DNA from: Chamaesiphon minutus PCC 6605
GTDB lineage: Bacteria; Cyanobacteriota; Cyanobacteriia; Cyanobacteriales; Chamaesiphonaceae
DNA: 64,000 bases
Direction of reading: 5' to 3'
NCBI RefSeq assembly: GCF_000317145.1
Contig: NC_019697.1
Location: forward strand, 3,754,385 to 3,818,384
Within the stretch, counting starts at the first letter, position 1, and each line of letters begins with the position of its first letter. Positions 1 through 64,000 of this stretch are shown here, piece by piece. The notes beneath the pieces are model-generated. The model was given only the letters and a program-made list of their open reading frames with translations. It did not search any database and was not told the origin of the DNA. Made by a program: the position numbers and the translations under genes.

Positions 1-734
1 AGGTGTTGAACGCTCTCGTAGCTGGGGAATAAATCCAAATCTTCCAGAGCTTGAGCGAGCGTTTTGTGGGAGTAATAAATCGTCCGAAATGCTTTTTTGA
101 GAATGGCGATTTCTTCAGGGGTTGCTCCCGCGCGATCTAAACCGACAAAATTGAGCGAACGGACTCTAGCGGGTGTACCTTCAACGATCGTATAGGGGGG
201 TACATCTCGCTGAATCCTGGTCATGCCGCCGATCATTGATAATCTACCGACGCGCACGAATTGATGGATGCCCAATACGCCGCTAATTACAGCCTCAGAT
301 TCGACGTAAACATCGCCAGCTAAAGATGTTGCGTTGGCAATTTTGACATTATCCTCGATCGTACAATTGTGAGCCACATGAACGTAAGCCATCAACAGAT
401 TGTGATTGCCGATGACGGTAGCTTCGCCGATGCCTGTGGCGCGGTTGATGGTGACATACTCGCGAATCCGATTGTAGTTACCAATTTTGACCCACGTTTC
501 GCCGCCTTTGTATTTTAAATCTTGACTTTCTAAACCGATCGCCGCTCCCGGGAAAATCTGATTGCCAACGCCAATAATAGTCGGCCCTTCGATGATGGCA
601 TGGGCACCGACTGTAGTTCCCGCACCGATTTTAACATTCTCGCCGATAATCGCATAGGGGCCGATTTGCACAGTCGGGTCGAGTTCCGCGCTAGGATGCA
701 CCACAGCGGTAGGATGAATTCGTGTCATTAACAT
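1..734 (-). CDS. lpxA: UDP-N-acetylglucosamine acyltransferase LpxA, 3' end beyond the window
   Basis: First enzyme of lipid A synthesis: it transfers a hydroxyacyl chain from acyl carrier protein to UDP-GlcNAc in the cytoplasm. The reading frame shows the left-handed beta-helix hexapeptide pattern (repeated I/V-G-x-x-x-x) throughout. The HVAHNC motif is present, with the catalytic His at about residue 122 (His125 in E. coli). About 244 residues are visible and the gene runs off the left edge. The start at 734 is chosen because GGAG lies five bases upstream; in-frame ATGs at 749 and 728 are alternatives. It is the third gene of lpxC-fabZ-lpxA and is separated from fabZ by about 350 bases, so it may also have its own promoter. 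Confidence 0.93.
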   Translation of the reverse strand, partial: MLMTRIHPTAVVHPSAELDPTVQIGPYAIIGENVKIGAGTTVGAHAIIEGPTIIGVGNQIFPGAAIGLESQDLKYKGGETWVKIGNYNRIREYVTINRATGIGEATVIGNHNLLMAYVHVAHNCTIEDNVKIANATSLAGDVYVESEAVISGVLGIHQFVRVGRLSMIGGMTRIQRDVPPYTIVEGTPARVRSLNFVGLDRAGATPEEIAILKKAFRTIYYSHKTLAQALEDLDLFPSYESVQH

Positions 735-1081
735 TGCTACTCCAGCCATCTTGTCATTTTCCTGCCATTGGGTTATCGGTGATGCAGATGCTTTGCATAT
801 TCGCTTGGTTTACAGTTGCGAACCCAACCTACCGAGCCGACTTGGATGAGTTGGAAGCTAATGCCATTTCCCCGTGTCATAGTCGCAGGAATTTGGTACT
901 TTTCACTGTTTGCATAGGCGAGGGCACAAGCTATTCAACGAAGGGGTTGCAAGTTAGTCTTCAGACAGTAATTTAGTGCCTTACTCACTATTATGCCCAG
1001 GTTGAAAGATGCTAGCACTTTATATCTGCTGTGGATCTTCGTTGGCAAAGTCTCTCCTCCGGAGAATTGCCAATGTATCGA
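735..1081. other. fabZ-lpxA spacer without a recognised gene
   Basis: About 350 bases between fabZ and lpxA. An 84-codon plus-strand ORF (722-976) overlaps the lpxA start, has no recognisable product and is not accepted. The length of the spacer leaves room for a separate lpxA promoter, but no clear promoter motif was identified. Confidence 0.5.
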
Positions 1082-1600
1082 TTACACTTCTACTAGAGCA
1101 AACATGAGATCTCCAGCAGCAGCTAGTTGACCATCGACTTCAGCGCGCGCGTGCATCTTGGCAAATCGACGACGTTTAAACGCTTGGAGTTCCACTGTCA
1201 TGATTAATTGGTCTCCCGGAACTACTTGCTGACGAAATTTAGCTCCATCGATTCCGGTAAATACAAATAATCCGCCATTATATTCAGGAAGTTGTGTCAA
1301 GACAATTCCACCAACTTGTGCCATTGCCTCGATAATCATTACTCCAGGCATGAGTGGATGTCCGGGAAAATGTCCTTGAAAAAAGGGTTCGTTAAAGGTG
1401 ACATTTTTGACCCCAACCGCTTTTTCTCCCGGTACGAAGTCGATAATCTTATCGACGAGCGCGAACGGGTAGCGATGGGGGAGCAGTTTGTGAATTTCCT
1501 GGATGTTAAAGGTCTTTTTGGGTGGATTGGCGTCGTTGGTATGCTCTGGTTCGTCAACAGTGGCAATGGTATCTTGAGATCGATCGAGGGTAGTGGACAT
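1082..1600 (-). CDS. fabZ: 3-hydroxyacyl-ACP dehydratase FabZ
   Basis: Dehydrates (3R)-hydroxyacyl-ACP in type II fatty acid synthesis. The hot-dog fold signature is complete: HRYPFALVD near residue 42, then [11 protein letters not shown] followed by EAMAQ. The catalytic His and Glu are at about residues 77 and 91, the same 14-residue spacing as in known FabZ. At 172 residues it carries about 30 extra polar N-terminal residues before the conserved domain, so either the protein is extended or the true start is internal. It follows lpxC by 73 bases and precedes lpxA, the usual arrangement in which FabZ competes with LpxA/LpxC for hydroxyacyl-ACP. Confidence 0.96.
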
Positions 1601-1673
1601 TAGACCTACTATGTTTGGTGATTTTTTACTAATCGCTGGTCGATAGATGCTAAGTGTGCAATGATGTCTGGAT

Positions 1674-2498
1674 TTAATATCCCATGTCGTGGAGCCTTTG
1701 TGCCAATCGGACGTGTAATTGGTGACTGGCTTTGTATGCGAGGAAATGTGCTTGGGGAAATTTGCCTAGCAGACTGAGATCCCCAATTAAGTCTAATAGT
1801 TTATGACGCGATGGCTCATTTGGGAATCGTAATGGCGGATTCAACCACTGTCGATCGTCACAAACCAACGCATTATCTAAGCTACCACCTTTAATTAAAC
1901 CTGCCGATCGCAACTGTTCGATCTGATGTGCCAATCCAAATGTGCGCGCGGGAGCAATTTCGATCGTAAAATCCTCTTTATCCGATCGCCAACTATGCCA
2001 CTGATTGCCAATCGGCGTTACGTCAAAATCAATGCCGTAAGTAAATTGCAGCACTGGCGATGGTAAGGCCGCGACAAAGATGTCATCTTGTTGAATCCAG
2101 ACGGGTTCTGTTAGCACTCTAGACGTGGCAATATTGCGTGGGACTGGCTCGATCTGGGATCTGACGATCTTCTCTACCCAAACTCGTGCCGAACCGTCTA
2201 GTAGCGGCAATTCCGCCCCATCGATTTCGATCCGTGCATCTTCAATTCCCAGTGCAGCTAATGCCGCGAGTAAATGCTCTACCGTCCTTACCGATGCTCC
2301 ATTTGCCGTCAGTTCGGTGGAAAGGGTCGTCTGGCTCACATTGGCAATGTGCGCCGGAATCTGGGGGGCATCTGGCAGATCCACCCGCACGAAATACCGC
2401 CCCAGTCCTGGCTCTGTTGGCAAGATTCTCAAGGTAGTAGTTACACCAGAATGAAGCCCAATACCTTGGACTTCACAGATATTTGAAACAGTAGACAT
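1674..2498 (-). CDS. lpxC: UDP-3-O-acyl-N-acetylglucosamine deacetylase LpxC
   Basis: Zinc deacetylase for the committed step of lipid A synthesis. The EHLLAAL zinc motif (His at about residue 75) and the later [14 protein letters not shown] motif, with further zinc and catalytic residues, are both present. The length of 274 residues is normal. The frame stays open for another 19 codons upstream, but family members begin with the short segment before QGIGLHSG, so the ATG at 2498 is preferred. It is the first gene of the cluster. Many cyanobacteria have bamA directly upstream; here that place is a long gene-free stretch. Confidence 0.94.
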
Positions 2499-2811
2499 TA
2501 CACTGTAATTTAAGGTGTCGAAATAGCAGTCGATTTTCCAACGGAGCGGATGCAATGATCTGCGCTCGATCGAGCGTAGGCTCCGCCAACGGTGTTAATT
2601 ATGACACGTATCGCTCCGCTTTTAATATCTGTCAGTGGTAGTAAATGTCTGGCTATTACGCTATTAATCGAGCAAAACCGGACTGACGATCGAGCGATAG
2701 TCGATCGCATCTATTGCGACTTACAATCCTAGCTAGAAATAACACTCGAAAATGGCGAACACAGCGATCTCGTTTGAATCTCGATCTCGATCGACGTTGC
2801 TAAATTGATGG

Positions 2812-2863
2812 ATGAAACCCTTGGTAGGGGTAATTCATGAATTACCCCTACCAAGGGTTTCAT
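2812..2863. repeat. 52-bp perfect palindrome
   Basis: The 26 bases from 2812 are the exact reverse complement of the 26 bases ending at 2863, with the axis between 2837 and 2838 (CA|TG). Each arm contains GGTAGGGGTAAT. Similar GGGTAGGGG...CCCCTACCC arms occur at 61801-61881 and 37706-37745, so this looks like one member of a dispersed palindromic repeat family. Confidence 0.9.
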
Positions 2864-3921
2864 GGGTTGCATCATCTGTTAATCATACATGGAATCAGCA
2901 ATACCGAAATCGCAGCTTGTGGTGCGAAGTTCGCCGTCTTGACGCGCTTTCCCCTCGATAAACAACGGCGTGCGCGCATAGCCTATGCGGACTAACTAAT
3001 TTTCAGATTAACAAAAGAAGTATCGATACAGATGTGGCTAACATCCGGATGTTATTTGTAGAAGTATCGCTCGACGCAATTCTTAATCTTACAAAAATAG
3101 CTATGCGATTTCGTGCCAAAACAATAAACTTCACATGTGGATATAGCTCGAATGCCAATTTGATAAATTTATTTACACTAGATAACGACAATTTGCGATC
3201 CGCTCGCCCGTAATTAAGAAATCGTTAACGCGGGTCAAACTTTTAATATCGATCGCTCGGTATAAGTGAGGTAATTAATAGTTTTAATCTTGCTAGCCTC
3301 TGTCCGATTGCTGTACTTGCTCTAGCTCCGAGCCTACCAATATTCACATTAAATAAATTTCAGCGATTGCTAACCTGGTTGAGGTACTGGGGGCATAAGC
3401 ATATTTAGCGAGCGGATCTTAACATTATTATCTCGATCGATATGTATACTGTCTAACAAAAAAACTCGGCACTTCGATTGTTTAGTAGTTATGTTTTGAT
3501 ACTAGCATTTTTGTTGCAAGAATGTATATTGATATACATTTATCAACGAATGAAATAGTTAATAATTCTGCAAGACGAGCCGAGCGATATCGTTACGGTC
3601 GATCGATTCGAGCTTTATTTTGAGCGATAGTACCACTTACTTCGCCCTAAATTTTTGAAATTAATTTAATTACAGCAGTAGTTGGGGTATGCGATCTATT
3701 ATGATACCAAAAAAGGAAGGTTTCATGACTAAAGGTACGGCTACGTTGGCAAAATTTAAAAGTAGAAAACAAGCTACAATACTTGGATAGTTAACGAAAC
3801 ATTAGATGATGATTATTTAGATTGAGTTTAAACCCAATTAAATCCAATTAAATCCAATGAACCTTCATCAGAAATCAAAATTCGATCGAACTGATAATGC
3901 ATCAGTTTTTTCACCTCTAGA

Positions 3922-3954
3922 GATGTTGGGTATTGCCTTACTTTACCCAACATC
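3922..3954. repeat. Inverted repeat upstream of the formamidase gene
   Basis: GATGTTGGGTA (3922-3932) and TACCCAACATC (3944-3954) form an 11-bp perfect stem with an 11-base loop, ending 39 bases before the formamidase start. It may be a dispersed hairpin repeat or a leader hairpin affecting expression. There is no T-run to make it a clear terminator. Confidence 0.7.
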
Positions 3955-3993
3955 CGCCACCGTTACACATACTCCTAACTCATCATCCGTATC

Positions 3994-5199
3994 ATGCCTA
4001 AAACCTTATTCAATGTAGATCTGACCAAACCGATGGATAAGCAGGACATGCCCGGACACAACCGCTGGCACCCCGATATCCCCGCCGTTGCATCTGTCAA
4101 TCCTGGCGACATTTTTCGGATCGAGTGTAAAGACTGGACGGACGGACAGATTAAAAATAACGACAGCCCTGACGATATCCGCGATGTCGATTTGAGTGTC
4201 GTACACGTACTGAGCGGGCCAATTTGGGTCAATGGTGCCGAGCCAGGCGATATTCTGGTGGTGGATATCCTCGATATCGGGGCCTTACAGGGCGACGAAT
4301 GGGGCTTTACGGGTATCTTCGATCGAAATAATGGCGGCGGCTTCTTGACCGACCATTTCCCTAATGCCGCGAAGGCAATTTGGGACTTAGAGGGGATTTA
4401 TACCAAGTCTCGGCATATCCCTGGCGTCCGGTTTGCAGGTATCACTCACCCTGGTTTGATTGGCTGTGCCCCCTCCCACGAGCTGCTAGCGACCTGGAAT
4501 AAGCGGGAATCGGAATTGATGGCTACCCAGCCCGACAGACGCACTTATGGGGCTGGTTTTGCGGGAGATGTGCCTGTCTTGGCAACATTACCCAATCCGA
4601 CAAATGCGATTTTGGGTACTTTAGCTGGCTCGGAATTCGATCGAGTCGCAGCCGAAGCCGCACGGACGGTGCCACCCCGCGAACATGGTGGTAATTGCGA
4701 CATCAAAAATCTCTCGAAGGGTACCAAGATTTATTTCCCCGTCTATGTCGAAGGGGCCAAATTATCGATGGGCGATATCCATTTCTCTCAAGGGGATGGG
4801 GAAATTTCCTTCTGTGGCGCGATCGAAATGTCTGGTTTTATCGACTTACATGTGGATATTATCAAAGGCGGCGTAGAAAAATATGCGATGGTAAATCCGA
4901 TTTTTAAACCCGGCCCAGTCGAGCCGCATTATTCTGAATACCTAATCTTTGAAGGAATTTCGGTCGATGAATTTACAGGCAAGCAGTATTTTATGGATGT
5001 GCATATTGCCTATCGTCGTGCTTGTCTCAATGCGATCGAGTACCTGAAAAAGTTTGGATTTACAGGCGAACAAGCCTATCTCCTGCTCAGTTGCGCCCCA
5101 GTTGAAGGCCGAGTCAGCGGTATCGTAGATGTCCCCAATGCCTGTTGTACTGTCGCCATTCCTACCGCAATTTTCGACAAAAATATCTTACCCGTTTGA
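3994..5199 (+). CDS. fmdA: Formamidase / acetamidase family amidohydrolase
   Basis: Hydrolyses formamide (or short amides) to ammonia and the acid in the cytoplasm, a nitrogen-scavenging reaction. The 401-residue length and the motif series are those of the FmdA_AmdA family: PGHNRWHPDIP near residue 20, GPIWVNGAEPGD, the Gly-rich PPREHGGNCDIKN near residue 230, GDIHFSQGDGE, and a C-terminal VPNACCT. The downstream FmdB-like zinc-ribbon gene is the classic partner. Whether the substrate is formamide or acetamide cannot be read from the sequence. Confidence 0.92.
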   Translation: MPKTLFNVDLTKPMDKQDMPGHNRWHPDIPAVASVNPGDIFRIECKDWTDGQIKNNDSPDDIRDVDLSVVHVLSGPIWVNGAEPGDILVVDILDIGALQGDEWGFTGIFDRNNGGGFLTDHFPNAAKAIWDLEGIYTKSRHIPGVRFAGITHPGLIGCAPSHELLATWNKRESELMATQPDRRTYGAGFAGDVPVLATLPNPTNAILGTLAGSEFDRVAAEAARTVPPREHGGNCDIKNLSKGTKIYFPVYVEGAKLSMGDIHFSQGDGEISFCGAIEMSGFIDLHVDIIKGGVEKYAMVNPIFKPGPVEPHYSEYLIFEGISVDEFTGKQYFMDVHIAYRRACLNAIEYLKKFGFTGEQAYLLLSCAPVEGRVSGIVDVPNACCTVAIPTAIFDKNILPV

Positions 5200-5244
5200 T
5201 TTGAGTTCAAAAACGTAATGTTAATGAGAATTAGTTAAAGTCTT

Positions 5245-5268
5245 AAGATGGTGGGCACTGCCCACCCT
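5245..5268. repeat. Short hairpin repeat in the fmdA-fmdB spacer
   Basis: GGTGGGCA and TGCCCACC flank a short loop between the formamidase and FmdB genes. The sequence resembles the GTGGGCA-type dispersed palindromes common in cyanobacterial spacers. A weak translation across it appears to extend the FmdB frame upstream but is not protein-like. Confidence 0.6.
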
Positions 5269-5355
5269 ACTTCTAATACTTCTACAACTCAATATTTTAC
5301 CAAAAAATTAATCAGGATCGCTATCGTTCTCAATTATCAATTTTTAATTAAGCCC

Positions 5356-5625
5356 ATGCCTCTGTACGAATTTCGTTGTAACGACTGCGGGATATTTGAT
5401 GAATGGCGCATGATGAGTGAAAGTAACGCGATCGCTTATTGTCCGCAATGCCAAGAATCAGCCAAACGAATGTTTTCGATTCCTGGTATTCAATTAAATG
5501 GTGCCCTGCGGCTCAATAAAACCGAAAATCCGGAACCAAAGTTAGCTAAAAAGCAGGACACCGATCCGGCGCAGCGTAGTCGAGCCAAAAGCCATGGCGG
5601 TCGTCCCTGGATGATTAATCATTAA
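5356..5625 (+). CDS. fmdB: FmdB family zinc-ribbon protein
   Basis: Small putative regulator of 89 residues. It begins MPLYEFRCNDCG and continues to YCPQCQESAKR, giving the CxxC...CxxC zinc ribbon of the FmdB/CxxC_CXXC_SSSS family. The frame stays open 36 codons upstream, but that segment runs through a hairpin repeat and is not conserved-looking, so the ATG at 5356 is used. The C-terminal half is basic and low in complexity. In Methylophilus FmdB was proposed to regulate the formamidase operon. Its position about 160 bases after the formamidase gene supports the same pairing, although the biochemical role of the family is unclear. Confidence 0.85.
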   Translation: MPLYEFRCNDCGIFDEWRMMSESNAIAYCPQCQESAKRMFSIPGIQLNGALRLNKTENPEPKLAKKQDTDPAQRSRAKSHGGRPWMINH

Positions 5626-5632
5626 ACCATTT

Positions 5633-5682
5633 AAAAATCGATGGTAGCTGCAATGTATAAATTGCCTCTATCATCGATTTTT
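5633..5682. terminator. Probable terminator after fmdB
   Basis: AAAAATCGATGGTAG (5633-5647) pairs, with a G-T mismatch position, with CTATCATCGATTTTT (5668-5682). The stem ends in a T-run on either strand, so it could stop both fmdB (plus) and the convergent minus-strand gene that ends at 5753. Confidence 0.6.
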
Positions 5683-5752
5683 ATCGATCGAATTGTATTT
5701 CACAAACATCAGGAGATTTAAATCTCTATGCCAACAATTTAATTATTAATTA

Positions 5753-6211
5753 TCAATTATCCTTACCGCTGTAAGGTTCTTCCTCCAAAAAAGTCACAGT
5801 TGGTAGTTTTGATTGCTGTGCTCGGCGATTACTCGAGCCTCTTTTAGCTAGTCCTAAATCTTTTGTTGCCGCAGCAAAAATTAGCAGTCGCTGCCACAAC
5901 CGTTGGTAAATAGAAGGAAGGATGAGGTGACTATTGGCCAATTCCCACAGCTCCAAAGCTTGCTTGTGGGGAGAAGGCGAAATATCGTCGCGCCAAGGCT
6001 GCTGCAATAAGACGATCGCGCGCGCCTTAAGCTGTTGTTGAATGTAGTTAGCTCCCTGCCCAAGACAGTCCATACAGATATCTCCAGCGATCGATTCATC
6101 CTGATGACATAACAGCGTCCGCAGTTTACCGCTAGCAAATTGACTTTCGCAAACGACACAGCGCAATCGCGGGGAATGGGGGTTAAAATTGCGTTTTAGT
6201 TGGATTTTCAT
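5753..6211 (-). CDS. Hypothetical zinc-ribbon protein
   Basis: A 152-residue protein of unknown function. Its N-terminal third carries CVVCES (about residue 18), a C-H pair at LLCHQDE and CMDC (about residue 47), a spacing that suggests a treble-clef or zinc-ribbon fold. The rest is helical, with LELWELANSHLILPS and a Trp/Leu-rich segment, and the tail is acidic. No enzyme motif is visible. It is transcribed convergently with fmdB and divergently from the NHLP-like ORFs. It is probably a conserved cyanobacterial protein rather than a random frame, judging by the paired cysteines. Confidence 0.7.
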   Translation of the reverse strand: MKIQLKRNFNPHSPRLRCVVCESQFASGKLRTLLCHQDESIAGDICMDCLGQGANYIQQQLKARAIVLLQQPWRDDISPSPHKQALELWELANSHLILPSIYQRLWQRLLIFAAATKDLGLAKRGSSNRRAQQSKLPTVTFLEEEPYSGKDN

Positions 6212-6404
6212 ATTGACTAGTTTTTGTCAACTGACGATTTTATAAAGGGAAGAGTTGTGTAGACTATTTCTTTAGAATAACTGATACATTTGCAACATTT
6301 TCAGTAGTTTTGCAATTCTCAAAGATCGATGATGTATTTAAGATGTGAAAGCGACTTCAAACTTTAGTGCGGAATATTTCCGACTTCTAGACCCCTCAAC
6401 TCAT

Positions 6405-6605
6405 ATGGATGGATTTTTGGAAGATCCACTAGCGAATCCGATCGCCCAAACCGTAGGAGATCCAGTCTTTCGGACTCAGTCACTCGATCGACCCAAACAA
6501 GCCTTGGCAAGCATCGAGATCTAGCTCCCACCAGCACAAATGGTTACTGTTGTTGAAAGTACGCACCGACAAACTTTTTTGGTGTTATTGAATTATGACA
6601 GATAG
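6405..6605 (+). pseudogene. NHLP-leader-like ORF interrupted by an in-frame TAG
   Basis: The frame from ATG 6405 (or GTG 6345) encodes a segment ending DRPKQALASIEI, then TAG at 6522-6524. Without a frame change it continues LPPAQMVTVVESTHRQTFLV and stops at 6605. Read through the stop, this matches the nitrile-hydratase-like leader peptide pattern of DPxFR...L..DPKxAL, then GIELP, then V.VVE.T...LVL. The C-terminal half also has its own ATG at 6540. The frame overlaps the next ORF, which starts at 6595, by 11 bases. It is either a decayed precursor-like gene or two short peptides. No modifying enzyme is adjacent. Confidence 0.55.
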
Positions 6606-6834
6606 AGAGGTACAAATACTACAATTGGGTTTAAATTCGCCACGTTCTTTGCGAGCGAGTAGCTTGCGAATTATACTCCAGGGTTGGCGAGATCTGGATT
6701 ATAAAGCGCAGCTATTGGCAGATCCCAAAGCTGTATCAATCACTGAAGATTTCGAGATTGCCGACGCAGCCATCGTGACAATTTTGGAAAACGATGTCGA
6801 ACACCTACATCTAGTTATACCCACCTTGCATTAG
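6595..6834 (+). CDS. NHLP-like leader peptide protein (putative RiPP-precursor-type)
   Basis: A 79-residue protein whose second half fits the NHLP / TOMM propeptide pattern well: a WRDLDYKAQLLADPKAV segment (the usual W.DP.Y...LL.DPK), then an acidic stretch, then VTILENDVEHLHLVIP (the usual V.VVE.....HLV.P). Only three residues follow the VIP motif, so there is no evident core peptide. It may be a stand-alone leader-like protein, a precursor that lost its core, or a distant member with another role. It overlaps a second, stop-interrupted copy upstream. No YcaO, LanM or radical SAM maturation gene lies nearby; the next gene is metH. Confidence 0.6.
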   Translation: MTDREVQILQLGLNSPRSLRASSLRIILQGWRDLDYKAQLLADPKAVSITEDFEIADAAIVTILENDVEHLHLVIPTLH

Positions 6835-7150
6835 AAACACATCTTTCGATCGAACTTTGGTCGATCGCTAGCTTGGAGACTATATAAAGGTTTGAGCCGA
6901 TCGATCGGCAATGCATCAAACAAGATCGCAATAGTTACAGTTAGATTGAGTCAAGCTAAAAATACTCAGCAATCACACAATTTCTCTGCGGCGATGGACT
7001 GCTAGATCGGTTCAGTTGCGTAGCATCTGCGATGGATAGTCAGGGTACACTTGATTATAATAGAGTGCAACTATCTCTCGAACTAAATAGTTAGGGGATA
7101 TAAATCGATATATCGATCGTAATTTAGATTTAAGTCCTTACTATAGCCGT
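6835..7150. other. metH upstream region
   Basis: About 315 bases carrying the presumed metH promoter. Several CGATCG palindromes are present. A TATAAT-like hexamer occurs near 7056-7063, but no confident promoter pair was assigned. The conserved boxes of a cobalamin riboswitch were looked for and not found. Confidence 0.4.
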
Positions 7151-10100
7151 ATGACAAGTTCCTTCCTCGATCGTCTCCATAGTCCCGAACGTCCTGTCAT
7201 CGTCTTCGATGGGGCGATGGGTACCAATCTCCAAGTCCAAAACCTCACGGCTGAGGACTTTGGGGGGGCTGAGTACGAAGGTTGTAACGAATATCTCGTC
7301 CATACCAACCCCGAAGCGGTAGCCAAAGTACATCGGGACTTTTTGGCGGCAGGTGCCGATGTCATCGAAACCGACACCTTTGGCGGTACGGCGCAAACAT
7401 TGGGTGAATATGGATTGCAAGACCAAGTATATTACCTCAACAAGACCGCCGCAGAATTAGCCAAAAAATGTACGGCAGAATTTTCGACACCAGAGAAACC
7501 CAGATTCGTCGCCGGATCGATCGGCCCTGGTACTAAATTACCCTCGATCGGCCATATCGATTATGACAGTCTAGAGCAAGCATACACCGAACAGGCTACG
7601 GGCCTGTTGGACGGTGGTGTGGATCTATTCTTAATCGAGACTTGTATGGACGTGCTGCAAATCAAAGCAGCGATTAATGGACTGGAGCAGGTTTTTAAAA
7701 ATAAAGGGGTGAGAATCCCGATTATGGTGTCGGCGACATTCGAGCATCCCCAAGCGACGATGTTGTCTGGTAGCGATGTAGCAACATTATTGACGGCATT
7801 GCAACCATTTCCGATCGATATTTTAGGCTTGAATTGTGCGACTGGGCCAGATCTCATGGCTCCACATATCAAACATCTGTGCGAACAATCGCCATTTGTG
7901 GTTTCTTGCGTACCAAATGCTGGATTGCCAGAAAATATCGGCGGTCACGCTCACTACAAATTAACGCCGATCGAACTCAAATTGGCGATGTATAAGTTCG
8001 TCGAAGATTGGGGCGTTCAAGTAATCGGTGGTTGTTGTGGCACTCGACCAGAACACATTAAAGAATTAGCAGAAATTGGGGCGACTTTAAAGACCAAAGT
8101 ACGGATTCCGATATTTGAACCAGCGGCATCTTCATTAATGTCGGTGCAACCCTATCATCAGGATAATTCATTCTTAATTATCGGCGAACGTTTGAATGCC
8201 AGTGGCTCGAAAAAATGTCGCGATTTATTAAATGAAGAGAATTGGGATGGCTTAGTTTCCCTCGCGAAATCTCAGGTACGCGAAGGTGCCCACGTGCTCG
8301 ATGTCAACGTCGATTATGTCGGACGCGATGGTGTTAAAGACATGCACGAAGTGGTATCGCGAGTAGTGAATAACGTTAGCTTACCGCTAATGCTCGACTC
8401 CACTGAGTGGGAGAAAATGGAAGCCGGATTGAAAGTTGCTGGCGGTAAATGTCTGCTCAACTCGACTAACTATGAAGATGGCGAAGAACGCTTCTATAAA
8501 GTCTTAGAAATTGCTAAGAAATATGGTGCCGGGATCGTGATTGGGACGATCGATGAAGAAGGCATGGCACGAACGGCACAGAAGAAATTCGAGATTGCCA
8601 AACGTGCCTATGATGCGGCTGTCGCTTATGGTTTCCCACCCTATGAAATCTTCTTCGATCCCTTAGCATTACCGATTTCGACGGGGATTGAGGAAGACCG
8701 CGCAAATGGTAAAGCGACTGTCGAATCGATCGAAATGATTCGTCAAAATCTTCCCGAATGTCACGTTTTATTAGGACTATCGAATATTTCCTTCGGTCTT
8801 AATGCTGCCGCACGGCAAGTCTTAAACTCGATGTTCCTGCATGAGTGCATGGCTGTTGGCATGGATGCCGCGATCGTCAGTCCGAATAAGATATTACCAC
8901 TCGCTAAAATAACGCCCGAACATCAAGAAATCTGTCGAAATCTGATTTACGATCGCCGCCAATTTGATGGGGATATCTGTACCTACGATCCGTTAGGTTT
9001 GCTCACTACCATGTTTGAAGGAGTGACAACCAAACGCGATAAATCCGAGGATGATAAATTACCGCTCGAACAGAAACTTACCCGCCATATTATCGACGGC
9101 GAACGAGTTGGATTGGAAGCTAACTTGATGAAAGCGATCGAGAAATATCCGCCCTTAGATATTATCAATATCTATCTCCTCGACGGCATGAAAGTAGTTG
9201 GCGAACTCTTCGGTTCGGGACAAATGCAATTACCTTTCGTTTTGCAATCTGCCGAAACCATGAAAGCCGCCGTCGCTTTCCTCGAACCCCACATGGATAA
9301 AGCCGATGTCGGTGTCAGTAATGCTAAAGGAAAATTCGTCATCGCCACCGTCAAAGGTGACGTACATGATATCGGTAAAAACCTCGTCGATATCATCCTC
9401 TCGAATAATGGCTATGAAGTGATCAACATGGGTATCAAACAACCCGTGGAAGCCATCATTCAAGCCTACGAAGAACACAAACCAGACTGCATTGCCATGA
9501 GCGGACTACTGGTAAAATCCACCGCCTTCATGAAAGAAAACCTCGAAGTTTTCAACGAAAAAGGCATCACCATTCCCATCATTCTCGGCGGCGCAGCTCT
9601 CACTCCCAAATTTGTCTATAACGACTGCCAGCAGGCTTATAAAGGGCAGGTAATCTACGGGAAGGATGCTTTTGCCGATCTGAACTTTATGGACGCGCTG
9701 ATGCCCGCAAAACATGGCAACAAGTGGGATGACTTTAAAGGCTTTCTCGATGAAGATGGCAACCCGATTAAAGTCGCTGTCGAAGTTGAAGAAACTAATG
9801 GCAAAACTGACAAAACTAACGAGTCAAACGAACCACTAATTATCGACACCGTGCGATCGGAAGCCGTATCATTAGAGATCGATCGACCTACACCACCATT
9901 CTGGGGTACCAAAATCCTCAAAGATGAAATCTCGATCGAAGATCTATTCTGGCACATGGATCTCCAAGCCCTCATCGCCGGACAATGGCAATTCCGTAAA
10001 CCCAAAGAGCAATCGCGGGAAGAATACGACGCATTCCTCGCCGAAAAAGTCCACCCGATCCTCGCAGAATGGAAAGCCAAAATCCTCACCGAAAAATGGC

Positions 10101-10708
10101 TCGAACCCCAACTGATCTATGGCTACTTCCCCTGTACCGCCGAAGGTAACTCCGTCCACGTCTACGATCCCAGCGTCATCGAGCAAGGCTTAACGCCCCA
10201 AACAGCTACCCCCGTAATCACCTGGACATTCCCCCGTCAAAAATCCCTGCGTCGCCTCTGTCTGGCTGATTTCTTCTGCCCCCTATCAGAGAATAAATTC
10301 GACGTATTCCCAATGCAAGCCGTAACGATGGGCGAAATCGCCACCGAGAAAGCGCAAGTGTTATTCAAAGCCGATAACTATGCCAACTATCTCTACTTCC
10401 ACGGCATGGCTGTCCAGATGGCTGAAGCCTTAGCCGAATGGAGCCACGCCCGCATCCGCAAGGAGTTGGGTTATGGCGATTTAGAGCCAGATAATATTCG
10501 CGATATGTTGGCACAACGCTATCAGGGTTCGCGGTATAGTTTCGGCTATCCCGCTTGTCCGAATGTGGCGGATCAGTTGCAGCAGTTGGAAATCATGGGT
10601 ACCCAGCGGATGGGAATGACGATGGATGAGAGCGAACAGCTATATCCCGAGCAGTCTACTACTGCGTTGATTGTCTATCATCCTGTGGCTAAGTACTTTA
10701 GTGCTTAG
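7151..10708 (+). CDS. metH: Cobalamin-dependent methionine synthase MetH
   Basis: Transfers a methyl group from 5-methyltetrahydrofolate via cobalamin to homocysteine. All four modules are present in 1185 residues. The Hcy-binding barrel (about 10-310) has zinc ligands in LNCATG (near 229) and GGCCGT (near 293). The pterin-binding domain (about 345-600) follows. The cap and B12-binding domain has DVHDIG, with D737, the cobalt ligand H739 and G742. The activation domain is at the C-terminus, with [11 protein letters not shown]. An insert of Thr/Asn/Glu-rich sequence at about 878-905 acts as a linker. The last 154 bases are duplicated downstream at 11326-11479, on the far side of a DUF559 gene. 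Confidence 0.97.
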
Positions 10709-10750
10709 AATCCCCAATCTCGTTGGAAAGGGAGCTAAGAGTCGGAAAGT

Positions 10751-10861
10751 CCCCCTTTCCAAGGGGGATTTAGGGGGATTCGATCTCAAACGGAGCAAAT
10801 CGATGTCTTCTGGCTGCGTTCGAGGTTGGAATCCCCCCAACCCCCCTTGGGAAGGGGGGCT
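10751..10861. repeat. CCCCCTT/AAGGGGG palindromic repeats before the DUF559 gene
   Basis: CCCCCTTTCCAAGGGGGATTTAGGGGGAT (10751-10779, broken here into its two arms CCCCCTTTCC and AAGGGGGATT) faces a second block at about 10831-10861 containing CCCCCCAACCCCCCTTGG and GAAGGGGGG. A related, degraded copy follows the DUF559 gene at 11271-11299. Such G/C-block palindromes often accompany DUF559 genes in bacterial genomes; here they bracket the inserted unit. Confidence 0.6.
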
Positions 10862-10889
10862 ACGGAATCAAGTCTAAATGTTAGAGACA

Positions 10890-11261
10890 ATGCCGACTTT
10901 TCATTTGCTGTATAACCATAATCTGATTGAGCTTGCACGGAATATGCGGCAGAATCCTACTCCAACGGAGCGGAAATTATGGTACGAATATCTCAGGGAT
11001 GTGCCAGTTAGAGTGTTGCGACAGAAGCCAATCGATCGATTTATCGTGGATTTCTATTGTGCATCTGTCAAACTAGCGATCGAGATTGATGGAGAGCAGC
11101 ACTTTACAGAATCAGAAGTAATTTATGACACAGAAAGAAGTGCAATCTTAGCTGGCTATGGAATCGAAGTTATCAGATTTACCAATCAGGAAGTAATGAA
11201 TGATTTTGAGGGTATATGTCAACGAATTGCTGATGCGATCGAAATTCCTACAACTCACTAA
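10890..11261 (+). CDS. DUF559 domain endonuclease-like protein
   Basis: A 123-residue member of the DUF559 family, distantly related to Vsr/MTH restriction-like nucleases. Visible features are the helical [16 protein letters not shown] start, [14 protein letters not shown], then IEIDGEQH (the acidic core of a PD-(D/E)xK-like site) and the C-terminal [14 protein letters not shown]. The ATG at 10890 is preferred over 10878 because family members start here and AGAG lies just upstream. It sits between two copies of the metH 3' end and beside G/C-block palindromes. A second copy of its last 63 bases lies at 12836-12898. Its biological function is not established. Confidence 0.85.
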
Positions 11262-11325
11262 AGATTTAAAATCCCCCCTGGAAAAGAGGTTGGGAGATTT
11301 CACCCTCGAACGGAGCAGCCAATCA

Positions 11326-11481
11326 GCTTGTCCGAATGTGGCGGATCGGTTGCACCAGTTGCAAATCATGGGTACCCAGCGGATGGGAATGACGATGGAT
11401 GAGAGCGAGCAGCTATATCCCGAGCAGTCTACTACTGCGTTGATTGTCTATCATCCTGTGGCTAAGTACTTTAGTGCGTAA
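11326..11481 (+). pseudogene. Duplicated 3' end of metH
   Basis: Bases 11326-11479 repeat metH bases 10553-10706 with about five mismatches over 154 bases, including the codons for the CPNVAD and [13 protein letters not shown] segments and the final YFSA followed by a stop. Some substitutions change residues (Q to R, Q to H, E to Q). The copy has no activation-domain start and cannot work alone. The two copies lie 773 bases apart with the DUF559 gene between them, as expected if a unit inserted at the metH end and brought or created a second terminus. Confidence 0.93.
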
Positions 11482-11576
11482 ATTCAGAGAAGACTAATAC
11501 ATAACAGGCTAAATTATCGCCTGAAATCTAGTGGGGGGCAATGCACCCTACATCTTATTCAAATGTAAAATAAATT

Positions 11577-12164
11577 ATGTCTTTAAGATTAGAATGTGAC
11601 AATCAAGGTGGTGTCATAATAGCTGACAGATCCTTCTTTCAGAATCCAGATCCGGAGGGAATCGGAATTTCCTATGCTTTTGATATTGCGTTAGATAGAG
11701 AGGGAGGAACTGAATTAATTTGTGACTTTAATGAAGAATGGAATCAAGTATGGCACAGAGAAACATTATTGTTGGTAAATGAAATCAATAAAGGTATTTT
11801 TTTATTCGTCACTCTGCCTATCGGTGATTTTAATTTAGAAATACTAGACAACAAAATCATTAAAGATGATATGTGCTTTTTTTTTGAAAGCAAAATTGAG
11901 GTAAAAACGAAAGAAATTTTGCTATTTGAAGCTGGTAGCTGGTTAGAGGATATAGATATAGGAGATGTAAAGCCATCACATAAAGTAGAACTAGAAAATG
12001 GATGGTATAACATTCAAATACAAATTGACAATCGTATAGGGAATGAATCTGAAGATAGTTACCTAGTCGGTAACATGGTAATTAGCATAAGCAGCACAGA
12101 AGAGAAGATCGATCCACTTCTTGAACTTCCATGCTATCAAAATTGGCTTTCTATAAATAATTAG
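11577..12164 (+). CDS. Hypothetical protein, AT-rich
   Basis: A 195-residue protein of unknown function. It is acidic, mostly beta-strand in pattern, with alternating hydrophobic segments such as KGIFLFVTLPIGDFNLEILD and NGWYNIQIQIDN. No signal peptide, membrane helix or catalytic motif is visible. The coding sequence is clearly richer in A/T and poorer in CGATCG than its neighbours. It lies inside the accessory scar between the metH-tail copy and a transposase remnant. Together these suggest recent acquisition. It could be an immunity- or cargo-type protein, but nothing in the sequence proves this. Confidence 0.65.
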   Translation: MSLRLECDNQGGVIIADRSFFQNPDPEGIGISYAFDIALDREGGTELICDFNEEWNQVWHRETLLLVNEINKGIFLFVTLPIGDFNLEILDNKIIKDDMCFFFESKIEVKTKEILLFEAGSWLEDIDIGDVKPSHKVELENGWYNIQIQIDNRIGNESEDSYLVGNMVISISSTEEKIDPLLELPCYQNWLSINN

Positions 12165-12276
12165 TTTTGTATAATGGGCAAGGTTTCAAAAAAAGATCCT
12201 ATTTCAATACTGAATTTTGCCCACAAATTATAACGATCGAGTTGTCTATCTATTCTGAAGGGGTGACAAGCACCCC

Positions 12277-12837
12277 TTAAACCCTGACACGATCGGGATT
12301 ATAGATATTGAGGTTACAAAGGTAAAAGTCAATTTTATGGCGATTGAGTCGAATATATCGAGCAATCAAGCCAGGAATAAAATCCCAACCGAAGTATGAA
12401 AACAGAGCGAGCTTACCAATAGTAAACATCGAAGCACGATGATATTGACGTTGGGGTTCGGACGTTCTAGCTAAATACTTGGAATGAAAACTAGGAGTGC
12501 AAACACTCTTTAATATAACGGTGCTATAGACTAAAGTTAATAATAGAAACCAAGCATCAAATCTCGAACCAGTAAGCTGAGTTAATTCTAGATTAAATCC
12601 ATGAGACTTGTAATCATGAAACATTTCCTCGATTTGAAAGCGAGCAGCATAAGCTTTAACGGCTGAGTTAATATCTGGAAGAGTTGTTAATAGAAATCAT
12701 CCTTCAGTAATCGGCAATCCATGATGTTCTTTCGGATAGTGAGCGGCAACATTAAAAGGAAATTTATGAGTGGTTTTTGTAATATTCACTCCTTGGATAA
12801 ATACAGAGATACCAGGATGAGCTGCTAACTGATTTAA
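12277..12837 (-). mobile_element. IS4-type transposase remnant
   Basis: The minus-strand frame reads from LNQLAAHPGISVFIQGVN through HYPKEHHGLPITEG, a TGA at 12699-12697 (where a Trp codon is expected), then FLLTTLPDINSAVKAYAARF, QIEEMFHDYKSHGFNLE and a C-terminal tail to 12277. The YxxRFQIEEMFHDYK segment is the C-terminal catalytic-Glu (Y-R-E-like) region of IS4-type DDE transposases. The N-terminal half is missing, cut at 12837 exactly where the DUF559-tail copy begins. It is therefore a truncated and nonsense-broken insertion sequence. No terminal repeats were found. Confidence 0.8.
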
Positions 12838-12898
12838 TGATTTTGAGGGTGTATGTCAAAGAATTGCTGATACGATCGAACTTTCTAAAACTCATTAG
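12836..12898 (+). repeat. Second copy of the DUF559 gene 3' end
   Basis: Sixty-three bases ending in TAG match the last 63 bases of the DUF559 gene (11199-11261) without gaps and with roughly ten substitutions. The copy abuts the truncated transposase. It is a pseudogene fragment showing that a related DUF559 unit once stood here or that the region was duplicated. Confidence 0.85.
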
Positions 12899-12924
12899 AG
12901 ATTCATTTGAGTTTTATCGATTGA

Positions 12925-13050
12925 GATCTTCGCCAAGCCACCGAACAACGTGCGGATACTGCCAAACAATGCGCTAGCGATATTCAGCAGTAAGCAGAAA
13001 AATTGGCTGCCAAATTGCGGGAATTGGGCATCGATTCAGCCAATCTGTAA
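12925..13050 (+). pseudogene. C-terminal remnant of a Uma2-like nuclease
   Basis: The frame reads DLRQATEQRADTAKQCASD, then IQQ, TAA (12991-12993), then AEKLAAKLRELGIDSANL and a final TAA at 13048-13050. The Glu/Ala/Arg-rich coiled tail ending KLRELGID.xNL is the typical C-terminus of Uma2 (DUF820) endonuclease-like proteins, which are abundant in cyanobacteria. The catalytic part is absent and the tail has a nonsense codon, so this is a dead fragment. It closes the accessory scar next to glmM. Confidence 0.65.
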
Positions 13051-13079
13051 ATGCGATAACTACCTCGATCGAAATCCTA

Positions 13080-14471
13080 CTAGAAATGTTGTTCGACGAT
13101 CGCGACTAGATATTTTGTCCAGTATTCGGTCTTTTGCATACTTTCGGCTTCTACCATTACCCGAATTAATGGCTCGGTACCCGAAGCGCGCACGAGTACC
13201 CGTCCGGTGTCACCCATCTCTGCTTCTGCTTCCGCGATCGCATCTTGCAAGGGTTGACATTTTGCCCAGTTGAGCCGTGCTTCACGATCGTCTACGCGGA
13301 CATTGTGGAGAATCTGCGGATAGGTTTGGAAACTGCTATCTACTAACTCTGCTAGAGATTTATCCGACTGTTGAACGATCGCAGCGACATGCAGCGCAGT
13401 GAGAATGCCATCGCCACTGACGCTATGCTGGGGTGAGAGAATATGCCCAGACTGCTCGCCACCCAACATCGCCCCACAGCTCGCCATCTCAGCTTGGACG
13501 TATTGGTCGCCTACCGCCGTGCGGACTACCGTACCGCCAGAAGCTTGCCAAGCCCGCTCGAAGCCCAAATTTGCCATGACTGTGGTGACGATCGCCTCAT
13601 TTGGGAGCAGTCCCAGTTGGCTGAGATGTTGACCCCAGAAATAGAGAATATAATCCCCGTCAACTTTGCGTCCCAAATTGTCTACTGCTAATACTCGATC
13701 GGCATCACCATCGAAGGCAAATCCCAGATCTGCCTGATGGAGAGCGACAGCGGCTTGGAGAGACCCTAAATGAGTCGAACCGCAATTGACATTAATCCGA
13801 TCGCCATCGGCCTCATCGTGGAGACAAATTAACTCAGCCCCCAATTGCGTAAAAACCTTGGGAGCCACATCTACCGACGCTCCCGATGCTAAATCGAGGA
13901 CGATTTTCATCCCCGCTAAACTCGTACCTGGTAAGAGGGAATCTTTCATTGCCTCCACATACTGCGTAATTAATTCTGGCGTGAAATAGAGATGACCCCA
14001 TCTTTCTGGCTCGACATGCGCCCCCGATTGTCCTCTAATTCCGGCCTCGATCGCCGCCTGCAAGTTCTTAGCTAACTTAGTGCCATCCGACCCAAAAAAC
14101 TTAATGCCATTGTCTTCTGGTGGATTGTGGCTGGCCGAAATCATCACGCCGCCGATCGCATCGCTAGTCGCCGTCAAATGTGCGACTCCAGGCGTCGGAC
14201 ACAATCCCAAATTCCAGACTTCAATCCCTGCCGAAGTCAGTCCGGCTGACAACGCACTGGCTAACATATCGCTAGAATTGCGCGAATCTTGACCGATGAC
14301 AATCGGCCCGACATCCTCAGCGGCCTGACGCAATACTATTCCAGCCCAGTATCCCACTTCTAGAGCCAAATTTGCTGTCAGGACATCGCCCACCCTACCG
14401 CGAATTCCGTCTGTACCAAATAAGGGTGAATTAGGTAGATTGAGCTGTTCGATCGGGGAAGATGTAATCAT
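13080..14471 (-). CDS. glmM: Phosphoglucosamine mutase GlmM
   Basis: Interconverts glucosamine-6-phosphate and glucosamine-1-phosphate for UDP-GlcNAc, feeding peptidoglycan and lipid A. All four domains of the phosphohexomutase family appear in 463 residues. The phosphoserine loop ISASHNP has its catalytic Ser at about residue 114, the Mg loop is DGDADR, a GGEQSGH substrate loop follows, and the C-terminal phosphate-binding loop is [15 protein letters not shown]. The ASHNP/GEQSGH combination favours GlmM over phosphomannomutase. It stands alone, with its 3' end 30 bases from the Uma2 remnant. Confidence 0.93.
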
Positions 14472-14947
14472 ATATACACTGATGGGACATTATCGCTCGT
14501 TTGGTAAATCATATTACTCAAGGTGGCAATACTCAAGCGATCGTCGTCAGTAAAGCACGATTTTATTCGCTAAAGTTTAAAGCAGGCGCAATCGCTCCCG
14601 TCCTTGTACCAACTTACGACGGATGTCCAGTACGATGAATTGTCGGATATTGCTACTTGAGACGACTGTGGAGATTTATCGATCGATTCTAAAATTAACT
14701 TCAGGTGGCTAATGGCTGCACTGGGAGTTAAAAATATCCTCCTCATCATCTCCAACCGCAGTATTGCGAACTGACAGTTCTCCAAGGCTCCGACTCATGC
14801 CATATTCTCACTCAGCGAACAACTGGTGCCATTAAAAAATCGATGCCCCCATCTCATCGTTCCATTTCGCTCTAAAACTACGCCAAACTCTTGCGTAATG
14901 CGATCTATGTTGTTGAAATTTGACTTGAATACTAGTGGGTTTTACTA
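14472..14947. other. glmM to GAF-gene spacer
   Basis: About 475 bases between divergent genes. No gene-like frame was accepted: a 71-codon minus ORF at 14570-14785 has no recognisable features. It must hold both promoters, but none was identified with confidence. Confidence 0.4.
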
Positions 14948-15490
14948 ATGAATTTCAGTCCCGAGCCTGCATCAAAATCAACAACCAATGCACGAGTTAT
15001 GAAGTCATCAGTAGCACTAACCTTCGATCGATTGCGTCTGTACTTAGCAGAAGACGATTTAACTCAAGCGATTCTCGATGAATTGCGCCAGACTCTTACT
15101 GTCGATCGAGTAGTATTATATTCTTTTAATTCCGAGCGAATCGGGCAAGTGACATTTGAGTCGTTGAGCGATCGCAAATTGTCAATTCTCATTTCGAGTG
15201 GGGCTGATGAATGTTTTAATAGTGAATATAGTCAACTTTACGAAAATGGTAGAATTCGCGCGATCGCCGATATTGAGTCAGAGCCGATCGAATCTTGTCA
15301 TCGAGACTTCTTACGAGAATTGCAAGTAAAAGCCAATTTAGTCGTCCCAATTTTAAGCGATCTAAAATTGTGGGGATTGCTAGTGGCGCATCACTGTCAA
15401 TCTACATTTGATTGGAGTGCCAATGACATCCTGGCGATGCAAGCCACTGCCAGTAATCTCTCGATCGTCGGCGATCGCCTCGATAGCTAA
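14948..15490 (+). CDS. GAF domain protein
   Basis: A single GAF domain fills most of the 180 residues: DRLRLYLAEDDLTQAILDEL at the start, then VDRVVLYSFN, an acidic middle, then VKANLVVPILSDLKLWGLLVAHHC and a C-terminal helix. The pattern is that of phytochrome / cyanobacteriochrome-type GAF modules found in cyanobacterial signalling proteins. The usual chromophore Cys-His dipeptide is not evident where expected, so a light-sensing role is uncertain. No output domain is fused. It is probably a free-standing sensory or regulatory module. Confidence 0.8.
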   Translation: MNFSPEPASKSTTNARVMKSSVALTFDRLRLYLAEDDLTQAILDELRQTLTVDRVVLYSFNSERIGQVTFESLSDRKLSILISSGADECFNSEYSQLYENGRIRAIADIESEPIESCHRDFLRELQVKANLVVPILSDLKLWGLLVAHHCQSTFDWSANDILAMQATASNLSIVGDRLDS

Positions 15491-15522
15491 GTTGTAGTTC
15501 ACCAAAATCGCATCATTGTTTT

Positions 15523-15713
15523 AATACTGTTTGGTTAGGTAAGTATTTGCTCTAGTTTTAGTCCGCGTTCGCGTAGCGTCTCGCAGAGCAGGCGGACTTT
15601 GCCACATTCGCGGCGGTTTGCGGCGCGATCGCGCCTTTGTTTTCCGACGGTTTAGCGCGATTTCGGTCGAGACAAGACACAACCGCTGTCTGAGTGTCTA
15701 ACCAAACAGTATT
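15523..15713. mobile_element. MITE-like element with 16-bp terminal inverted repeats
   Basis: AATACTGTTTGGTTAG (15523-15538) and its exact reverse complement (15698-15713) bound 191 bases. The interior holds another inverted arrangement (TCCGCGTTCGCGTAGCGTCTCG ... GCAGAGCAGGCGGAC, about 15562-15598, broken here) and CGACGGTTTAGCG plus GAGACAAGACA, words that recur in the 61801-61881 repeat. It has no coding capacity. It lies in the spacer upstream of dnaK. Confidence 0.75.
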
Positions 15714-16043
15714 GCTTCAGATTCGGTCAATTTCCGCTCGATCTTCCCACTGCTCGACGCTGCGCTCTTTCGGTAAGCACCACTACTCTATACGGTTCGC
15801 CTCAATTTCGACATTGGTATAAGTCACATACAGTAGAGAGGTATCAACTGAGCCAGTCATTAAGATAACGGTCGATCGCGCACCGCCAGTCATCGGAGAG
15901 GTACGGAAAACCACCCTTCAAAAAAGGCTCAGTTGGCACAAAGATAGGGATCAATTCTGTAATATCGATTCGTGTGACTTGCCCACTGCGCTTGTTGCCA
16001 TTATTCAAACTGTTGTCATTATTTAGGAAGTAGTTATAGTTTT
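15714..16043. other. dnaK upstream region
   Basis: About 330 bases after the MITE-like element. No gene was recognised. It must carry the dnaK promoter. A CIRCE operator (TTAGCACTC-N9-GAGTGCTAA) was searched for by eye and not seen. AGGAAG at 16025-16030 gives a plausible but distant ribosome-binding site. Confidence 0.4.
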
Positions 16044-17957
16044 ATGGGAAAAGTTGTTGGCATTGACTTAGGAACTACCAACTCCTGCGTTGCCGTCATG
16101 GAAGGTGGCAAACCCACCGTAATCGCTAACGCCGAGGGTTTCCGCACTACCCCTTCTGTTGTCGCATTTGCGAAAAATGGCGATCGCTTGGTCGGTCAAA
16201 TCGCCAAACGTCAAGCGGTGATGAACCCAGAGAATACCTTCTCCTCCGTCAAACGCTTTATCGGTCGCAAATTTGACGAAGTAAGCCAAGAAGCCACTGA
16301 AATCTCTTACAAAGTCGTCAACGATGGCAACAGCGTTAGAATCGAAGCCCCTGGATTGGGCAAGAAATTCGCGCCAGAAGAAGTTTCCGCTCAGGTATTA
16401 AGAAAATTAGTCGATGATGCGAGTAAATATTTGGGTGAAACTGTTACCCAAGCCGTAATTACCGTACCAGCTTACTTTAACGACTCGCAACGTCAAGCTA
16501 CCAAAGATGCCGGAAAAATTGCTGGGGTTGAAGTCCTGCGGATTATCAACGAACCGACTGCTGCTGCACTAGCCTACGGTTTAGACAAAAAGAGCAACGA
16601 AACAATTCTCGTTTTTGACCTTGGGGGCGGTACATTCGACGTATCCGTACTCGAAGTCGGCGACGGTGTGTTTGAAGTGCTCGCAACTTCTGGCGATAGT
16701 CACTTAGGTGGGGACGACTTCGACAAGAAAATTGTCGATCACTTAGCGACGACCTTCATGAAAAATGAAGGCATCGACTTACGCAAAGATCGTCAAGCTC
16801 TCCAACGTCTAACTGAAGCTGCTGAGAAAGCCAAGATCGAACTCTCTAGCGTGACTCAAGCCGAAATCAACCTGCCCTTCATCACGGCAACTCAAGATGG
16901 GCCAAAACACGTTGAAATGACCCTAACTCGGGCTAAATTCGAGGAAATTTGTTCTGACTTGATCGATCGTTGTCGCGTCCCGGTCGAAAATGCGGTCAGA
17001 GATGCCAAAATCGATAAAACTCGAATCGATGAAGTCGTCTTGGTGGGTGGTTCGACTCGGATTCCCGCAGTTAAAGAACTAGTCAAACGCCTCTTAGGTA
17101 AAGAGCCTAACGAGACAGTCAACCCTGACGAAGTAGTCGCCATTGGTGCAGCGGTACAAGCTGGTGTCTTGGCTGGTGAAGTCAAAGATATCCTCTTGCT
17201 TGACGTTACTCCTCTATCCTTGGGTGTTGAAACCTTGGGTGGTGTAATGACCAAGATCATCCCTCGTAACACCACTATTCCGACTAAGAAGTTTGAAACC
17301 TTCTCGACAGCGGTAGATGGACAGAGCAACGTTGAAATCCATATTCTTCAAGGCGAACGCGAAATGTCTCGCGATAACAAGAGCCTGGGTACCTTCCGCC
17401 TAGACGGTATTCCTTCGGCTCCTCGTGGCGTTCCCCAAATCGAAGTCACTCTCGACATCGACGCCAACGGGATCTTGAACGTTACCGCCAAAGATAAGGG
17501 AACTGGTAAAGAGCAGTCGATCAGCATCACTGGTGCATCTACCCTCGATAAGACCGAAGTCGAACGGATGGTGCGCGAAGCTGAAAGTAATGCTTCCACC
17601 GACAAGGAAAACCGCGAGAAAATCGATCGCAAGAATCAGGCTGATTCCCTCACCTACCAAGCCGAAAAACAACTTCAAGAACTCGGCGATAAAGTCCCCG
17701 CAGCAGACAAAACCAAGCTCGAAGGCTTAATCAAAGAACTCAAAGAAGCTGTAGCTAAAGAAGATGATGCCGAAATCCAACGCTTGAGTCCCGAAGTTCA
17801 GCAAACCTTAATGGCGATCGGTAGTAATATCTACGCTCAAGCAGGTGCTAATGCTGGTGGCGGTAGCGATGCTGGTGACGATGGTACTCCTCCTGGCAGT
17901 GGCACGACTGGTGGTGGTGACGATGTTATCGATGCCGAATTCTCCGAAACTAAATAG
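16044..17957 (+). CDS. dnaK: Molecular chaperone DnaK (Hsp70)
   Basis: ATP-dependent chaperone that works with DnaJ and GrpE in the cytoplasm. At 637 residues it has the complete Hsp70 layout: the [12 protein letters not shown] phosphate-1 motif at residues 6-17, [17 protein letters not shown] near 195, [12 protein letters not shown] near 336, the [13 protein letters not shown] linker, the beta-sandwich substrate domain and a Gly/Asp-rich C-terminal tail ending [12 protein letters not shown]. The tail resembles the DnaK2-type main chaperone of cyanobacteria. No dnaJ or grpE is adjacent. A strong terminator follows. Confidence 0.97.
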
Positions 17958-17976
17958 TAATTTGTAGCCAAGCTGG

Positions 17977-18006
17977 CCCAGTTTCCCTGAGAAACTGGGT
18001 TTTTTT
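17977..18006 (+). terminator. dnaK rho-independent terminator
   Basis: CCCAGTTTC (17977-17985) and GAAACTGGG (17991-17999) form a perfect 9-bp stem with a 5-base loop, followed by seven T residues. It lies 19 bases after the dnaK stop. Confidence 0.92.
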
Positions 18007-18171
18007 GCATAAATTGTAAATCTCCATCCAAAATGGTGAATACTAAGCTCATACCATTTTGGATTGGGAATTGAGGATTGAGGATTAGGAAAATCCTGCT
18101 ATGTGTGGAGTCTGCTGTCCCCATCTGTCGTCCTTGTTTTTCCAGCAGTATTAACTACTCGAATACTCTAA

Positions 18172-18213
18172 AGCCAATCCCCAATCCCCAATCCCCAATC
18201 CCCAATCCCCAAT
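18172..18213. repeat. CCCCAAT heptanucleotide tandem repeat
   Basis: Five to six consecutive copies of the 7-mer CCCCAAT immediately upstream of the gene starting at 18225, with further degenerate ATTGGGGATT-like units on the other side near 18055-18090. It is of the short tandem heptamer (STRR) type known in cyanobacteria. An upstream reading of the next ORF through it is repeat translation, not protein. Confidence 0.9.
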
Positions 18214-18224
18214 TTTCTAGACCG

Positions 18225-18608
18225 ATGAATTTATTTGATGAAATAATTCCCGCTCAGCCAGATAAGGTTAATTTGTACGCTCCATATTTCATGAAATCCG
18301 CTGCCAAACGGAACGTCTTGCCCAAAGCAATCACGCTTTACCACAAAGGCGGACTCGGCGGTTATCGGGCGATCGAAGGTGGCGAGAAAATTCCTTACGT
18401 CATCAATTGGGTAATCCAAAATTTACCTGGCGATCTGACTAGATGCACGATGATGTTTGATGATAATGCCGATCTCACCTACGATATCAACCTGATGAAT
18501 TCTGAGTTGATCGGCTACCTAATCGATTGGCTGGTTAATATCCGCGATACTAATACTCCAGATTTCCCCCAGTATTTTTATCATAAACTGATGAAAATGG
18601 ATGACTAG
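18225..18608 (+). CDS. Conserved hypothetical protein
   Basis: A 127-residue protein of unknown function starting MNLFDEIIPAQ. The frame is open from 18078, but the added 49 codons translate the heptamer repeats, so the ATG at 18225 is used. It has a basic central KRNVLPKAITLYHKGG segment and a YDINLMNSELIGYLIDWLVN helix. There is no signal peptide or membrane span. No family was recognised. It lies alone between the dnaK terminator and a DRTGG-domain gene. Confidence 0.65.
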   Translation: MNLFDEIIPAQPDKVNLYAPYFMKSAAKRNVLPKAITLYHKGGLGGYRAIEGGEKIPYVINWVIQNLPGDLTRCTMMFDDNADLTYDINLMNSELIGYLIDWLVNIRDTNTPDFPQYFYHKLMKMDD

Positions 18609-19043
18609 CACTGGTTAATAGCCCGATCTCCACGATTCTCACCCTCTAGCTCTGCCGCCATCAAGCAGTTGCCAATTCACAAAGATCGATGACTAGCAAT
18701 CGCTCTGGTTCCGATCCGGCCATCTTCATTTTCGTGCTGACGCTCATCAAATTCTGAGTGGGAACATCTTTTCCCCAAATACTAGTCATTGCGATCGCGG
18801 ATAACCTAGACTAGTATGGCGATCGACGGTAATTTAATTCATCTGTGTCAGTCGCTAAGTAGGATAGCCAGATCGCTCTCCTGCTGGACAAACAACTGCT
18901 CGCTCCTCGTAAAAACGGTTAGCATTTGCAGATAGTAATTCATCCTGGACACCAGAGACATAATCGGCATCGCCGATTTTAGATATTACTAAGTTATTGC
19001 ATCATATAGTTAAATGACTAGGGATAATTGTGTGGGGATGGCT
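18609..19043. other. Spacer without a recognised gene
   Basis: About 435 bases. No gene-like frame, RNA fold or repeat was recognised beyond scattered GCGATCGC sites. The promoter of the DRTGG-domain gene presumably lies here. Confidence 0.4.
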
Positions 19044-20102
19044 ATGAAATACTTGCTGGTAGCTTCGACTGAAGGCTGTAGTGGTAAGTCGGCAACGATT
19101 TTGGGAATTGCCGATCGCTTGCAGGCAAAAGGAATTGAGATTGCCTACGCTCAACCAGTCGTTACTGGAAACGTACTCGACCCCAATAGCTCGCTCGATA
19201 GTGACGTGAGACTAATGGCTCAAGCCTTATCCTTACCTGCCGATCGATTGGGATCGCCACTGTTGGTATTGGATGCGGCACATACTCACGATCGACTGAC
19301 TGGAATCGACGATCGAGATTATCCAAAATTACTTCAAGATAGCACGCGCCAGCTCCCAGGCAACTTGGTCATTCTGGAGGGTGGTGCCAATCTTCATGAG
19401 GGAAGTCTGTTCGATCTGGCGATCGATCGGATCGCGGAAACTTTAGATGCAGGCGTGTTGTTGGTCAACCGCTACCATCCGTTATCGTCGCTCGATCTGC
19501 TGATAGCAGCGCAGCAGCAGCTTGGCAAAAGATTATTAGGTTGTACGATCAACGACATCCCGCGCGATCGGGTAGAGAGCGTTCAGACGACAATGGTACC
19601 CTATTTAGAACGGTTGGGTATCCCCGTTTTTGGGGTCATTCATCGCAATGGCTTATTACGGAGTGTTACCGTCAAGCAATTAGTTTCACAACTCCATGCC
19701 GAAATCTTATGTCGCCCTGACAGGTTAGATTTAATGGTCGAAAGTCTGTCGATCGGCGCGATGAATGTCAATTCGGCTTTAGAATATTTTCGACGGGGCA
19801 ATAATATGGCCGTCGTCACTGGCGGCGATCGGGCTGATATTCAACTAGCCGCGCTAGAAACCTCTACACAGTGCTTGATTTTAACCGGACACCTTGCACC
19901 TCAGCCCTTTATCGTCAGCCGTGCTGAAGACCTAGAAATCCCCATTCTGTCGGTAGATTTGGATACTCTAACTACTGTAGAAATCATCGATAATGCTTTC
20001 GGTCAGGTGCGCCTGCAAGAACCGATTAAAATTAATTGCGCCCGCGAGTTATTCGGCCATCATTGCAATATCGATCGCCTGATGTCCGTGTTAGGAATTT
20101 GA
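19044..20102 (+). CDS. BioD-like AAA / DRTGG domain protein
   Basis: A 352-residue protein with an N-terminal dethiobiotin-synthetase-like P-loop domain (STEGCSGKSATILGIADRL near residues 8-25, LVILEGGANLHEG near 110) followed by a DRTGG domain (about 215-330, with GDRADIQLAALE). This is the front half of the Pta architecture, but the phosphotransacetylase domain is absent, as in many cyanobacterial stand-alone forms. The ATG at 19044 is preferred because GGGGA lies upstream; ATGs at 19014 and 19038 are alternatives. It may sense a metabolite or nucleotide, but the substrate is unknown. It is monocistronic. Confidence 0.85.
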   Translation: MKYLLVASTEGCSGKSATILGIADRLQAKGIEIAYAQPVVTGNVLDPNSSLDSDVRLMAQALSLPADRLGSPLLVLDAAHTHDRLTGIDDRDYPKLLQDSTRQLPGNLVILEGGANLHEGSLFDLAIDRIAETLDAGVLLVNRYHPLSSLDLLIAAQQQLGKRLLGCTINDIPRDRVESVQTTMVPYLERLGIPVFGVIHRNGLLRSVTVKQLVSQLHAEILCRPDRLDLMVESLSIGAMNVNSALEYFRRGNNMAVVTGGDRADIQLAALETSTQCLILTGHLAPQPFIVSRAEDLEIPILSVDLDTLTTVEIIDNAFGQVRLQEPIKINCARELFGHHCNIDRLMSVLGI

Positions 20103-20255
20103 GTTTCCGGCGGTGCTCGGGTTGGGGATGAAATGCTAGAGGGGGGAGCAGGGGAACAGAGATAGTTGGATTGCAAAAACAGTGCGTTATAGCTCGATCG
20201 GCAACTCCCCGCTCCCCGCCAAAATAGTAACTAGATTTACACCGTAGACTTACCC

Positions 20256-20804
20256 TTATTCTTCGTCATCCAGCCAATTTAACTCGATCGAGTTGGTCGT
20301 ATTAGTGGGCACCGCTGCACTTTCTTCTAACCCTCTAGAACTAGCGCGATTGCGGATGGCTGTCAATCTGACAATTACCTGTTTGGGGTCAGAGTTGGGT
20401 TTGAGAGTGTATAACAGATTTCGAGCGTTACAAGTGCCAGTAACTTCTTTGGTAGCACAGACCACAGGCCGATTATTTAAAGTGCCAGCAGTAATATATT
20501 TTAACTGACCACTGCGATATAAAGATTGAAATCTAGCCGATACTTGTTGACATCGGACTTGCGGTGTAAATCCGGAATCACTAAATCCTTCTGAACTCCA
20601 AATCACAATCGGGACGTCCCCTTTCTTGGTTCTAGCCAGAGTTGCTGGTTTACCTTCAGCTTTGCCACAGACAAAGCTAGTCGTCGCGGTCAAAGCCGGA
20701 CTCGATGCTGCAAATAGACCGATCCCGCTTACTGCTGTTAGAGTGGCCAAACCGATCGCGAATAGGCGATGTGTGGCCGTAGTCGCTATTTGCAAAGATT
20801 TCAT
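20256..20804 (-). CDS. COP23 domain protein, exported
   Basis: A 182-residue cyanobacterial protein of the COP23 (circadian oscillating polypeptide) family. It begins with an export signal (a basic start, then LFAIGLATLTAVSGIGLFAA and an Ala-rich cleavage region near residue 38). The mature part has FVCGKAEGKPATLARTKKG, PIVIWSSEGF, CQQVSARFQSLYRSG, and paired cysteines around VVCATKEVTGTCNA. The tail is acidic (WLDDEE). It is probably periplasmic or membrane-associated. Its molecular role is unknown. It is convergent with the DRTGG gene, and no operon is visible. Confidence 0.85.
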   Translation of the reverse strand: MKSLQIATTATHRLFAIGLATLTAVSGIGLFAASSPALTATTSFVCGKAEGKPATLARTKKGDVPIVIWSSEGFSDSGFTPQVRCQQVSARFQSLYRSGQLKYITAGTLNNRPVVCATKEVTGTCNARNLLYTLKPNSDPKQVIVRLTAIRNRASSRGLEESAAVPTNTTNSIELNWLDDEE

Positions 20805-20971
20805 AATTTTACACTCCGATCGATTACTACATTAAAGAAACACTAAAACAGACCAAAGTTCCGCATGAGTTCGGAAGATTGTCATAATTACTTTAGACCG
20901 TCACTCGATCGAGCGGACTAGCTTGGCAACGACTCAGAGTGCCTCTACCGTAGAGATATCGCAGTTGCAAT

Positions 20972-22315
20972 TCAACTGTCAACTTCCCCCAGCAGATAAT
21001 CGATAAATTGCCGTGCGGTGCGACCAGATCGTCCGTTGTGTCTTGTCGCCCATTGTAAGGCACGCTTTTCGAGTTCGTCACGATCGATAGGCAATTGTGC
21101 GGATTTGGCTAGATGATGGACGATCTCTAAATATTGAGGTTGGTCGGCTGGCTCGAAGGTGAGTGTAATGCCAAACCTGTCGCTAAAAGATAATTTTTCT
21201 TGAACCGTGTCCCACATCTGAATCTCATCAGCATCTTGAGGTCTGGGTCGATCGGCAAAGTACTCTCTGACCAAGTGACGGCGATTGGATGTGGCATATA
21301 CTACCACATTCGACGGTCTGGCTGTGACACTGCCTTCGAGCACCACCTTTAATGATTTAAAGGCTTCATCATCAGCTTCAAACGAAAGATCGTCTACAAA
21401 AATGATAAATTTTTGAGGTAAATCGGTCAAGCGATCGAGAATTAAGGGCAAGTTGATGAGATGAGACTTACTCACTTCTACCAGCCGCAGTTGGCTATCA
21501 GGGTAATAATTAAGCAATCCTTTAATTAGCGATGATTTGCCAGTACCTTTGCCGCCATACAGCAAAATATTTAAAGCTGGTTTACCTGCGAGCAGAGATT
21601 TTGTATTATTTATTAACGTTAATTTTTGGAGTTCGTAACCGACAAGATCGTCGAGCCGCACTGGGTCGGGATGGGCGATACCAAGTAGCCGCTCTTGCCA
21701 CTTTAATGCTCGATACTTCCCAAAAATACCGACTCCAGACTGTTGATAATAGCGGGCCAAATCTGTAACTAATTCACCCCATTCTAGTCGGGCAAAATCC
21801 TGCAACAGCGGAGATTTTTCATTTAGCTTGCGGCTCTCTATCCAACAAACAGGTTTACCACCGACTTGCTGTACCCACTGTGGGATATAGCATCCGTAAG
21901 TATAGAGGGTATATAAAGACTGAAGATCCTGTCCCACTGCGGCTATTAACGCGGATGGTAAGTCTGTTGCGATTCCCGTTCCGGGAGGCTGCAATAGCGA
22001 CTCTGAAGACACATCAGTGGCGATCTTTTGCACTTTCAAACTAAAGGGATTTTCTGCTTGTAAAATCTGTACGATCAGATATTCTTCCCAACTACAATTT
22101 TCAGCAGCCAAAGCCCTAAAAAAACGTCCGTAAGCAGTCAGACACATCAGCGCGTTTCCCTGAGATCTGTCTCCAGTGGCGATCGCTTGCAGCAGATCGA
22201 CTAGAGCCTGCCCCACTTCACCAGCTAAAATATCTTGATAAATCAGCAACCCCGCGATCGCACGTTGCATTTTGTGAAGTTCGGCGGTGTGTCGATCGTG
22301 ATGGGAGGAATTCAT
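20972..22315 (-). CDS. DUF815 family ATP-binding protein
   Basis: A 447-residue ATPase of the DUF815 (AAA+-like) family. The N-terminal half is helical and family-specific. The ATPase core has a Walker A motif, YGGKGTGKSSLIKGL, near residue 253 and a Walker B-like FIIFVDDLSFE near 300. ATSNRRHLVREYF (near 345) is the sensor segment. The C-terminus carries SDRFGITLTFEP and a small lid domain. Function is not established; relatives are sometimes annotated as predicted ATPases. It is monocistronic and divergent from hemC, with heptamer-like repeats between them. Confidence 0.88.
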   Translation of the reverse strand: MNSSHHDRHTAELHKMQRAIAGLLIYQDILAGEVGQALVDLLQAIATGDRSQGNALMCLTAYGRFFRALAAENCSWEEYLIVQILQAENPFSLKVQKIATDVSSESLLQPPGTGIATDLPSALIAAVGQDLQSLYTLYTYGCYIPQWVQQVGGKPVCWIESRKLNEKSPLLQDFARLEWGELVTDLARYYQQSGVGIFGKYRALKWQERLLGIAHPDPVRLDDLVGYELQKLTLINNTKSLLAGKPALNILLYGGKGTGKSSLIKGLLNYYPDSQLRLVEVSKSHLINLPLILDRLTDLPQKFIIFVDDLSFEADDEAFKSLKVVLEGSVTARPSNVVVYATSNRRHLVREYFADRPRPQDADEIQMWDTVQEKLSFSDRFGITLTFEPADQPQYLEIVHHLAKSAQLPIDRDELEKRALQWATRHNGRSGRTARQFIDYLLGEVDS

Positions 22316-22440
22316 AAGTTAGGGGATAGGGGATAGAGATTAGGTTTTAGGAAATTATTTAGTGGATAGTAAATAGTAGATAGTGAATAGATGTCGATCG
22401 TTAATTTAGTTTTCTTATTTATTCTTATTTATTATTTACA
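22316..22440. repeat. Degenerate GGATA/GTGGATAGT repeats between DUF815 gene and hemC
   Basis: Imperfect copies of GGGGATA, then AGTGGATAGTAAATAGTAGATAGTGAATAG (spread over 22361-22389) form a 7-base-period repeat of the STRR type. Similar GTGGATAGT units occur at 28170-28195 and 28415-28444. Confidence 0.7.
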
Positions 22441-22511
22441 GAGCATTTGTTGGGATCGCTTCTCCCCTAGCAACCGATCGCTAGTCGCTGTATCCTAGAT
22501 GAGGTATTTAT

Positions 22512-23546
22512 ATGCGCAAGATTAACAATCGCTTTTTATATATGTCTGCTAATATCGCTAACTCCACCCAGACGATCCGCATCGCTTCGCGGAAAAGTCA
22601 GCTAGCATTGGTGCAAACCTATTGGGTGCAAGCCCAATTACAGAAGCATTTTCCAGATCGCACCTTTGAAGTCGAGATGATGAGTACCCAAGGGGATAAA
22701 ATTCTCGATGTACCGCTGGCGAAAATTGGCGATAAGGGATTGTTTACTAAGGAACTAGAAGTTAAAATTCTCGATCGATCGGCAGATCTCGCCGTACACT
22801 CACTCAAAGATCTCCCTACCAATTTACCAGAAGGTTTGATGCTCGGTTGTGTTACCGAGCGAGAAAACCCAGCAGACGCGCTCGTTGTCAATGCCAAACA
22901 TGCTGGCGCACAGCTCGAAACGCTGCCCCCAGGTGCTGTCATCGGGACATCTTCGCTGCGGCGATTGGCGCAACTCCGCCATCATTTTCCTCACTTTGTC
23001 TTCAAAGACGTTCGGGGCAATGTCAATACTCGCTTAGCCAAACTCGATGCTGGTGAATATGATGCGCTGATTCTGGCCGCAGCGGGCTTACAACGCTTAG
23101 ATTTTGGCGATCGCATTCACCAGCTCATTCCTGCTGAGTTGTCGCTTCATGCGGTCGGACAAGGGGCACTGGGCATCGAATGTCGGACTGAAGATCCGGA
23201 GATCCTAGAAATACTCCAAACTTTACAACACCAACCGACGGCTTACCGCTGTTATGCCGAACGCGCCTTCCTCCGCGAACTAGAAGGCGGTTGTCAAGTC
23301 CCGATCGGGGTTAACACTACCATCGATGGTGACAATTTGACTCTCGTCGGTATGGTATCTAGTCTAGACGGTCAAAGACTAGTTACAGATACAATTACTG
23401 GAGCAGCTATAAATGCCGAACAACTCGGCAAAGATCTCGCACATCGGCTTCGCTCTCAAGGCGCACAAACCATTCTCGATGAAATCTTTGCCCTCGTCGA
23501 ACGAGACGGTTTGAAGAAAGTGCTGGACGAGCAGACGAATAGTTAG
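22512..23546 (+). CDS. hemC: Hydroxymethylbilane synthase (porphobilinogen deaminase)
   Basis: Polymerises four porphobilinogens into hydroxymethylbilane, for heme, chlorophyll and bilins. It has the signature [40 protein letters not shown] and the cofactor-attachment site [10 protein letters not shown], with the Cys at residue 261 counted from the first ATG. The 344-residue form from 22512 is used because GAGG lies seven bases upstream; the internal ATG at 22542 would match shorter family members. Uroporphyrinogen synthase is elsewhere in the window (54035-55579), not adjacent. Confidence 0.96.
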
Positions 23547-23668
23547 GAGTTGGGAGTTGAGAGCAGGGGAGAGGATTTTGGATTTTGGATTGAGCTTACA
23601 TCAAAAGCCATTACCCTTTACCCTTTCCCCCTAAAGCATAAAGCCTAACCCCTATTCCCTATCCCCGA

Positions 23669-24196
23669 TCAACGTTTACGTTGAAAAACTTTCAAATTGT
23701 TGAGGGCACGTTCGTAACTGGAAGTGTCGCCTTGAAGTCGAAATAACTCGGCGGAAATGCGTAAATCGGCAATGGCTCCTTTGCAATCGCCGAGTTGATG
23801 GCGAGCGACGGCGCGATTGTTATAAGTAATTGCTTTTTCTGGTAAAAGGCGAATCACCTGAGTGTAATCGAGATAAGCACCGCGATAATCTCTCATGTTG
23901 AGCTTAGCTGCGGCACGATTGGTATAAGCGAGTGCATGACTGGGATCGAGGCGAATGACTTCGGTATAATCCAGGATCGCCGGAATATTTTGTTGAAGTT
24001 TGGCGTGTAGGATCCCCCGCTGCAAATGGGCGTCTATGTCTTGGGGATTTTGTTTGAGCGCAGCATCAAGGCTGGCGATTGTCGGTTGTGCTGTCTCAGT
24101 TTCGGTCGGTTCTGGAGCAGCGATGGCGATCGATTGGATCGAGACGATCGCCATCACGGCCAAAATACTTAGCTTAGACGATAAATTTTTAGTCAT
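23669..24196 (-). CDS. Exported tetratricopeptide repeat protein
   Basis: A 175-residue protein with an N-terminal signal peptide (MTKNLSSKLSILAVMAIVS, with Ala-rich cleavage around IAIAAP) and three to four TPR units: IDAHLQRGILHAKLQQNI, ALAYTNRAAAKLNMRDYRG, AITYNNRAVARHQLGDCKG and a C-terminal helix. TPR arrays mediate protein contacts; the likely site is the periplasm or thylakoid lumen. In-frame starts at 24202 and 24226 exist, but the ATG at 24196 leaves the cleanest signal peptide. No partner gene is adjacent. Confidence 0.82.
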   Translation of the reverse strand: MTKNLSSKLSILAVMAIVSIQSIAIAAPEPTETETAQPTIASLDAALKQNPQDIDAHLQRGILHAKLQQNIPAILDYTEVIRLDPSHALAYTNRAAAKLNMRDYRGAYLDYTQVIRLLPEKAITYNNRAVARHQLGDCKGAIADLRISAELFRLQGDTSSYERALNNLKVFQRKR

Positions 24197-24422
24197 CGGC
24201 ATACATCGAGGTTGAATCATATACAATCTACAACTTATTGTATTAGTTTTGGGCGATCTGTCTCACAAAGCTGGCGATCGCCCTATCAAACCAAGTTTAT
24301 GCGCAAAAACTAAACCCCTAGAGCGGATTTCAATCTCCATTGCGAAAATAGCTCCTCAAAATCGCGGAGATCTGCACCGATCTACATTTAAATATTTGGT
24401 ATGTATCCTTTGAATATCTGGT

Positions 24423-25580
24423 ATGTATCCTTTATGTCCTCGTTTGACCGAATTAGCTAGAGTCTTTTTGAAGTTAGGGACGATCGGTTTTGGCGGACCA
24501 GCGGCGCATATTGCCATGCTAGAGGCAGAAATAGTCACTCGGCGGCAGTGGATTAGTCAGGCGCAATTTCTCGACCTCATTGGGTTGACAAACCTGATTC
24601 CGGGGCCAAGTTCTACGGAATTGGCAATTTATATCGGCTATCTGCGCGCTGGTTGGTGGGGACTAATTGTAGCTGGGGTATGTTTTATCGTGCCAGCAAT
24701 GGCGATCGTGTGGGGGATGGCGATCGTCTACGAGCGAATTAACGATTTGCCACAAGCGATCGCCATGTTTGCCGGAATTAAGCCTGTGGTAGTAGTCCTC
24801 ACCATTCAAGCGATGTGGAAATTACGCATCAGTGCGATTAAAAATCTGCCCACAGGCATCGCTGGAGTCGTCACGATCGCGCTAATTGGGGTTTTTGATG
24901 TCAATACCTTAATCGTGCTGTTAGTAGCGGGATTTGGGGTAATGGTGTGGCAAAATTGGCGCAACTGGGGTGGGGGATTGTCAGTCGTCTGGCTGCCAAA
25001 ACTAGATCTGCCGATCTTGGCCATCGTGCCTGCGATCGCGTCTCAGCCCTCGTGGGTAGATGTATTTACTATTTTCCTCAAAATTGGGGCGACGATTTAT
25101 GGCGGTGGTTATGTATTGCTGGCATTTCTGCAATCCGAATTGGTCGAACGCACTCAATGGTTGACATCTACCCAATTGCTCGATGCGATTGCCATCGGTC
25201 AAGTTACACCCGGCCCCCTATTTACGACGGCGACATTTATCGGTTATTTGCTGGCAGGACACGCAGGTGCGCTCGCGGCCACAATTGGTATTTTTTTACC
25301 CAGCTTTATCTTTGTGGTAATTGTGACATTTTGGGCACCTAAATTACGCCAATCTGTCTGGTTTAGAAGTTGGTTGGATGGGGTGAATGCGGGAGCTTGG
25401 GGAGCGATTGCCGTGGTGGCTTATCGATTGGGAGTGGTGACACTGGTAGACTGGCTGTCAATCTCGATCGCTGCAATCGGTGCTTTGTTAATATGGCGAT
25501 GGCGAGTCGATCCGCTCTGGCCGATCTTGGTTGGTGCCACGATCGGGTTATTAGGACAATTGGCTCGATCTCATCATTGA
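24423..25580 (+). CDS. chrA: Chromate transporter, ChrA family
   Basis: A 385-residue inner-membrane transporter made of two homologous CHR halves. Each half has the FLKLGxxxFGGP-type motif (residues about 16-27, and IFLKIGATIYGGGY near 215) and the LxxIGLxxLIPGPSS / AIAIGQVTPGPLFT segment. About ten hydrophobic spans are visible. Family members export chromate, or exchange it with sulphate; the substrate here is inferred. It is divergent from the TPR gene. The 3' side runs into heptamer repeats. Confidence 0.92.
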   Translation: MYPLCPRLTELARVFLKLGTIGFGGPAAHIAMLEAEIVTRRQWISQAQFLDLIGLTNLIPGPSSTELAIYIGYLRAGWWGLIVAGVCFIVPAMAIVWGMAIVYERINDLPQAIAMFAGIKPVVVVLTIQAMWKLRISAIKNLPTGIAGVVTIALIGVFDVNTLIVLLVAGFGVMVWQNWRNWGGGLSVVWLPKLDLPILAIVPAIASQPSWVDVFTIFLKIGATIYGGGYVLLAFLQSELVERTQWLTSTQLLDAIAIGQVTPGPLFTTATFIGYLLAGHAGALAATIGIFLPSFIFVVIVTFWAPKLRQSVWFRSWLDGVNAGAWGAIAVVAYRLGVVTLVDWLSISIAAIGALLIWRWRVDPLWPILVGATIGLLGQLARSHH

Positions 25581-25603
25581 GATTGTCACACTTTACCTCA
25601 ATC

Positions 25604-25726
25604 AAGATGGGTAGATGGGTAGATGGGTGAATGAGTAATGAGTAACCCCTCACTCAATGCCTAAAGCCTAAAGCCTAAAGCCTAAAGCCTAAAGCCTAAA
25701 GCCTAAAGCCTAAAGCCTAAAGCCTA
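25604..25726. repeat. Heptanucleotide tandem repeats GATGGGTA and GCCTAAA
   Basis: Three copies of a GATGGGTA-like unit (25604-25629) are followed by about 9.7 uninterrupted copies of GCCTAAA (25659-25726), in the spacer where chrA and clpP converge. Perfect conservation of the second array suggests recent expansion. Confidence 0.95.
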
Positions 25727-25747
25727 CCCTCTACCTTCGCACGAAGT

Positions 25748-26359
25748 CTACTGAACCAAAGCTAGTGGTGGATTGACCGCAGTGGCACGGCGATCGATCA
25801 CGGTATCGATTAAGCCATAGTCCTTGGCTTCGACAGCCGACATATAGAAATCACGATCGGTATCTTCTTGGATTTTCTCCAAAGGTTGACCCGTATGTTT
25901 GGCCAATAGATCGTTTAATGTACCCTTGATATAGAGAATTTCTTTCGCTTGGATCGCGATATCTGTCGCTTGTCCTTGCGCGCCACCTAAAGGCTGGTGA
26001 ATCATGATCCGCGAACTAGGCAGACTCGTGCGCTTACCTTTGGCACCAGCACTCAACAAAAATGCCCCCATACTAGCCGCAAATCCCATACACACAGTAG
26101 AGACATCGGGGCGAATTTGATTCATTGTATCAAAGATGCCCATGCCTGCCGATACTGAGCCACCAGGAGAGTTGATATATAGATAGATGTCTTTCTCTGG
26201 ATCTTCTGCTTCCAAAAATAGCAGTTGTGCCACGATCAGGTTGGCTAAATCCGAAGTTACTTGGCCGCCCAAGAACACGATTCGATCGCGCAATAGTCGA
26301 GAATAAATATCGAAGGCGCGTTCGCCTCTGCCAGATTGTTCGATGACGGTAGGTATCAT
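25748..26359 (-). CDS. clpP: ATP-dependent Clp protease proteolytic subunit
   Basis: Serine peptidase core of the Clp protease. At 203 residues it has the catalytic triad context: [14 protein letters not shown] with Ser96, [18 protein letters not shown] with His121, and an Asp near DRDFYMS (about 170). The ER..DIYSRLL start and YINSPGG motif are complete, so it is an active-type ClpP rather than a ClpR paralogue. Cyanobacteria carry several clpP genes, and which one this is cannot be said. No clpX is adjacent. Confidence 0.95.
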
Positions 26360-27024
26360 AACTGTGCCAGTATATATCGATTCTTCTTATTATCGCCCAA
26401 TCTCGCAGCTTCCGGTCTAGGGGTATCCGTACCAGTCGATTTATTAACAGAGAAAACGCCGACCGTGGGCTGAATCTAGCTCCAATCGCTCGCAGCATAG
26501 TTAGACAAAGGCTATGTATATTCACTTAGAAGATTGGAACTGTTAAATGAAACTGACAATAAATTTCCAGCACATCATGCGTAAGAGTCCGTAAATTCCC
26601 CGATCTACTGACGAGCTTGGCTTGTTATACTTGACCACTACGGACACTAAAAAACAGCAATCTAGTCCACCGATCGGTAGTGACTTCGATCGCTCTCCAT
26701 TGCTGAAGTTCGGCTCGATAATTCGACCTAACCGGGTTTAATGCGTTGAGATCGCCTGTTAGAGATAAATAAGGACACTCAGGAGCAAATCGAGTCGTTC
26801 AATTTTCCAACCAATCGCAGCAATATCTAAATCATTTCAACCATTTATCGATCGTGCGTTTGCTGGCAATATTACCTATTGTTTTCAGTAAATCGAGCGA
26901 ACATCTTGTAGTGTTTATTTTGACGATTCCTGGCACGTAAGGCCGATAGGATGAGTCTATTTGGTTATGTGTGAATTTGTGCCCCGATATTTTCTTCCCT
27001 CTAGTTTGCCAGTTTAGATCGGAT
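26360..27024. other. Divergent clpP-glycosyltransferase spacer
   Basis: About 665 bases between divergent genes. Short ORFs here (26130-26525 and 26832-27032, minus) lack recognisable content. Both promoters must be here. No RNA gene or repeat was recognised. Confidence 0.4.
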
Positions 27025-28179
27025 ATGAACAAACTTTTAATGGTTACGACTGTTCCTAGTACCCTACGTAGCTTTTTGTTACCGTTTGCCGCTCATTTTC
27101 GTTCGCAAGGATGGCAAGTAGATGCGATGGCTTGTGGTGTATCAACTTCGGTGGAATGCCAGCAAGGATTCGATCGGGTGTGGGATGTTCAGTGGTCGCG
27201 CAATCCCCTAGATCCGCGTAATTTATTAGCTGCACCCAAGGCAATCCAGGAAATTGTCACGCGCGAAAAATACGATATTATCCACGTTCATACCCCAGTC
27301 GCCGCATTTGTGACTCGATATGCGCTCAGAGCTTTGCGGCAGAAATTAGGAGCTAAGGTAATCTACACCGCACATGGCTTTCATTTTTATGCGGGTGGCA
27401 ATCGGCTCAAAAATGCGGTATTTATAAATTTAGAAAGATGGGGCGGTAAGTGGACGGACTATTTAGTTACGATCAATCACGAGGATAAGTATGCCGCGCA
27501 ATGTTATCAACTGCTCGATCCAGAGCGGATTCGGTATATGCCAGGTATTGGCGTAGATTTAAGTTATTACAATCCTCGATCGGTGGCCGACTCAGCCATA
27601 GCAGCAGTCCGCCAAGAGTTAGGTTTGAGAGAAAACGACCGCTTATTACTCTCAGTGGCCGAATTTACCACTCGCAAGCGTCATGTCGATGCAATCGGTG
27701 CTTTTGCTAAGTTAGCTCGATCGGATGTACATTTAGCATTTGCAGGTAGTGGCCCACTGCAACCAAAGATGCTGCAACTAGCTTCAGATCTTGGCGTGGC
27801 AGATCGGGTACATTTTTTAGGCAACAGGAGCGATATCCCGGTACTAATGAGAGCGGCTAGAGCAAATATTCTCGTTTCGGCACAAGAAGGACTACCTCGG
27901 AGCGTACTCGAATCCCTAGCACTAGAAACCCCCACTATCGGCACCAAAATTCGCGGTACTCAAGATTTACTTGCTGACGGTTGTGGATTGCTAGTAGATG
28001 TCGGTGATGTTGCTGGATTGGCAGCAGCAATGACCACAGTGCTCGATCGACCTGAAGAGGCCGATCGACTGAGCAAGTTAGGCTCCGCGCGGATCTCTAC
28101 TTACGATCTAGACTCGATCGTGAAGCTGCACGAGCAGTTGTATGCAGAGGCGTTAGGAAAAGTGGATAGTGCCCAGTGA
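27025..28179 (+). CDS. Glycosyltransferase family 4 protein
   Basis: A 384-residue GT-B fold sugar transferase. The N-terminal domain has the LLPFAAHFRSQGWQVDAMAC acceptor-side start and IIHVHTPVAAFVTRYALR; it lacks a signal peptide. The C-terminal nucleotide-sugar domain has LLSVAEFTTRKRH, VHFLGNRSDIP and SAQEGLPRSVLESLALETP, the E-x7-E motif of family 4. The upstream frame to 26971 is not conserved-looking, so the ATG at 27025 is used. Likely roles are exopolysaccharide, O-antigen or glycolipid assembly; the sugar cannot be inferred. It stands alone. Confidence 0.9.
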   Translation: MNKLLMVTTVPSTLRSFLLPFAAHFRSQGWQVDAMACGVSTSVECQQGFDRVWDVQWSRNPLDPRNLLAAPKAIQEIVTREKYDIIHVHTPVAAFVTRYALRALRQKLGAKVIYTAHGFHFYAGGNRLKNAVFINLERWGGKWTDYLVTINHEDKYAAQCYQLLDPERIRYMPGIGVDLSYYNPRSVADSAIAAVRQELGLRENDRLLLSVAEFTTRKRHVDAIGAFAKLARSDVHLAFAGSGPLQPKMLQLASDLGVADRVHFLGNRSDIPVLMRAARANILVSAQEGLPRSVLESLALETPTIGTKIRGTQDLLADGCGLLVDVGDVAGLAAAMTTVLDRPEEADRLSKLGSARISTYDLDSIVKLHEQLYAEALGKVDSAQ

Positions 28180-28340
28180 CTAGTGGATAGTGGATACCAA
28201 CTCCGGTATCCTAGTCCACCTTCGCGAACTTTGTAATACTAGACAAGACACAATCGGTGGCGGTGCTAGAACGAAGCTAATATCTTTAACCCGAACTCAC
28301 ATTACATAGTTTGCTGAACAGCGCGTTAATCGAATCTAAC

Positions 28341-28376
28341 AGGAAGCCCCATCACGATGTGATGGGGCTTCCTTTT
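28341..28376. terminator. Strong bidirectional terminator
   Basis: AGGAAGCCCCATCAC (28341-28355) and its exact reverse complement (28359-28373) form a 15-bp stem with a 3-base loop, followed by TTT. It lies between the converging glycosyltransferase and gap genes, close to the middle of the spacer. Confidence 0.88.
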
Positions 28377-28443
28377 GAAGTCAAAAGTGAATTAACTGCG
28401 GGCATTTACCCGCCAGCCACTATCCACTATCCACTATTCACTA

Positions 28444-29457
28444 CTACTTAACCCATTTCTCGCCGACGATTTCAGCCAGATCGACAACCCGTTGGCTGTA
28501 ACCCCACTCATTATCGTACCAAGCTATCACTTTGATCATGTCATCGCCCATGACCATCGTCAGCGTAGCATCGATCGTCGAAGAGGCATCAGTACCCTTA
28601 AAATCACTCGAAACTAGTGGTAACTCACAGAAGTCCAAAATCCCTTTCATCGGGCCGTGAGCGGCAGCTTTGAGAGTGGCGTTGACTTCTTCGGTGAAGG
28701 TTTTCTTCTCGACATGGACGACTAAATCTACTACCGATACGTTGGGAGTAGGTACGCGTAGTGCGATCCCATTGAGTTTACCTTTGAGTTCTGGTAATAC
28801 CAAAGCAACTGCTTTAGCTGCACCAGTAGAGGTGGGGACGATATTCATCGCCGCAGCCCGCGCCCGACGTAAATCGCGGTGGGAAGCATCTAGCAAGCGT
28901 TGGTCGCCTGTGTAGCTGTGAGTCGTGGTCATTGTCCCTTTAATGATGCCAAAGTTGTCATTGAGGACTTTAGCAAAGGGTGCCAGACAGTTGGTAGTAC
29001 AGCTAGCATTACTAATGATGAAGTGTTTGTCGTGGTCGTAGTCTTGGTGGTTAACACCAACGACAAATGTACCGTCTTCATCCTTTCCGGGTGCTGTAAT
29101 CAGCACTTTTTTTGCACCAGCATTGATATGGCGCGAAGCACCTGCATGGCTGATGAACACACCTGTAGACTCGATTACCAAGTCGATTTCCCAATCTTTC
29201 CAAGGTAAGTTATCGGGGTTGCGATCGGATACGCATTTAATTGTCTTGCCATTGACCGTAATCGTGTTGTCATCAGCACTGATGTCTGCATCAAATGTGC
29301 CCAACATGGTGTCATACCGGAGCAAGTGTGCGTTGGTACGGGGATCGGAAGTATCGTTAATACCCACAACTTCGATATGGCTATTCTTTCTTCCCAGCCA
29401 ACACCGCATAAAATTCCGACCGATCCGCCCAAACCCGTTGATCGCTACTCTAATCAC
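28444..29457 (-). CDS. gap2: Glyceraldehyde-3-phosphate dehydrogenase, Gap2 type
   Basis: Oxidises or reduces glyceraldehyde-3-phosphate / 1,3-bisphosphoglycerate; the Gap2 isozyme serves the Calvin cycle in cyanobacteria. The 337-residue protein has the [13 protein letters not shown](P) motif, the catalytic Cys153 in SNASCTTNC, the [11 protein letters not shown] segment and the C-terminal [18 protein letters not shown]. The overall length and the C-terminus match the Gap2 form better than the glycolytic Gap1. NADP preference is inferred, not proven. The terminator lies at its 3' side and an SmtB-like gene lies upstream on the other strand. Confidence 0.93.
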
Positions 29458-29560
29458 AGCCTCTTGCCCTCTTGTTCTAAATTTCTAGTTATATATCCAG
29501 TGATAAAACTAGATCGTACCGCAAACTATACACATCTATTACTTTATCGATGTCAGAATA

Positions 29561-29830
29561 ATGACTTTTTTTATGGATGACGATCGAGTCACTCTATTGT
29601 CACTTAAAATTTCAAGACACTACCGAATGCGAATGATTTCACTTTTGGCAAGTGGCGAACTGTGCGTGGGCAATTTGGCGATCGCATTACATATGAGCGA
29701 TTCAGCCGTATCTCATCAGCGTAAAACCGTGCGGGCACTGAGATTGGTTGGTTATCGCAAGCAAAATCGTCATGTCTTCGATCTGTATCGCACCAGATCT
29801 GAGCATTTGGCCAAATCGACAAATATTTAG
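29561..29830 (+). CDS. Divergent SmtB/ArsR-like winged-helix protein
   Basis: An 89-residue protein with the ArsR-family core: MISLLASGELCVGNLAIAL, then MSDSAVSHQRKTVRALRLVGYRKQNRHVF. The ELCVG cysteine is the alpha-3 metal-site position and the SAVSHQ helix is the DNA-reading one. The usual N-terminal KALADPTRLRLL helix is replaced by LKISRHYRMR. The C-terminal helix with the DxHxxxLxxxxxxHxxE zinc site is reduced to DLYRTRSEHLAKSTNI, so metal sensing via alpha-5 is doubtful. It overlaps the larE 3' end by four bases. It may be degenerating. Confidence 0.7.
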   Translation: MTFFMDDDRVTLLSLKISRHYRMRMISLLASGELCVGNLAIALHMSDSAVSHQRKTVRALRLVGYRKQNRHVFDLYRTRSEHLAKSTNI

Positions 29831-30642
29831 CTAGCCAATTGAGGTAATACCTGATTTAGCTTGCCACTGCGATATCCTTCCAAATCTAGAGTCACATATA
29901 CAAATCCAAATGACTGGAAGGCTTGGGTTAATTTTACCAGATCGGTATTAATCACAAATTGTTGAATTAGCTCTGCTGGTAATTCGATTTTTGCAGTATC
30001 TTCATTCGAGCGCACGCGCACATTTTCATATCCTAATCGTCGCAAATAAATCTCGGCTCTTCCCACGCGATTTAATTTGGGAATCGTGATTTCTTCCCCA
30101 TAAGGAAAGCGCGAACTCAAACAAGGTTGAGCGGGTTTATTCCAACACGATAGCCCAATCGATCGAGCAATCTCTCGCACTTCCATTTTAGTAATACCTA
30201 GCTCGGCTAATGGCGATCGCGCGCCCCGTTCTGTAGCCGCCTGAATGCCTGGGCGATAATCTTGTAAATCGTCAGCATTGACACCATCGACGACATAACT
30301 GTAGCCAAGTTTTAGTGCTAATGGCTTGAGTGTATCGTGCAGTTCGCTCTTGCAAAAATAGCACCGATTGACGGGATTGGAGGCATAATTAGGATTGTCC
30401 ATCTCGTGAGTTTCGACAATCTGATGGATAATGCCGATCGATTTAGCTTGCTCGATCGCATCTTCTAATTCTTCTGGTAATAATGATGGCGACTTGGCAG
30501 TGACAGCTAAGGCTCGATCGCCTAAAACATCATGGGCAATTTTAGCAACTAAGGTACTATCAATCCCTCCCGAATAAGCAATTAACGTTCGCTCCATTTC
30601 TACGAATAGATTGCGAAGTTTTTCTAGTTTTAGTTCTAACAT
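29827..30642 (-). CDS. larE: ATP-dependent sacrificial sulfur transferase LarE
   Basis: A PP-loop ATPase that donates the sulfur of its own cysteine to the nickel-pincer cofactor precursor (with LarB and LarC). It has the SGGIDSTLVAK PP-loop (about residues 22-32), NRCYFCKSEL and the PCLSSRFPYG motif, whose Cys corresponds to the sacrificial Cys176 of the Lactobacillus enzyme. The length of 271 residues is normal. No larB, larC or lactate racemase gene is visible in the window, so the partners must lie elsewhere or the protein serves another thiolation. Confidence 0.9.
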   Translation of the reverse strand: MLELKLEKLRNLFVEMERTLIAYSGGIDSTLVAKIAHDVLGDRALAVTAKSPSLLPEELEDAIEQAKSIGIIHQIVETHEMDNPNYASNPVNRCYFCKSELHDTLKPLALKLGYSYVVDGVNADDLQDYRPGIQAATERGARSPLAELGITKMEVREIARSIGLSCWNKPAQPCLSSRFPYGEEITIPKLNRVGRAEIYLRRLGYENVRVRSNEDTAKIELPAELIQQFVINTDLVKLTQAFQSFGFVYVTLDLEGYRSGKLNQVLPQLAS

Positions 30643-30688
30643 TCGTATCGAGTTAATCTTACCTATGGATGATAGCCACTATCTTTGA

Positions 30689-31495
30689 TTATATCAAATC
30701 TGTAGGACTATGTGAATAGTCAGGAAACTCTTCATGCCATTCGCCATCGGTACCTTTCCATTCCTCAGTTCCCCAAGTAGCGCAGGGCATATGTTCGATC
30801 GGTTGAATGGAACTAGTATCAGCAAACTTTAAATTCGGGAAATTAATTAACCTCATCCGGTTACTAATTTCTGGTGGTAGATCCTTGAAGTAGATCGGTT
30901 TTGTCGGTGGATTTTCTCGATCGTAAGTAGCTGGATACTGTTTGTGACAATCATAAGAGTACCAGCCTAATATGTTGAGATGATACTCTAGATCGAACTC
31001 TTTACTCCCAGCCAATACTAATCCAGATGCGATCGCTTTTTTCAGCCAGCCTACTTCACAGTGACTAGTGTACGAGATGATGGAATCTTTTTCTCTGTGT
31101 AATTCAATGATAATCGGCGAAAAAGACAGTTTATATGCTTGTTCTTCAATTTCTGAAATCACTGCTGCTGTAGATAAAAGTAAAAATAATCCACAGTTAG
31201 CAGCTCGATCTGAATGAGCTTTTTGCTCGCTTTCATGAATTCCCAATAGTAAATTTTCCTGGCTCATGCTTTGGAGAATAAACTCCAGATCGATCGAGCC
31301 TCGATCGATTAATCGACCATCATTACTAATTAATATCTCAACCAGTTCTGATTCAAATTCGATCGCACCAGGAACAGTCGGTAAATCTGCTGGCACGGCT
31401 CCACCTTCACCAGAGTTAAATATCCCCACGCAGCCATCAGCATCGATCGCAAACCAGGTGGTATCCATACTATGAGCGGCAGGGAAATCTATCAC
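30689..31495 (-). CDS. Hypothetical protein with DTTWFAIDADGCVGIF motif
   Basis: A 268-residue protein of unknown function. Its start, TTWFAIDADGCVGIFNSGEGGAVP, is a motif seen in a poorly characterised bacterial family often near toxin-immunity or SMI1/KNR4-like proteins; this link is inference. The middle is mixed alpha/beta with a Cys (SHCEVGWLKKAI), and the C-terminus is Trp/Pro-rich (TWGTEEWKGTDGEWHEE). There is no signal peptide or membrane span. It lies between larE and a radical SAM gene, all on the minus strand but separated by gaps of 46-68 bases, so co-transcription is possible. Confidence 0.65.
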   Translation of the reverse strand: MIDFPAAHSMDTTWFAIDADGCVGIFNSGEGGAVPADLPTVPGAIEFESELVEILISNDGRLIDRGSIDLEFILQSMSQENLLLGIHESEQKAHSDRAANCGLFLLLSTAAVISEIEEQAYKLSFSPIIIELHREKDSIISYTSHCEVGWLKKAIASGLVLAGSKEFDLEYHLNILGWYSYDCHKQYPATYDRENPPTKPIYFKDLPPEISNRMRLINFPNLKFADTSSIQPIEHMPCATWGTEEWKGTDGEWHEEFPDYSHSPTDLI

Positions 31496-31563
31496 GAGCT
31501 TTTTCTCCTCGATCTGATGTTATTTAGGACGATTGGTCAGTGATGGCTGATTTGAATTAAATT

Positions 31564-32202
31564 TTAACTACAGGCAATATCAATCTCATCAACCCGCCCC
31601 GACTGATGTTGTGATTTCTCAATCTTCCATCGATCGATTGTCACATTTGCTCTACTCACATCTTGCACCAATACGGAAAGACTAGTGCTTAGTAGAGATA
31701 GTCGGGTACCCACAAGCGTCGTTTTTATTCCCGATTTGTGGAGCTGTTGAGCGGCTGCTTGGGTGGCGGTGAGATTGGAGCGAGCCACTAATAGATTGAC
31801 GCCAGAGTGAATCCCCCATGCGGCTAATTCGCTAACTTGGGCGATGACACGATCGACTTCGGGCTTACTTTCGGGAAAATGGATCGAGATGTGGATTTTA
31901 TCTGGGGCGACGCGGACTAATCGATCGATCCAATCGACATCTAATAATAAACCATTGGTCGTGAACGATCGAAAGACAACCCCATTCAACCGCTCTAATA
32001 GTTCGCATAAATGTGGATATTCTAAAGGTTCGCCACCGCCAAACGATATGGCTTTGGTACCAGCCAGAGCGCAATCGGTGACAAGATCCACCAATTCATC
32101 TACCTCCCACTGGGTTGCACCTGTAGGGTGGCTGTGATTGTAGCAAAAGTGGCAATGTTTGCGGCATTGATTGGTCAGTTCGATTGAGATGCGATCTAAC
32201 AT
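31564..32202 (-). CDS. Short radical SAM protein
   Basis: A 212-residue protein beginning with the radical SAM signature CRKHCHFC (CxxxCxxC for the 4Fe-4S cluster) after a SIELTNQ start. GGGEPLEYP (the AdoMet-contacting GGGEP motif) and SFTTNGLLLD follow. Sequence after about residue 165 (GIKTTLVGTRLSLLSTSLSV...) is Ser/Leu-rich and lacks the remaining barrel strands and any SPASM or auxiliary-cluster cysteines. Typical related proteins are longer (about 280 residues or more). It is either a truncated/altered allele or a minimal member. The substrate is unknown. Confidence 0.8.
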   Translation of the reverse strand: MLDRISIELTNQCRKHCHFCYNHSHPTGATQWEVDELVDLVTDCALAGTKAISFGGGEPLEYPHLCELLERLNGVVFRSFTTNGLLLDVDWIDRLVRVAPDKIHISIHFPESKPEVDRVIAQVSELAAWGIHSGVNLLVARSNLTATQAAAQQLHKSGIKTTLVGTRLSLLSTSLSVLVQDVSRANVTIDRWKIEKSQHQSGRVDEIDIACS

Positions 32203-32238
32203 ACAATGTGTCGCTACCTAAATAATTTTCGACTTATG

Positions 32239-32330
32239 TCACTCAGCACCCAAGACGCTCACCAGTAGAGCTTTCTGAGCGTGCATCCGAGTCTCTGCTC
32301 GATCGCAAACTCGCGATCGAGCAGAGACTC
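32239..32330. repeat. Duplicated argF 3' end with fold-back hairpin
   Basis: Bases 32239-32312 repeat the last 74 bases of argF (32340-32413) with five mismatches, immediately beyond its stop. The end of this copy, GAGTCTCTGCTCGATCGC (32289-32306), is followed after AAACTC by its exact reverse complement (32313-32330), giving an 18-bp stem. The result is a tandem partial duplication with an inverted fold-back that may now act as a 3' hairpin. Confidence 0.92.
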
Positions 32331-32339
32331 GATCTAGTT

Positions 32340-33278
32340 TCACTCAGCACCCAAGACGCTCACCAGTAGGGCTTTCTGAGCGTGCATCCGATTCTCTGCT
32401 TGATCCCAAACTCTGGATTTTGCCCCTTCGAGGACATCGTCGGTAATTTCTTCGCCGCGATGGGCGGGGAGACAGTGCAATACGATCGAGTTAGGATCGG
32501 CGAGGGTCAATAGTTCTTGATTGACCTGATAGGGGGCAAATACAGGCATCCGAGCATCTGATTCGGTCTCTTGACCCATACTCGCCCAGACATCGGTATA
32601 GACTACCTGTGCGCCATTTACAGCTTCTTGTGGCGATCGAGTTATTAGCACTTGCGTACCTTTGCTGGCAGCGATCGATCTAGCGCGATCGACAATCTGC
32701 GGATCGGGTGTAAAATTAGCTGGACAGGCGATCGAAATATCCATGCCCACCGTCGCACAGCCCAGCATCAGCGAGTGCGCCATGTTATTACCATCGCCAA
32801 AGTAGGCAAGTTTCAATCCCGCCAACTGTCCGAAACATTCCCGAACCGTTTGTAAATCGGCTAGCACCTGACAGGGATGCTCTAAATCTGTCAGGGCATT
32901 AATTATCGGCATTTGGGCGTATTTAGCAAATGTCTCTACATCAGACTGCTCGAAAGTCCGAATCGCTAAGACATCTAAATAACGATCTAACACCCTTGCC
33001 GTGTCTGCTAATGGCTCCCCGCGCCCGATTTGCATCGCCCCAATATTTAGGTCGATTACCTGTCCGCCGATTTGACTCATCGCCGCAAAAAAACTTACTC
33101 GCGTCCGCGTCGAAGCTTTGTAGAACAATAGTCCCAGCGTTTTATGACAGTTGGGCTTAATTTTGCCTTGCTTGAGATCGGCAGCAAGTTGGAGGAGGGC
33201 GAGTGTCTCTTCGGCACTCAGATCTGTCATGCTCAATAAATCTCGACCCTGTAAACCACTCATGCGATCGACCCTCAA
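32340..33278 (-). CDS. argF: Ornithine carbamoyltransferase
   Basis: Makes citrulline from carbamoyl phosphate and ornithine in arginine synthesis. At 312 residues it has the carbamoyl-phosphate site STRTR (56-60), the HPCQVLADLQT segment, the DVWASMGQE ornithine loop region and HCLPAHRGEEI near the C-terminus. The second Met (MSGLQGRDLL, 33263) is an equally likely start. The 3' end is partly duplicated downstream. It is monocistronic, with the radical SAM gene next on the same strand. Confidence 0.96.
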   Translation of the reverse strand: MRVDRMSGLQGRDLLSMTDLSAEETLALLQLAADLKQGKIKPNCHKTLGLLFYKASTRTRVSFFAAMSQIGGQVIDLNIGAMQIGRGEPLADTARVLDRYLDVLAIRTFEQSDVETFAKYAQMPIINALTDLEHPCQVLADLQTVRECFGQLAGLKLAYFGDGNNMAHSLMLGCATVGMDISIACPANFTPDPQIVDRARSIAASKGTQVLITRSPQEAVNGAQVVYTDVWASMGQETESDARMPVFAPYQVNQELLTLADPNSIVLHCLPAHRGEEITDDVLEGAKSRVWDQAENRMHAQKALLVSVLGAE

Positions 33279-33565
33279 ACAACTAGTATGTTAATCAAAC
33301 ATGGAAAGGGTCAATCTTATCACAAGATTCAGGAAAGCTGAAACCCCCAATATCTGTCAGTAGCAATTAATATTATATTACTTACAATTTGGTTCGTTAA
33401 GAAAAATCTGTAACCCACCCAATCGCTTTCTTAATATCGCTCTACTCAGGAAACCTTAAATTAAGTTATGAAGTTTTTACTAGATGTTAATGCCAGTGAA
33501 TGTACGATCGTAATTTAGAGCCTCAATTTGCACTGTTAATATATACTTTGTCTCGCATTATATAA

Positions 33566-34738
33566 CTAGGCAGTAAATTGTTGACTAAATTCGATTACCA
33601 TTTGGCGCGCCCAAACATCGGCGGCTAAAATATCATCTAAACTAGGCGTTAAAGTCAAATCGGTGCGATGTTTGTCACAGACTTTTTCGATGACTTTGGG
33701 AATATCTAGGAAGTGAATTTTCTCGGACAAAAAGAGTGCTACTGCTTGCTCGTTTGCTGCATTGAGTACCGCTGGCATCGAGCCGCCAGCACGTCCGGCG
33801 GCGTAGGCTAATTCGATACAAGGATATTTAACTCGATCGGGTGCTCTAAATGTCAGATCGCCAGCTTTGACGAGATCGAATTTCTCCCAGTTAGTGGAGA
33901 TGCGATCGGGCCAGGACATGGCATATAGTAATGGTAAGCGCATATCCGGCCAACCTAATTGCGCCAAGACGGATGTATCTTGGACTTCGATGAGGGAATG
34001 AATGATACTTTGGGGATGAACGACGATATCAATATCGTCATAGTCTAAGCCAAATAAATAATGTGCCTCAATCACCTCTAAACCCTTGTTCATCAGCGTG
34101 GCGGAGTCGATCGTGATTTTTTGTCCCATCGACCAATTTGGGTGCTTGAGGGCGTCAGCAATAGTGACTGAGGCTAATTTTTCGGCAGGGAGATCGCGGA
34201 AGGCACCACCAGAAGCTGTGAGGATAATCCGGCGCAAGCCACCAGCGGGAACGCCTTGCAAGCATTGAAAGATGGCCGAATGTTCGGAGTCGGCGGGGAG
34301 TAATTGGACTCCATGTTTCTCGACTAATGGTAGTACTACAGGGCCGCCTGCGATCAGGGTTTCTTTATTAGCTAGGGCGATATCTTTACCTGCGGTAATT
34401 GCGGCAATTGTCGGGAGGAGTCCCGCGCAACCGACGATACCCGTAACGACACTTTGAGCATCACCATAACCAGCAACTTCGATCGTCCCTTGTGCGCCAG
34501 CGACGATAATCGGGCGATAATCTAAATCTGAGAGCGTGTCTTTTAGCTCGGCTAACTTGGCTTCATTCCCAATTGCCACAATTTCAGGTCGAAACTGGCG
34601 CACTTGCCGAGCTAACATCTCGACATTACTCCCCGCAGCCAATCCGACAATCCGAAATTTATCGGGGTTATGTTCGACGATATCTAGGGTTTGAGTGCCG
34701 ATCGAGCCAGTAGAGCCGAGTAAAGTAATCGCTTTCAC
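33566..34738 (-). CDS. dxr: 1-deoxy-D-xylulose-5-phosphate reductoisomerase
   Basis: Second step of the MEP isoprenoid pathway, giving 2-C-methyl-D-erythritol 4-phosphate. The 390-residue protein has the NADPH-binding start [15 protein letters not shown], the catalytic-loop [12 protein letters not shown] with metal ligands, [39 protein letters not shown] (broken here: [24 protein letters not shown]) and a C-terminal helical domain. The length is normal. It is followed on the same strand only by the argF region after a 290-base gap. Confidence 0.96.
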
Positions 34739-34820
34739 AATTTATGTTGCCGATCTTTTAGAGAGTTATCTAATCTCTATCATTCTACGGCGTTCGGGGA
34801 TCGATCGATTAAATTAGGCT

Positions 34821-35363
34821 TTAGGTTTTAGGTGGATATTGTTCGATCTTTTGGGCTAGTCTTGAAGCTAGAAAGGGACTCGCAGATTGGAGGTGGGTGT
34901 GAATTTCGATTGCTTCTTCCCGATAGCGGCGGATCTTGGCTACATCCCAATGGATAGGAGGTGGCTGAAGATTGGTAATGCGATCGGCTAATTTTACCAT
35001 CCAAATTTCTCTCGGTTGGCGTTCGATTCGGTGCAAACTATCTAACAATTGCTGAGATTTATCTAGCTCTGGATTTTTGCTCAAAGCCGCTACTCCCTCG
35101 GCAACTCTGGTGCCAAAAATAGTCGCAATTGTATCGTAACTGGTATCGGTATCTTCGATCGTATCGTGTAGCAAGGCACATTGTACCGCCAGATCGCCAT
35201 CGTGCCCAGCCTCGACACCAAGCGCGGCGATAATTTCCATACTCACGAGATTCAAGTGCAGTAGATATGGCAAGTCGGAGCTAGGGATGAGTTGTCCCAG
35301 ATGCGCTTGAGCGGCAAATCGACAAGCTTTAATATATAAATCGCGATTCCAGTCTGATGCCAT
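34821..35363 (-). CDS. HD-domain hydrolase, possible small alarmone hydrolase
   Basis: A 180-residue stand-alone HD protein. It has the AAQAHLGQ start, YLLHLNLVSMEIIA, CALLHDTIEDTDTSYDTI (the HD...ED metal motif) and VKLADRITNL. This HDxxEDT plus KLADRxxN set is that of the SpoT / MESH1 type (p)ppGpp hydrolase domain. There is no synthetase or TGS domain, so it is a candidate small alarmone hydrolase; activity on other nucleotides is possible. It lies 80 bases upstream of dxr on the same strand. Confidence 0.8.
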   Translation of the reverse strand: MASDWNRDLYIKACRFAAQAHLGQLIPSSDLPYLLHLNLVSMEIIAALGVEAGHDGDLAVQCALLHDTIEDTDTSYDTIATIFGTRVAEGVAALSKNPELDKSQQLLDSLHRIERQPREIWMVKLADRITNLQPPPIHWDVAKIRRYREEAIEIHTHLQSASPFLASRLAQKIEQYPPKT

Positions 35364-35715
35364 TATCGTCTCAATCTTTTGAATCTGCTGGTTATTATTA
35401 GAATGGCGCAGATTCCAAAATTCTCACTAATGTATCTACAATTTTATTGCCCCAAACTACCGAGAGCGTTCCACACACGGTAATAACTACAATTATACTC
35501 TCGGATAACTCAATCGGAGTATGTAGTCGCTATCTCGATCGGGATGCCGAAACTATAACTGGCAGCTCGTGCTAATTTTAAGCACGAGCTATTGTTTCGA
35601 TCGAACCGATAAGCTGCCGTATCTAGTTTGTGATTCTATTTTAATATCGCTAATAACAGAGGATATTCCAGTCTGCTAAAGTTCGATCGACAGCCAATAG
35701 ATTTGCTACTCTGGT
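35364..35715. other. Spacer with a 10-bp hairpin
   Basis: About 350 bases between two minus-strand genes. AGCTCGTGCT (35564-35573) and AGCACGAGCT (35581-35590) form a perfect stem with a 7-base loop but no good T-run follows on either strand. No gene was recognised. Confidence 0.5.
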
Positions 35716-36192
35716 TTACAAGCTTTTGAGTAAGAATTTCTTGATATCTTCAGAGGTGTGAAATTTACCAAGCTCGTAAGAACTAGAAGCCATCGTCACT
35801 ATGCCATTTTTAAATGAGATCTTTTTAGCTTTGGCATCTGGAACTAAAACGATTTTAATACCTTTGATTTTACTTTCGATCGCGGCACGGGCAGTTGGAT
35901 TTTTATTGAGAAATAATACTGCTCCTTTAAAATGAAACAGTTGTCTGGCGGCGTTTTCTAATTCGATTTTATTATCGCCAAAACTTTCAAAGTCCATATT
36001 TACGGCAATTTTACCGAGTTTGGCATTGCCAGATTGACTGGCAATACTCGACTGAAATTCTGGGATATAATCTTTAGAGTACTTAGCAATTTCTGCTCTT
36101 GTCTCTAAAGATTGAGCTAAAACTACCTGCGAACCGATGATACTAACTGCGCTGACGATCGACATCACACTAATCTTTAACCAAGTCTTCAT
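35716..36192 (-). CDS. Hypothetical exported protein
   Basis: A 158-residue protein with a clear signal peptide (MKTWLKISVMSIVSAVSIIG, cleavage expected near VLAQS at about residue 27). The mature part is basic, with alternating strands (KIKGIKIVLVPDAKAKKISF) and a C-terminal KFHTSEDIKKFLLKSL helix. No family was recognised. It is presumably periplasmic. The gene stands alone and its base composition resembles the neighbours. Confidence 0.65.
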   Translation of the reverse strand: MKTWLKISVMSIVSAVSIIGSQVVLAQSLETRAEIAKYSKDYIPEFQSSIASQSGNAKLGKIAVNMDFESFGDNKIELENAARQLFHFKGAVLFLNKNPTARAAIESKIKGIKIVLVPDAKAKKISFKNGIVTMASSSYELGKFHTSEDIKKFLLKSL

Positions 36193-36387
36193 TTATTGAT
36201 GCTCCGGGGTTTAGTAAATTTCTAGCTAAAGTAAACTTTGGCTGATGTTACTACACCTTATCATCGTTCGATTCCCTAAAGATCGATCGCGATCGCAGGC
36301 AACGACTATGGCGTCGAACTATTTCTTTGCAAACTCTACTGGCTCTCGATCGCGCTGACGATCGCACAGAAATCGGGACACTATAAT

Positions 36388-37602
36388 TTACTTGGTGGTA
36401 AACTCCACCGGATTTTGGTCGCGCCGATGATTGAATGGGATGGGTACACCTTGAGCATCGCCAACTAATACCGCTGTGGCTTCTAAAGAAGCTCTGAGCC
36501 GCTTGGCGGCATAAATTGACATATCGCGCGGCACATTGATTCGATCGCGGATATAGCGCAAGGCAGCATCCGATCCTGGTGGCGGTACGCAGATATCGCT
36601 CGTCATCATCGTTGTCAGGGCGCAGCGCAAAGCTTCGTCTACGACATCATCTTTAGCCGGATTGACGCGAATCAGATTGACATGGTGCTTTACCGTCCGA
36701 TATAGAGCTTCGGCGCGCGCGTCTGCTGGCTCTGCAAAAGTGGCATCTGGCAATCCATCCCAAGGGCCATTATCCACTCTGGCTTTATTAATTAACATTT
36801 GGGGTTCGCCGTTTTCCCAACAACCGCCCATCTGGGGTGGTAAATCGTGGACGTGGGTATGAAAATCGCTTTGAGTGCCGCGATAAGTTTCGCGACTTTC
36901 CATCGCATCAAACCAGGCTGAAAACCGCGGATTTTCTTCGAGAAGGGAGTAGCCTTTGTAGTAGTACAAGCTGGCATTCATCCGCTCGACATAGGGCGTA
37001 AAAATGACATCAGCAGTGCTAAACGCGTCCAAAAAGTAAGCTCCTGGAGTAGATGCTAAAGCCTTTTCGACCATCGCGACCGCGCTGACAAATTGCGATC
37101 GATTATACTGTTCGTCTCGTGCCGAATTAGCCGGACGACACAGCCAATTACACCATGCCCGAAATAACAACCGCTCCAACTGCCGCAGCGGAATTACTAC
37201 TGGGTCGGTCATGCCATAAACTAAGGTACCGAAGGCTTTTTCTAGCGCGATTAAAATATCATCGCTTTCGGTGATGATGCGTCCGTCCAATTCTATAGCT
37301 GGCAGCATCCCCGATGGGACTTTGCGTTTGTACCAGCTTTCTTTTTCCCCGTAGCAAAACATGGTAACTTTTTCAATCCGGTAGGGGATTTGTTTTTCCT
37401 CCAACCACAGCCAGATCTTTTGACAGTAAGGGCACCAGGCATGATTGTCTCGATAGAGTGTCACCCGCACATCGGCTTCGGTGCGTCCGAATAGCCGCAA
37501 TCTAGCTTGAGCGTTAGTGGCTCCATTAATCGGATCTGAAGGCATAAATCGAGCATTCGCCAGATCTGCTAGTTCTTGCCAACTCAAGGGGGTAGTAGTC
37601 AT
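36388..37602 (-). CDS. Glutathione S-transferase family protein
   Basis: A 404-residue protein with a thioredoxin-fold GST N-terminal domain: [28 protein letters not shown] (broken as [14 protein letters not shown] and [12 protein letters not shown]) contains the CPYC active-site motif, and [13 protein letters not shown] and [11 protein letters not shown] follow. An all-helical C-terminal domain comes next, then an extra 130 residues not found in ordinary GSTs. The CPYC motif suggests a glutaredoxin-like thiol-transfer activity rather than classic conjugation. The form resembles plant-and-cyanobacterial large GSTs. It is monocistronic. Confidence 0.82.
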
Positions 37603-37700
37603 CTGGTGAGGTATTTTACGCGATCGAGGGTTGCTTTAGCCTCATTATACCGAGGATTTAGCGATGGTGATATGAGTCGATCGAGGATAAATTACCGATA

Positions 37701-37745
37701 AAAATTTGGGGTAGAGGCAAGTTATCAATGCCCCTACCCCAATTT
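37701..37745 (-). terminator. Terminator of the B12/radical SAM gene
   Basis: On the minus strand AATTGGGGTAGGGGCA pairs with TGCCTCTACCCCAAATT (one mismatch) around an 8-base loop and is followed by a T-rich tract. It lies 25 bases beyond the stop at 37770. The GGGTAGGGGC arms also resemble the palindrome family at 2812 and 61801. Confidence 0.78.
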
Positions 37746-37769
37746 GCGATCGTTAGCCTCTTTTATCGA

Positions 37770-39383
37770 TCAGATAGCAGTTTCAGCTAGCACTTCAACA
37801 GGTTCGACTGGGGTTGCTGCTTTAATTCTGGCTTCTTCGGCCAGAAATTCGGCTAATTGAGTTTCGATTTCGCGGCGCACGATGCCTCTATACTCTAAGA
37901 AATGTTCGATTTGAGCACATGTGACCAAATAACTACTGACCCCGCCTGGGTTGAGCTTATACATGCTCCAGAGGTTACGCCAGAACTGCCAACGGGTGGA
38001 ACGGACGAAACCTTGTCGCCAACAAATGATGGCGAGCGCGCGCAGTACCAACAAACTGATTGGTTTCTTCCGACCTTCGCCTTTATAAGGATAAGTAGCT
38101 TCGCCAAGCATCAGGTAGTGGCGGTAGGTACGATCGAGGAATTTGGATGGCTCGTATAATTCATCGAAGGCATCCATATACTCGATGGCGATGTCTTCGA
38201 GGGGACGAGTGGGGACGAAGTTCATCAACGTGGTTTGGTTGATGTTGCCATCTGCCGTACCGCGCAGGCGACCTTCTTTTGCCAAGCGATGAGACAGAGC
38301 GGTATCGGGTAGTGCTTGCAGCATACTAAATACGGCGGTGGGAATATTCGTCTGTTCGACAAATTTGACAATCCGTTGTCCCGCACCTGATTTCTCACCG
38401 TCGAAGCCGATGATAAATCCAGCCATGACGCGCATTCCAGATTTGGCAATGCGTTCGACAGCTTCACTCAGAGAACTGCGAGTATTTTGATGTTTTTGAG
38501 TAAGTGCCAGACTCTCTTCATCTGGAGTTTCAATCCCCAGGAAGACAGATCCAAAGTTACACTTGACCATCATATCCATCAGTTCTTGGTCGTTAGCCAA
38601 GTCTACTGAGGCTTCTGTTGCGAAAGAGAAAGGATATTTGTGTTCGATCATCCAGGGCAAGAGTTCTTTAAGCAACAGTTTGACGTTGCGTTTGTTGCCG
38701 ATGAAGTTGTCATCGACCATAAAAATACTCCGTCGCCAACCCAATTCGTAGAGATAATCGAGTTCTTTGAGCATTTGCTCTGGTGCTTTAGTGCGGGGTT
38801 TGCGACCGTAGAGGACGATAATATCGCAGAACTCACACTGGAACGGACACCCCCGCGAAAACTGGACGGACATCTCAGCATACGCATCGAATTCTAGTAA
38901 TTCAAAGCGCGGGATTGGAGTCGTAGTGACGTCTGGACGTTCGCCATTGGGCGCGCGGAAGGTGCCCGACATTTGCCCTTGTTTGACGGCTTCGACAAAC
39001 AAGGGGATCGTCAGCTCGCCTTCATCTAAAATTAGATAATCTGCACCCACTTGGGTAACTTCATTGGGTAAGGCCGTAGCGTAAGGCCCACCGACGGCAA
39101 CGCGCTTGCCCCGGCGTTTGGCTTCTTGAATCTGAGCGAGTAAATCTGGTTTTTGCACGATCATCGCCGAGCAAATTACCATTTCCGACCAACTCCACTC
39201 AGCTTCGGTCACTTCGCGAACGTTCAAATCAACGAGCTTGTAGTTCCACTCTTGAGGCAGGATGGCAGCGACAGTAATCAGCCCCAGTGGTGGGATCAAG
39301 GCTTTGCGCCCCATTAGCTCGATCATTTTCTCAAACGACCAAAAGCTCTTAGGGAATCGAGGATAGAGGAGTAAGACGTTCAT
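37770..39383 (-). CDS. B12-binding domain radical SAM protein (DUF4070 type)
   Basis: A 537-residue enzyme. It has an N-terminal cobalamin-binding Rossmann domain (LLLYPRFPKSFWSF start, LIPPLGLITVAAILP, VAVGGPYATALPNE) and a central radical SAM domain with SRGCPFQCEFCDI (CxxxCxxC) near residue 200. The C-terminal DUF4070 region (MNFVPTRPLEDIAIEYMDAF) follows. The usual DxHxxG base-on His motif is not evident, as in many of this family. It may be a methyltransferase or other radical enzyme; the substrate is not readable. The ATG at 39383 is preferred to 39407, which adds eight unlikely residues. Confidence 0.88.
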   Translation of the reverse strand: MNVLLLYPRFPKSFWSFEKMIELMGRKALIPPLGLITVAAILPQEWNYKLVDLNVREVTEAEWSWSEMVICSAMIVQKPDLLAQIQEAKRRGKRVAVGGPYATALPNEVTQVGADYLILDEGELTIPLFVEAVKQGQMSGTFRAPNGERPDVTTTPIPRFELLEFDAYAEMSVQFSRGCPFQCEFCDIIVLYGRKPRTKAPEQMLKELDYLYELGWRRSIFMVDDNFIGNKRNVKLLLKELLPWMIEHKYPFSFATEASVDLANDQELMDMMVKCNFGSVFLGIETPDEESLALTQKHQNTRSSLSEAVERIAKSGMRVMAGFIIGFDGEKSGAGQRIVKFVEQTNIPTAVFSMLQALPDTALSHRLAKEGRLRGTADGNINQTTLMNFVPTRPLEDIAIEYMDAFDELYEPSKFLDRTYRHYLMLGEATYPYKGEGRKKPISLLVLRALAIICWRQGFVRSTRWQFWRNLWSMYKLNPGGVSSYLVTCAQIEHFLEYRGIVRREIETQLAEFLAEEARIKAATPVEPVEVLAETAI

Positions 39384-39483
39384 AATACAATCTCCAATTA
39401 ACGGCATTCCCCGTTAGGTGGAATGATGGACGCATATATCTGCTGACCCTAGTTTAATTGGTTTTGTTTCTTTGAAAACACAT

Positions 39484-40032
39484 TTAATCCAAAAACTTTC
39501 GGAGATCGAATTCGGCTGCTGCTGTTTCTAGAGGATCTTCGCCATTGGAATTAGCGGCGGAACCCATTTCTCCGTGGGGCATTCGTTGCTTGGTCTCAAC
39601 TGAGAGCATCAGTAAAATTCGCTCGGTATAGTCTACCGCACCACACAATTCTCGATCGAGTAAATCCAATCCACCATTAGCATACTCTTCAAAGATCTGA
39701 ATCCGCTGCTGTTCGACGTCAGCTCGGTTGGACATCGGTGAGGCTCCACCCACAGGTGAAATTACATTAATATTTTCGGTAGCCGCGATTGCAATCAGTT
39801 TCAGTACCGGATCGTAACCCCGCGCGATGAAGATATCAATACTAATCGGCCCTGGTTCTTTTTTGGAGATTTCGCCCAGAGGCATGCGCCGATTGTGTTT
39901 GGCTCCTAATACTGCTGCAAATAACATTACATCAGCATATGTTTGGAAAGGGCTGTTATTTTCAGTCGATGCCATTAACGATTTGACTAATTCGGCTTTA
40001 TCTTTGGCAACTCGGATGCGGTTTTCGGACAT
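39484..40032 (-). CDS. DNA phosphorothioation-associated protein 4-like
   Basis: A 182-residue protein whose first 140 residues match my memory of the dnd-system-associated protein 4 pattern: RIRVAKDKAELVKSL, TYADVMLFAAVLGAKHNRR, KEPGPISIDIFIARGYDP, RIQIFEEYANGGLDLLDREL. The C-terminus is Glu/Asp-rich. No dndABCDE or restriction genes are visible nearby, so it is an orphan; in other cyanobacteria homologues occur both with and without a Dnd cluster. It lies about 100 bases before the B12/radical SAM gene on the same strand. Confidence 0.6.
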   Translation of the reverse strand: MSENRIRVAKDKAELVKSLMASTENNSPFQTYADVMLFAAVLGAKHNRRMPLGEISKKEPGPISIDIFIARGYDPVLKLIAIAATENINVISPVGGASPMSNRADVEQQRIQIFEEYANGGLDLLDRELCGAVDYTERILLMLSVETKQRMPHGEMGSAANSNGEDPLETAAAEFDLRKFLD

Positions 40033-40358
40033 AGGCTTGAAGAGTTGGGAGTTGGGAGTTGAGAATTAATAGTGAATAGTGGATATTTGGTAGTTGGTAG
40101 TAGATGGGCTTTAGATAAATATTAATCTCCTCAATACTAGTAACATCAGAGTTGGAGATAGTATAGAGCGCGGCTGTCGATCGCGATCGATCGAACTGCG
40201 AGCAACGGGAAATATCGCACCTAATTTTGTCGAGGCGATGCTCTTTGCCTAGCAGCTACGCCAACGATCTAAGAAAGCACTAAGATAAGAGATAGACAGT
40301 CTAAATCGGCTCCCAACGCCCAACTAAATTACCTTTATTCAGCCTGCTCCATCACGAT
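40033..40358. other. Spacer between divergent genes
   Basis: About 325 bases between the Dnd-4-like gene and map. It begins with degenerate repeats (GAGTTGGGAGTTGAGAATT, then GTGAATAGTGGATA, TGGTAGTTGGTAGTAG). No RNA gene or clear promoter pair was assigned. Confidence 0.4.
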
Positions 40359-41186
40359 ATGAATATTCTCAGCGATTTACTTTTGCAGAAGCAACAACCT
40401 ACCCGCGAAAAGAAGCAACAAAAGGGTATCCAAATTAAAACCGAGCGGGAAATCGGCATCATGCGTCAATCTTCGCGGATTGTGGCAACCGTGTTGAAAG
40501 AAATCATGGGCATGGTAGAGCCAGGGATGACAACAGCAGATTTAGACGCTTATGCTGAGAGGCGGATTCGGGAAATGGATGCGATTCCCAGTTTCAAAGG
40601 GTTGTATGGATTCCCTGCATCGATCTGTTCGAGTATCAATAATGAAGCGGTGCATGGCATCCCCAATCGGAAAAAAGTTCTCAAACAGGGAGATGTGCTA
40701 AAAGTCGATACAGGAGCCTTCTTTCAGGGATTTCATGGCGATTCTTGCGTGACTATTGGGGTCGGTACCGTCAGCCCCGATGCTGCTAAATTAATTAAAG
40801 TTGCAGAGGAAGCACTCTATAAGGGCATAGAACAGGTCAAAGAAGGTGCTTACTTACTAGAACTCGCTGGCGCAATTCAAGACCATGTAGAGGCAAATGG
40901 CTTTAGTGTAGTAGAAGATTTTACCGGACATGGAGTCGGACGTAACTTGCACGAAGAACCATCTGTATTTAATTTCCGCACGCGCGAGATGCCTAATGTC
41001 AAATTGCGAGCGGGAATGACGATCGCGATCGAGCCGATTATCAATGCTGGCTCGAAGATTACGAAAATGATGCCAGATAAATGGACGGCAGTGACGATCG
41101 ATAAATCTTTGTCTGCTCAATTCGAGCATACTGTCTTGGTTACCAAAGATGGTTATGAAATTTTGACCGATCGGAATTTGGTCTAA
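40359..41186 (+). CDS. map: Methionine aminopeptidase, type I
   Basis: Removes N-terminal methionine from nascent proteins. The 275-residue protein has a short polar N-terminal extension (about 25 residues, common in cyanobacterial Map) and the pita-bread core: [27 protein letters not shown] (metal Asp residues), [14 protein letters not shown] (metal His) and [11 protein letters not shown], then a late QFEHTVLV (metal Glu). All five metal ligands can be placed. A terminator follows. No neighbouring secY or infA cluster is present. Confidence 0.95.
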
Positions 41187-41209
41187 TTGCTTAATTTTTT
41201 AGCTCTTTA

Positions 41210-41245
41210 TATCCCTGACTTCTTGAAGAGGTCGGGGATATGTTT
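41210..41245 (+). terminator. map terminator
   Basis: TATCCCTGACTTC and GAGGTCGGGGATA (one mismatch and one G-T) form a 13-bp stem around TTGAA, followed by TGTTTTGTG. It lies 24 bases beyond the map stop. Confidence 0.75.
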
Positions 41246-41339
41246 TGTGCGGTTGAGAAAGTAGCATAAGCCAATCGATAAGCCACTAGATCTCGATCCA
41301 CAATGGAGCATAAGCAAATATAAGCACGAGAGAAATTTT

Positions 41340-42110
41340 ATGTACGGTAGCATTGCAGTTTTTAATTCTGGACTGCTGTTTTTGGCTCTGTTAGCCTTTG
41401 GTTTGTTAAACTGGTTTCAGATGCCGACGGGTAGTTTATGGGACTGGGCGATCGGAATTGGGATTTTTGAATGGACGATTTTAATCGTCACAGTTCCTTG
41501 GAATATTTATTTCAAAGCAAAAGACGTATATCAGACAGGCAAGGATTCTCAGCTTCAAGGTATCGAAGTCGAAGAGCGATCGATTCAATATGCCAATGGT
41601 GTTGCTAATAAGTCTCTAATCGTCGCGATCGGGTTACATTTAGGTACGGCGATCGGATTATATTGGTTGGCAATTAGTGGAGTTACACCTTTAGGTTATT
41701 GGAGTTCGGTTGGCGTACTTCTACTTACATTATTACGTCCGGCAATTAGTACTTATGAGTATCTAGCTGCTCGATTGAGTGGGATGCAGCAACAGTTTAC
41801 ATATCCTCGCAATGATATTATCGAACTACGCGACAGATTTTACACTTTAGAAGAGCGAGTCACTCAATTAACCGACAAGTTAAATCCTAACGAAGATGAC
41901 TCATGGTTGAGTCAACAAAATCAGCGTTGGGATACCAATCGTCAAGAAATATCCAAACTAACAGTTGCGATCGCCGATCTCCGAGCGAGTAACGAACTAG
42001 AGCATCAACGATTAGCGCAAGAAGCCAAACAAGCCATCTCGCAAATTACCGTTGACGGACAATTTCTCGAACATGCGCGTGAATTGATTCGCTTCTTTAA
42101 AACAGCGTGA
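41340..42110 (+). CDS. Membrane protein with C-terminal coiled coil
   Basis: A 256-residue protein of unknown function. Four hydrophobic spans are visible: about residues 4-24 (VFNSGLLFLALLAFGLL), 35-55, 93-115 and 122-140. A long soluble, heptad-like tail from about 160 to 250 follows, rich in Leu/Glu/Gln (LEERVTQLTDKLN, ISKLTVAIADLRASNE). The arrangement suggests a membrane-anchored coiled-coil protein facing the cytoplasm. No family was recognised. It lies about 110 bases upstream of ureB on the same strand, but a link is not evident. Confidence 0.72.
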   Translation: MYGSIAVFNSGLLFLALLAFGLLNWFQMPTGSLWDWAIGIGIFEWTILIVTVPWNIYFKAKDVYQTGKDSQLQGIEVEERSIQYANGVANKSLIVAIGLHLGTAIGLYWLAISGVTPLGYWSSVGVLLLTLLRPAISTYEYLAARLSGMQQQFTYPRNDIIELRDRFYTLEERVTQLTDKLNPNEDDSWLSQQNQRWDTNRQEISKLTVAIADLRASNELEHQRLAQEAKQAISQITVDGQFLEHARELIRFFKTA

Positions 42111-42221
42111 AGTCAAGAGTAGAGAGTAGTTAATAGTTGGATGAATTTTCGATTGGGCACTGGATATATAATGTTGAGAATATTCGATCGTCCCTACCCT
42201 CTACCCTCTACCCTTCAACCT

Positions 42222-42530
42222 ATGATTCCTGGTGAAATTATTACTAAAGATGGCGAAATCGAACTAAATAGCGATCGTGCTAGCATCGAGATCGCAGTTG
42301 CTAATACAGGCGATCGACCAATTCAAATCGGCTCACACTACCACTTTTATGAAGTTAATGCTGCCTTGAGATTCGACCGATCCGCAACCAAAGGAATGCG
42401 TCTCGATATCCCGGCGGGTACCGCAGTAAGATTCGAGCCTGGAGACGAAAAACAAGTCCAATTAGTCGCGCTCAGTGGCTCTCGCGAAATCTATGGCTTT
42501 AACGCACAAGTCGAAGGTAGACTCGAATAA
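42222..42530 (+). CDS. ureB: Urease subunit beta
   Basis: A non-catalytic structural subunit of nickel urease. At 102 residues it starts [16 protein letters not shown], and contains [19 protein letters not shown] and [17 protein letters not shown], the whole family pattern. An upstream extension to 42141 runs through CCCTCTACCCT repeats and is rejected. No ureA, ureC or accessory urease gene lies in the window. Scattered urease genes are common in cyanobacteria, so this alone does not indicate decay. Confidence 0.94.
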
Positions 42531-42625
42531 GTAGCACCGCCAATACCGAACGAACCCGCCTATCCATACTAGCAACGATCGATCGTCCTGGGAAAATCTT
42601 CAAAAAATGTCCATTTTTAGACATC

Positions 42626-42661
42626 AAAAAGGGTACCTCGATCGAGGTACCCTAAGATTTT
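42626..42661. terminator. Bidirectional terminator between ureB and the UbiB gene
   Basis: GGGTACCTCGATCGAGGTACCC (42631-42652, a perfect 22-bp palindrome) is flanked by AAAAA on the left and TAAGATTTT on the right, so it can stop both converging genes. Confidence 0.8.
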
Positions 42662-42677
42662 AGGGGATGAGATAAAA

Positions 42678-44732
42678 TTACCGTCTGACGCGAGTAGGTA
42701 AAGCGAGCTGCGGTTGCGGTGCGCGACGCTCTGATAACGAATCGTTAACCGCGATCCCGCTGGGGACATCTTGCAACAATACTTCGCGAATCAAGCGAGC
42801 TGCCATCCGTTGGGTTAAGCCGCTGGCGATTTTTTGGCCGAAGGACTGGGTTTCAGACTTCATCAAAATTTGAGGAATCTTGGGTAAAACCATCGTCGGA
42901 TCGAAGCCTTTGGTCTGTTGTAAGATGCCCCAAATGCGCTGAATGTGCTCTAGACCATTTGATTGCGGTTGGGCCGTTACAGGGGGTGTAGGCACCTTGA
43001 TACCAATCCCTTTTTGAATCGCATGAGTCACGCTTTGGAGTGTATTACTACCAAAATTATCCAAACCTCGGACGATCTCATCGGCAAGATATTCGCGGAT
43101 AAATGTGCCGCGATCGGAGAGAATGAAATCTAAAGTTTGATCGATGACTTGGTTGAGATCGTATTCATCGCTACTGCGGGCATTATTGAGCAGGTTTTCC
43201 AATCGGTTCCAGCGGAAGGAACCATCTTTAAATAAGAGTTCCTTAAGCGAGTTTCGCAGATCGGGAGCGGTATCTGTCAGCAGTCGTTTGGCAACGTAAG
43301 GATATGCTTTAGCCAGTACTTTAAAGTTAGGATCGACAGAAATAGCAATACCTTCGAGAGTAGCTAGCGATCGCAAGATCAAAGCATAATAAGCTGGCAC
43401 CTGGAAGGGAAACTCATACATCACGCCCGATAGTTGATCGGTAACACTCTTAAAATCTAGATCGGCAATATTGGTGCTAGTAGCTCCAAGAGAACTGTTA
43501 AATACATAAGATAAAGCCGGAATAATCGGCGTCAAATCAGTATCGGGAGTGAGAAATTCTAACTTGACAAAATCGCGTCCCAATCCATCAAAATCGCGAT
43601 TGACCAAATGCACGATCGCTTCGACTAAACCATAACGTTGATATGGTTTTACTTGGCTCATCATCCCGAAATCCAAGTAAGCTAACTTACCATCTGGTGT
43701 CGCCAATAAGTTGCCAGGATGCGGATCGGCATGAAAGAAACCGTGTTCTAATAATTGACGTAGCGAACATTGGACGCCAACTTCGACTAAGTAAGTAGCA
43801 TCGAGTCCCTGAGCGGCAACTGCTTCGAGATTGGTTAATTTCGTCCCCGTAATCCATTCCATTGTCAGGACGCGTCTGCCCGTGTATTGCCAGTAAATAC
43901 TGGGTACGTAGATATCTTGCATACTACCGTACAATTCGGCAAACCTTTCGGCATTACGTCCTTCATTTTCATAGTCCATTTCCTCGAAAATGCGCTCGGC
44001 AAATTCATCGACGATCGAGACCAAATTGCTCCGAATTTGTTTAAAATTAGTTTGCGCCCAAATTGCCAAAGTTCTAACAACGTGGAGATCTAAAGCGATA
44101 CTATCAGCCAGCCCCGGACGTTGAACTTTGATCGCAACCTCTTCACCGCTCCAAAGTTTACCTTTATATACTTGTCCTAGCGATGCTGCGGCGATCGGTA
44201 AATCGCTAATTTCAGCATAAATAGCTTCGGGCCTATCGCCTAATTCTTCTTCAATAAATTGGTAAGCGATCTCGTTAGAAAAAGCCGGAATATTATCTTG
44301 TAATTGAGCTAATTCTTCTAAAAATTGCGGCGGTACTAAGTCGGGACGAGTGGAGAGTGCCTGACCGATTTTAATGTATGCAGGCCCTAATTTGGTTAAC
44401 AGCCCCCGAATCTGGATCGCACGTTTACCTAAATTTGCTTTACTTTTATTAGTAATTTTATCGAGCCACAACCCCAATGCAAAATTGACGATCGGAATAA
44501 AGATACTAATAAACCGACCGAATACTTTCAGCGGTTGGCTGCTGTAATACTGAGCGATCGCGATCGGATCGTACCCCAGCCAGGTGTCGTCGGTAATTTC
44601 TTTGACGCGTCTGGAATTCACAACTTCTGCATCAGCCACTAATTCGGTGGATACGGCTGCTACTGACTGGCTAGACGGAGCATCGACTCGATTCATCTCT
44701 GGTGAAAACTGATTAGAAGGTGTGGTGTTCAT
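42678..44732 (-). CDS. ABC1 / UbiB family kinase-like protein
   Basis: A 684-residue atypical kinase of the AarF/ABC1/UbiB family. In order it has KLGPAYIKIGQALSTRPDL (the KxGQ motif replacing a normal glycine loop, near 110), AASLGQVYKGKL (the Ala-rich loop), a VAIKVQRPG lysine motif, LLEHGFFHADPHPGNLL (catalytic loop, near 345) and LAYLDFGMMSQV (DFG, near 360). The C-terminus has hydrophobic segments. Cyanobacterial members act in quinone/tocopherol metabolism or thylakoid lipid homeostasis by analogy with plastid ABC1K; the exact role is unknown. Confidence 0.92.
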   Translation of the reverse strand: MNTTPSNQFSPEMNRVDAPSSQSVAAVSTELVADAEVVNSRRVKEITDDTWLGYDPIAIAQYYSSQPLKVFGRFISIFIPIVNFALGLWLDKITNKSKANLGKRAIQIRGLLTKLGPAYIKIGQALSTRPDLVPPQFLEELAQLQDNIPAFSNEIAYQFIEEELGDRPEAIYAEISDLPIAAASLGQVYKGKLWSGEEVAIKVQRPGLADSIALDLHVVRTLAIWAQTNFKQIRSNLVSIVDEFAERIFEEMDYENEGRNAERFAELYGSMQDIYVPSIYWQYTGRRVLTMEWITGTKLTNLEAVAAQGLDATYLVEVGVQCSLRQLLEHGFFHADPHPGNLLATPDGKLAYLDFGMMSQVKPYQRYGLVEAIVHLVNRDFDGLGRDFVKLEFLTPDTDLTPIIPALSYVFNSSLGATSTNIADLDFKSVTDQLSGVMYEFPFQVPAYYALILRSLATLEGIAISVDPNFKVLAKAYPYVAKRLLTDTAPDLRNSLKELLFKDGSFRWNRLENLLNNARSSDEYDLNQVIDQTLDFILSDRGTFIREYLADEIVRGLDNFGSNTLQSVTHAIQKGIGIKVPTPPVTAQPQSNGLEHIQRIWGILQQTKGFDPTMVLPKIPQILMKSETQSFGQKIASGLTQRMAARLIREVLLQDVPSGIAVNDSLSERRAPQPQLALPTRVRR

Positions 44733-45037
44733 GAGGTGATGGTATTAGCCCTGTTAAGTATTGTAACAATTTTGCGAACTATCTGGGGATATTATCTATT
44801 TTACTGTGACAAAATGTTTAAAGTCTGCGGGTTTTCCTCATAATTGGAGAGCGGACTTCCGATCGGGAGGCGTTAGGCTTTAGGTTTTAGGTTTTAGGCT
44901 TTAGGGATTCAGCTTTGTAGAGTGTTCACTGTCTTGATTCACTCAATCTGGAGGAAACCTCTAGAGCGTGAATCGCTTCCCACCAGCTAGGATTCAGGCG
45001 ATCTGAAGATTATAAATATTTGTGCTGCTTTGCTTTA
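44733..45037. other. Divergent spacer with TTTTAGG/CTTTAGG heptamer repeats
   Basis: About 305 bases between the UbiB gene and tadA. Bases 44873-44906 hold about five tandem 7-mers alternating TTAGGCT and TTAGGTT. The rest has no recognised gene. Confidence 0.6.
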
Positions 45038-45505
45038 ATGGATATCAATTTCCAATTACATCAACACTGGATGGCGCGATCGATCGAGTTGGCGACGAAC
45101 GCGGGGAATGCAGGCGAGGTACCAGTTGGGGCGATAATTGTCAGTCCAGGGGGGGAGATAATTAGTGAAGGTGAAAATCGGCGCGAACGCGATCGCGATC
45201 CGACGGCTCATGCAGAAATTGTGGCAATTCGGGCAGCGGGAGCATATCTAAATAGTTGGCATCTCGATCGATGTACGCTATATGTGACGCTCGAACCCTG
45301 TCCGATGTGTGCTGGTGCGATCGTAGCGGCGCGACTGGGATTGCTGGTATATGGTGCTGATGATGCCAAAACGGGGAGCGTGCGGACGGTGTTGAATATT
45401 CCCGATAGTGCGGCTTCCAATCACAAGTTAACTGTCATTGGTGGCATTTTAGAAGCTACTTGTCGGCAACAGTTACAGGAGTGGTTTAAGCGCAAGCGAC
45501 TTTAG
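45038..45505 (+). CDS. tadA: tRNA-specific adenosine deaminase TadA
   Basis: Deaminates wobble adenosine 34 of tRNA-Arg(ACG) to inosine. The 155-residue protein starts MDINFQLHQHWMARSIELA and has the zinc/catalytic motif TAHAEIVAI (HAE) near residue 57 and LEPCPMCAGAIVAARLG (PCxxC) near 87. The preceding frame starts only with TTG, so the ATG at 45038 is used. This is a cytidine-deaminase-fold enzyme and is usually essential. No neighbours suggest an operon. Confidence 0.95.
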   Translation: MDINFQLHQHWMARSIELATNAGNAGEVPVGAIIVSPGGEIISEGENRRERDRDPTAHAEIVAIRAAGAYLNSWHLDRCTLYVTLEPCPMCAGAIVAARLGLLVYGADDAKTGSVRTVLNIPDSAASNHKLTVIGGILEATCRQQLQEWFKRKRL

Positions 45506-45515
45506 GGAATATTAA

Positions 45516-45806
45516 TTTGTAGAACATCTACTAGCTAGTATTCCTTATTACGATCGAACTCAAGATTGGACGGCTTTAGCTTGGTGGATTCACGATCGCA
45601 TTCCCGAACGGGCAGAAATGATGTTTTTTCCCAAGTATGCCGCTGTTAATATTCGTTGGAGTGAGAATCCCAATCGATCGAAAGCCATTTCGAGCTATAT
45701 CAAAAATCCGCACACTGGGAAGAAAGGTTATTTAACAAATGAAGGAATGGATAATTTTGCAGGTTCGCACGAGCACTTATATCGAGATTTTTTAGCACAG
45801 TTATAA
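45516..45806 (+). pseudogene. Truncated gene fragment of unknown type
   Basis: A frame open from the stop at 45513 to the TAA at 45806 encodes 96 residues without a credible start for the whole: it begins VEHLLASIPYYDRTQDW, passes through ALAWWIHDRIPERAEMMFFP and ends HEHLYRDFLAQL. The composition is protein-like (Trp/Tyr-rich), and only an internal ATG at 45618 (62 codons) is available. It appears to be the C-terminal part of a lost gene, next to a MITE-like element. No family was recognised. Confidence 0.5.
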
Positions 45807-45814
45807 GCCAATTC

Positions 45815-46006
45815 TTAAAAATCCCCTCCTCGGAGGGGTGCCCGTAGGGCGGGGTGGGTAGATCTTCGCTACCCACTGCTAACCCCAAATACGGCCTAAG
45901 CCTGCCAATTCGATCGGGAGGAAATATAGTTGACAGAGATCGGTGCATGTTGCAGATCTTACCCACCCCGCCCTTTGGGCACCCCTCCCAGGAGGGGATT
46001 TTTTAG
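45815..46006. mobile_element. MITE-like element with about 50-bp inverted ends
   Basis: The left end (45815-45864) TAAAAATCCCCTCC ... GCCCGTAGGGCGGGGTGGGTAGATCTT, shown here in part, is nearly the reverse complement of the right end (45957-46006), AGATCTTACCCACCCCGCCC ... GGAGGGGATTTTTTA, also shown in part. The ends themselves contain short internal palindromes (CCCCTCC...GGAGGGG). The 192-bp unit has no transposase and lies in the tadA-hemW spacer. Confidence 0.8.
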
Positions 46007-46095
46007 TAGGGAAATTAGATTCGATCTTTATTATCACAACCGCCAAGGGTATCGACAAAGATTTATTTGTATTGCCCGATTCTATTTAAACGTGT

Positions 46096-47340
46096 TTAAA
46101 AATCTTGACTGAATATTTCGGTCAACACGACATTAGAAAATAGTAAACCTTCCGGATCTGATAATCTTAAATAGCGATCTCGATCGTTAACTGAGACAAT
46201 CTCCACCCATCCCCGATCTTGATATCGTTGTAGGCATTTTAAGAGATTGTTTACTGGCTCGATCCCAAATTCAGATTCAAGAGCTTTGAGACTTACGCCA
46301 CGAGACAATCGCAATCCTAGCATCAAAGTTTCTAAAAACCGATCGGCTGCGGGGGTTGGATCTACGCGCCAATTGCAGCCATCGGCGATCCATTGATAGT
46401 ATTCCTGAGTCTTGCGGGGACGGGTAAAGCGATAATTTTCGAGATTGCTGGCTGCACCCATCCCGAAGGCATAGTAGGGGAGATTTTGCCAGTAGGTGAG
46501 ATTGTGGCGACACTGGTAGCCAGGTTTTGCGTAGTTAGAAATCTCATAATGTGCGTAACCAGCACCACTTAAGATTTGCTGGGCAGTACGATACATCTGT
46601 GCGGTGGTTTCGTCGCTGGGTAAAGGTTTATCGCCGGGTTGATATTGCTTGGCGAAGGGGGTTTGCGCTTCGACAATCAGATCGTAGCAGGAAATATGAG
46701 CGGGATTGAGGGCGATCGCAGACTGTAGGGAAGCTACCCAATTATCGATCGATTGTTGGGGCAATCCAGAGATCAGATCGAGGCTCCAGTTAGAGACACC
46801 GCCTTGCTGAATTAGGTCTACAGCCGCATAAATATCGTCCACAGTATGCGATCGACCGCATAATTGCAATAAGTTGTCCTGGAAGGCTTGCACCCCGATA
46901 CTGACGCGATTTACCCCCGCCTGGAGATAACCCTGAAGTTGAGCCAGATCGAATGTCCCCGGATCGATTTCCATCGAGATTTCGGCATTGCTGGCGATCC
47001 CAAATTTGGTGGCTAATAAGTCTAAAATCTGCCCTAATTGTTCGATGGTAAGCAATGAGGGGGTACCACCACCGAAGAACACTGTCTCTAGAGGTCGATG
47101 GTAATTTATTTGGGTGACTATTTCCGTCGCCAATCGATCGACATAAAGTTGGATATTACCAGAACTCGCACCATTGTGGCGATCGCCCACGACAAAGACG
47201 GGAAAGTCGCAATAATAGCACCGCCGCCGACAGAAGGGTATGTGGATATAAGCCGCAGTTGGTAAAAACGTCGCGATCGGATCGGGTGGGATGATGTGTG
47301 TATCGGACGCAGTTAATGTCATGCTGGCCATCTGTGACAA
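46096..47340 (-). CDS. hemW: HemW, heme chaperone-like radical SAM protein
   Basis: A 414-residue member of the HemN-like radical SAM family. It has HIPFCRRRCYYCDFPVF (CxxxCxxC), VFFGGGTPSLL and HNLTYWQNLPYYAFGMGAAS near residue 280. The HNxxYW motif is that of HemW, which binds heme, and not of the HemN coproporphyrinogen dehydrogenase. The C-terminal winged-helix-like HemN_C region (LMLGLRLSRGVSLKALESEF) is present. Likely role: insertion of heme into cytochromes. The 3' end lies next to the MITE-like element. Confidence 0.92.
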   Translation of the reverse strand: MSQMASMTLTASDTHIIPPDPIATFLPTAAYIHIPFCRRRCYYCDFPVFVVGDRHNGASSGNIQLYVDRLATEIVTQINYHRPLETVFFGGGTPSLLTIEQLGQILDLLATKFGIASNAEISMEIDPGTFDLAQLQGYLQAGVNRVSIGVQAFQDNLLQLCGRSHTVDDIYAAVDLIQQGGVSNWSLDLISGLPQQSIDNWVASLQSAIALNPAHISCYDLIVEAQTPFAKQYQPGDKPLPSDETTAQMYRTAQQILSGAGYAHYEISNYAKPGYQCRHNLTYWQNLPYYAFGMGAASNLENYRFTRPRKTQEYYQWIADGCNWRVDPTPAADRFLETLMLGLRLSRGVSLKALESEFGIEPVNNLLKCLQRYQDRGWVEIVSVNDRDRYLRLSDPEGLLFSNVVLTEIFSQDF

Positions 47341-47738
47341 GTTAAGGTTTTCGATCGAATGTCAACACCCATATATAGCGTGGCTGTTGGTTCGGTCTCA
47401 CTATATATCAAAAAACTCGATTGATAGTGCTAATGTATTCGATCTCTGAATATCTGATGTAACGGTCGATCGAAGGATCGCCAAACGTGCTTGACAATTG
47501 CGATCGCGCCTTAACTTGTCACGAATGCATGCTGGCTGAGACGATGAGTGAGTCACGATCTCTATTATCGGCGATCGTTGGTGTAGCATCTCATTGGCGA
47601 AGCCTCTCTAAAAGAAGAAAAGAGACGCCCAGCCGCAAGATAATCGGGTCGAACCAACTCACAAATCGAAAGCACTGTTAACTTGAGGTACGCTTTCCCA
47701 TTGTAGCAATCCCCGCTCCCCGCTCTCATAACCCCATG
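47341..47738. other. hemW-GST spacer
   Basis: About 400 bases between two minus-strand genes. Short frames here (47401-47589 minus, 47487-47681 plus) are not protein-like. No RNA, repeat or terminator was recognised. Confidence 0.4.
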
Positions 47739-48353
47739 CTAGAGACTCATTGTCATCGCTCTTTGTACTGCTGGACGTTGTTGCAATAACTCTACCCACC
47801 GTTTGAGGTGCGGGTGTCCGTCTAAAGTCAAACCGAGTCGCTCGTAGTTGGCAACCCACGGATAGGTAGCAATGTCGGCAATGGAATAATCATCATCAGC
47901 AATAAATGTATGGTCGGTTAGTTGACCATCTAAGACACTATAGAGCCTTAATGTTTCTTTTTCGTAACGCTCGATCGCGTAGGGAATTTTTTCTGGTGCT
48001 GCGTGTTTAAAGTGTCCTAATTGTCCGAACATCGGGCCGATACTGCCCATTTGCAGCATCAACCATTGCAATACTTGAAATCGATTTTTTGGGGCGGTTG
48101 GTAAAAGTTGTCCTGACTTTTCAGCTAGATAAATTAGGATGGCACCCGATTCAAAAATCGTTAAATCTGTTTCGCGATCGACCATTGCAGGAATCTTACT
48201 GTTGGGATTAATCGCCACATACTCTGGTTTAAACTGCTCCCCTTTACTGATGTCGATCGCATGATTAGTATAGGGCAGACCGATTTCTTCGAGCATAATT
48301 AACGGTTTGCGGCCATTAGGCGTCGTAAATGTATAAAGATCGATCGTACTCAT
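47739..48353 (-). CDS. Glutathione S-transferase (YfcG/Ure2-like)
   Basis: A 204-residue classic two-domain GST. The N-terminal thioredoxin domain (IDLYTFTTPNGRKPLIMLEEIGLPY) leads to the PNSKIPAMVD cis-Pro loop and the ES in FESGAILIYLAEKSG. The C-terminal helices contain IADDDYSIADIATYPWV. The TxNGxK pattern in the active-site loop resembles YfcG/Ure2p-type GSTs, which act on disulfides. The substrate is unknown. It is monocistronic, with ilvD next on the same strand after 265 bases. Confidence 0.9.
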   Translation of the reverse strand: MSTIDLYTFTTPNGRKPLIMLEEIGLPYTNHAIDISKGEQFKPEYVAINPNSKIPAMVDRETDLTIFESGAILIYLAEKSGQLLPTAPKNRFQVLQWLMLQMGSIGPMFGQLGHFKHAAPEKIPYAIERYEKETLRLYSVLDGQLTDHTFIADDDYSIADIATYPWVANYERLGLTLDGHPHLKRWVELLQQRPAVQRAMTMSL

Positions 48354-48619
48354 TTTTTGCTCCTGTTAAGACATCTCGAAAATGATGCACCTGCAAACTT
48401 TTCACATTTCTTGTCGCTTGACTGGAGTTTACTTTTCCCACATACCCCAGATCGGCAATTGCTAGAGCGATCGTCAATCTACTCAAACTAACATGCCAAT
48501 TGCCTATCAGTCATCACTCGATCGGTATTTGTCACATAATGATTATTAATGAATTTACTAAGCAATAAAACAGGGAAGCGAGAATCGATTCCCCCTTCCC
48601 TCAATGTCGATCGAATAAC

Positions 48620-50305
48620 TTAGAATAAATTCATATCTGTCACTGCGCCTAGACTGCTCGAAGAAACTAACTTAGCATATTTACCCAAAATTCCAGTTCT
48701 GTAGCGGGGTGCGGGTGCTTGCCAGTTGGCGCGCCGAGTGGCTAATTCTGCCTCCGAGACATTTAACTGCAACAACCGCTGGGGTGCATCGATCGTGATA
48801 CTATCGCCTTCATTAACTAGTGCGATCGTGCCGCCGACATAGGCTTCTGGCGCGACGTGACCGACGACCATCCCATAAGTACCACCAGAGAAACGTCCGT
48901 CGGTAATTAACCCCACAGTATCGCCCAAACCCGCACCGATAATGGCAGAAGTAGGTGCGAGCATTTCTCGCATTCCAGGGCCGCCTTTAGGGCCTTCATA
49001 GCGGATGACAATCACATCGCCTGCGACGATTTTTCCAGCAAGGATGGCATCGAGACAAGCTTCCTCAGATTCAAATACGCGCGCGGGGCCTATAATGACG
49101 GGCTTTTTGACGCCTGTAATTTTGGCGACTGCACCTTCGGTGGCGAGATTGCCTTTGAGGATGGCGAGGTGTCCTTGAGCATACATCGGATTATCCCATT
49201 GCCGGATAACATCTTGGTCGGCGCGGGGGGTGCTGGGAATGTCGGCTAGTACTTCAGCAACGGTTTGACCGCTGATGGTAAGCGCGTCGCCGTGGAGTAA
49301 ACCCTGTTCTAAGAGGATTTTCATCACTTGGGGAATACCACCTGCTTGGTGGAGGTCGGTGGCGACGTATTTACCCGAAGGTTTGAGATCGCAGATGACG
49401 GGTACTTTGCCGCGAATAGCTTCAAAATCATCGATCGACAGGGGTACGCCAATCGTCCGAGAGATGGCTAGCAGGTGCAAGACGGCATTTGTAGAGCCAC
49501 CAACTGCCATAATTACCGCGATCGCATTTTCAAAGGCTTTTCTGGTCAATATTTGCGATGGTAAAATCTGTTTGCGCACGGCTTCAACCAGCGCGTAGGC
49601 AGACTTCTCGGCACTAACGGCTTTTTCCTCATCTTCAGCCGCCATCGTCGAAGAATAAGGCAGACTCAAACCCATGACTTCGATGGCCGAAGACATCGTA
49701 TTCGCTGTAAACATCCCCCCGCAGGAACCAGCACCAGGACAAGCTTTTCGCTCCACAGCCGTCAATTCGGCCATGTCAATTTTACCCGCACTAAATTGAC
49801 CGACAGCCTCAAAGGAACTAACGACAGTCAGATCTTTGCCATCGTGATGTCCTGGCTTAATTGTGCCACCATAGACAAAGATCGCCGGAATATTCAGCCG
49901 CGCGATCGCAATCATCGCTCCTGGCATATTTTTATCACATCCGCCGATCGCCAATACACCATCCAAACTTTGCCCATTACAGACAGTTTCGATCGAGTCA
50001 GCAATTACTTCCCGCGACACTAAAGAATATTTCATCCCCTCAGTACCCATCGAAATCCCATCACTGATCGTAATCGTCCCAAACATCTGCGGCATCGATC
50101 CCGCCGCTCTGAGCGCAGCTTCTGCCCGAATTGCAAGGCTGTTAATCCCCATATTGCACGGGGTAATCGTACTATAACCATTAGCCAAGCCGACGATCGG
50201 TTTAGTAAAGTCATTATCCCCAAAACCAACAGCTCTGAGCATCGCCCGATTGGGCGATCGTTGTACGCCTTGGGTAATAGCCTGACTGCGCTTGTTATCT
50301 GACAT
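48620..50305 (-). CDS. ilvD: Dihydroxy-acid dehydratase
   Basis: Third step of valine/isoleucine synthesis, an Fe-S dehydratase. The 561-residue protein has the ilvD/edd pattern: [14 protein letters not shown] (a cluster Cys near 120), [17 protein letters not shown] (a second Cys near 190) and [20 protein letters not shown] near the C-terminus. The start at 50305 is preferred to 50344, because the extra 13 residues are not conserved-looking. Only the first cluster and second cysteines are placed with confidence. A terminator was not seen. Confidence 0.95.
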
Positions 50306-50696
50306 ACTTTCTTTAATACTCAATATTTCTAGCCACCGCTCCACCCACTCTCACCATCGAATAGCGACTCAACGGGCGATCGACGATTCGGCTTAGCCGA
50401 CGCTAGGCAAACGGTATTCGATCTATTCTACGGGTTATTAGCTCTTAATTTAATTGATAATTGATAATTGGGTTTTGAGAATGGAAATTGAAAGGATGCG
50501 TTCTGGTCCTCCTAGCACCAGTAGATCGAGAACCACACCCCTCGTTCACCCCTTAGCGTAGCCTTTCCACAAGCAGAAATGTTAATTGCGTGTCACTTAA
50601 GAAACTGTCACGACCGATGAGATCTAGCGTCACTTAGTTGGGTAGATTGATAGATAACCAGGATTACCCAGGGCAACGCTAAACACCTCAACGGCC
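50306..50696. other. ilvD-plsC divergent spacer
   Basis: About 390 bases holding two divergent promoters. The segment 50440-50500 is AT-rich with ATTGATAATTGATAATTG-type short repeats. No gene was recognised. Confidence 0.4.
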
Positions 50697-51419
50697 ATGA
50701 CAGACTCACCACTTGCTACCACCACCAAAGATCTCACCTCATCAACCGATGGACGCCAAACTGGCGTCTCCCCCTGGCTGAAGAAAATTATCTACCCCCT
50801 CGGCCAATACCTAGTTCTCCCTAACTATTTCCGCGAGATCGAAATCATCGGCCAAGAAAATATTCCCCAGACAGGCGCAGCTATCCTTGCACCCACTCAT
50901 CGCACCAGATGGGATGCAATGCTGATCCCCTACGCATGTGGCCCTTACGTCACTGGCAGAGATTTACGATTCATGGTTAGCATCGACGAAATGAAAGGCA
51001 TTCAGGGATGGTTTGCCAGCCGATTGGGCGGTTTTGCGATCGATACCAATAAGCCGGGGATCGCCAGTATCCGTAATAGTGTCGATCTACTCCACAATGG
51101 TGAAATGCTGACTATTTTTCCCGAAGGTAATATCTTCCGCGATGGTACCCTCCACCCACTCAAAAAGGGATTATCCCGAATCGCCATGCAAGCCGAAGCT
51201 CTCAAGCCAGGATTAGATCTCAAAATTATCCCTATCAATCTCAATTACGAGCATCCGATTGTTAAATTTCGAGATCGAGTCTCGATTCAGATCGGCACAC
51301 CAATAGACGTGCAGAATTATCAACAATTTTCGACAAAAACTGGTGCTGAAAAAATCCATCAAGATCTAACTCAAGCGTTGGCGCACTTGATGCAGCAACC
51401 TCAGGCAAATTCGGTTTAG
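50697..51419 (+). CDS. plsC: 1-acyl-sn-glycerol-3-phosphate acyltransferase PlsC
   Basis: Makes phosphatidate by acylating lysophosphatidate at the membrane. The 240-residue protein has the HxxxxD acyltransferase motif, H68 to D73, in THRTRWDAM, then FPEGNIFRDGTLHPLKKG (motif 3, with the FPEG) and IPINLNYEH (motif 4). One or two amphipathic membrane-associated segments are visible near the N-terminus. This is a core gene of glycerolipid synthesis. The convergent gene is the anti-sigma kinase, eight bases from its stop. Confidence 0.93.
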   Translation: MTDSPLATTTKDLTSSTDGRQTGVSPWLKKIIYPLGQYLVLPNYFREIEIIGQENIPQTGAAILAPTHRTRWDAMLIPYACGPYVTGRDLRFMVSIDEMKGIQGWFASRLGGFAIDTNKPGIASIRNSVDLLHNGEMLTIFPEGNIFRDGTLHPLKKGLSRIAMQAEALKPGLDLKIIPINLNYEHPIVKFRDRVSIQIGTPIDVQNYQQFSTKTGAEKIHQDLTQALAHLMQQPQANSV

Positions 51420-51426
51420 CCCAAAT

Positions 51427-51942
51427 TTAAGTTAATAGTGGTTCGCGCTTCTCCTTTGGAGCAGTTGTACCTGACGGTAGGCTATCGCCAACGCCAGCAA
51501 GTTGACAATACAATTGCTTGCAAAGAGAAAGTTCGGTGCCTTGGCGATTCCAAACTACTCGATCGAATATTTGATGTAATAGAAACATGCCGCGTCCCGA
51601 TTCTGACTCCATCGGGGGCAGTTGCGCGAATGAATCTGGCCGATTTTTTTCGTTCGAGCTTGCTAGATCCCGAGCTGGAGGGTGGAAACCACTGCCCTCA
51701 TCAGAGATGATCCACCAATAAGCACCCTCTTCAAAACAAAAACGGACAATAACCTGCTTATGTGGATCGAGGTTATTTCCGTGTTTGGCGGCATTTACTA
51801 ATGCCTCTTGTAGTCCCAATCTAATCTCTGTCTGCCATTTACTCGGAACTGCTGACAATAGGCTGTCAAGGATCGGACAGAGAAAAAGTGTTGAAGAAAA
51901 ACTAACCTTATCCCACTCAGACTTGATTGGACTTAATACCAT
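51427..51942 (-). CDS. Anti-sigma regulatory kinase-like (HATPase_c) protein
   Basis: A 171-residue protein of the RsbW/SpoIIAB-like GHKL fold. It has the N-box EALVNAAKHGN (E46, N50) and the G1-type ISDEGSGFHPP loop. The C-terminal stretch GRGMFLLHQIFDRVVWN carries G2. Members phosphorylate or bind anti-anti-sigma proteins and sigma factors; the partner is not in the window. It lies tail-to-tail with plsC. Confidence 0.85.
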   Translation of the reverse strand: MVLSPIKSEWDKVSFSSTLFLCPILDSLLSAVPSKWQTEIRLGLQEALVNAAKHGNNLDPHKQVIVRFCFEEGAYWWIISDEGSGFHPPARDLASSNEKNRPDSFAQLPPMESESGRGMFLLHQIFDRVVWNRQGTELSLCKQLYCQLAGVGDSLPSGTTAPKEKREPLLT

Positions 51943-52457
51943 AGCAATCTTTTAATCCTCATTAGGCACTTTTGCCGGATTACAATCGCAAACTGTTTAA
52001 AAAAACAGTGTGGCTGTCGCTCGCGAATCTACGCCCTATGTCTTGCTTCGATCGCGCTCTAATAGCAGCGATCTAACTGGAGTAACCGATCCCCCAATCG
52101 GGCTGGAATAACTACTCCTAATGACAGATACATATCAACGTTTGCATCTACCATTGTAGTAAAAAAACCTTGCTTAGTCTAGGCGATCGAAGGTAGCATT
52201 TAGCTAACTATTTTTCTTACAAGCTGTCGATAAATAAACTGCAATCTAATTTCAATTCAGCAACGCCCTCAAATTTTGCACTAGCGGACACACGCCTGTA
52301 GGGTTTCTTTGGGTGAAAAAAATCACGCCAATGTTCCCTTGGCGTGATTTTCTCCGCTCCCGATCGTGGAAGTGTCTCTTTCCAGTCGGGTTTCTCTTGT
52401 CTGAACGCATCGACTACGAAAAGAGACAAAATAGCGAAACTAATTGTAGTTGCCCGA
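51943..52457. other. 515-base spacer, mostly featureless
   Basis: Between the anti-sigma and TerC genes, both minus. It holds the TerC terminator (52313-52351). The rest has no recognised gene; a 70-codon ORF at 52217-52429 crosses the terminator and is rejected. Confidence 0.5.
52313..52351 (-). terminator. TerC gene terminator
   Basis: On the minus strand AATCACGCCAA, a 7-base loop and TTGGCGTGATT form a perfect 11-bp stem followed by a seven-T run. It is about 105 bases after the TerC stop at 52458. Confidence 0.85.
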
Positions 52458-53147
52458 TCACTCTTTCGATGTCGATTCTTTGCGCTCGGAGAATCCCCAT
52501 GTAAAAATAATGGCGACCATGCCGATCGTGATATATTCCGGAATTTCTAAATCTGGATACAGAGCGCGTATCAGGAGCTTAATTCCTACTAAACCTACAG
52601 CAACATAGCCCGCGTCTTCGAGATGCGAGTATTCTTCCAACCACCGGATAAATAACTCTGCCATAAACCGGAGCAAGATAATCCCAATCGTCGCACCACT
52701 GATTATCAACCAAGTATCGCTGGAAACCGCGATCGCCGTAGCCACGCTATCTAATGAAAAAGCTAAATCTGTAAACGCGATAATCGGAATTACTTGCCAG
52801 AGAGACTCGTACTGAGGGCGTTGTTGTTCGCCATCTTCGTCTTTTCCGGCAGTAAAGTACTTAAACACCAACCATAGGAGATAAACCGCTCCCAAAACCT
52901 GAAATTGCCAATAGCGAACAACCCATGTCGCGCCGACAATTAACGTCATCCGCAGAACATAGGCAAAAATTAGGCCGAGATTGAGTGCTTTGGGACGAAG
53001 CTCTTCGTCAACCAAGCCTTGAGAAATGGATGCTAGGGCAATCGCATTATCGGCGGATAAGACTGCTTCTAGTGCGACTAAAACTAAGAGCAGAATTGGT
53101 GTGGACAGACCAATGTCTACTGGTAACTCGATCGGTTTGTCTATCAT
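52458..53147 (-). CDS. TerC family integral membrane protein
   Basis: A 229-residue protein with seven or so membrane spans and the family motifs LVLVALEAVLSADNAIAL and FTDLAFSLDSVATAIAVS, whose buried Asp residues (SADN, SLDS) are proposed to bind metal. TerC proteins are linked to tellurite resistance, manganese export or, in plants, thylakoid biogenesis; which applies here is unknown. The 33 residues upstream to 53246 are not family-like, so the ATG at 53147 is used. Confidence 0.88.
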   Translation of the reverse strand: MIDKPIELPVDIGLSTPILLLVLVALEAVLSADNAIALASISQGLVDEELRPKALNLGLIFAYVLRMTLIVGATWVVRYWQFQVLGAVYLLWLVFKYFTAGKDEDGEQQRPQYESLWQVIPIIAFTDLAFSLDSVATAIAVSSDTWLIISGATIGIILLRFMAELFIRWLEEYSHLEDAGYVAVGLVGIKLLIRALYPDLEIPEYITIGMVAIIFTWGFSERKESTSKE

Positions 53148-53537
53148 CGATTCTGGTGAATGTGGATAAGCCAGCAGTGAAGGCGGCTCGCAGCAAAAAT
53201 CTTGCCAGCAACTAACTAGCAGTAATCTCCAAGCAGTTATTGCCATTAAATTATCATTTTACCAAAAACTTTGACTTTTCCCAACTGCAATCGTTGTGGG
53301 GCGATCGCTGCTGTGTTGGGCAAAAAGGTTAAGTTTTTCATGCTAGTCGCTTGGATCGACCAGACCTGATATTAGTATGTGCGAGCAATTTATTATGATA
53401 AAATAGTATTGGCATACTAAACTAAAGCAGTGCGTTCGCGCCTTTAATCTGATGTTTTGCTTGGTGCAACCCATCAGCGAGGAAGCATCTACTCTCCAGA
53501 TGTCACTTGTCCCTCAATCCCAATCATTACCTAACCT
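53148..53537. other. TerC-ssb divergent spacer
   Basis: About 390 bases between divergent genes. No gene, RNA or terminator was recognised. It includes AT-rich sequence around 53390-53410 that could hold a promoter for ssb. Confidence 0.4.
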
Positions 53538-53987
53538 ATGAATAGTTGCATTTTAATGGCGGAGATTATCAAAAATCCCGAAATACGTTCTACCCCTGAC
53601 AACCAGATGGAAGTAGCTAATATGGTGGTGCAATTTGCGCCACCATTAGGTAGCCGTCCCGGCGAACGCTCTCCAACGATCGAAGTTGTAGGCTGGGGCA
53701 ATTTAGCAACAGAAATGAAGGAAAATTACAAACAAGGCGATCGAGTGACGATTGAAGGTCGTCTGCAAATGAATACAATCGAGCGAGATGGTTATAAGGA
53801 AAAACGCGCTCAACTAATCGCCAGTCACCTATATCATCTGAGCACTGTAGATATGCCTGCATCGGCACCAACTGCAACCGCTGCTGCTAGTTCGCCCCCA
53901 GCGCGCACTACCGCTAAAGCAACTGCGCCCCGGGTTGAGGATCTTCCAGCGTTTGATGCTGAGGACGGCGATAATATTCCGTTCTAG
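53538..53987 (+). CDS. Single-stranded DNA-binding protein (Ycf41-like)
   Basis: A 149-residue OB-fold protein. It begins MNSCILMAEIIKNPEIRSTPDNQ, then EVVGWGNLATEMKENYKQGDRVTIEGRLQMNTIERDGYKEKRAQLIASHL (cited in parts: WGNLATEM, GDRVTIEGRLQMNT, EKRAQL). An Ala/Pro/Thr-rich linker and an acidic tail DGDNIPF follow; the latter resembles the SSB C-terminal protein-interaction tip. The pattern is that of the Ycf41 / slr1034-type SSB-like protein present besides the main SSB. The main replication ssb is likely elsewhere. Confidence 0.85.
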   Translation: MNSCILMAEIIKNPEIRSTPDNQMEVANMVVQFAPPLGSRPGERSPTIEVVGWGNLATEMKENYKQGDRVTIEGRLQMNTIERDGYKEKRAQLIASHLYHLSTVDMPASAPTATAAASSPPARTTAKATAPRVEDLPAFDAEDGDNIPF

Positions 53988-54034
53988 TTTTGTCAGAGTG
54001 GCTGGCTAAAGAGCTTTAATTCTCTAGCCGCCAG

Positions 54035-55579
54035 CTATTTATGCACTGGTGAGCCTAATTCTAAAGCTGTTACTAGACCGGGCAATGTATATTCGGCTGC
54101 TTCAATATCGACTCTGCCCAATAGCTCTCTACAGGTAGCTGAAGTTTGAGGGCCGATCGAGGCAATACAAACTCGCGATTGCCAATCTGCTGGTAGACTA
54201 CTACCGACTAATTGCCAAAAGTTTCTCACGGTTTTGGAACTGGCGAAAGTAACGATATCGATCTGCTGCTGTTGTAACGCAATTGCTACGGCAGGATCGA
54301 TCTCGCGTGGGCATTGCGATTGATAAGCGGCAACTTCGACTACCGTCGCTCCGAGATTGGTAAATTCTCGCACTAACACTTCGCGTCCGCCAGTTTCGAC
54401 GCGCGGAAATAAAATTCTTTGTCCGTGAGGATCGCTGGGGAAGTTACTCACCAACGCATCGGCAACAAAATCGGGTGGGATAAAATCGGGCGTAATTCCG
54501 TGTTGTTTCAGCGATTGGGCGGTTTTTTGACCGACTGCGGCGATGTTTACACCTGCGAGGGCGCGGCTGTCTTTAGCCACCACAGCCAGCCGTGCAAAGA
54601 CAGCATCGACAGCATTGGTAGAAGTAAGGATTAACCAATCAAACGTGTTTAGTCGATCGATTTCTCGATCGAGATCTACCCAACTACTGGGGGGCAGGAT
54701 CTCTAATGTGGGCATTTCGATGACGCGCGCGCCACACGCTCGAAGCCTCTGGGAAAAATCGCTAGCTTGTCCGGCGGCACGGGTTACCAGGACGGTTTTG
54801 CCAGCGATGAGACTCGGCTGTGAGTGTGTTAGTTTGAGTTCGTTACTAATCGGCGAAGTCGATGCGCTACAGTTAATGTACTCTCGCAATCTTACTACCT
54901 GCCCGACAACCATCACCGATGGCGACAGTTCCACTCCTTCAGTTTCGTCAATGATTCCGCCCAAATCCGATACCCAAATTTGCTGTTGCGACGTTCCCGC
55001 CCAGCGAATTATCGCAATTGGGGTATTAACCGAGCGGTCGTGTTTCAAAAATTGAGCGACTACTTCAGCTAGTTGCCTAGTGCCCATTAAAATTACTACC
55101 GTCGGGATTCTAGCTAGGGCATCCCAATCGAGATCGTCGGGGAGATGAGCCGTAATTACCGCAAAACCTCTACTCAAGACAGGATCGGTGAGGGGAATGC
55201 CAGCCAGGAGGGGGGCAACCAAAGCCGTCGATAATCCAGGGATTACCTCATAGTCGCAGTTGGCAGCAGTCAGGGCATCGATCTCAGCAGTAACGCGCCC
55301 GAAAATAAAGGGATCGCCACTCTTGAGCCGCACCACCGTTCGATCGGTACGGGCGTACTCTACCAATATTGCATCGATTTCTGATTGGAGCATACTCGGC
55401 TGCCCGCCGCGCTTGCCAACATTTACCAGCACGCAAGTTTCTGGTACCAATTCTAGCAATCCACGATCGACCAAAGCATCATAAATTAATATTTCTGCTT
55501 GGGTGAGAATTTGTTGCGCGCGGAGCGTCAAAAAAGAGACATCTCCAGGCCCCGCACCCACAATATATACTTTGCTCAT
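54035..55579 (-). CDS. cobA-hemD: Fused uroporphyrinogen-III C-methyltransferase / uroporphyrinogen-III synthase
   Basis: A 514-residue two-enzyme fusion. The N-terminal SUMT domain (1 to about 240) has VYIVGAGPGDVSFLTLRA, the VRLKSGDPFIFGR motif and GIPLTDPVLSRG; it adds two methyls to uroporphyrinogen III for siroheme or cobalamin. The C-terminal HemD domain (about 260-510) has VLVTRAAGQASDF, LTSTNAVDAVF and FASSKTVRNF; it closes hydroxymethylbilane to uroporphyrinogen III. The fusion puts the branch enzyme on the synthase product. HemC is at 22512, far away. Confidence 0.93.
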   Translation of the reverse strand: MSKVYIVGAGPGDVSFLTLRAQQILTQAEILIYDALVDRGLLELVPETCVLVNVGKRGGQPSMLQSEIDAILVEYARTDRTVVRLKSGDPFIFGRVTAEIDALTAANCDYEVIPGLSTALVAPLLAGIPLTDPVLSRGFAVITAHLPDDLDWDALARIPTVVILMGTRQLAEVVAQFLKHDRSVNTPIAIIRWAGTSQQQIWVSDLGGIIDETEGVELSPSVMVVGQVVRLREYINCSASTSPISNELKLTHSQPSLIAGKTVLVTRAAGQASDFSQRLRACGARVIEMPTLEILPPSSWVDLDREIDRLNTFDWLILTSTNAVDAVFARLAVVAKDSRALAGVNIAAVGQKTAQSLKQHGITPDFIPPDFVADALVSNFPSDPHGQRILFPRVETGGREVLVREFTNLGATVVEVAAYQSQCPREIDPAVAIALQQQQIDIVTFASSKTVRNFWQLVGSSLPADWQSRVCIASIGPQTSATCRELLGRVDIEAAEYTLPGLVTALELGSPVHK

Positions 55580-56152
55580 CGAAATGAATTATTAATTATT
55601 AATTACGAAGACCCCTTTGTCATGCCCTTTTTTTGCTCTCGATCGCGAGACTCAATCTGTGGTACGAACGGCGGCAATCCTGTCTGGCGCAACTGCTTTC
55701 AGGAGAATCGGCTAAACCTATCACAGTATCACAAATTGTCGATCGGACTCGCCAATTATGACAAATTGGTGTAAGAATATAATATGATTCCCCGTTAACG
55801 ATCGGCACGACCGAGCGTTAAGAAAAACTGTAAGATAGCCACTGGCAACCGTCGGGTTCTCCCGACCGTGACAGTAAGATAAAGATCGCGATTTTCTCTC
55901 TAGGGAGATGCCGATCTCCTCTTCCAGACGCTTGGCAAACGCTAACGAGTCGATCGATAACCGATCGGGGTAAGTCGCAGGCATTAAGTACGATTCGTAC
56001 TATGCTAAGAACCCACTACCAGGTAAGAGCTTTCATTAAATATACTTAGTTCGATAATCAAAAATTAATATTGTGTAGATAAATATATGGTCTTGCCAAC
56101 ATCAAGTCATAATCTAGACGCTCGATCGGTTTTATAAATAGGGACATAGTGG
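55580..56152. other. cobA-hemD to infB spacer
   Basis: About 570 bases between divergent genes, with two short ORFs (55620-55808, 55721-55984 minus) that have no recognised content. The infB leader lies at the right end. No nusA or ylxR, the usual upstream neighbours of infB, is present. An unidentified small RNA cannot be excluded. Confidence 0.4.
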
Positions 56153-59100
56153 ATGAACAACGGCAAAGTCAGAATTTACGAATTGTCAAAGGAATTGAAT
56201 TTGGATAATAAGGATTTATTGGGGATTTGCGAAGGCTTGAATATTGTAGTCAAAAGCCACAGCAGCAGTATCTCTGAAGCAGAAGCAGAGCAGATCGTCA
56301 AAGCCGCCAAAGAGAAATTCCCCGATCGTCACAACAAAGCTCCCCGTCAGATTCTTACTGACAAGGGAGATGCTCCGATTGCCCAAAAAACCGAGCCGCC
56401 CAAATCACTAGCCCCAACTACTGCCCCTGCCAATCCGTCTGCGCCCGGAAACCAAAGCGCGCCACAACGACCAACAGAACCCAAAACCAGAATTTTGCAA
56501 ATCGAACACAAGAGCGATATCCAGTCCAAACCATCCTTGATGCCACAACCGCCTGTGACAGCACAGCAACCGCCATTAAGACCTGCCGCACCGCCCGCGC
56601 CTGCGGTCAGCCGACCTGTAGTCCGTCCGACACCCGTGGGTGAAGGTACCCCGCGCCGTCCAGAAACTGCTGGCGAAGCAGCTAATTCCAATCGCGCGGT
56701 CAGAACGACCGCCCCAGTGCAGCCGCCAGCAGCAAAACCCCAACTATCTGGCCCCCCAGCCCGTCCCAATGCTGGCGATAATACCCCAGACGAGCCGACA
56801 AACAATGGCGGCGATAGCACCCCTACGGTGCCTGCCGTTCGCTCCGCAGCTCCAAATAAACCGATTCCTAAATCCCAACTAGTCAAGAACGAACCCCCTG
56901 GCAGCCGCCCCGCAGTTGGTGCGCCGATGCGGAGTCCGGGGACTAGTGCCCCACGCAAGCCAGTTGCCAAAACAGAAGCTGATGCTCCACCGCTGAACCG
57001 TCCGCCAGCGCGGATCGTGCAGATCAAACCTCAAGGCACAGGACCCACTCGACCGGGCGCGCCAGCCAAAGACGGTGCGGCCACAGATAAAGATGATACG
57101 CCAACGCCGATCGATCTCGAACTCAAGCGGCCACCGCTGAGAAAACCAGTCAATAAGGGCAAAGGCTGGAGCAAAGAAGAAGAAGAAGTCGAGACCGCTA
57201 AGGCAAAATTGCCAGCTAAAGGGAAGCGCGTTAAAACGGTTGTCATCGATGATGATGATGATGATGACGATTTGGATGGTAACGATAATACGACAGAGAC
57301 GATCGTCAGTCTGTCGATCGCGCGGCCTGCCAAGCAGAAGATCGGGACGGGCGGCGGCATTCGACCAGCAGCAGTTCCCGCACAACGTAAAAAACCCGTG
57401 ATGAAGGGGGATCAACAGGCTAAGGAGCGCAGCGGAAACAACAAACGCGAACAAAAGAGCACTGTTGAAAAACCCGAATCGATTACCCTCATGGGTAGCA
57501 TCACCGTCCGAGATTTAGCTGAGATGCTGATGGTACCGGAAACGGAAATCGTCAAACAGCTCTTCTTTAAAGGGATGGCCATTAGCGTCACGCAGATTCT
57601 CGATGTCGATACCGCCACCATGGTCGCCGAAGAAATGGACGTCGCCGTCGTGACAGGTGTCGAACAAGCTGCGGCGACAAAAGTTACCGAAATGCTCGAT
57701 GTGGAAGACTTAGACTTGCTCCAACGTCGTCCGCCAGTAGTCACGATCATGGGTCACGTCGATCATGGTAAGACTACATTACTCGACGCCATTCGATCGA
57801 CCAAAGTAGCTCAAGGCGAAGCTGGAGGGATCACCCAACATATCGGTGCTTACCACGTCGATATGGAACATGAAGGCCAAACTCAACAGGTCGTATTCCT
57901 CGATACGCCAGGTCACGAAGCCTTCACCGCCATGCGCGCGCGCGGTGCGCGGGTGACAGATATTGCCATCCTCGTCGTAGCTGCTGATGATGGCGTCCGT
58001 CCGCAAACGATCGAAGCAATTCGGCACGCACAAGCCGCTGAAGTGCCGATTATCGTCGCCATCAATAAAATCGATAAACCAGGTGCCAACCCGGCTCGTG
58101 TCAAACAGGAACTGATCGCCTTCAACCTCCAGTCGGAAGATCTGGGTGGGGATACGATCATGGTCGAAGTCAGTGCTCTCAAAGGCGAGAACCTCGATAC
58201 CCTACTCGAAATGATTCTACTGGTCGCCGATATCGAAGATCTCCAAGCTAACCCCGATCGTACCGCTCGCGGTACCGTCATTGAAGCTCACCTCGACAAA
58301 GCCAAAGGCCCCGTTGCCACCCTGTTGGTGCAAAACGGTACTTTACGCGTCGGGGAAACTTTAGTTGCCGGACACGTATTCGGGAAAGTCCGGGCGATGG
58401 TAGACGACCGATTAGCCCGCGTCGAAGCTGCTGGTCCCTCATTCGCAGTAGAAGTCCTCGGTTTGAGCGATGTCCCTCAAGCGGGCGATGAATTTGAAGT
58501 CTTCGTCGAAAAAGAAGCTCGCGCTATTGCCGATGTCCGTTCTGCCGAACGCCGTCAATCGCGACTCCAACAGATGATGGCTTCCCGCCGCGTCACTCTC
58601 AACAGCTTGTCTGCTAAAGCTCAAGAAGGCGAACTCAAAGAACTCAACCTGATCCTCAAAGCTGACGTTCAAGGTTCCGTCGAAGCAATTCTCGGTTCGC
58701 TGCGCCAGCTACCTCAAAATGAAGTCCAAGTGCGCGTATTGCTCTCCGCAGCAGGCGAAATCACCGAAACTGACGTAGATTTAGCCGCAGCCAGTGGTGC
58801 CGTCATTATCGGCTTCAATACTACCTTAGCCAGCGGCGCGCGTGCGGCCTCTGATGAGGCTGGTGTCGATGTCCGCGAGTACAACATCATCTATGCCCTC
58901 CTCAGCGATATTCAAGGCGCGATGGAAGGTCTCCTCGACCCCGAGCAAGTCGAAGAACCCTTGGGTCAAGTGGAAGTTCGGGCGGTATTCCAAGCCGGAC
59001 GGGGCAACATTGCCGGATGTTATGTCCTCTCAGGTAAAGCCCTGCGCAACTGTAGCATTCGCGTTCTCCGCAAAAGTCAGTTGGTGTACGAAGGTACGCT

Positions 59101-59254
59101 CGACTCCCTCAAGCGTGTCAAAGATGACGTGCGTGAAGTTAATGCTGGCTTTGAATGCGGTATCCGCTTAGACAAGTTCAATGACTGGCAAGAAGGCGAC
59201 ATCATCGAAACCTTCCAAATGGTCAGCAAACGTCGGACGTTATCACCTGTATAG
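56153..59254 (+). CDS. infB: Translation initiation factor IF-2
   Basis: A GTPase that places initiator tRNA on the ribosome. At 1033 residues it has the helical N-terminal IF2_N start ([15 protein letters not shown]), a long Pro/Ala/Thr-rich, poorly conserved region to about 430 with a run of seven Asp near 368, a second IF2_N-type domain ([15 protein letters not shown]), then the G domain with GHVDHGKTT at 534-542, DTPGHE and NKID, and the C-terminal beta-barrel domains ([11 protein letters not shown]...). Cyanobacterial IF-2 usually has such a long N-terminal region. No nusA operon is attached. A terminator follows. Confidence 0.97.
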
Positions 59255-59278
59255 AGCGTAAATCACTCTTAACTTTTA

Positions 59279-59312
59279 AAAACCCAACTTCAATTAGAAG
59301 TTGGGTTTCTGC
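59279..59312 (+). terminator. infB terminator
   Basis: AACCCAACTTC (59281-59291) and GAAGTTGGGTT (59297-59307) form a perfect 11-bp stem with a 5-base loop, preceded by A-rich sequence and followed by TCTGCTG. The short T-run makes it moderate rather than strong. Confidence 0.75.
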
Positions 59313-59337
59313 TGTTAATAATTTGGTGAAGTATTAA

Positions 59338-59859
59338 ATGAGTTATATATCGATCGATGTGGAGGCTGATGGCCCAATTCCTGGTGATTATTCAATGATT
59401 TCCTTTGGGGCTGTCGTTGTCGAGCCATCACTGGCTAAAACATTTTATGCGCAACTCAAACCAATATCAGACAAGTGGATTCCCGAAGCTTTAGAAGTTA
59501 GTAAATTTACCCGCGCAGAAACATTAACATTTGAAGATCCGCAAGTTGTAATGTCAAGATTTGCCGACTGGATTGATGCATCAAGTTCTGGGCGAGCTTT
59601 GTTTATTGCCGACAATAATGGGTTTGATTGGCAGTTTATAAATTGGTATTTTCATCATTTCTACGGTCAAAATCCATTTGGACACACTTCTAATAATCTC
59701 GGCTCCCTTTACAAAGGAATCGTTAAAGATACATTTGTAAATTTTAAGCATTTACGAAAAACTGCACATACACATAATGCGCTAGATGATGCTAGAGGCA
59801 ATGCCGAAGCACTTTTACAACTAAAACAAGACTTCGGCCTAAAAATTAGTTTAAAATGA
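59338..59859 (+). CDS. DEDDh family 3'-5' exonuclease
   Basis: A 173-residue RNase H-fold exonuclease. It has the first motif SIDVEADGP (D7, E9), a middle Asp in ADNNGFDWQF (near 95) and the C-terminal HTHNALDDARGNAEAL (H and D), which together give the DEDDh set. Relatives include oligoribonuclease-, RNase T- and DnaQ-like proteins; the substrate is not clear. The protein is AT-richer than infB and stands alone behind the infB terminator. The start at 59338 leaves the first motif close to the N-terminus, as is normal. Confidence 0.82.
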   Translation: MSYISIDVEADGPIPGDYSMISFGAVVVEPSLAKTFYAQLKPISDKWIPEALEVSKFTRAETLTFEDPQVVMSRFADWIDASSSGRALFIADNNGFDWQFINWYFHHFYGQNPFGHTSNNLGSLYKGIVKDTFVNFKHLRKTAHTHNALDDARGNAEALLQLKQDFGLKISLK

Positions 59860-59981
59860 ATGCATCGATAACTATTGATTTTTATGGAATAAGTAGTTTC
59901 GAGGCGTGAGATTGTGCAGTTGAGTCCAAACAAACCAAGCGGCAAATAATATTTAGAGTCGATCGATCGGTCTAGTTATCC

Positions 59982-60479
59982 TCAAATTCCAATAATATAC
60001 TTACGCCATTCGGCATGAGAGCCGTTATTAATATGAGTTACCGCCTCATAGTGCAGACTGCTATAGGGTCGGCGCGGCTGGGTGTAAAGCGGTAAATTAG
60101 CTTCCTTCGGCGTCCGGTTACCCTTTTTGACATTGCAGCGCATACATGCCGTAATTAAATTTTCCCAGGTATCTGGACCACCACGCGAGCGGGGAATCAC
60201 ATGATCCAGCGTCAAACCGTCGCCCTTATGACCGCAGTATTGACAAGAATGATTGTCGCGATTGAGCACATTGCGGCGGGTCAGCGGAATCTCTCGATAG
60301 GGCACGGTCACATAATGCCGTAGGCGAATCACCGTTGGCAGTGGAAAGTCTTTTGCTAAATATTTACCATTGTGTTCGACTTGTTCTGCCTTGCCTTTGA
60401 GCATCAAGATTACCGCACGTCGCCAACCAGTGATGTTGAGCGGCTCGTAGGAAGCATTTAACACCAGCACTTTGCTCAT
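59982..60479 (-). CDS. HNH endonuclease
   Basis: A 165-residue protein. It has a KVLVLNASYEPLNITGWRRA start, and the HNH domain: CQYCGHKGDGLTLDHVIPRSRGG then LITACMRCN, with two CxxC zinc pairs and a central His in TLDHV. This is the conserved cyanobacterial-type HNH protein found throughout bacteria. It is likely a housekeeping or DNA-repair-linked nuclease rather than part of a restriction system; no methylase is adjacent. It is convergent with the exonuclease gene. Confidence 0.88.
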   Translation of the reverse strand: MSKVLVLNASYEPLNITGWRRAVILMLKGKAEQVEHNGKYLAKDFPLPTVIRLRHYVTVPYREIPLTRRNVLNRDNHSCQYCGHKGDGLTLDHVIPRSRGGPDTWENLITACMRCNVKKGNRTPKEANLPLYTQPRRPYSSLHYEAVTHINNGSHAEWRKYIIGI

Positions 60480-60715
60480 GTTTACTTTAGGGTTTAAGAC
60501 CTATTTCCTGCGATTCTAACACAAACTTAATTAATTATTGAGAGTTAGCGACCCTCTATCGTCGCCTGCTATCGGTTTGGTTTACCGCCCTGGTCAGTTC
60601 GATCGATCGCTATTTTTAGAGAAATTTCACACTCATATAACTGTATTTAATTTACAAACTATTCAGGATTCGTTAGATTTGTTTACAATACCGATCGAAA
60701 AATTTTCTCCCTACC

Positions 60716-61777
60716 ATGGTCGCTACACTCACTAAGCTGACGTACCAGACACTTCAACAAGGTAAGAGCTACTTAAGCTTCGCCCACAAAATGCTCAGTA
60801 TTCAGGCTCGTAAGGCTCTCAAGCCCAACGAGTTGCCAACGATCCCCGTGCCACCCCAATTAATTACCGAGCTTCAGCAGCGCGTTGACAAACTTCAGGC
60901 AGTAGACTGGCAAGATGCAGAAAACGGTGTATATCCCACCAGCTTGCTATTCGACGAACCTTGGGTAGATTATCTGCGCCAATATCCTTCATTAGTCGTC
61001 GATATGCCCAGCATTTGGCAGCGCGCTGACTCCAAAAGGTATCAAGATTTCGATCGCACGATCGAAACTGATGGCTATCCTAGCTACTACGTGCAAAATT
61101 TTCACCATCAGACTGGCGGCTACTTAAGCGACATGTCTGCTAACTTGTACGATTTACAAGTAGAAATTTTGTTCGGTGGTAGTGCAGATGCCATGCGCCG
61201 CCGCATCTTGGCTCCGCTCCAGGCTGGCTTAAAAGCCTTTAGTGACGTTCCTGCTAAGCAAATTCGGATTTTGGATGCTGCCTGCGGTACGGCACGCACC
61301 CTGCGCGGTGTGCGGGCGATGTTGCCTCAAGCTTCGCTATTTGGCGTCGATTTATCTGGGGCATATTTACGCAAAGCTAACGAGCAGCTCGCAGACATGC
61401 CTGGAGAGTTGGTGCAGTTACTACAAGGCAATATTGAAGAGTTGCCTTATGTAGATAACTACTTCCATGCCGTCACCTGTGTCTTCTTATTCCACGAACT
61501 TCCGCCTGCGGTGCGCCAAAAAGCGATCGATGAATGCTACCGCGTACTCAAGCCCGGTGGTACGTTCGTTATTTGCGATTCGATTCAAATCAGCGATTCG
61601 CCCCAGATGGAAGCAATGATGCACATGTTCCACGAAACTTTCCACGAGCCTTATTATCGCAGTTACATGGACGACAATCTGGTCGAGCGGCTGCACAAGG
61701 CTGGCTTTACAGAAGTTTTGCCCACAGAAGTGCATTTTATGAGTAAGTACTTGGTGGCTAAAAAGCCGTTGAGCTAG
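60716..61777 (+). CDS. Class I SAM-dependent methyltransferase
   Basis: A 353-residue methyltransferase. The N-terminal 170 residues are a helical cyanobacterial-type extension (PTSLLFDEPWVDYLRQYP, ...). The Rossmann domain follows with ILDAACGTARTLRGVRAM (motif I, near 182), FGVDLSGAYLRKA (motif II Asp, near 212) and CVFLFHELPPAVRQK / CYRVLKPGGTFVICDS (motifs near 250-285). The substrate is unknown. The form is widely conserved in cyanobacteria. Its 3' end is followed by a palindromic repeat at 61801. Confidence 0.87.
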   Translation: MVATLTKLTYQTLQQGKSYLSFAHKMLSIQARKALKPNELPTIPVPPQLITELQQRVDKLQAVDWQDAENGVYPTSLLFDEPWVDYLRQYPSLVVDMPSIWQRADSKRYQDFDRTIETDGYPSYYVQNFHHQTGGYLSDMSANLYDLQVEILFGGSADAMRRRILAPLQAGLKAFSDVPAKQIRILDAACGTARTLRGVRAMLPQASLFGVDLSGAYLRKANEQLADMPGELVQLLQGNIEELPYVDNYFHAVTCVFLFHELPPAVRQKAIDECYRVLKPGGTFVICDSIQISDSPQMEAMMHMFHETFHEPYYRSYMDDNLVERLHKAGFTEVLPTEVHFMSKYLVAKKPLS

Positions 61778-61800
61778 CAGTTTAATGCTATTGCAAAATT

Positions 61801-61881
61801 AGGGTAGGGGTAATTAATGAAGCGGCTCGCGCTCGTCGGCTTTGCCGACGGTTTAGCGAGACAAGACATTACCCCTACCCT
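61801..61881. repeat. GGGTAGGGG palindromic repeat with nested hairpin
   Basis: AGGGTAGGGGTAAT (61801-61814) and its exact reverse complement (61868-61881) form a 14-bp stem around a 53-base interior. The interior holds GTCGGCTTTGCCGAC (a 6-bp stem) and the words CGACGGTTTAGCG and GAGACAAGACA, both of which recur inside the element at 15523-15713. It is related in its arms to the palindrome at 2812-2863. Confidence 0.85.
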
Positions 61882-62008
61882 GAATGTTAGGAATCTTACA
61901 GCTTGCCCCAATACGCAAAGACTAGTAAAAACCCAGACCTACGGGTACTCTAGGTTGAAACTAGGCACCATTATAGTTAAACGGTTACAGGATGTGAGAA
62001 ATTGAATC

Positions 62009-62938
62009 TTAACCCAGATAGCGCAACTCCATTACTTCTTCTGCGGACAATTCCCAACCCACAGCACCAGCATTTTGCTCCACCTGAGTGGCAGTTTTAA
62101 TCCCTGGAATCGGAATTACACCTGGCTGACACATCAACCAATTAAGGGCCACTTGAGCGGGAGTTTTGGAATACTTATCGCCCAGTTCTGTAAGCTTAGT
62201 TAAGACTGGTTGCAGTTTCTGCAATCCAGCCGTCTGAAAGCGTTTGTCGAGACTGCGCGCGCCAGTAGGCGGGTTGCTAGCGGTATACTTACCTGTTAAT
62301 AGTCCTTGTGCTAGAGGACTATACGCTAAAATTGTTACATTCAGCTCGCGAGCGGCAGCTAGTACCCCATTCGTTTCAATTTCGCGGGTAATCAGCGAAT
62401 AGCGCATTTGATTGACAGCTAAAGGCACGCCGCGCCGAGCTAGCAACCGATGAGCTTCGCGGAGTTGTTGAGCACTATAGTTGCTCACCCCGACAGCCTT
62501 AATTCGCCCCTGCTCTACTTCGTCCGCTAGTGCATCCATCAACCCTTCTTGACTCAAAAATGACGGAGCCGGAAAATGGACTTGATAGAGATCGATCGAA
62601 GGCATTTTCAGACGTTTGAGACTGTTAGTAACAGCATCGGCGACATCTTCTTTGCGAAATCGCCATGGGAGCGGCATGTATTTAGTCGCAATTTGGGTGG
62701 TCGCGTGAGTTTCTTTAACAAATTTACCGATTAGTTCTTCAGACTTGCCCAAGCCATACACTTCAGCGGTATCTAGAAAGGTAATTCCTCGATCGACTGC
62801 GGCTTGAAAAGCCTGCCGCAACTCCATTTCGCCGTAATCCTTACCATACCCCCAAAAGAGAGAATCACCCCAAGCCCAGGTGCCAAATCCGATCGGTGTC
62901 ACTTCAATGCCAGTATTACCCAGGATAGTCGTTGCCAT
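62009..62938 (-). CDS. Aldo/keto reductase
   Basis: A 309-residue NADPH-dependent oxidoreductase of the (beta/alpha)8 AKR family. It has GFGTWAWGDS, DTAEVYGLGKSEELIG (catalytic Asp and Tyr), TKYMPLP (Lys), YQVHFP (His) and VNQMRYSLITREIE. The C-terminal GVIPIPGIKTATQVEQNAGAVGW is the cofactor-phosphate loop. This type, with a YGKDYGE insert, is common in cyanobacteria and plants. The substrate is unknown. It stands alone. Confidence 0.92.
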   Translation of the reverse strand: MATTILGNTGIEVTPIGFGTWAWGDSLFWGYGKDYGEMELRQAFQAAVDRGITFLDTAEVYGLGKSEELIGKFVKETHATTQIATKYMPLPWRFRKEDVADAVTNSLKRLKMPSIDLYQVHFPAPSFLSQEGLMDALADEVEQGRIKAVGVSNYSAQQLREAHRLLARRGVPLAVNQMRYSLITREIETNGVLAAARELNVTILAYSPLAQGLLTGKYTASNPPTGARSLDKRFQTAGLQKLQPVLTKLTELGDKYSKTPAQVALNWLMCQPGVIPIPGIKTATQVEQNAGAVGWELSAEEVMELRYLG

Positions 62939-63161
62939 ATATTAAGGAAAAGTAGGAAGAATATCCCTTAATTTTAACGAAAACGCTATTGGTACATAAT
63001 TTTCTCGATCGCGCTCAATCTGATTATTAGTAACCGTAACCCTTTCGCGATGCTAATTTTTGCGATCTTTGCCGCGATCGACATCCAGTATTGTAGCAGC
63101 AAATAACTTTGCTCAGCGCGATCGAGTGACACGATGCGATCCAAATTTACCAGATGAATTT

Positions 63162-63674
63162 ATGGCTAATATTTTCCAAACAGCTTTATCTACTCTCGTC
63201 GCTAAGTTTGAAAAACCACATAAATATCGTGCGATCCGAGTTTACGCTCGCCGGATCGGACGATTATTACAGGCTAAATATGGCAAACAAGAAACCTATA
63301 CTCCCATTCAAGTCAAAACTACCATTGTCGAATGGGGATATACTACTAATTACGATTGTTTTGGACTAGCGATGTATTGTAATGAGCTTGATTTTACTGA
63401 ATATCATCGCGCCAGCGGTGAATCTTATAATTATGCTGCGATGCGCGGCGAAATCGGCAATTGTTTGTTCGGTACAAATGTAGATTTTAGTCCGTCTAGT
63501 TTAATCGACACAGATTTTAGTTTTGACGCGACTGGACACCATCATGATGCTGGTAGCCATTCGCATATAGACACCCACGATCTCCACCATTATGGTGGAT
63601 CGGCCGAGCTGGGACACACCCACGATAATTGCGGCGGACATGCTGGTGGGGATTTTGGTGGGGGATGGGATTAG
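63162..63674 (+). CDS. DUF6559-like protein with His-rich tail
   Basis: A 170-residue protein. The first 110 residues (MANIFQTALSTLVAKFEKPH, RVYARRIGRLLQAKYGKQETYTP, VEWGYTTNYDCFGLAMYCNE) resemble the short DUF6559 domain. The last 50 are Gly/His/Asp-rich with repeated HH and DxH (GHHHDAGSHSHIDTHDLHHY, then GHTHDN), a composition that can bind metal ions. The frame is open for 34 codons before 63162, but these do not look like protein. The function is unknown. The next gene is alr. Confidence 0.7.
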   Translation: MANIFQTALSTLVAKFEKPHKYRAIRVYARRIGRLLQAKYGKQETYTPIQVKTTIVEWGYTTNYDCFGLAMYCNELDFTEYHRASGESYNYAAMRGEIGNCLFGTNVDFSPSSLIDTDFSFDATGHHHDAGSHSHIDTHDLHHYGGSAELGHTHDNCGGHAGGDFGGGWD

Positions 63675-63856
63675 GATTTTAGATAGCGCAACTTGGCGAA
63701 AAATGCCGATCGTGCGGTCATTTAGCATGACAAAGAGCAAATACTAAAACAGTGGCTTGAGGGCAAATTATCGACTGTTACTATCATCATTAGCATTATA
63801 ATATCCGCAGGCTAACGCTTCAAATTGCCCGGTGGTGGCATAATTTTAGTAGCACT

Positions 63857-64000
63857 ATGGACGATAGATTTTCCAGTGAAACAGTTATAAAATCGATCGA
63901 TCTTGAGTGGGAGCAACAACGGGCGTGGGTGGAAATCGATCGAGCTGCGCTGGTGCATAATGTCCGTCAGGTGAGAAGTTTGCTCAAACCCGATACCCAA
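63857..64000 (+). CDS. alr: Alanine racemase, 5' end only
   Basis: The first 48 codons from the ATG at 63857 to the window edge. After a short variable start (MDDRFSSETVIKSID) the sequence reads WVEIDRAALVHNVRQVRSLL, the N-terminal barrel strand of PLP-dependent alanine racemase that precedes the catalytic Lys, which lies just outside the window. The enzyme makes D-alanine for peptidoglycan. The identification rests on this short segment only. Confidence 0.8.
   Translation, partial: MDDRFSSETVIKSIDLEWEQQRAWVEIDRAALVHNVRQVRSLLKPDTQ

Follow-up and report, generated by a model that had tools for sequence, protein, structure and literature searches.

The window analysed here is a 64-kb stretch of a 6,284,095-base contig of Chamaesiphon minutus PCC 6605, and the site under study lies at 3.76 Mb of that contig. 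Beside a gene that we take, from its sequence, to be metH, the window carries two small frames, numbered copy 1 and copy 2 (Table 1; all positions are those of the window). The end of copy 1 and the start of copy 2 overlap by 11 bases. A GTG at 6345, upstream of copy 1, opens the same frame and is an alternative start. An earlier, sequence-only reading of this DNA had placed the two frames, and the stop codon within the first, at the positions given in Table 1, and all of these were confirmed. It had also named a zinc-ribbon hypothetical gene and metH as the neighbours. This was right for metH, but the zinc ribbon belongs to the next gene on the other side; the immediate neighbour there is a divergent gene whose best Pfam match is a zinc finger (E 0.035). 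The spacer between the divergent gene and the copies extends into the first codons after the GTG. Farther out, at 3994-5625, the window holds a formamidase (PF03069) and then the small zinc-ribbon protein; by eye, this pair also adjoins the divergent gene in the relatives G003 and G005. Labels of this kind denote the genomes compared, and labels such as L039 denote loci taken from them; G007 is Chamaesiphon sp. CAN_BIN30.

Table 1. Features at the site, in positions of the 64-kb window.
Feature	Position	Strand	Remarks
Zinc-ribbon protein (PF09723)	5248-5625		Next gene beyond the divergent neighbour, beside formamidase
Divergent neighbour gene, 152 aa	5753-6211	-	No Pfam family above cut-off, no NCBIfam family
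Spacer from divergent neighbour to copies	6212-6368	.	88.3% identical in G003 (136/154 aligned bases)
Copy 1, NHLP-domain frame	6405-6605	+	ATG to TAG at 6603, interrupted by TAG at 6522-6524; domain match 6441-6587
In-frame TAG within copy 1 domain	6522-6524	+	Read from the sequence
Copy 2, open 79-aa NHLP-domain frame	6595-6834	+	ATG start; lacks Gly-Gly site and core; domain match 6667-6828
metH (presumed)	7151-10708		Named from its sequence

We compared both frames with the NHLP profile TIGR03793. Copy 2 matched at 33.3 bits (E 3.2e-8). Copy 1, translated with X at the TAG, matched at 21.5 bits (E 1.5e-4), and the matched residues span the stop; the 59 residues that precede it gave no match at E values up to 10. 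The domain match of copy 1 thus exists only across the TAG, which bears out the in-frame continuation noticed earlier. Both matches are significant, and neither reaches the curated cut-off of 50.9 bits. When the same profile was run over the whole C. minutus genome, copy 2 was found at an E of 3.1e-7 and copy 1 at 0.0015; below 0.01, it otherwise matched only a single true nitrile hydratase alpha subunit, in two stretches, at 2.64 Mb. At E values up to 1 this search is loose, with matches in 5 of 14 control genomes, none over the cut-off, and only strong matches were used. An independent NHLP profile, built from eight segments of other genomes and including neither copy, was run on the six frames of the window. 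It gave 29.2 bits for copy 2 and 11.3 bits for copy 1, compared to a best score of 4.8 bits in 30 dinucleotide-shuffled windows. Applied to the parts of copy 1, it gave 2.4 bits before the stop, 6.1 after it and 15.4 for the two joined. Moreover, a gapless local alignment of copy 1 with copy 2 over 49 residues scored 43, a value reached by none of 1,000 shuffles of copy 1 (maximum, 38). By these sequence comparisons, both frames are homologous to NHLP domains. The homology proposed in the sequence-only reading therefore stands, and its proviso that neither frame might match such a profile fails, since both match TIGR03793. The leader pattern that it had written out does not hold to the letter: copy 2 reads WRDLDY...LLADPK...VTILENDVEHLHLVIP, while copy 1 reads VGDPVF...SLDRPK...VTVVESTHRQTFLVLL and lacks the W.

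Cysteine is absent from both copies, which are thus without the catalytic metal site of nitrile hydratase. Copy 2 matched the Pfam family NHase_alpha (PF02979) in part, at 25.4 bits (E 1.1e-5), under the cut-off of 27.2; it is not a full-length nitrile hydratase alpha subunit with the CTLCSC metal site. Its C terminus, ...HLVIPTLH followed by the stop codon, contains no Gly-Gly cleavage motif and, as had been noted for the residues after VIP, no core peptide. For TIGR03795, the profile of the Burkholderia NHLP pair, no match was listed for either copy at E values up to 10, a range in which the HMMER filters drop most matches above 0.1.

To follow the site in related genomes, we took loci around metH (9/11 family genomes) and around the divergent gene (4/11). 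Seven relatives of the same genus could be judged at the site. Another, G008, was left out of this count; a TIGR03793 search found in it an NHLP precursor with a Gly-Gly core. Several relatives are represented by fragmented assemblies, some of them 77-93% complete. Broken remnants were present in two of the seven (G003 and G007). As for the unrelated sequence in relatives that might have spoken against the sequence-only reading, related sequence was found at the site in 2/7 and none in 5/7. No NHLP match was detected within 1,500 bases upstream of metH in G001, G002, G004 and G006, or on the 7,259-base contig that carries the divergent gene in G005. At the sites of these five, the only matches at E values up to 10 were two of 8 residues each (E 4.0 and 6.8). 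In G007, the order of divergent-gene homologue, NHLP remnant and metH is the same as in the window. A TGA lies in the G007 remnant, where good alignment is confined to the last 28-30 codons, the 28 C-terminal codons matching at 60.7% amino acid identity. Of the 152 residues of the divergent gene, the G007 homologue (L039) matches only 124, and the matched part contains a TAA, so this neighbour may be shortening there too. Of the relatives searched, G003 is closest to the window (metH, 98%; divergent gene, 80%), and its metH is on another contig. It retains the spacer and the end of copy 2, with roughly 320 bases deleted in all and a one-base frameshift. Between the window and G003, the remnant is 81.3% identical (87/107 bases), less conserved than the adjoining spacer at 88.3%. 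Neither G007 nor G003 shows a recognisable remnant of copy 1, and for this reason the age of the pair as a pair has to be read from the window by itself. A query with copy 2 against 60 genomes, its own included, returned itself and G007 only. In a scan of genome contigs, copy 2 gave no match and an NHLP alignment (A1) gave the CAN_BIN30 remnant only.

The three carriers (C. minutus, G003 and G007) formed one clade with a local support of 0.999 in a tree of nine genomes based on 600 bases of metH. By eye, an lpxC-like gene directly adjoins metH in G002, and it also lies upstream in the window and in G007. This arrangement suggests that a block with the pair was inserted between the lpxC-like gene and metH in the clade of the carriers, or was lost in G002.

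We examined the coding history of copy 2 over the comparable stretch, which is limited to about 30 codons. Over 29 codons, the window and G007 show 16.8 differences per 20.5 synonymous sites, compared with 15.2 per 66.5 non-synonymous sites. Since the synonymous differences are far higher per site, the domain appears to have been selected as a protein for part of its history. The window and G003, compared with one base left out to hold the register, differ at 8 of 20.8 synonymous and 10 of 66.2 non-synonymous sites. The window branch carries 4 non-synonymous to 3 synonymous changes, where 3.4 to 1 would be expected at random, and these are too few for a verdict on present constraint; on the G003 branch there were 5 and 3, one of the latter in the stop codon. 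Copy 2 may still be under selection, because its frame is open with an ATG and because the differences to G003 lean synonymous. In the window, G003 and G007, copy 2 stops at one shared position, directly behind the domain. Judging from this common position, copy 2 was probably without a core before the species split.

For the families searched, the sequence-only reading was right that no maturation enzyme lies nearby. No YcaO match was obtained anywhere in the genome. The search for a distant enzyme, which came back empty for YcaO, yielded three LanM N-domain matches, at 2.29, 2.30 and 4.33 Mb, all more than 0.5 Mb from the site. Nif11-like precursors lie near these, two at about 2.29 Mb (below the model cut-off) and four at about 4.32 Mb (above it). 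At 4.34 Mb, again more than 0.5 Mb away, lies the sole exporter match above cut-off, which is of the NHLM type (TIGR03796; 1136.7 bits). Therefore, as far as YcaO, LanM and this exporter are concerned, the pair does not cluster with a modifying enzyme or an NHLM exporter. A two-component lantibiotic cluster has been reported for C. minutus PCC 6605 (PMC3951391), in a paper that does not mention NHLP.

Elsewhere in the order, alignment A1 matched 24 of 388 genomes at E values up to 1e-4; as G000 and G007 are components of A1, their matches are built in, and the count without them is 22. We read 21 ORFs from among the 30 loci of this search, and 17 of them end in a Gly-Gly motif and a tail. The remainder comprise a nitrile hydratase alpha subunit, an ORF whose tail lacks Gly-Gly, and two core-less frames (G314 and G102). 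Two NHLP domains in one ORF were detected by profile in G362, G021 and G025 and by eye in G164 and G266. In G296 (L073), a 319-aa ORF has, by eye, four apparent NHLP domains, then Gly-Gly and a Gly/Arg-rich tail. The 259-aa ORF of G025 (L053:962-1741) has no Gly-Gly, and a W-rich stretch follows each of its two domains. ORFs of 206-235 aa in G000, G017 and G027 with tandem TIGR03793 matches had been candidates for intact tandem leaders; they were rejected as nitrile hydratase alpha subunits with CTLCSC (by eye).

Core-less NHLP frames are found in G102 (79 aa), G314 (78 aa) and G018 (62 aa, counted from the ATG), the first and last being 59% identical. The match in G018 runs over a TAA upstream of the ATG. 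G102 and G018 share a block of a response regulator, the core-less NHLP frame and a partner of 398 or 383 aa (L089:4469-7209 and L052:5440-8087), which occurs in 2 of 14 family genomes. The two partners are 37% identical. Neither has an NCBIfam match, and the 383-aa one has no Pfam match either. A few other cyanobacteria thus carry core-less NHLP frames, two of which, from different genera, share their neighbours, and such "leader" domains may therefore function without a peptide to lead. These frames resemble copy 2 in that the protein ends soon after the domain. They differ in scoring above the TIGR03793 cut-off (G102, 72.1 bits; G314, 81.0 bits; G018, 67.5 bits) and in their gene neighbourhoods.

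Neither tandem pairs nor orphans are new, as both are described by Haft et al. (2010; PMC2887384): Burkholderia has tandem NHLP gene pairs, which other genera carry as fusions, and some NHLP members come from species in which no modifying enzyme was identified. The window copies share with the leader peptides of TIGR03793 a homologous domain from nitrile hydratase alpha in which the metal-binding Cys motif is absent. They differ in scoring under the cut-off and in having no Gly-Gly, hypervariable core or nearby modifying enzyme or exporter. With the Burkholderia pairs of TIGR03795, they have in common two NHLP-type genes side by side, whereas they lack a match to that profile and their genome lacks a YcaO match. 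A literature search on core-less or tandem NHLP leaders found no such title; as it covered titles only, absence from print is not implied.

Taken together, we consider it probable (about 0.7) that the two frames are remnants of a tandem pair of core-less NHLP-domain genes that is decaying in one Chamaesiphon clade. Among the three possibilities offered in the sequence-only reading (orphan leaders, stand-alone domains or a decaying pair), the genus comparison favours decay of a pair, with the addition that copy 2 was probably core-less beforehand. The pair would have arrived, or been retained, in the ancestor of the clade, next to metH. Copy 2 would have worked as a core-less domain protein that used its structured domain to bind some partner, such as a modifying enzyme or an exporter, and this function would no longer be needed. 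Of the two, copy 1 is a pseudogene, and copy 2 may be a young pseudogene or the last surviving member, its protein still being made. Most likely, this is an ordinary fading gene pair. As such, it chiefly offers a clean example of how RiPP leader genes fade when their machinery is absent, and it would be a decayed example of core-less NHLP function.

A rather unlikely alternative is that only copy 1 is dead and that copy 2 still functions as a core-less NHLP-domain protein, acting alone or in trans, for instance by holding a modifying enzyme or exporter. Its open 79-aa frame, the past purifying selection on its C-terminal codons, the core-less frames of G102, G018 and G314, and the NHLM-type exporter of its own genome would all fit. 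However, the two sister species that still have copy 2 both carry it in broken form, and it was not found at the site in the five other relatives. Promoter-like sites are not in excess (3, against 2.2 in shuffles, sd 1.6), no terminator-like site was found, and no ribosome-binding site is apparent by eye. A single-sequence AlphaFold run gave a fold of poor confidence (mean pLDDT, 58.6), and G018, one of the genes compared, is perhaps itself shortened, given the TAA just before its ATG. It is likewise unlikely that copy 2 is the last survivor of a core-less NHLP line whose stand-alone domains perhaps present, or compete for, RiPP enzymes in trans; if this were true, NHLP domains would have been retained for a role that does not involve leading a peptide.

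We are more doubtful still that the pair descends from an ordinary RiPP precursor that lost its core, such as the tandem-leader precursors with Gly-Gly cores exemplified by G362. Single ORFs with at least two NHLP domains and a Gly-Gly end exist in G362 and G021 by profile and in G164, G266 and G296 by eye, and the domains of G362, going by match positions, have a spacing of about 80 and 88 residues, close to the value for the window pair (about 77). Against such descent, the three carriers share the stop right after the domain, and the copies lie in different frames that a single shift could join only within about 11 bases (6592-6602). Recoding of the TAG by programmed read-through, which would leave copy 1 functional, would account for domain similarity in frame on both sides of the stop. 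It is nevertheless highly improbable: neither G003 nor G007 has a recognisable copy 1, hence no conserved stop is demonstrable, and inspection by eye shows that the W and one L of the domain are gone from copy 1. A chance resemblance to NHLP domains, to which the scores under the curated cut-off might point, is hardly credible and was refuted by the genome-wide search and the shuffle control, in which 0/30 shuffled windows came close; the end of copy 2 is, moreover, recognisable in two other species.

Downstream of metH, the window shows a partial duplication of the end of that gene. A second small frame at 11200-11481 repeats the last 51 metH residues with 48/51 identical, and between the two repeats sits a frame (10878-11261) that, by its appearance, is presumably a DUF559-type protein.
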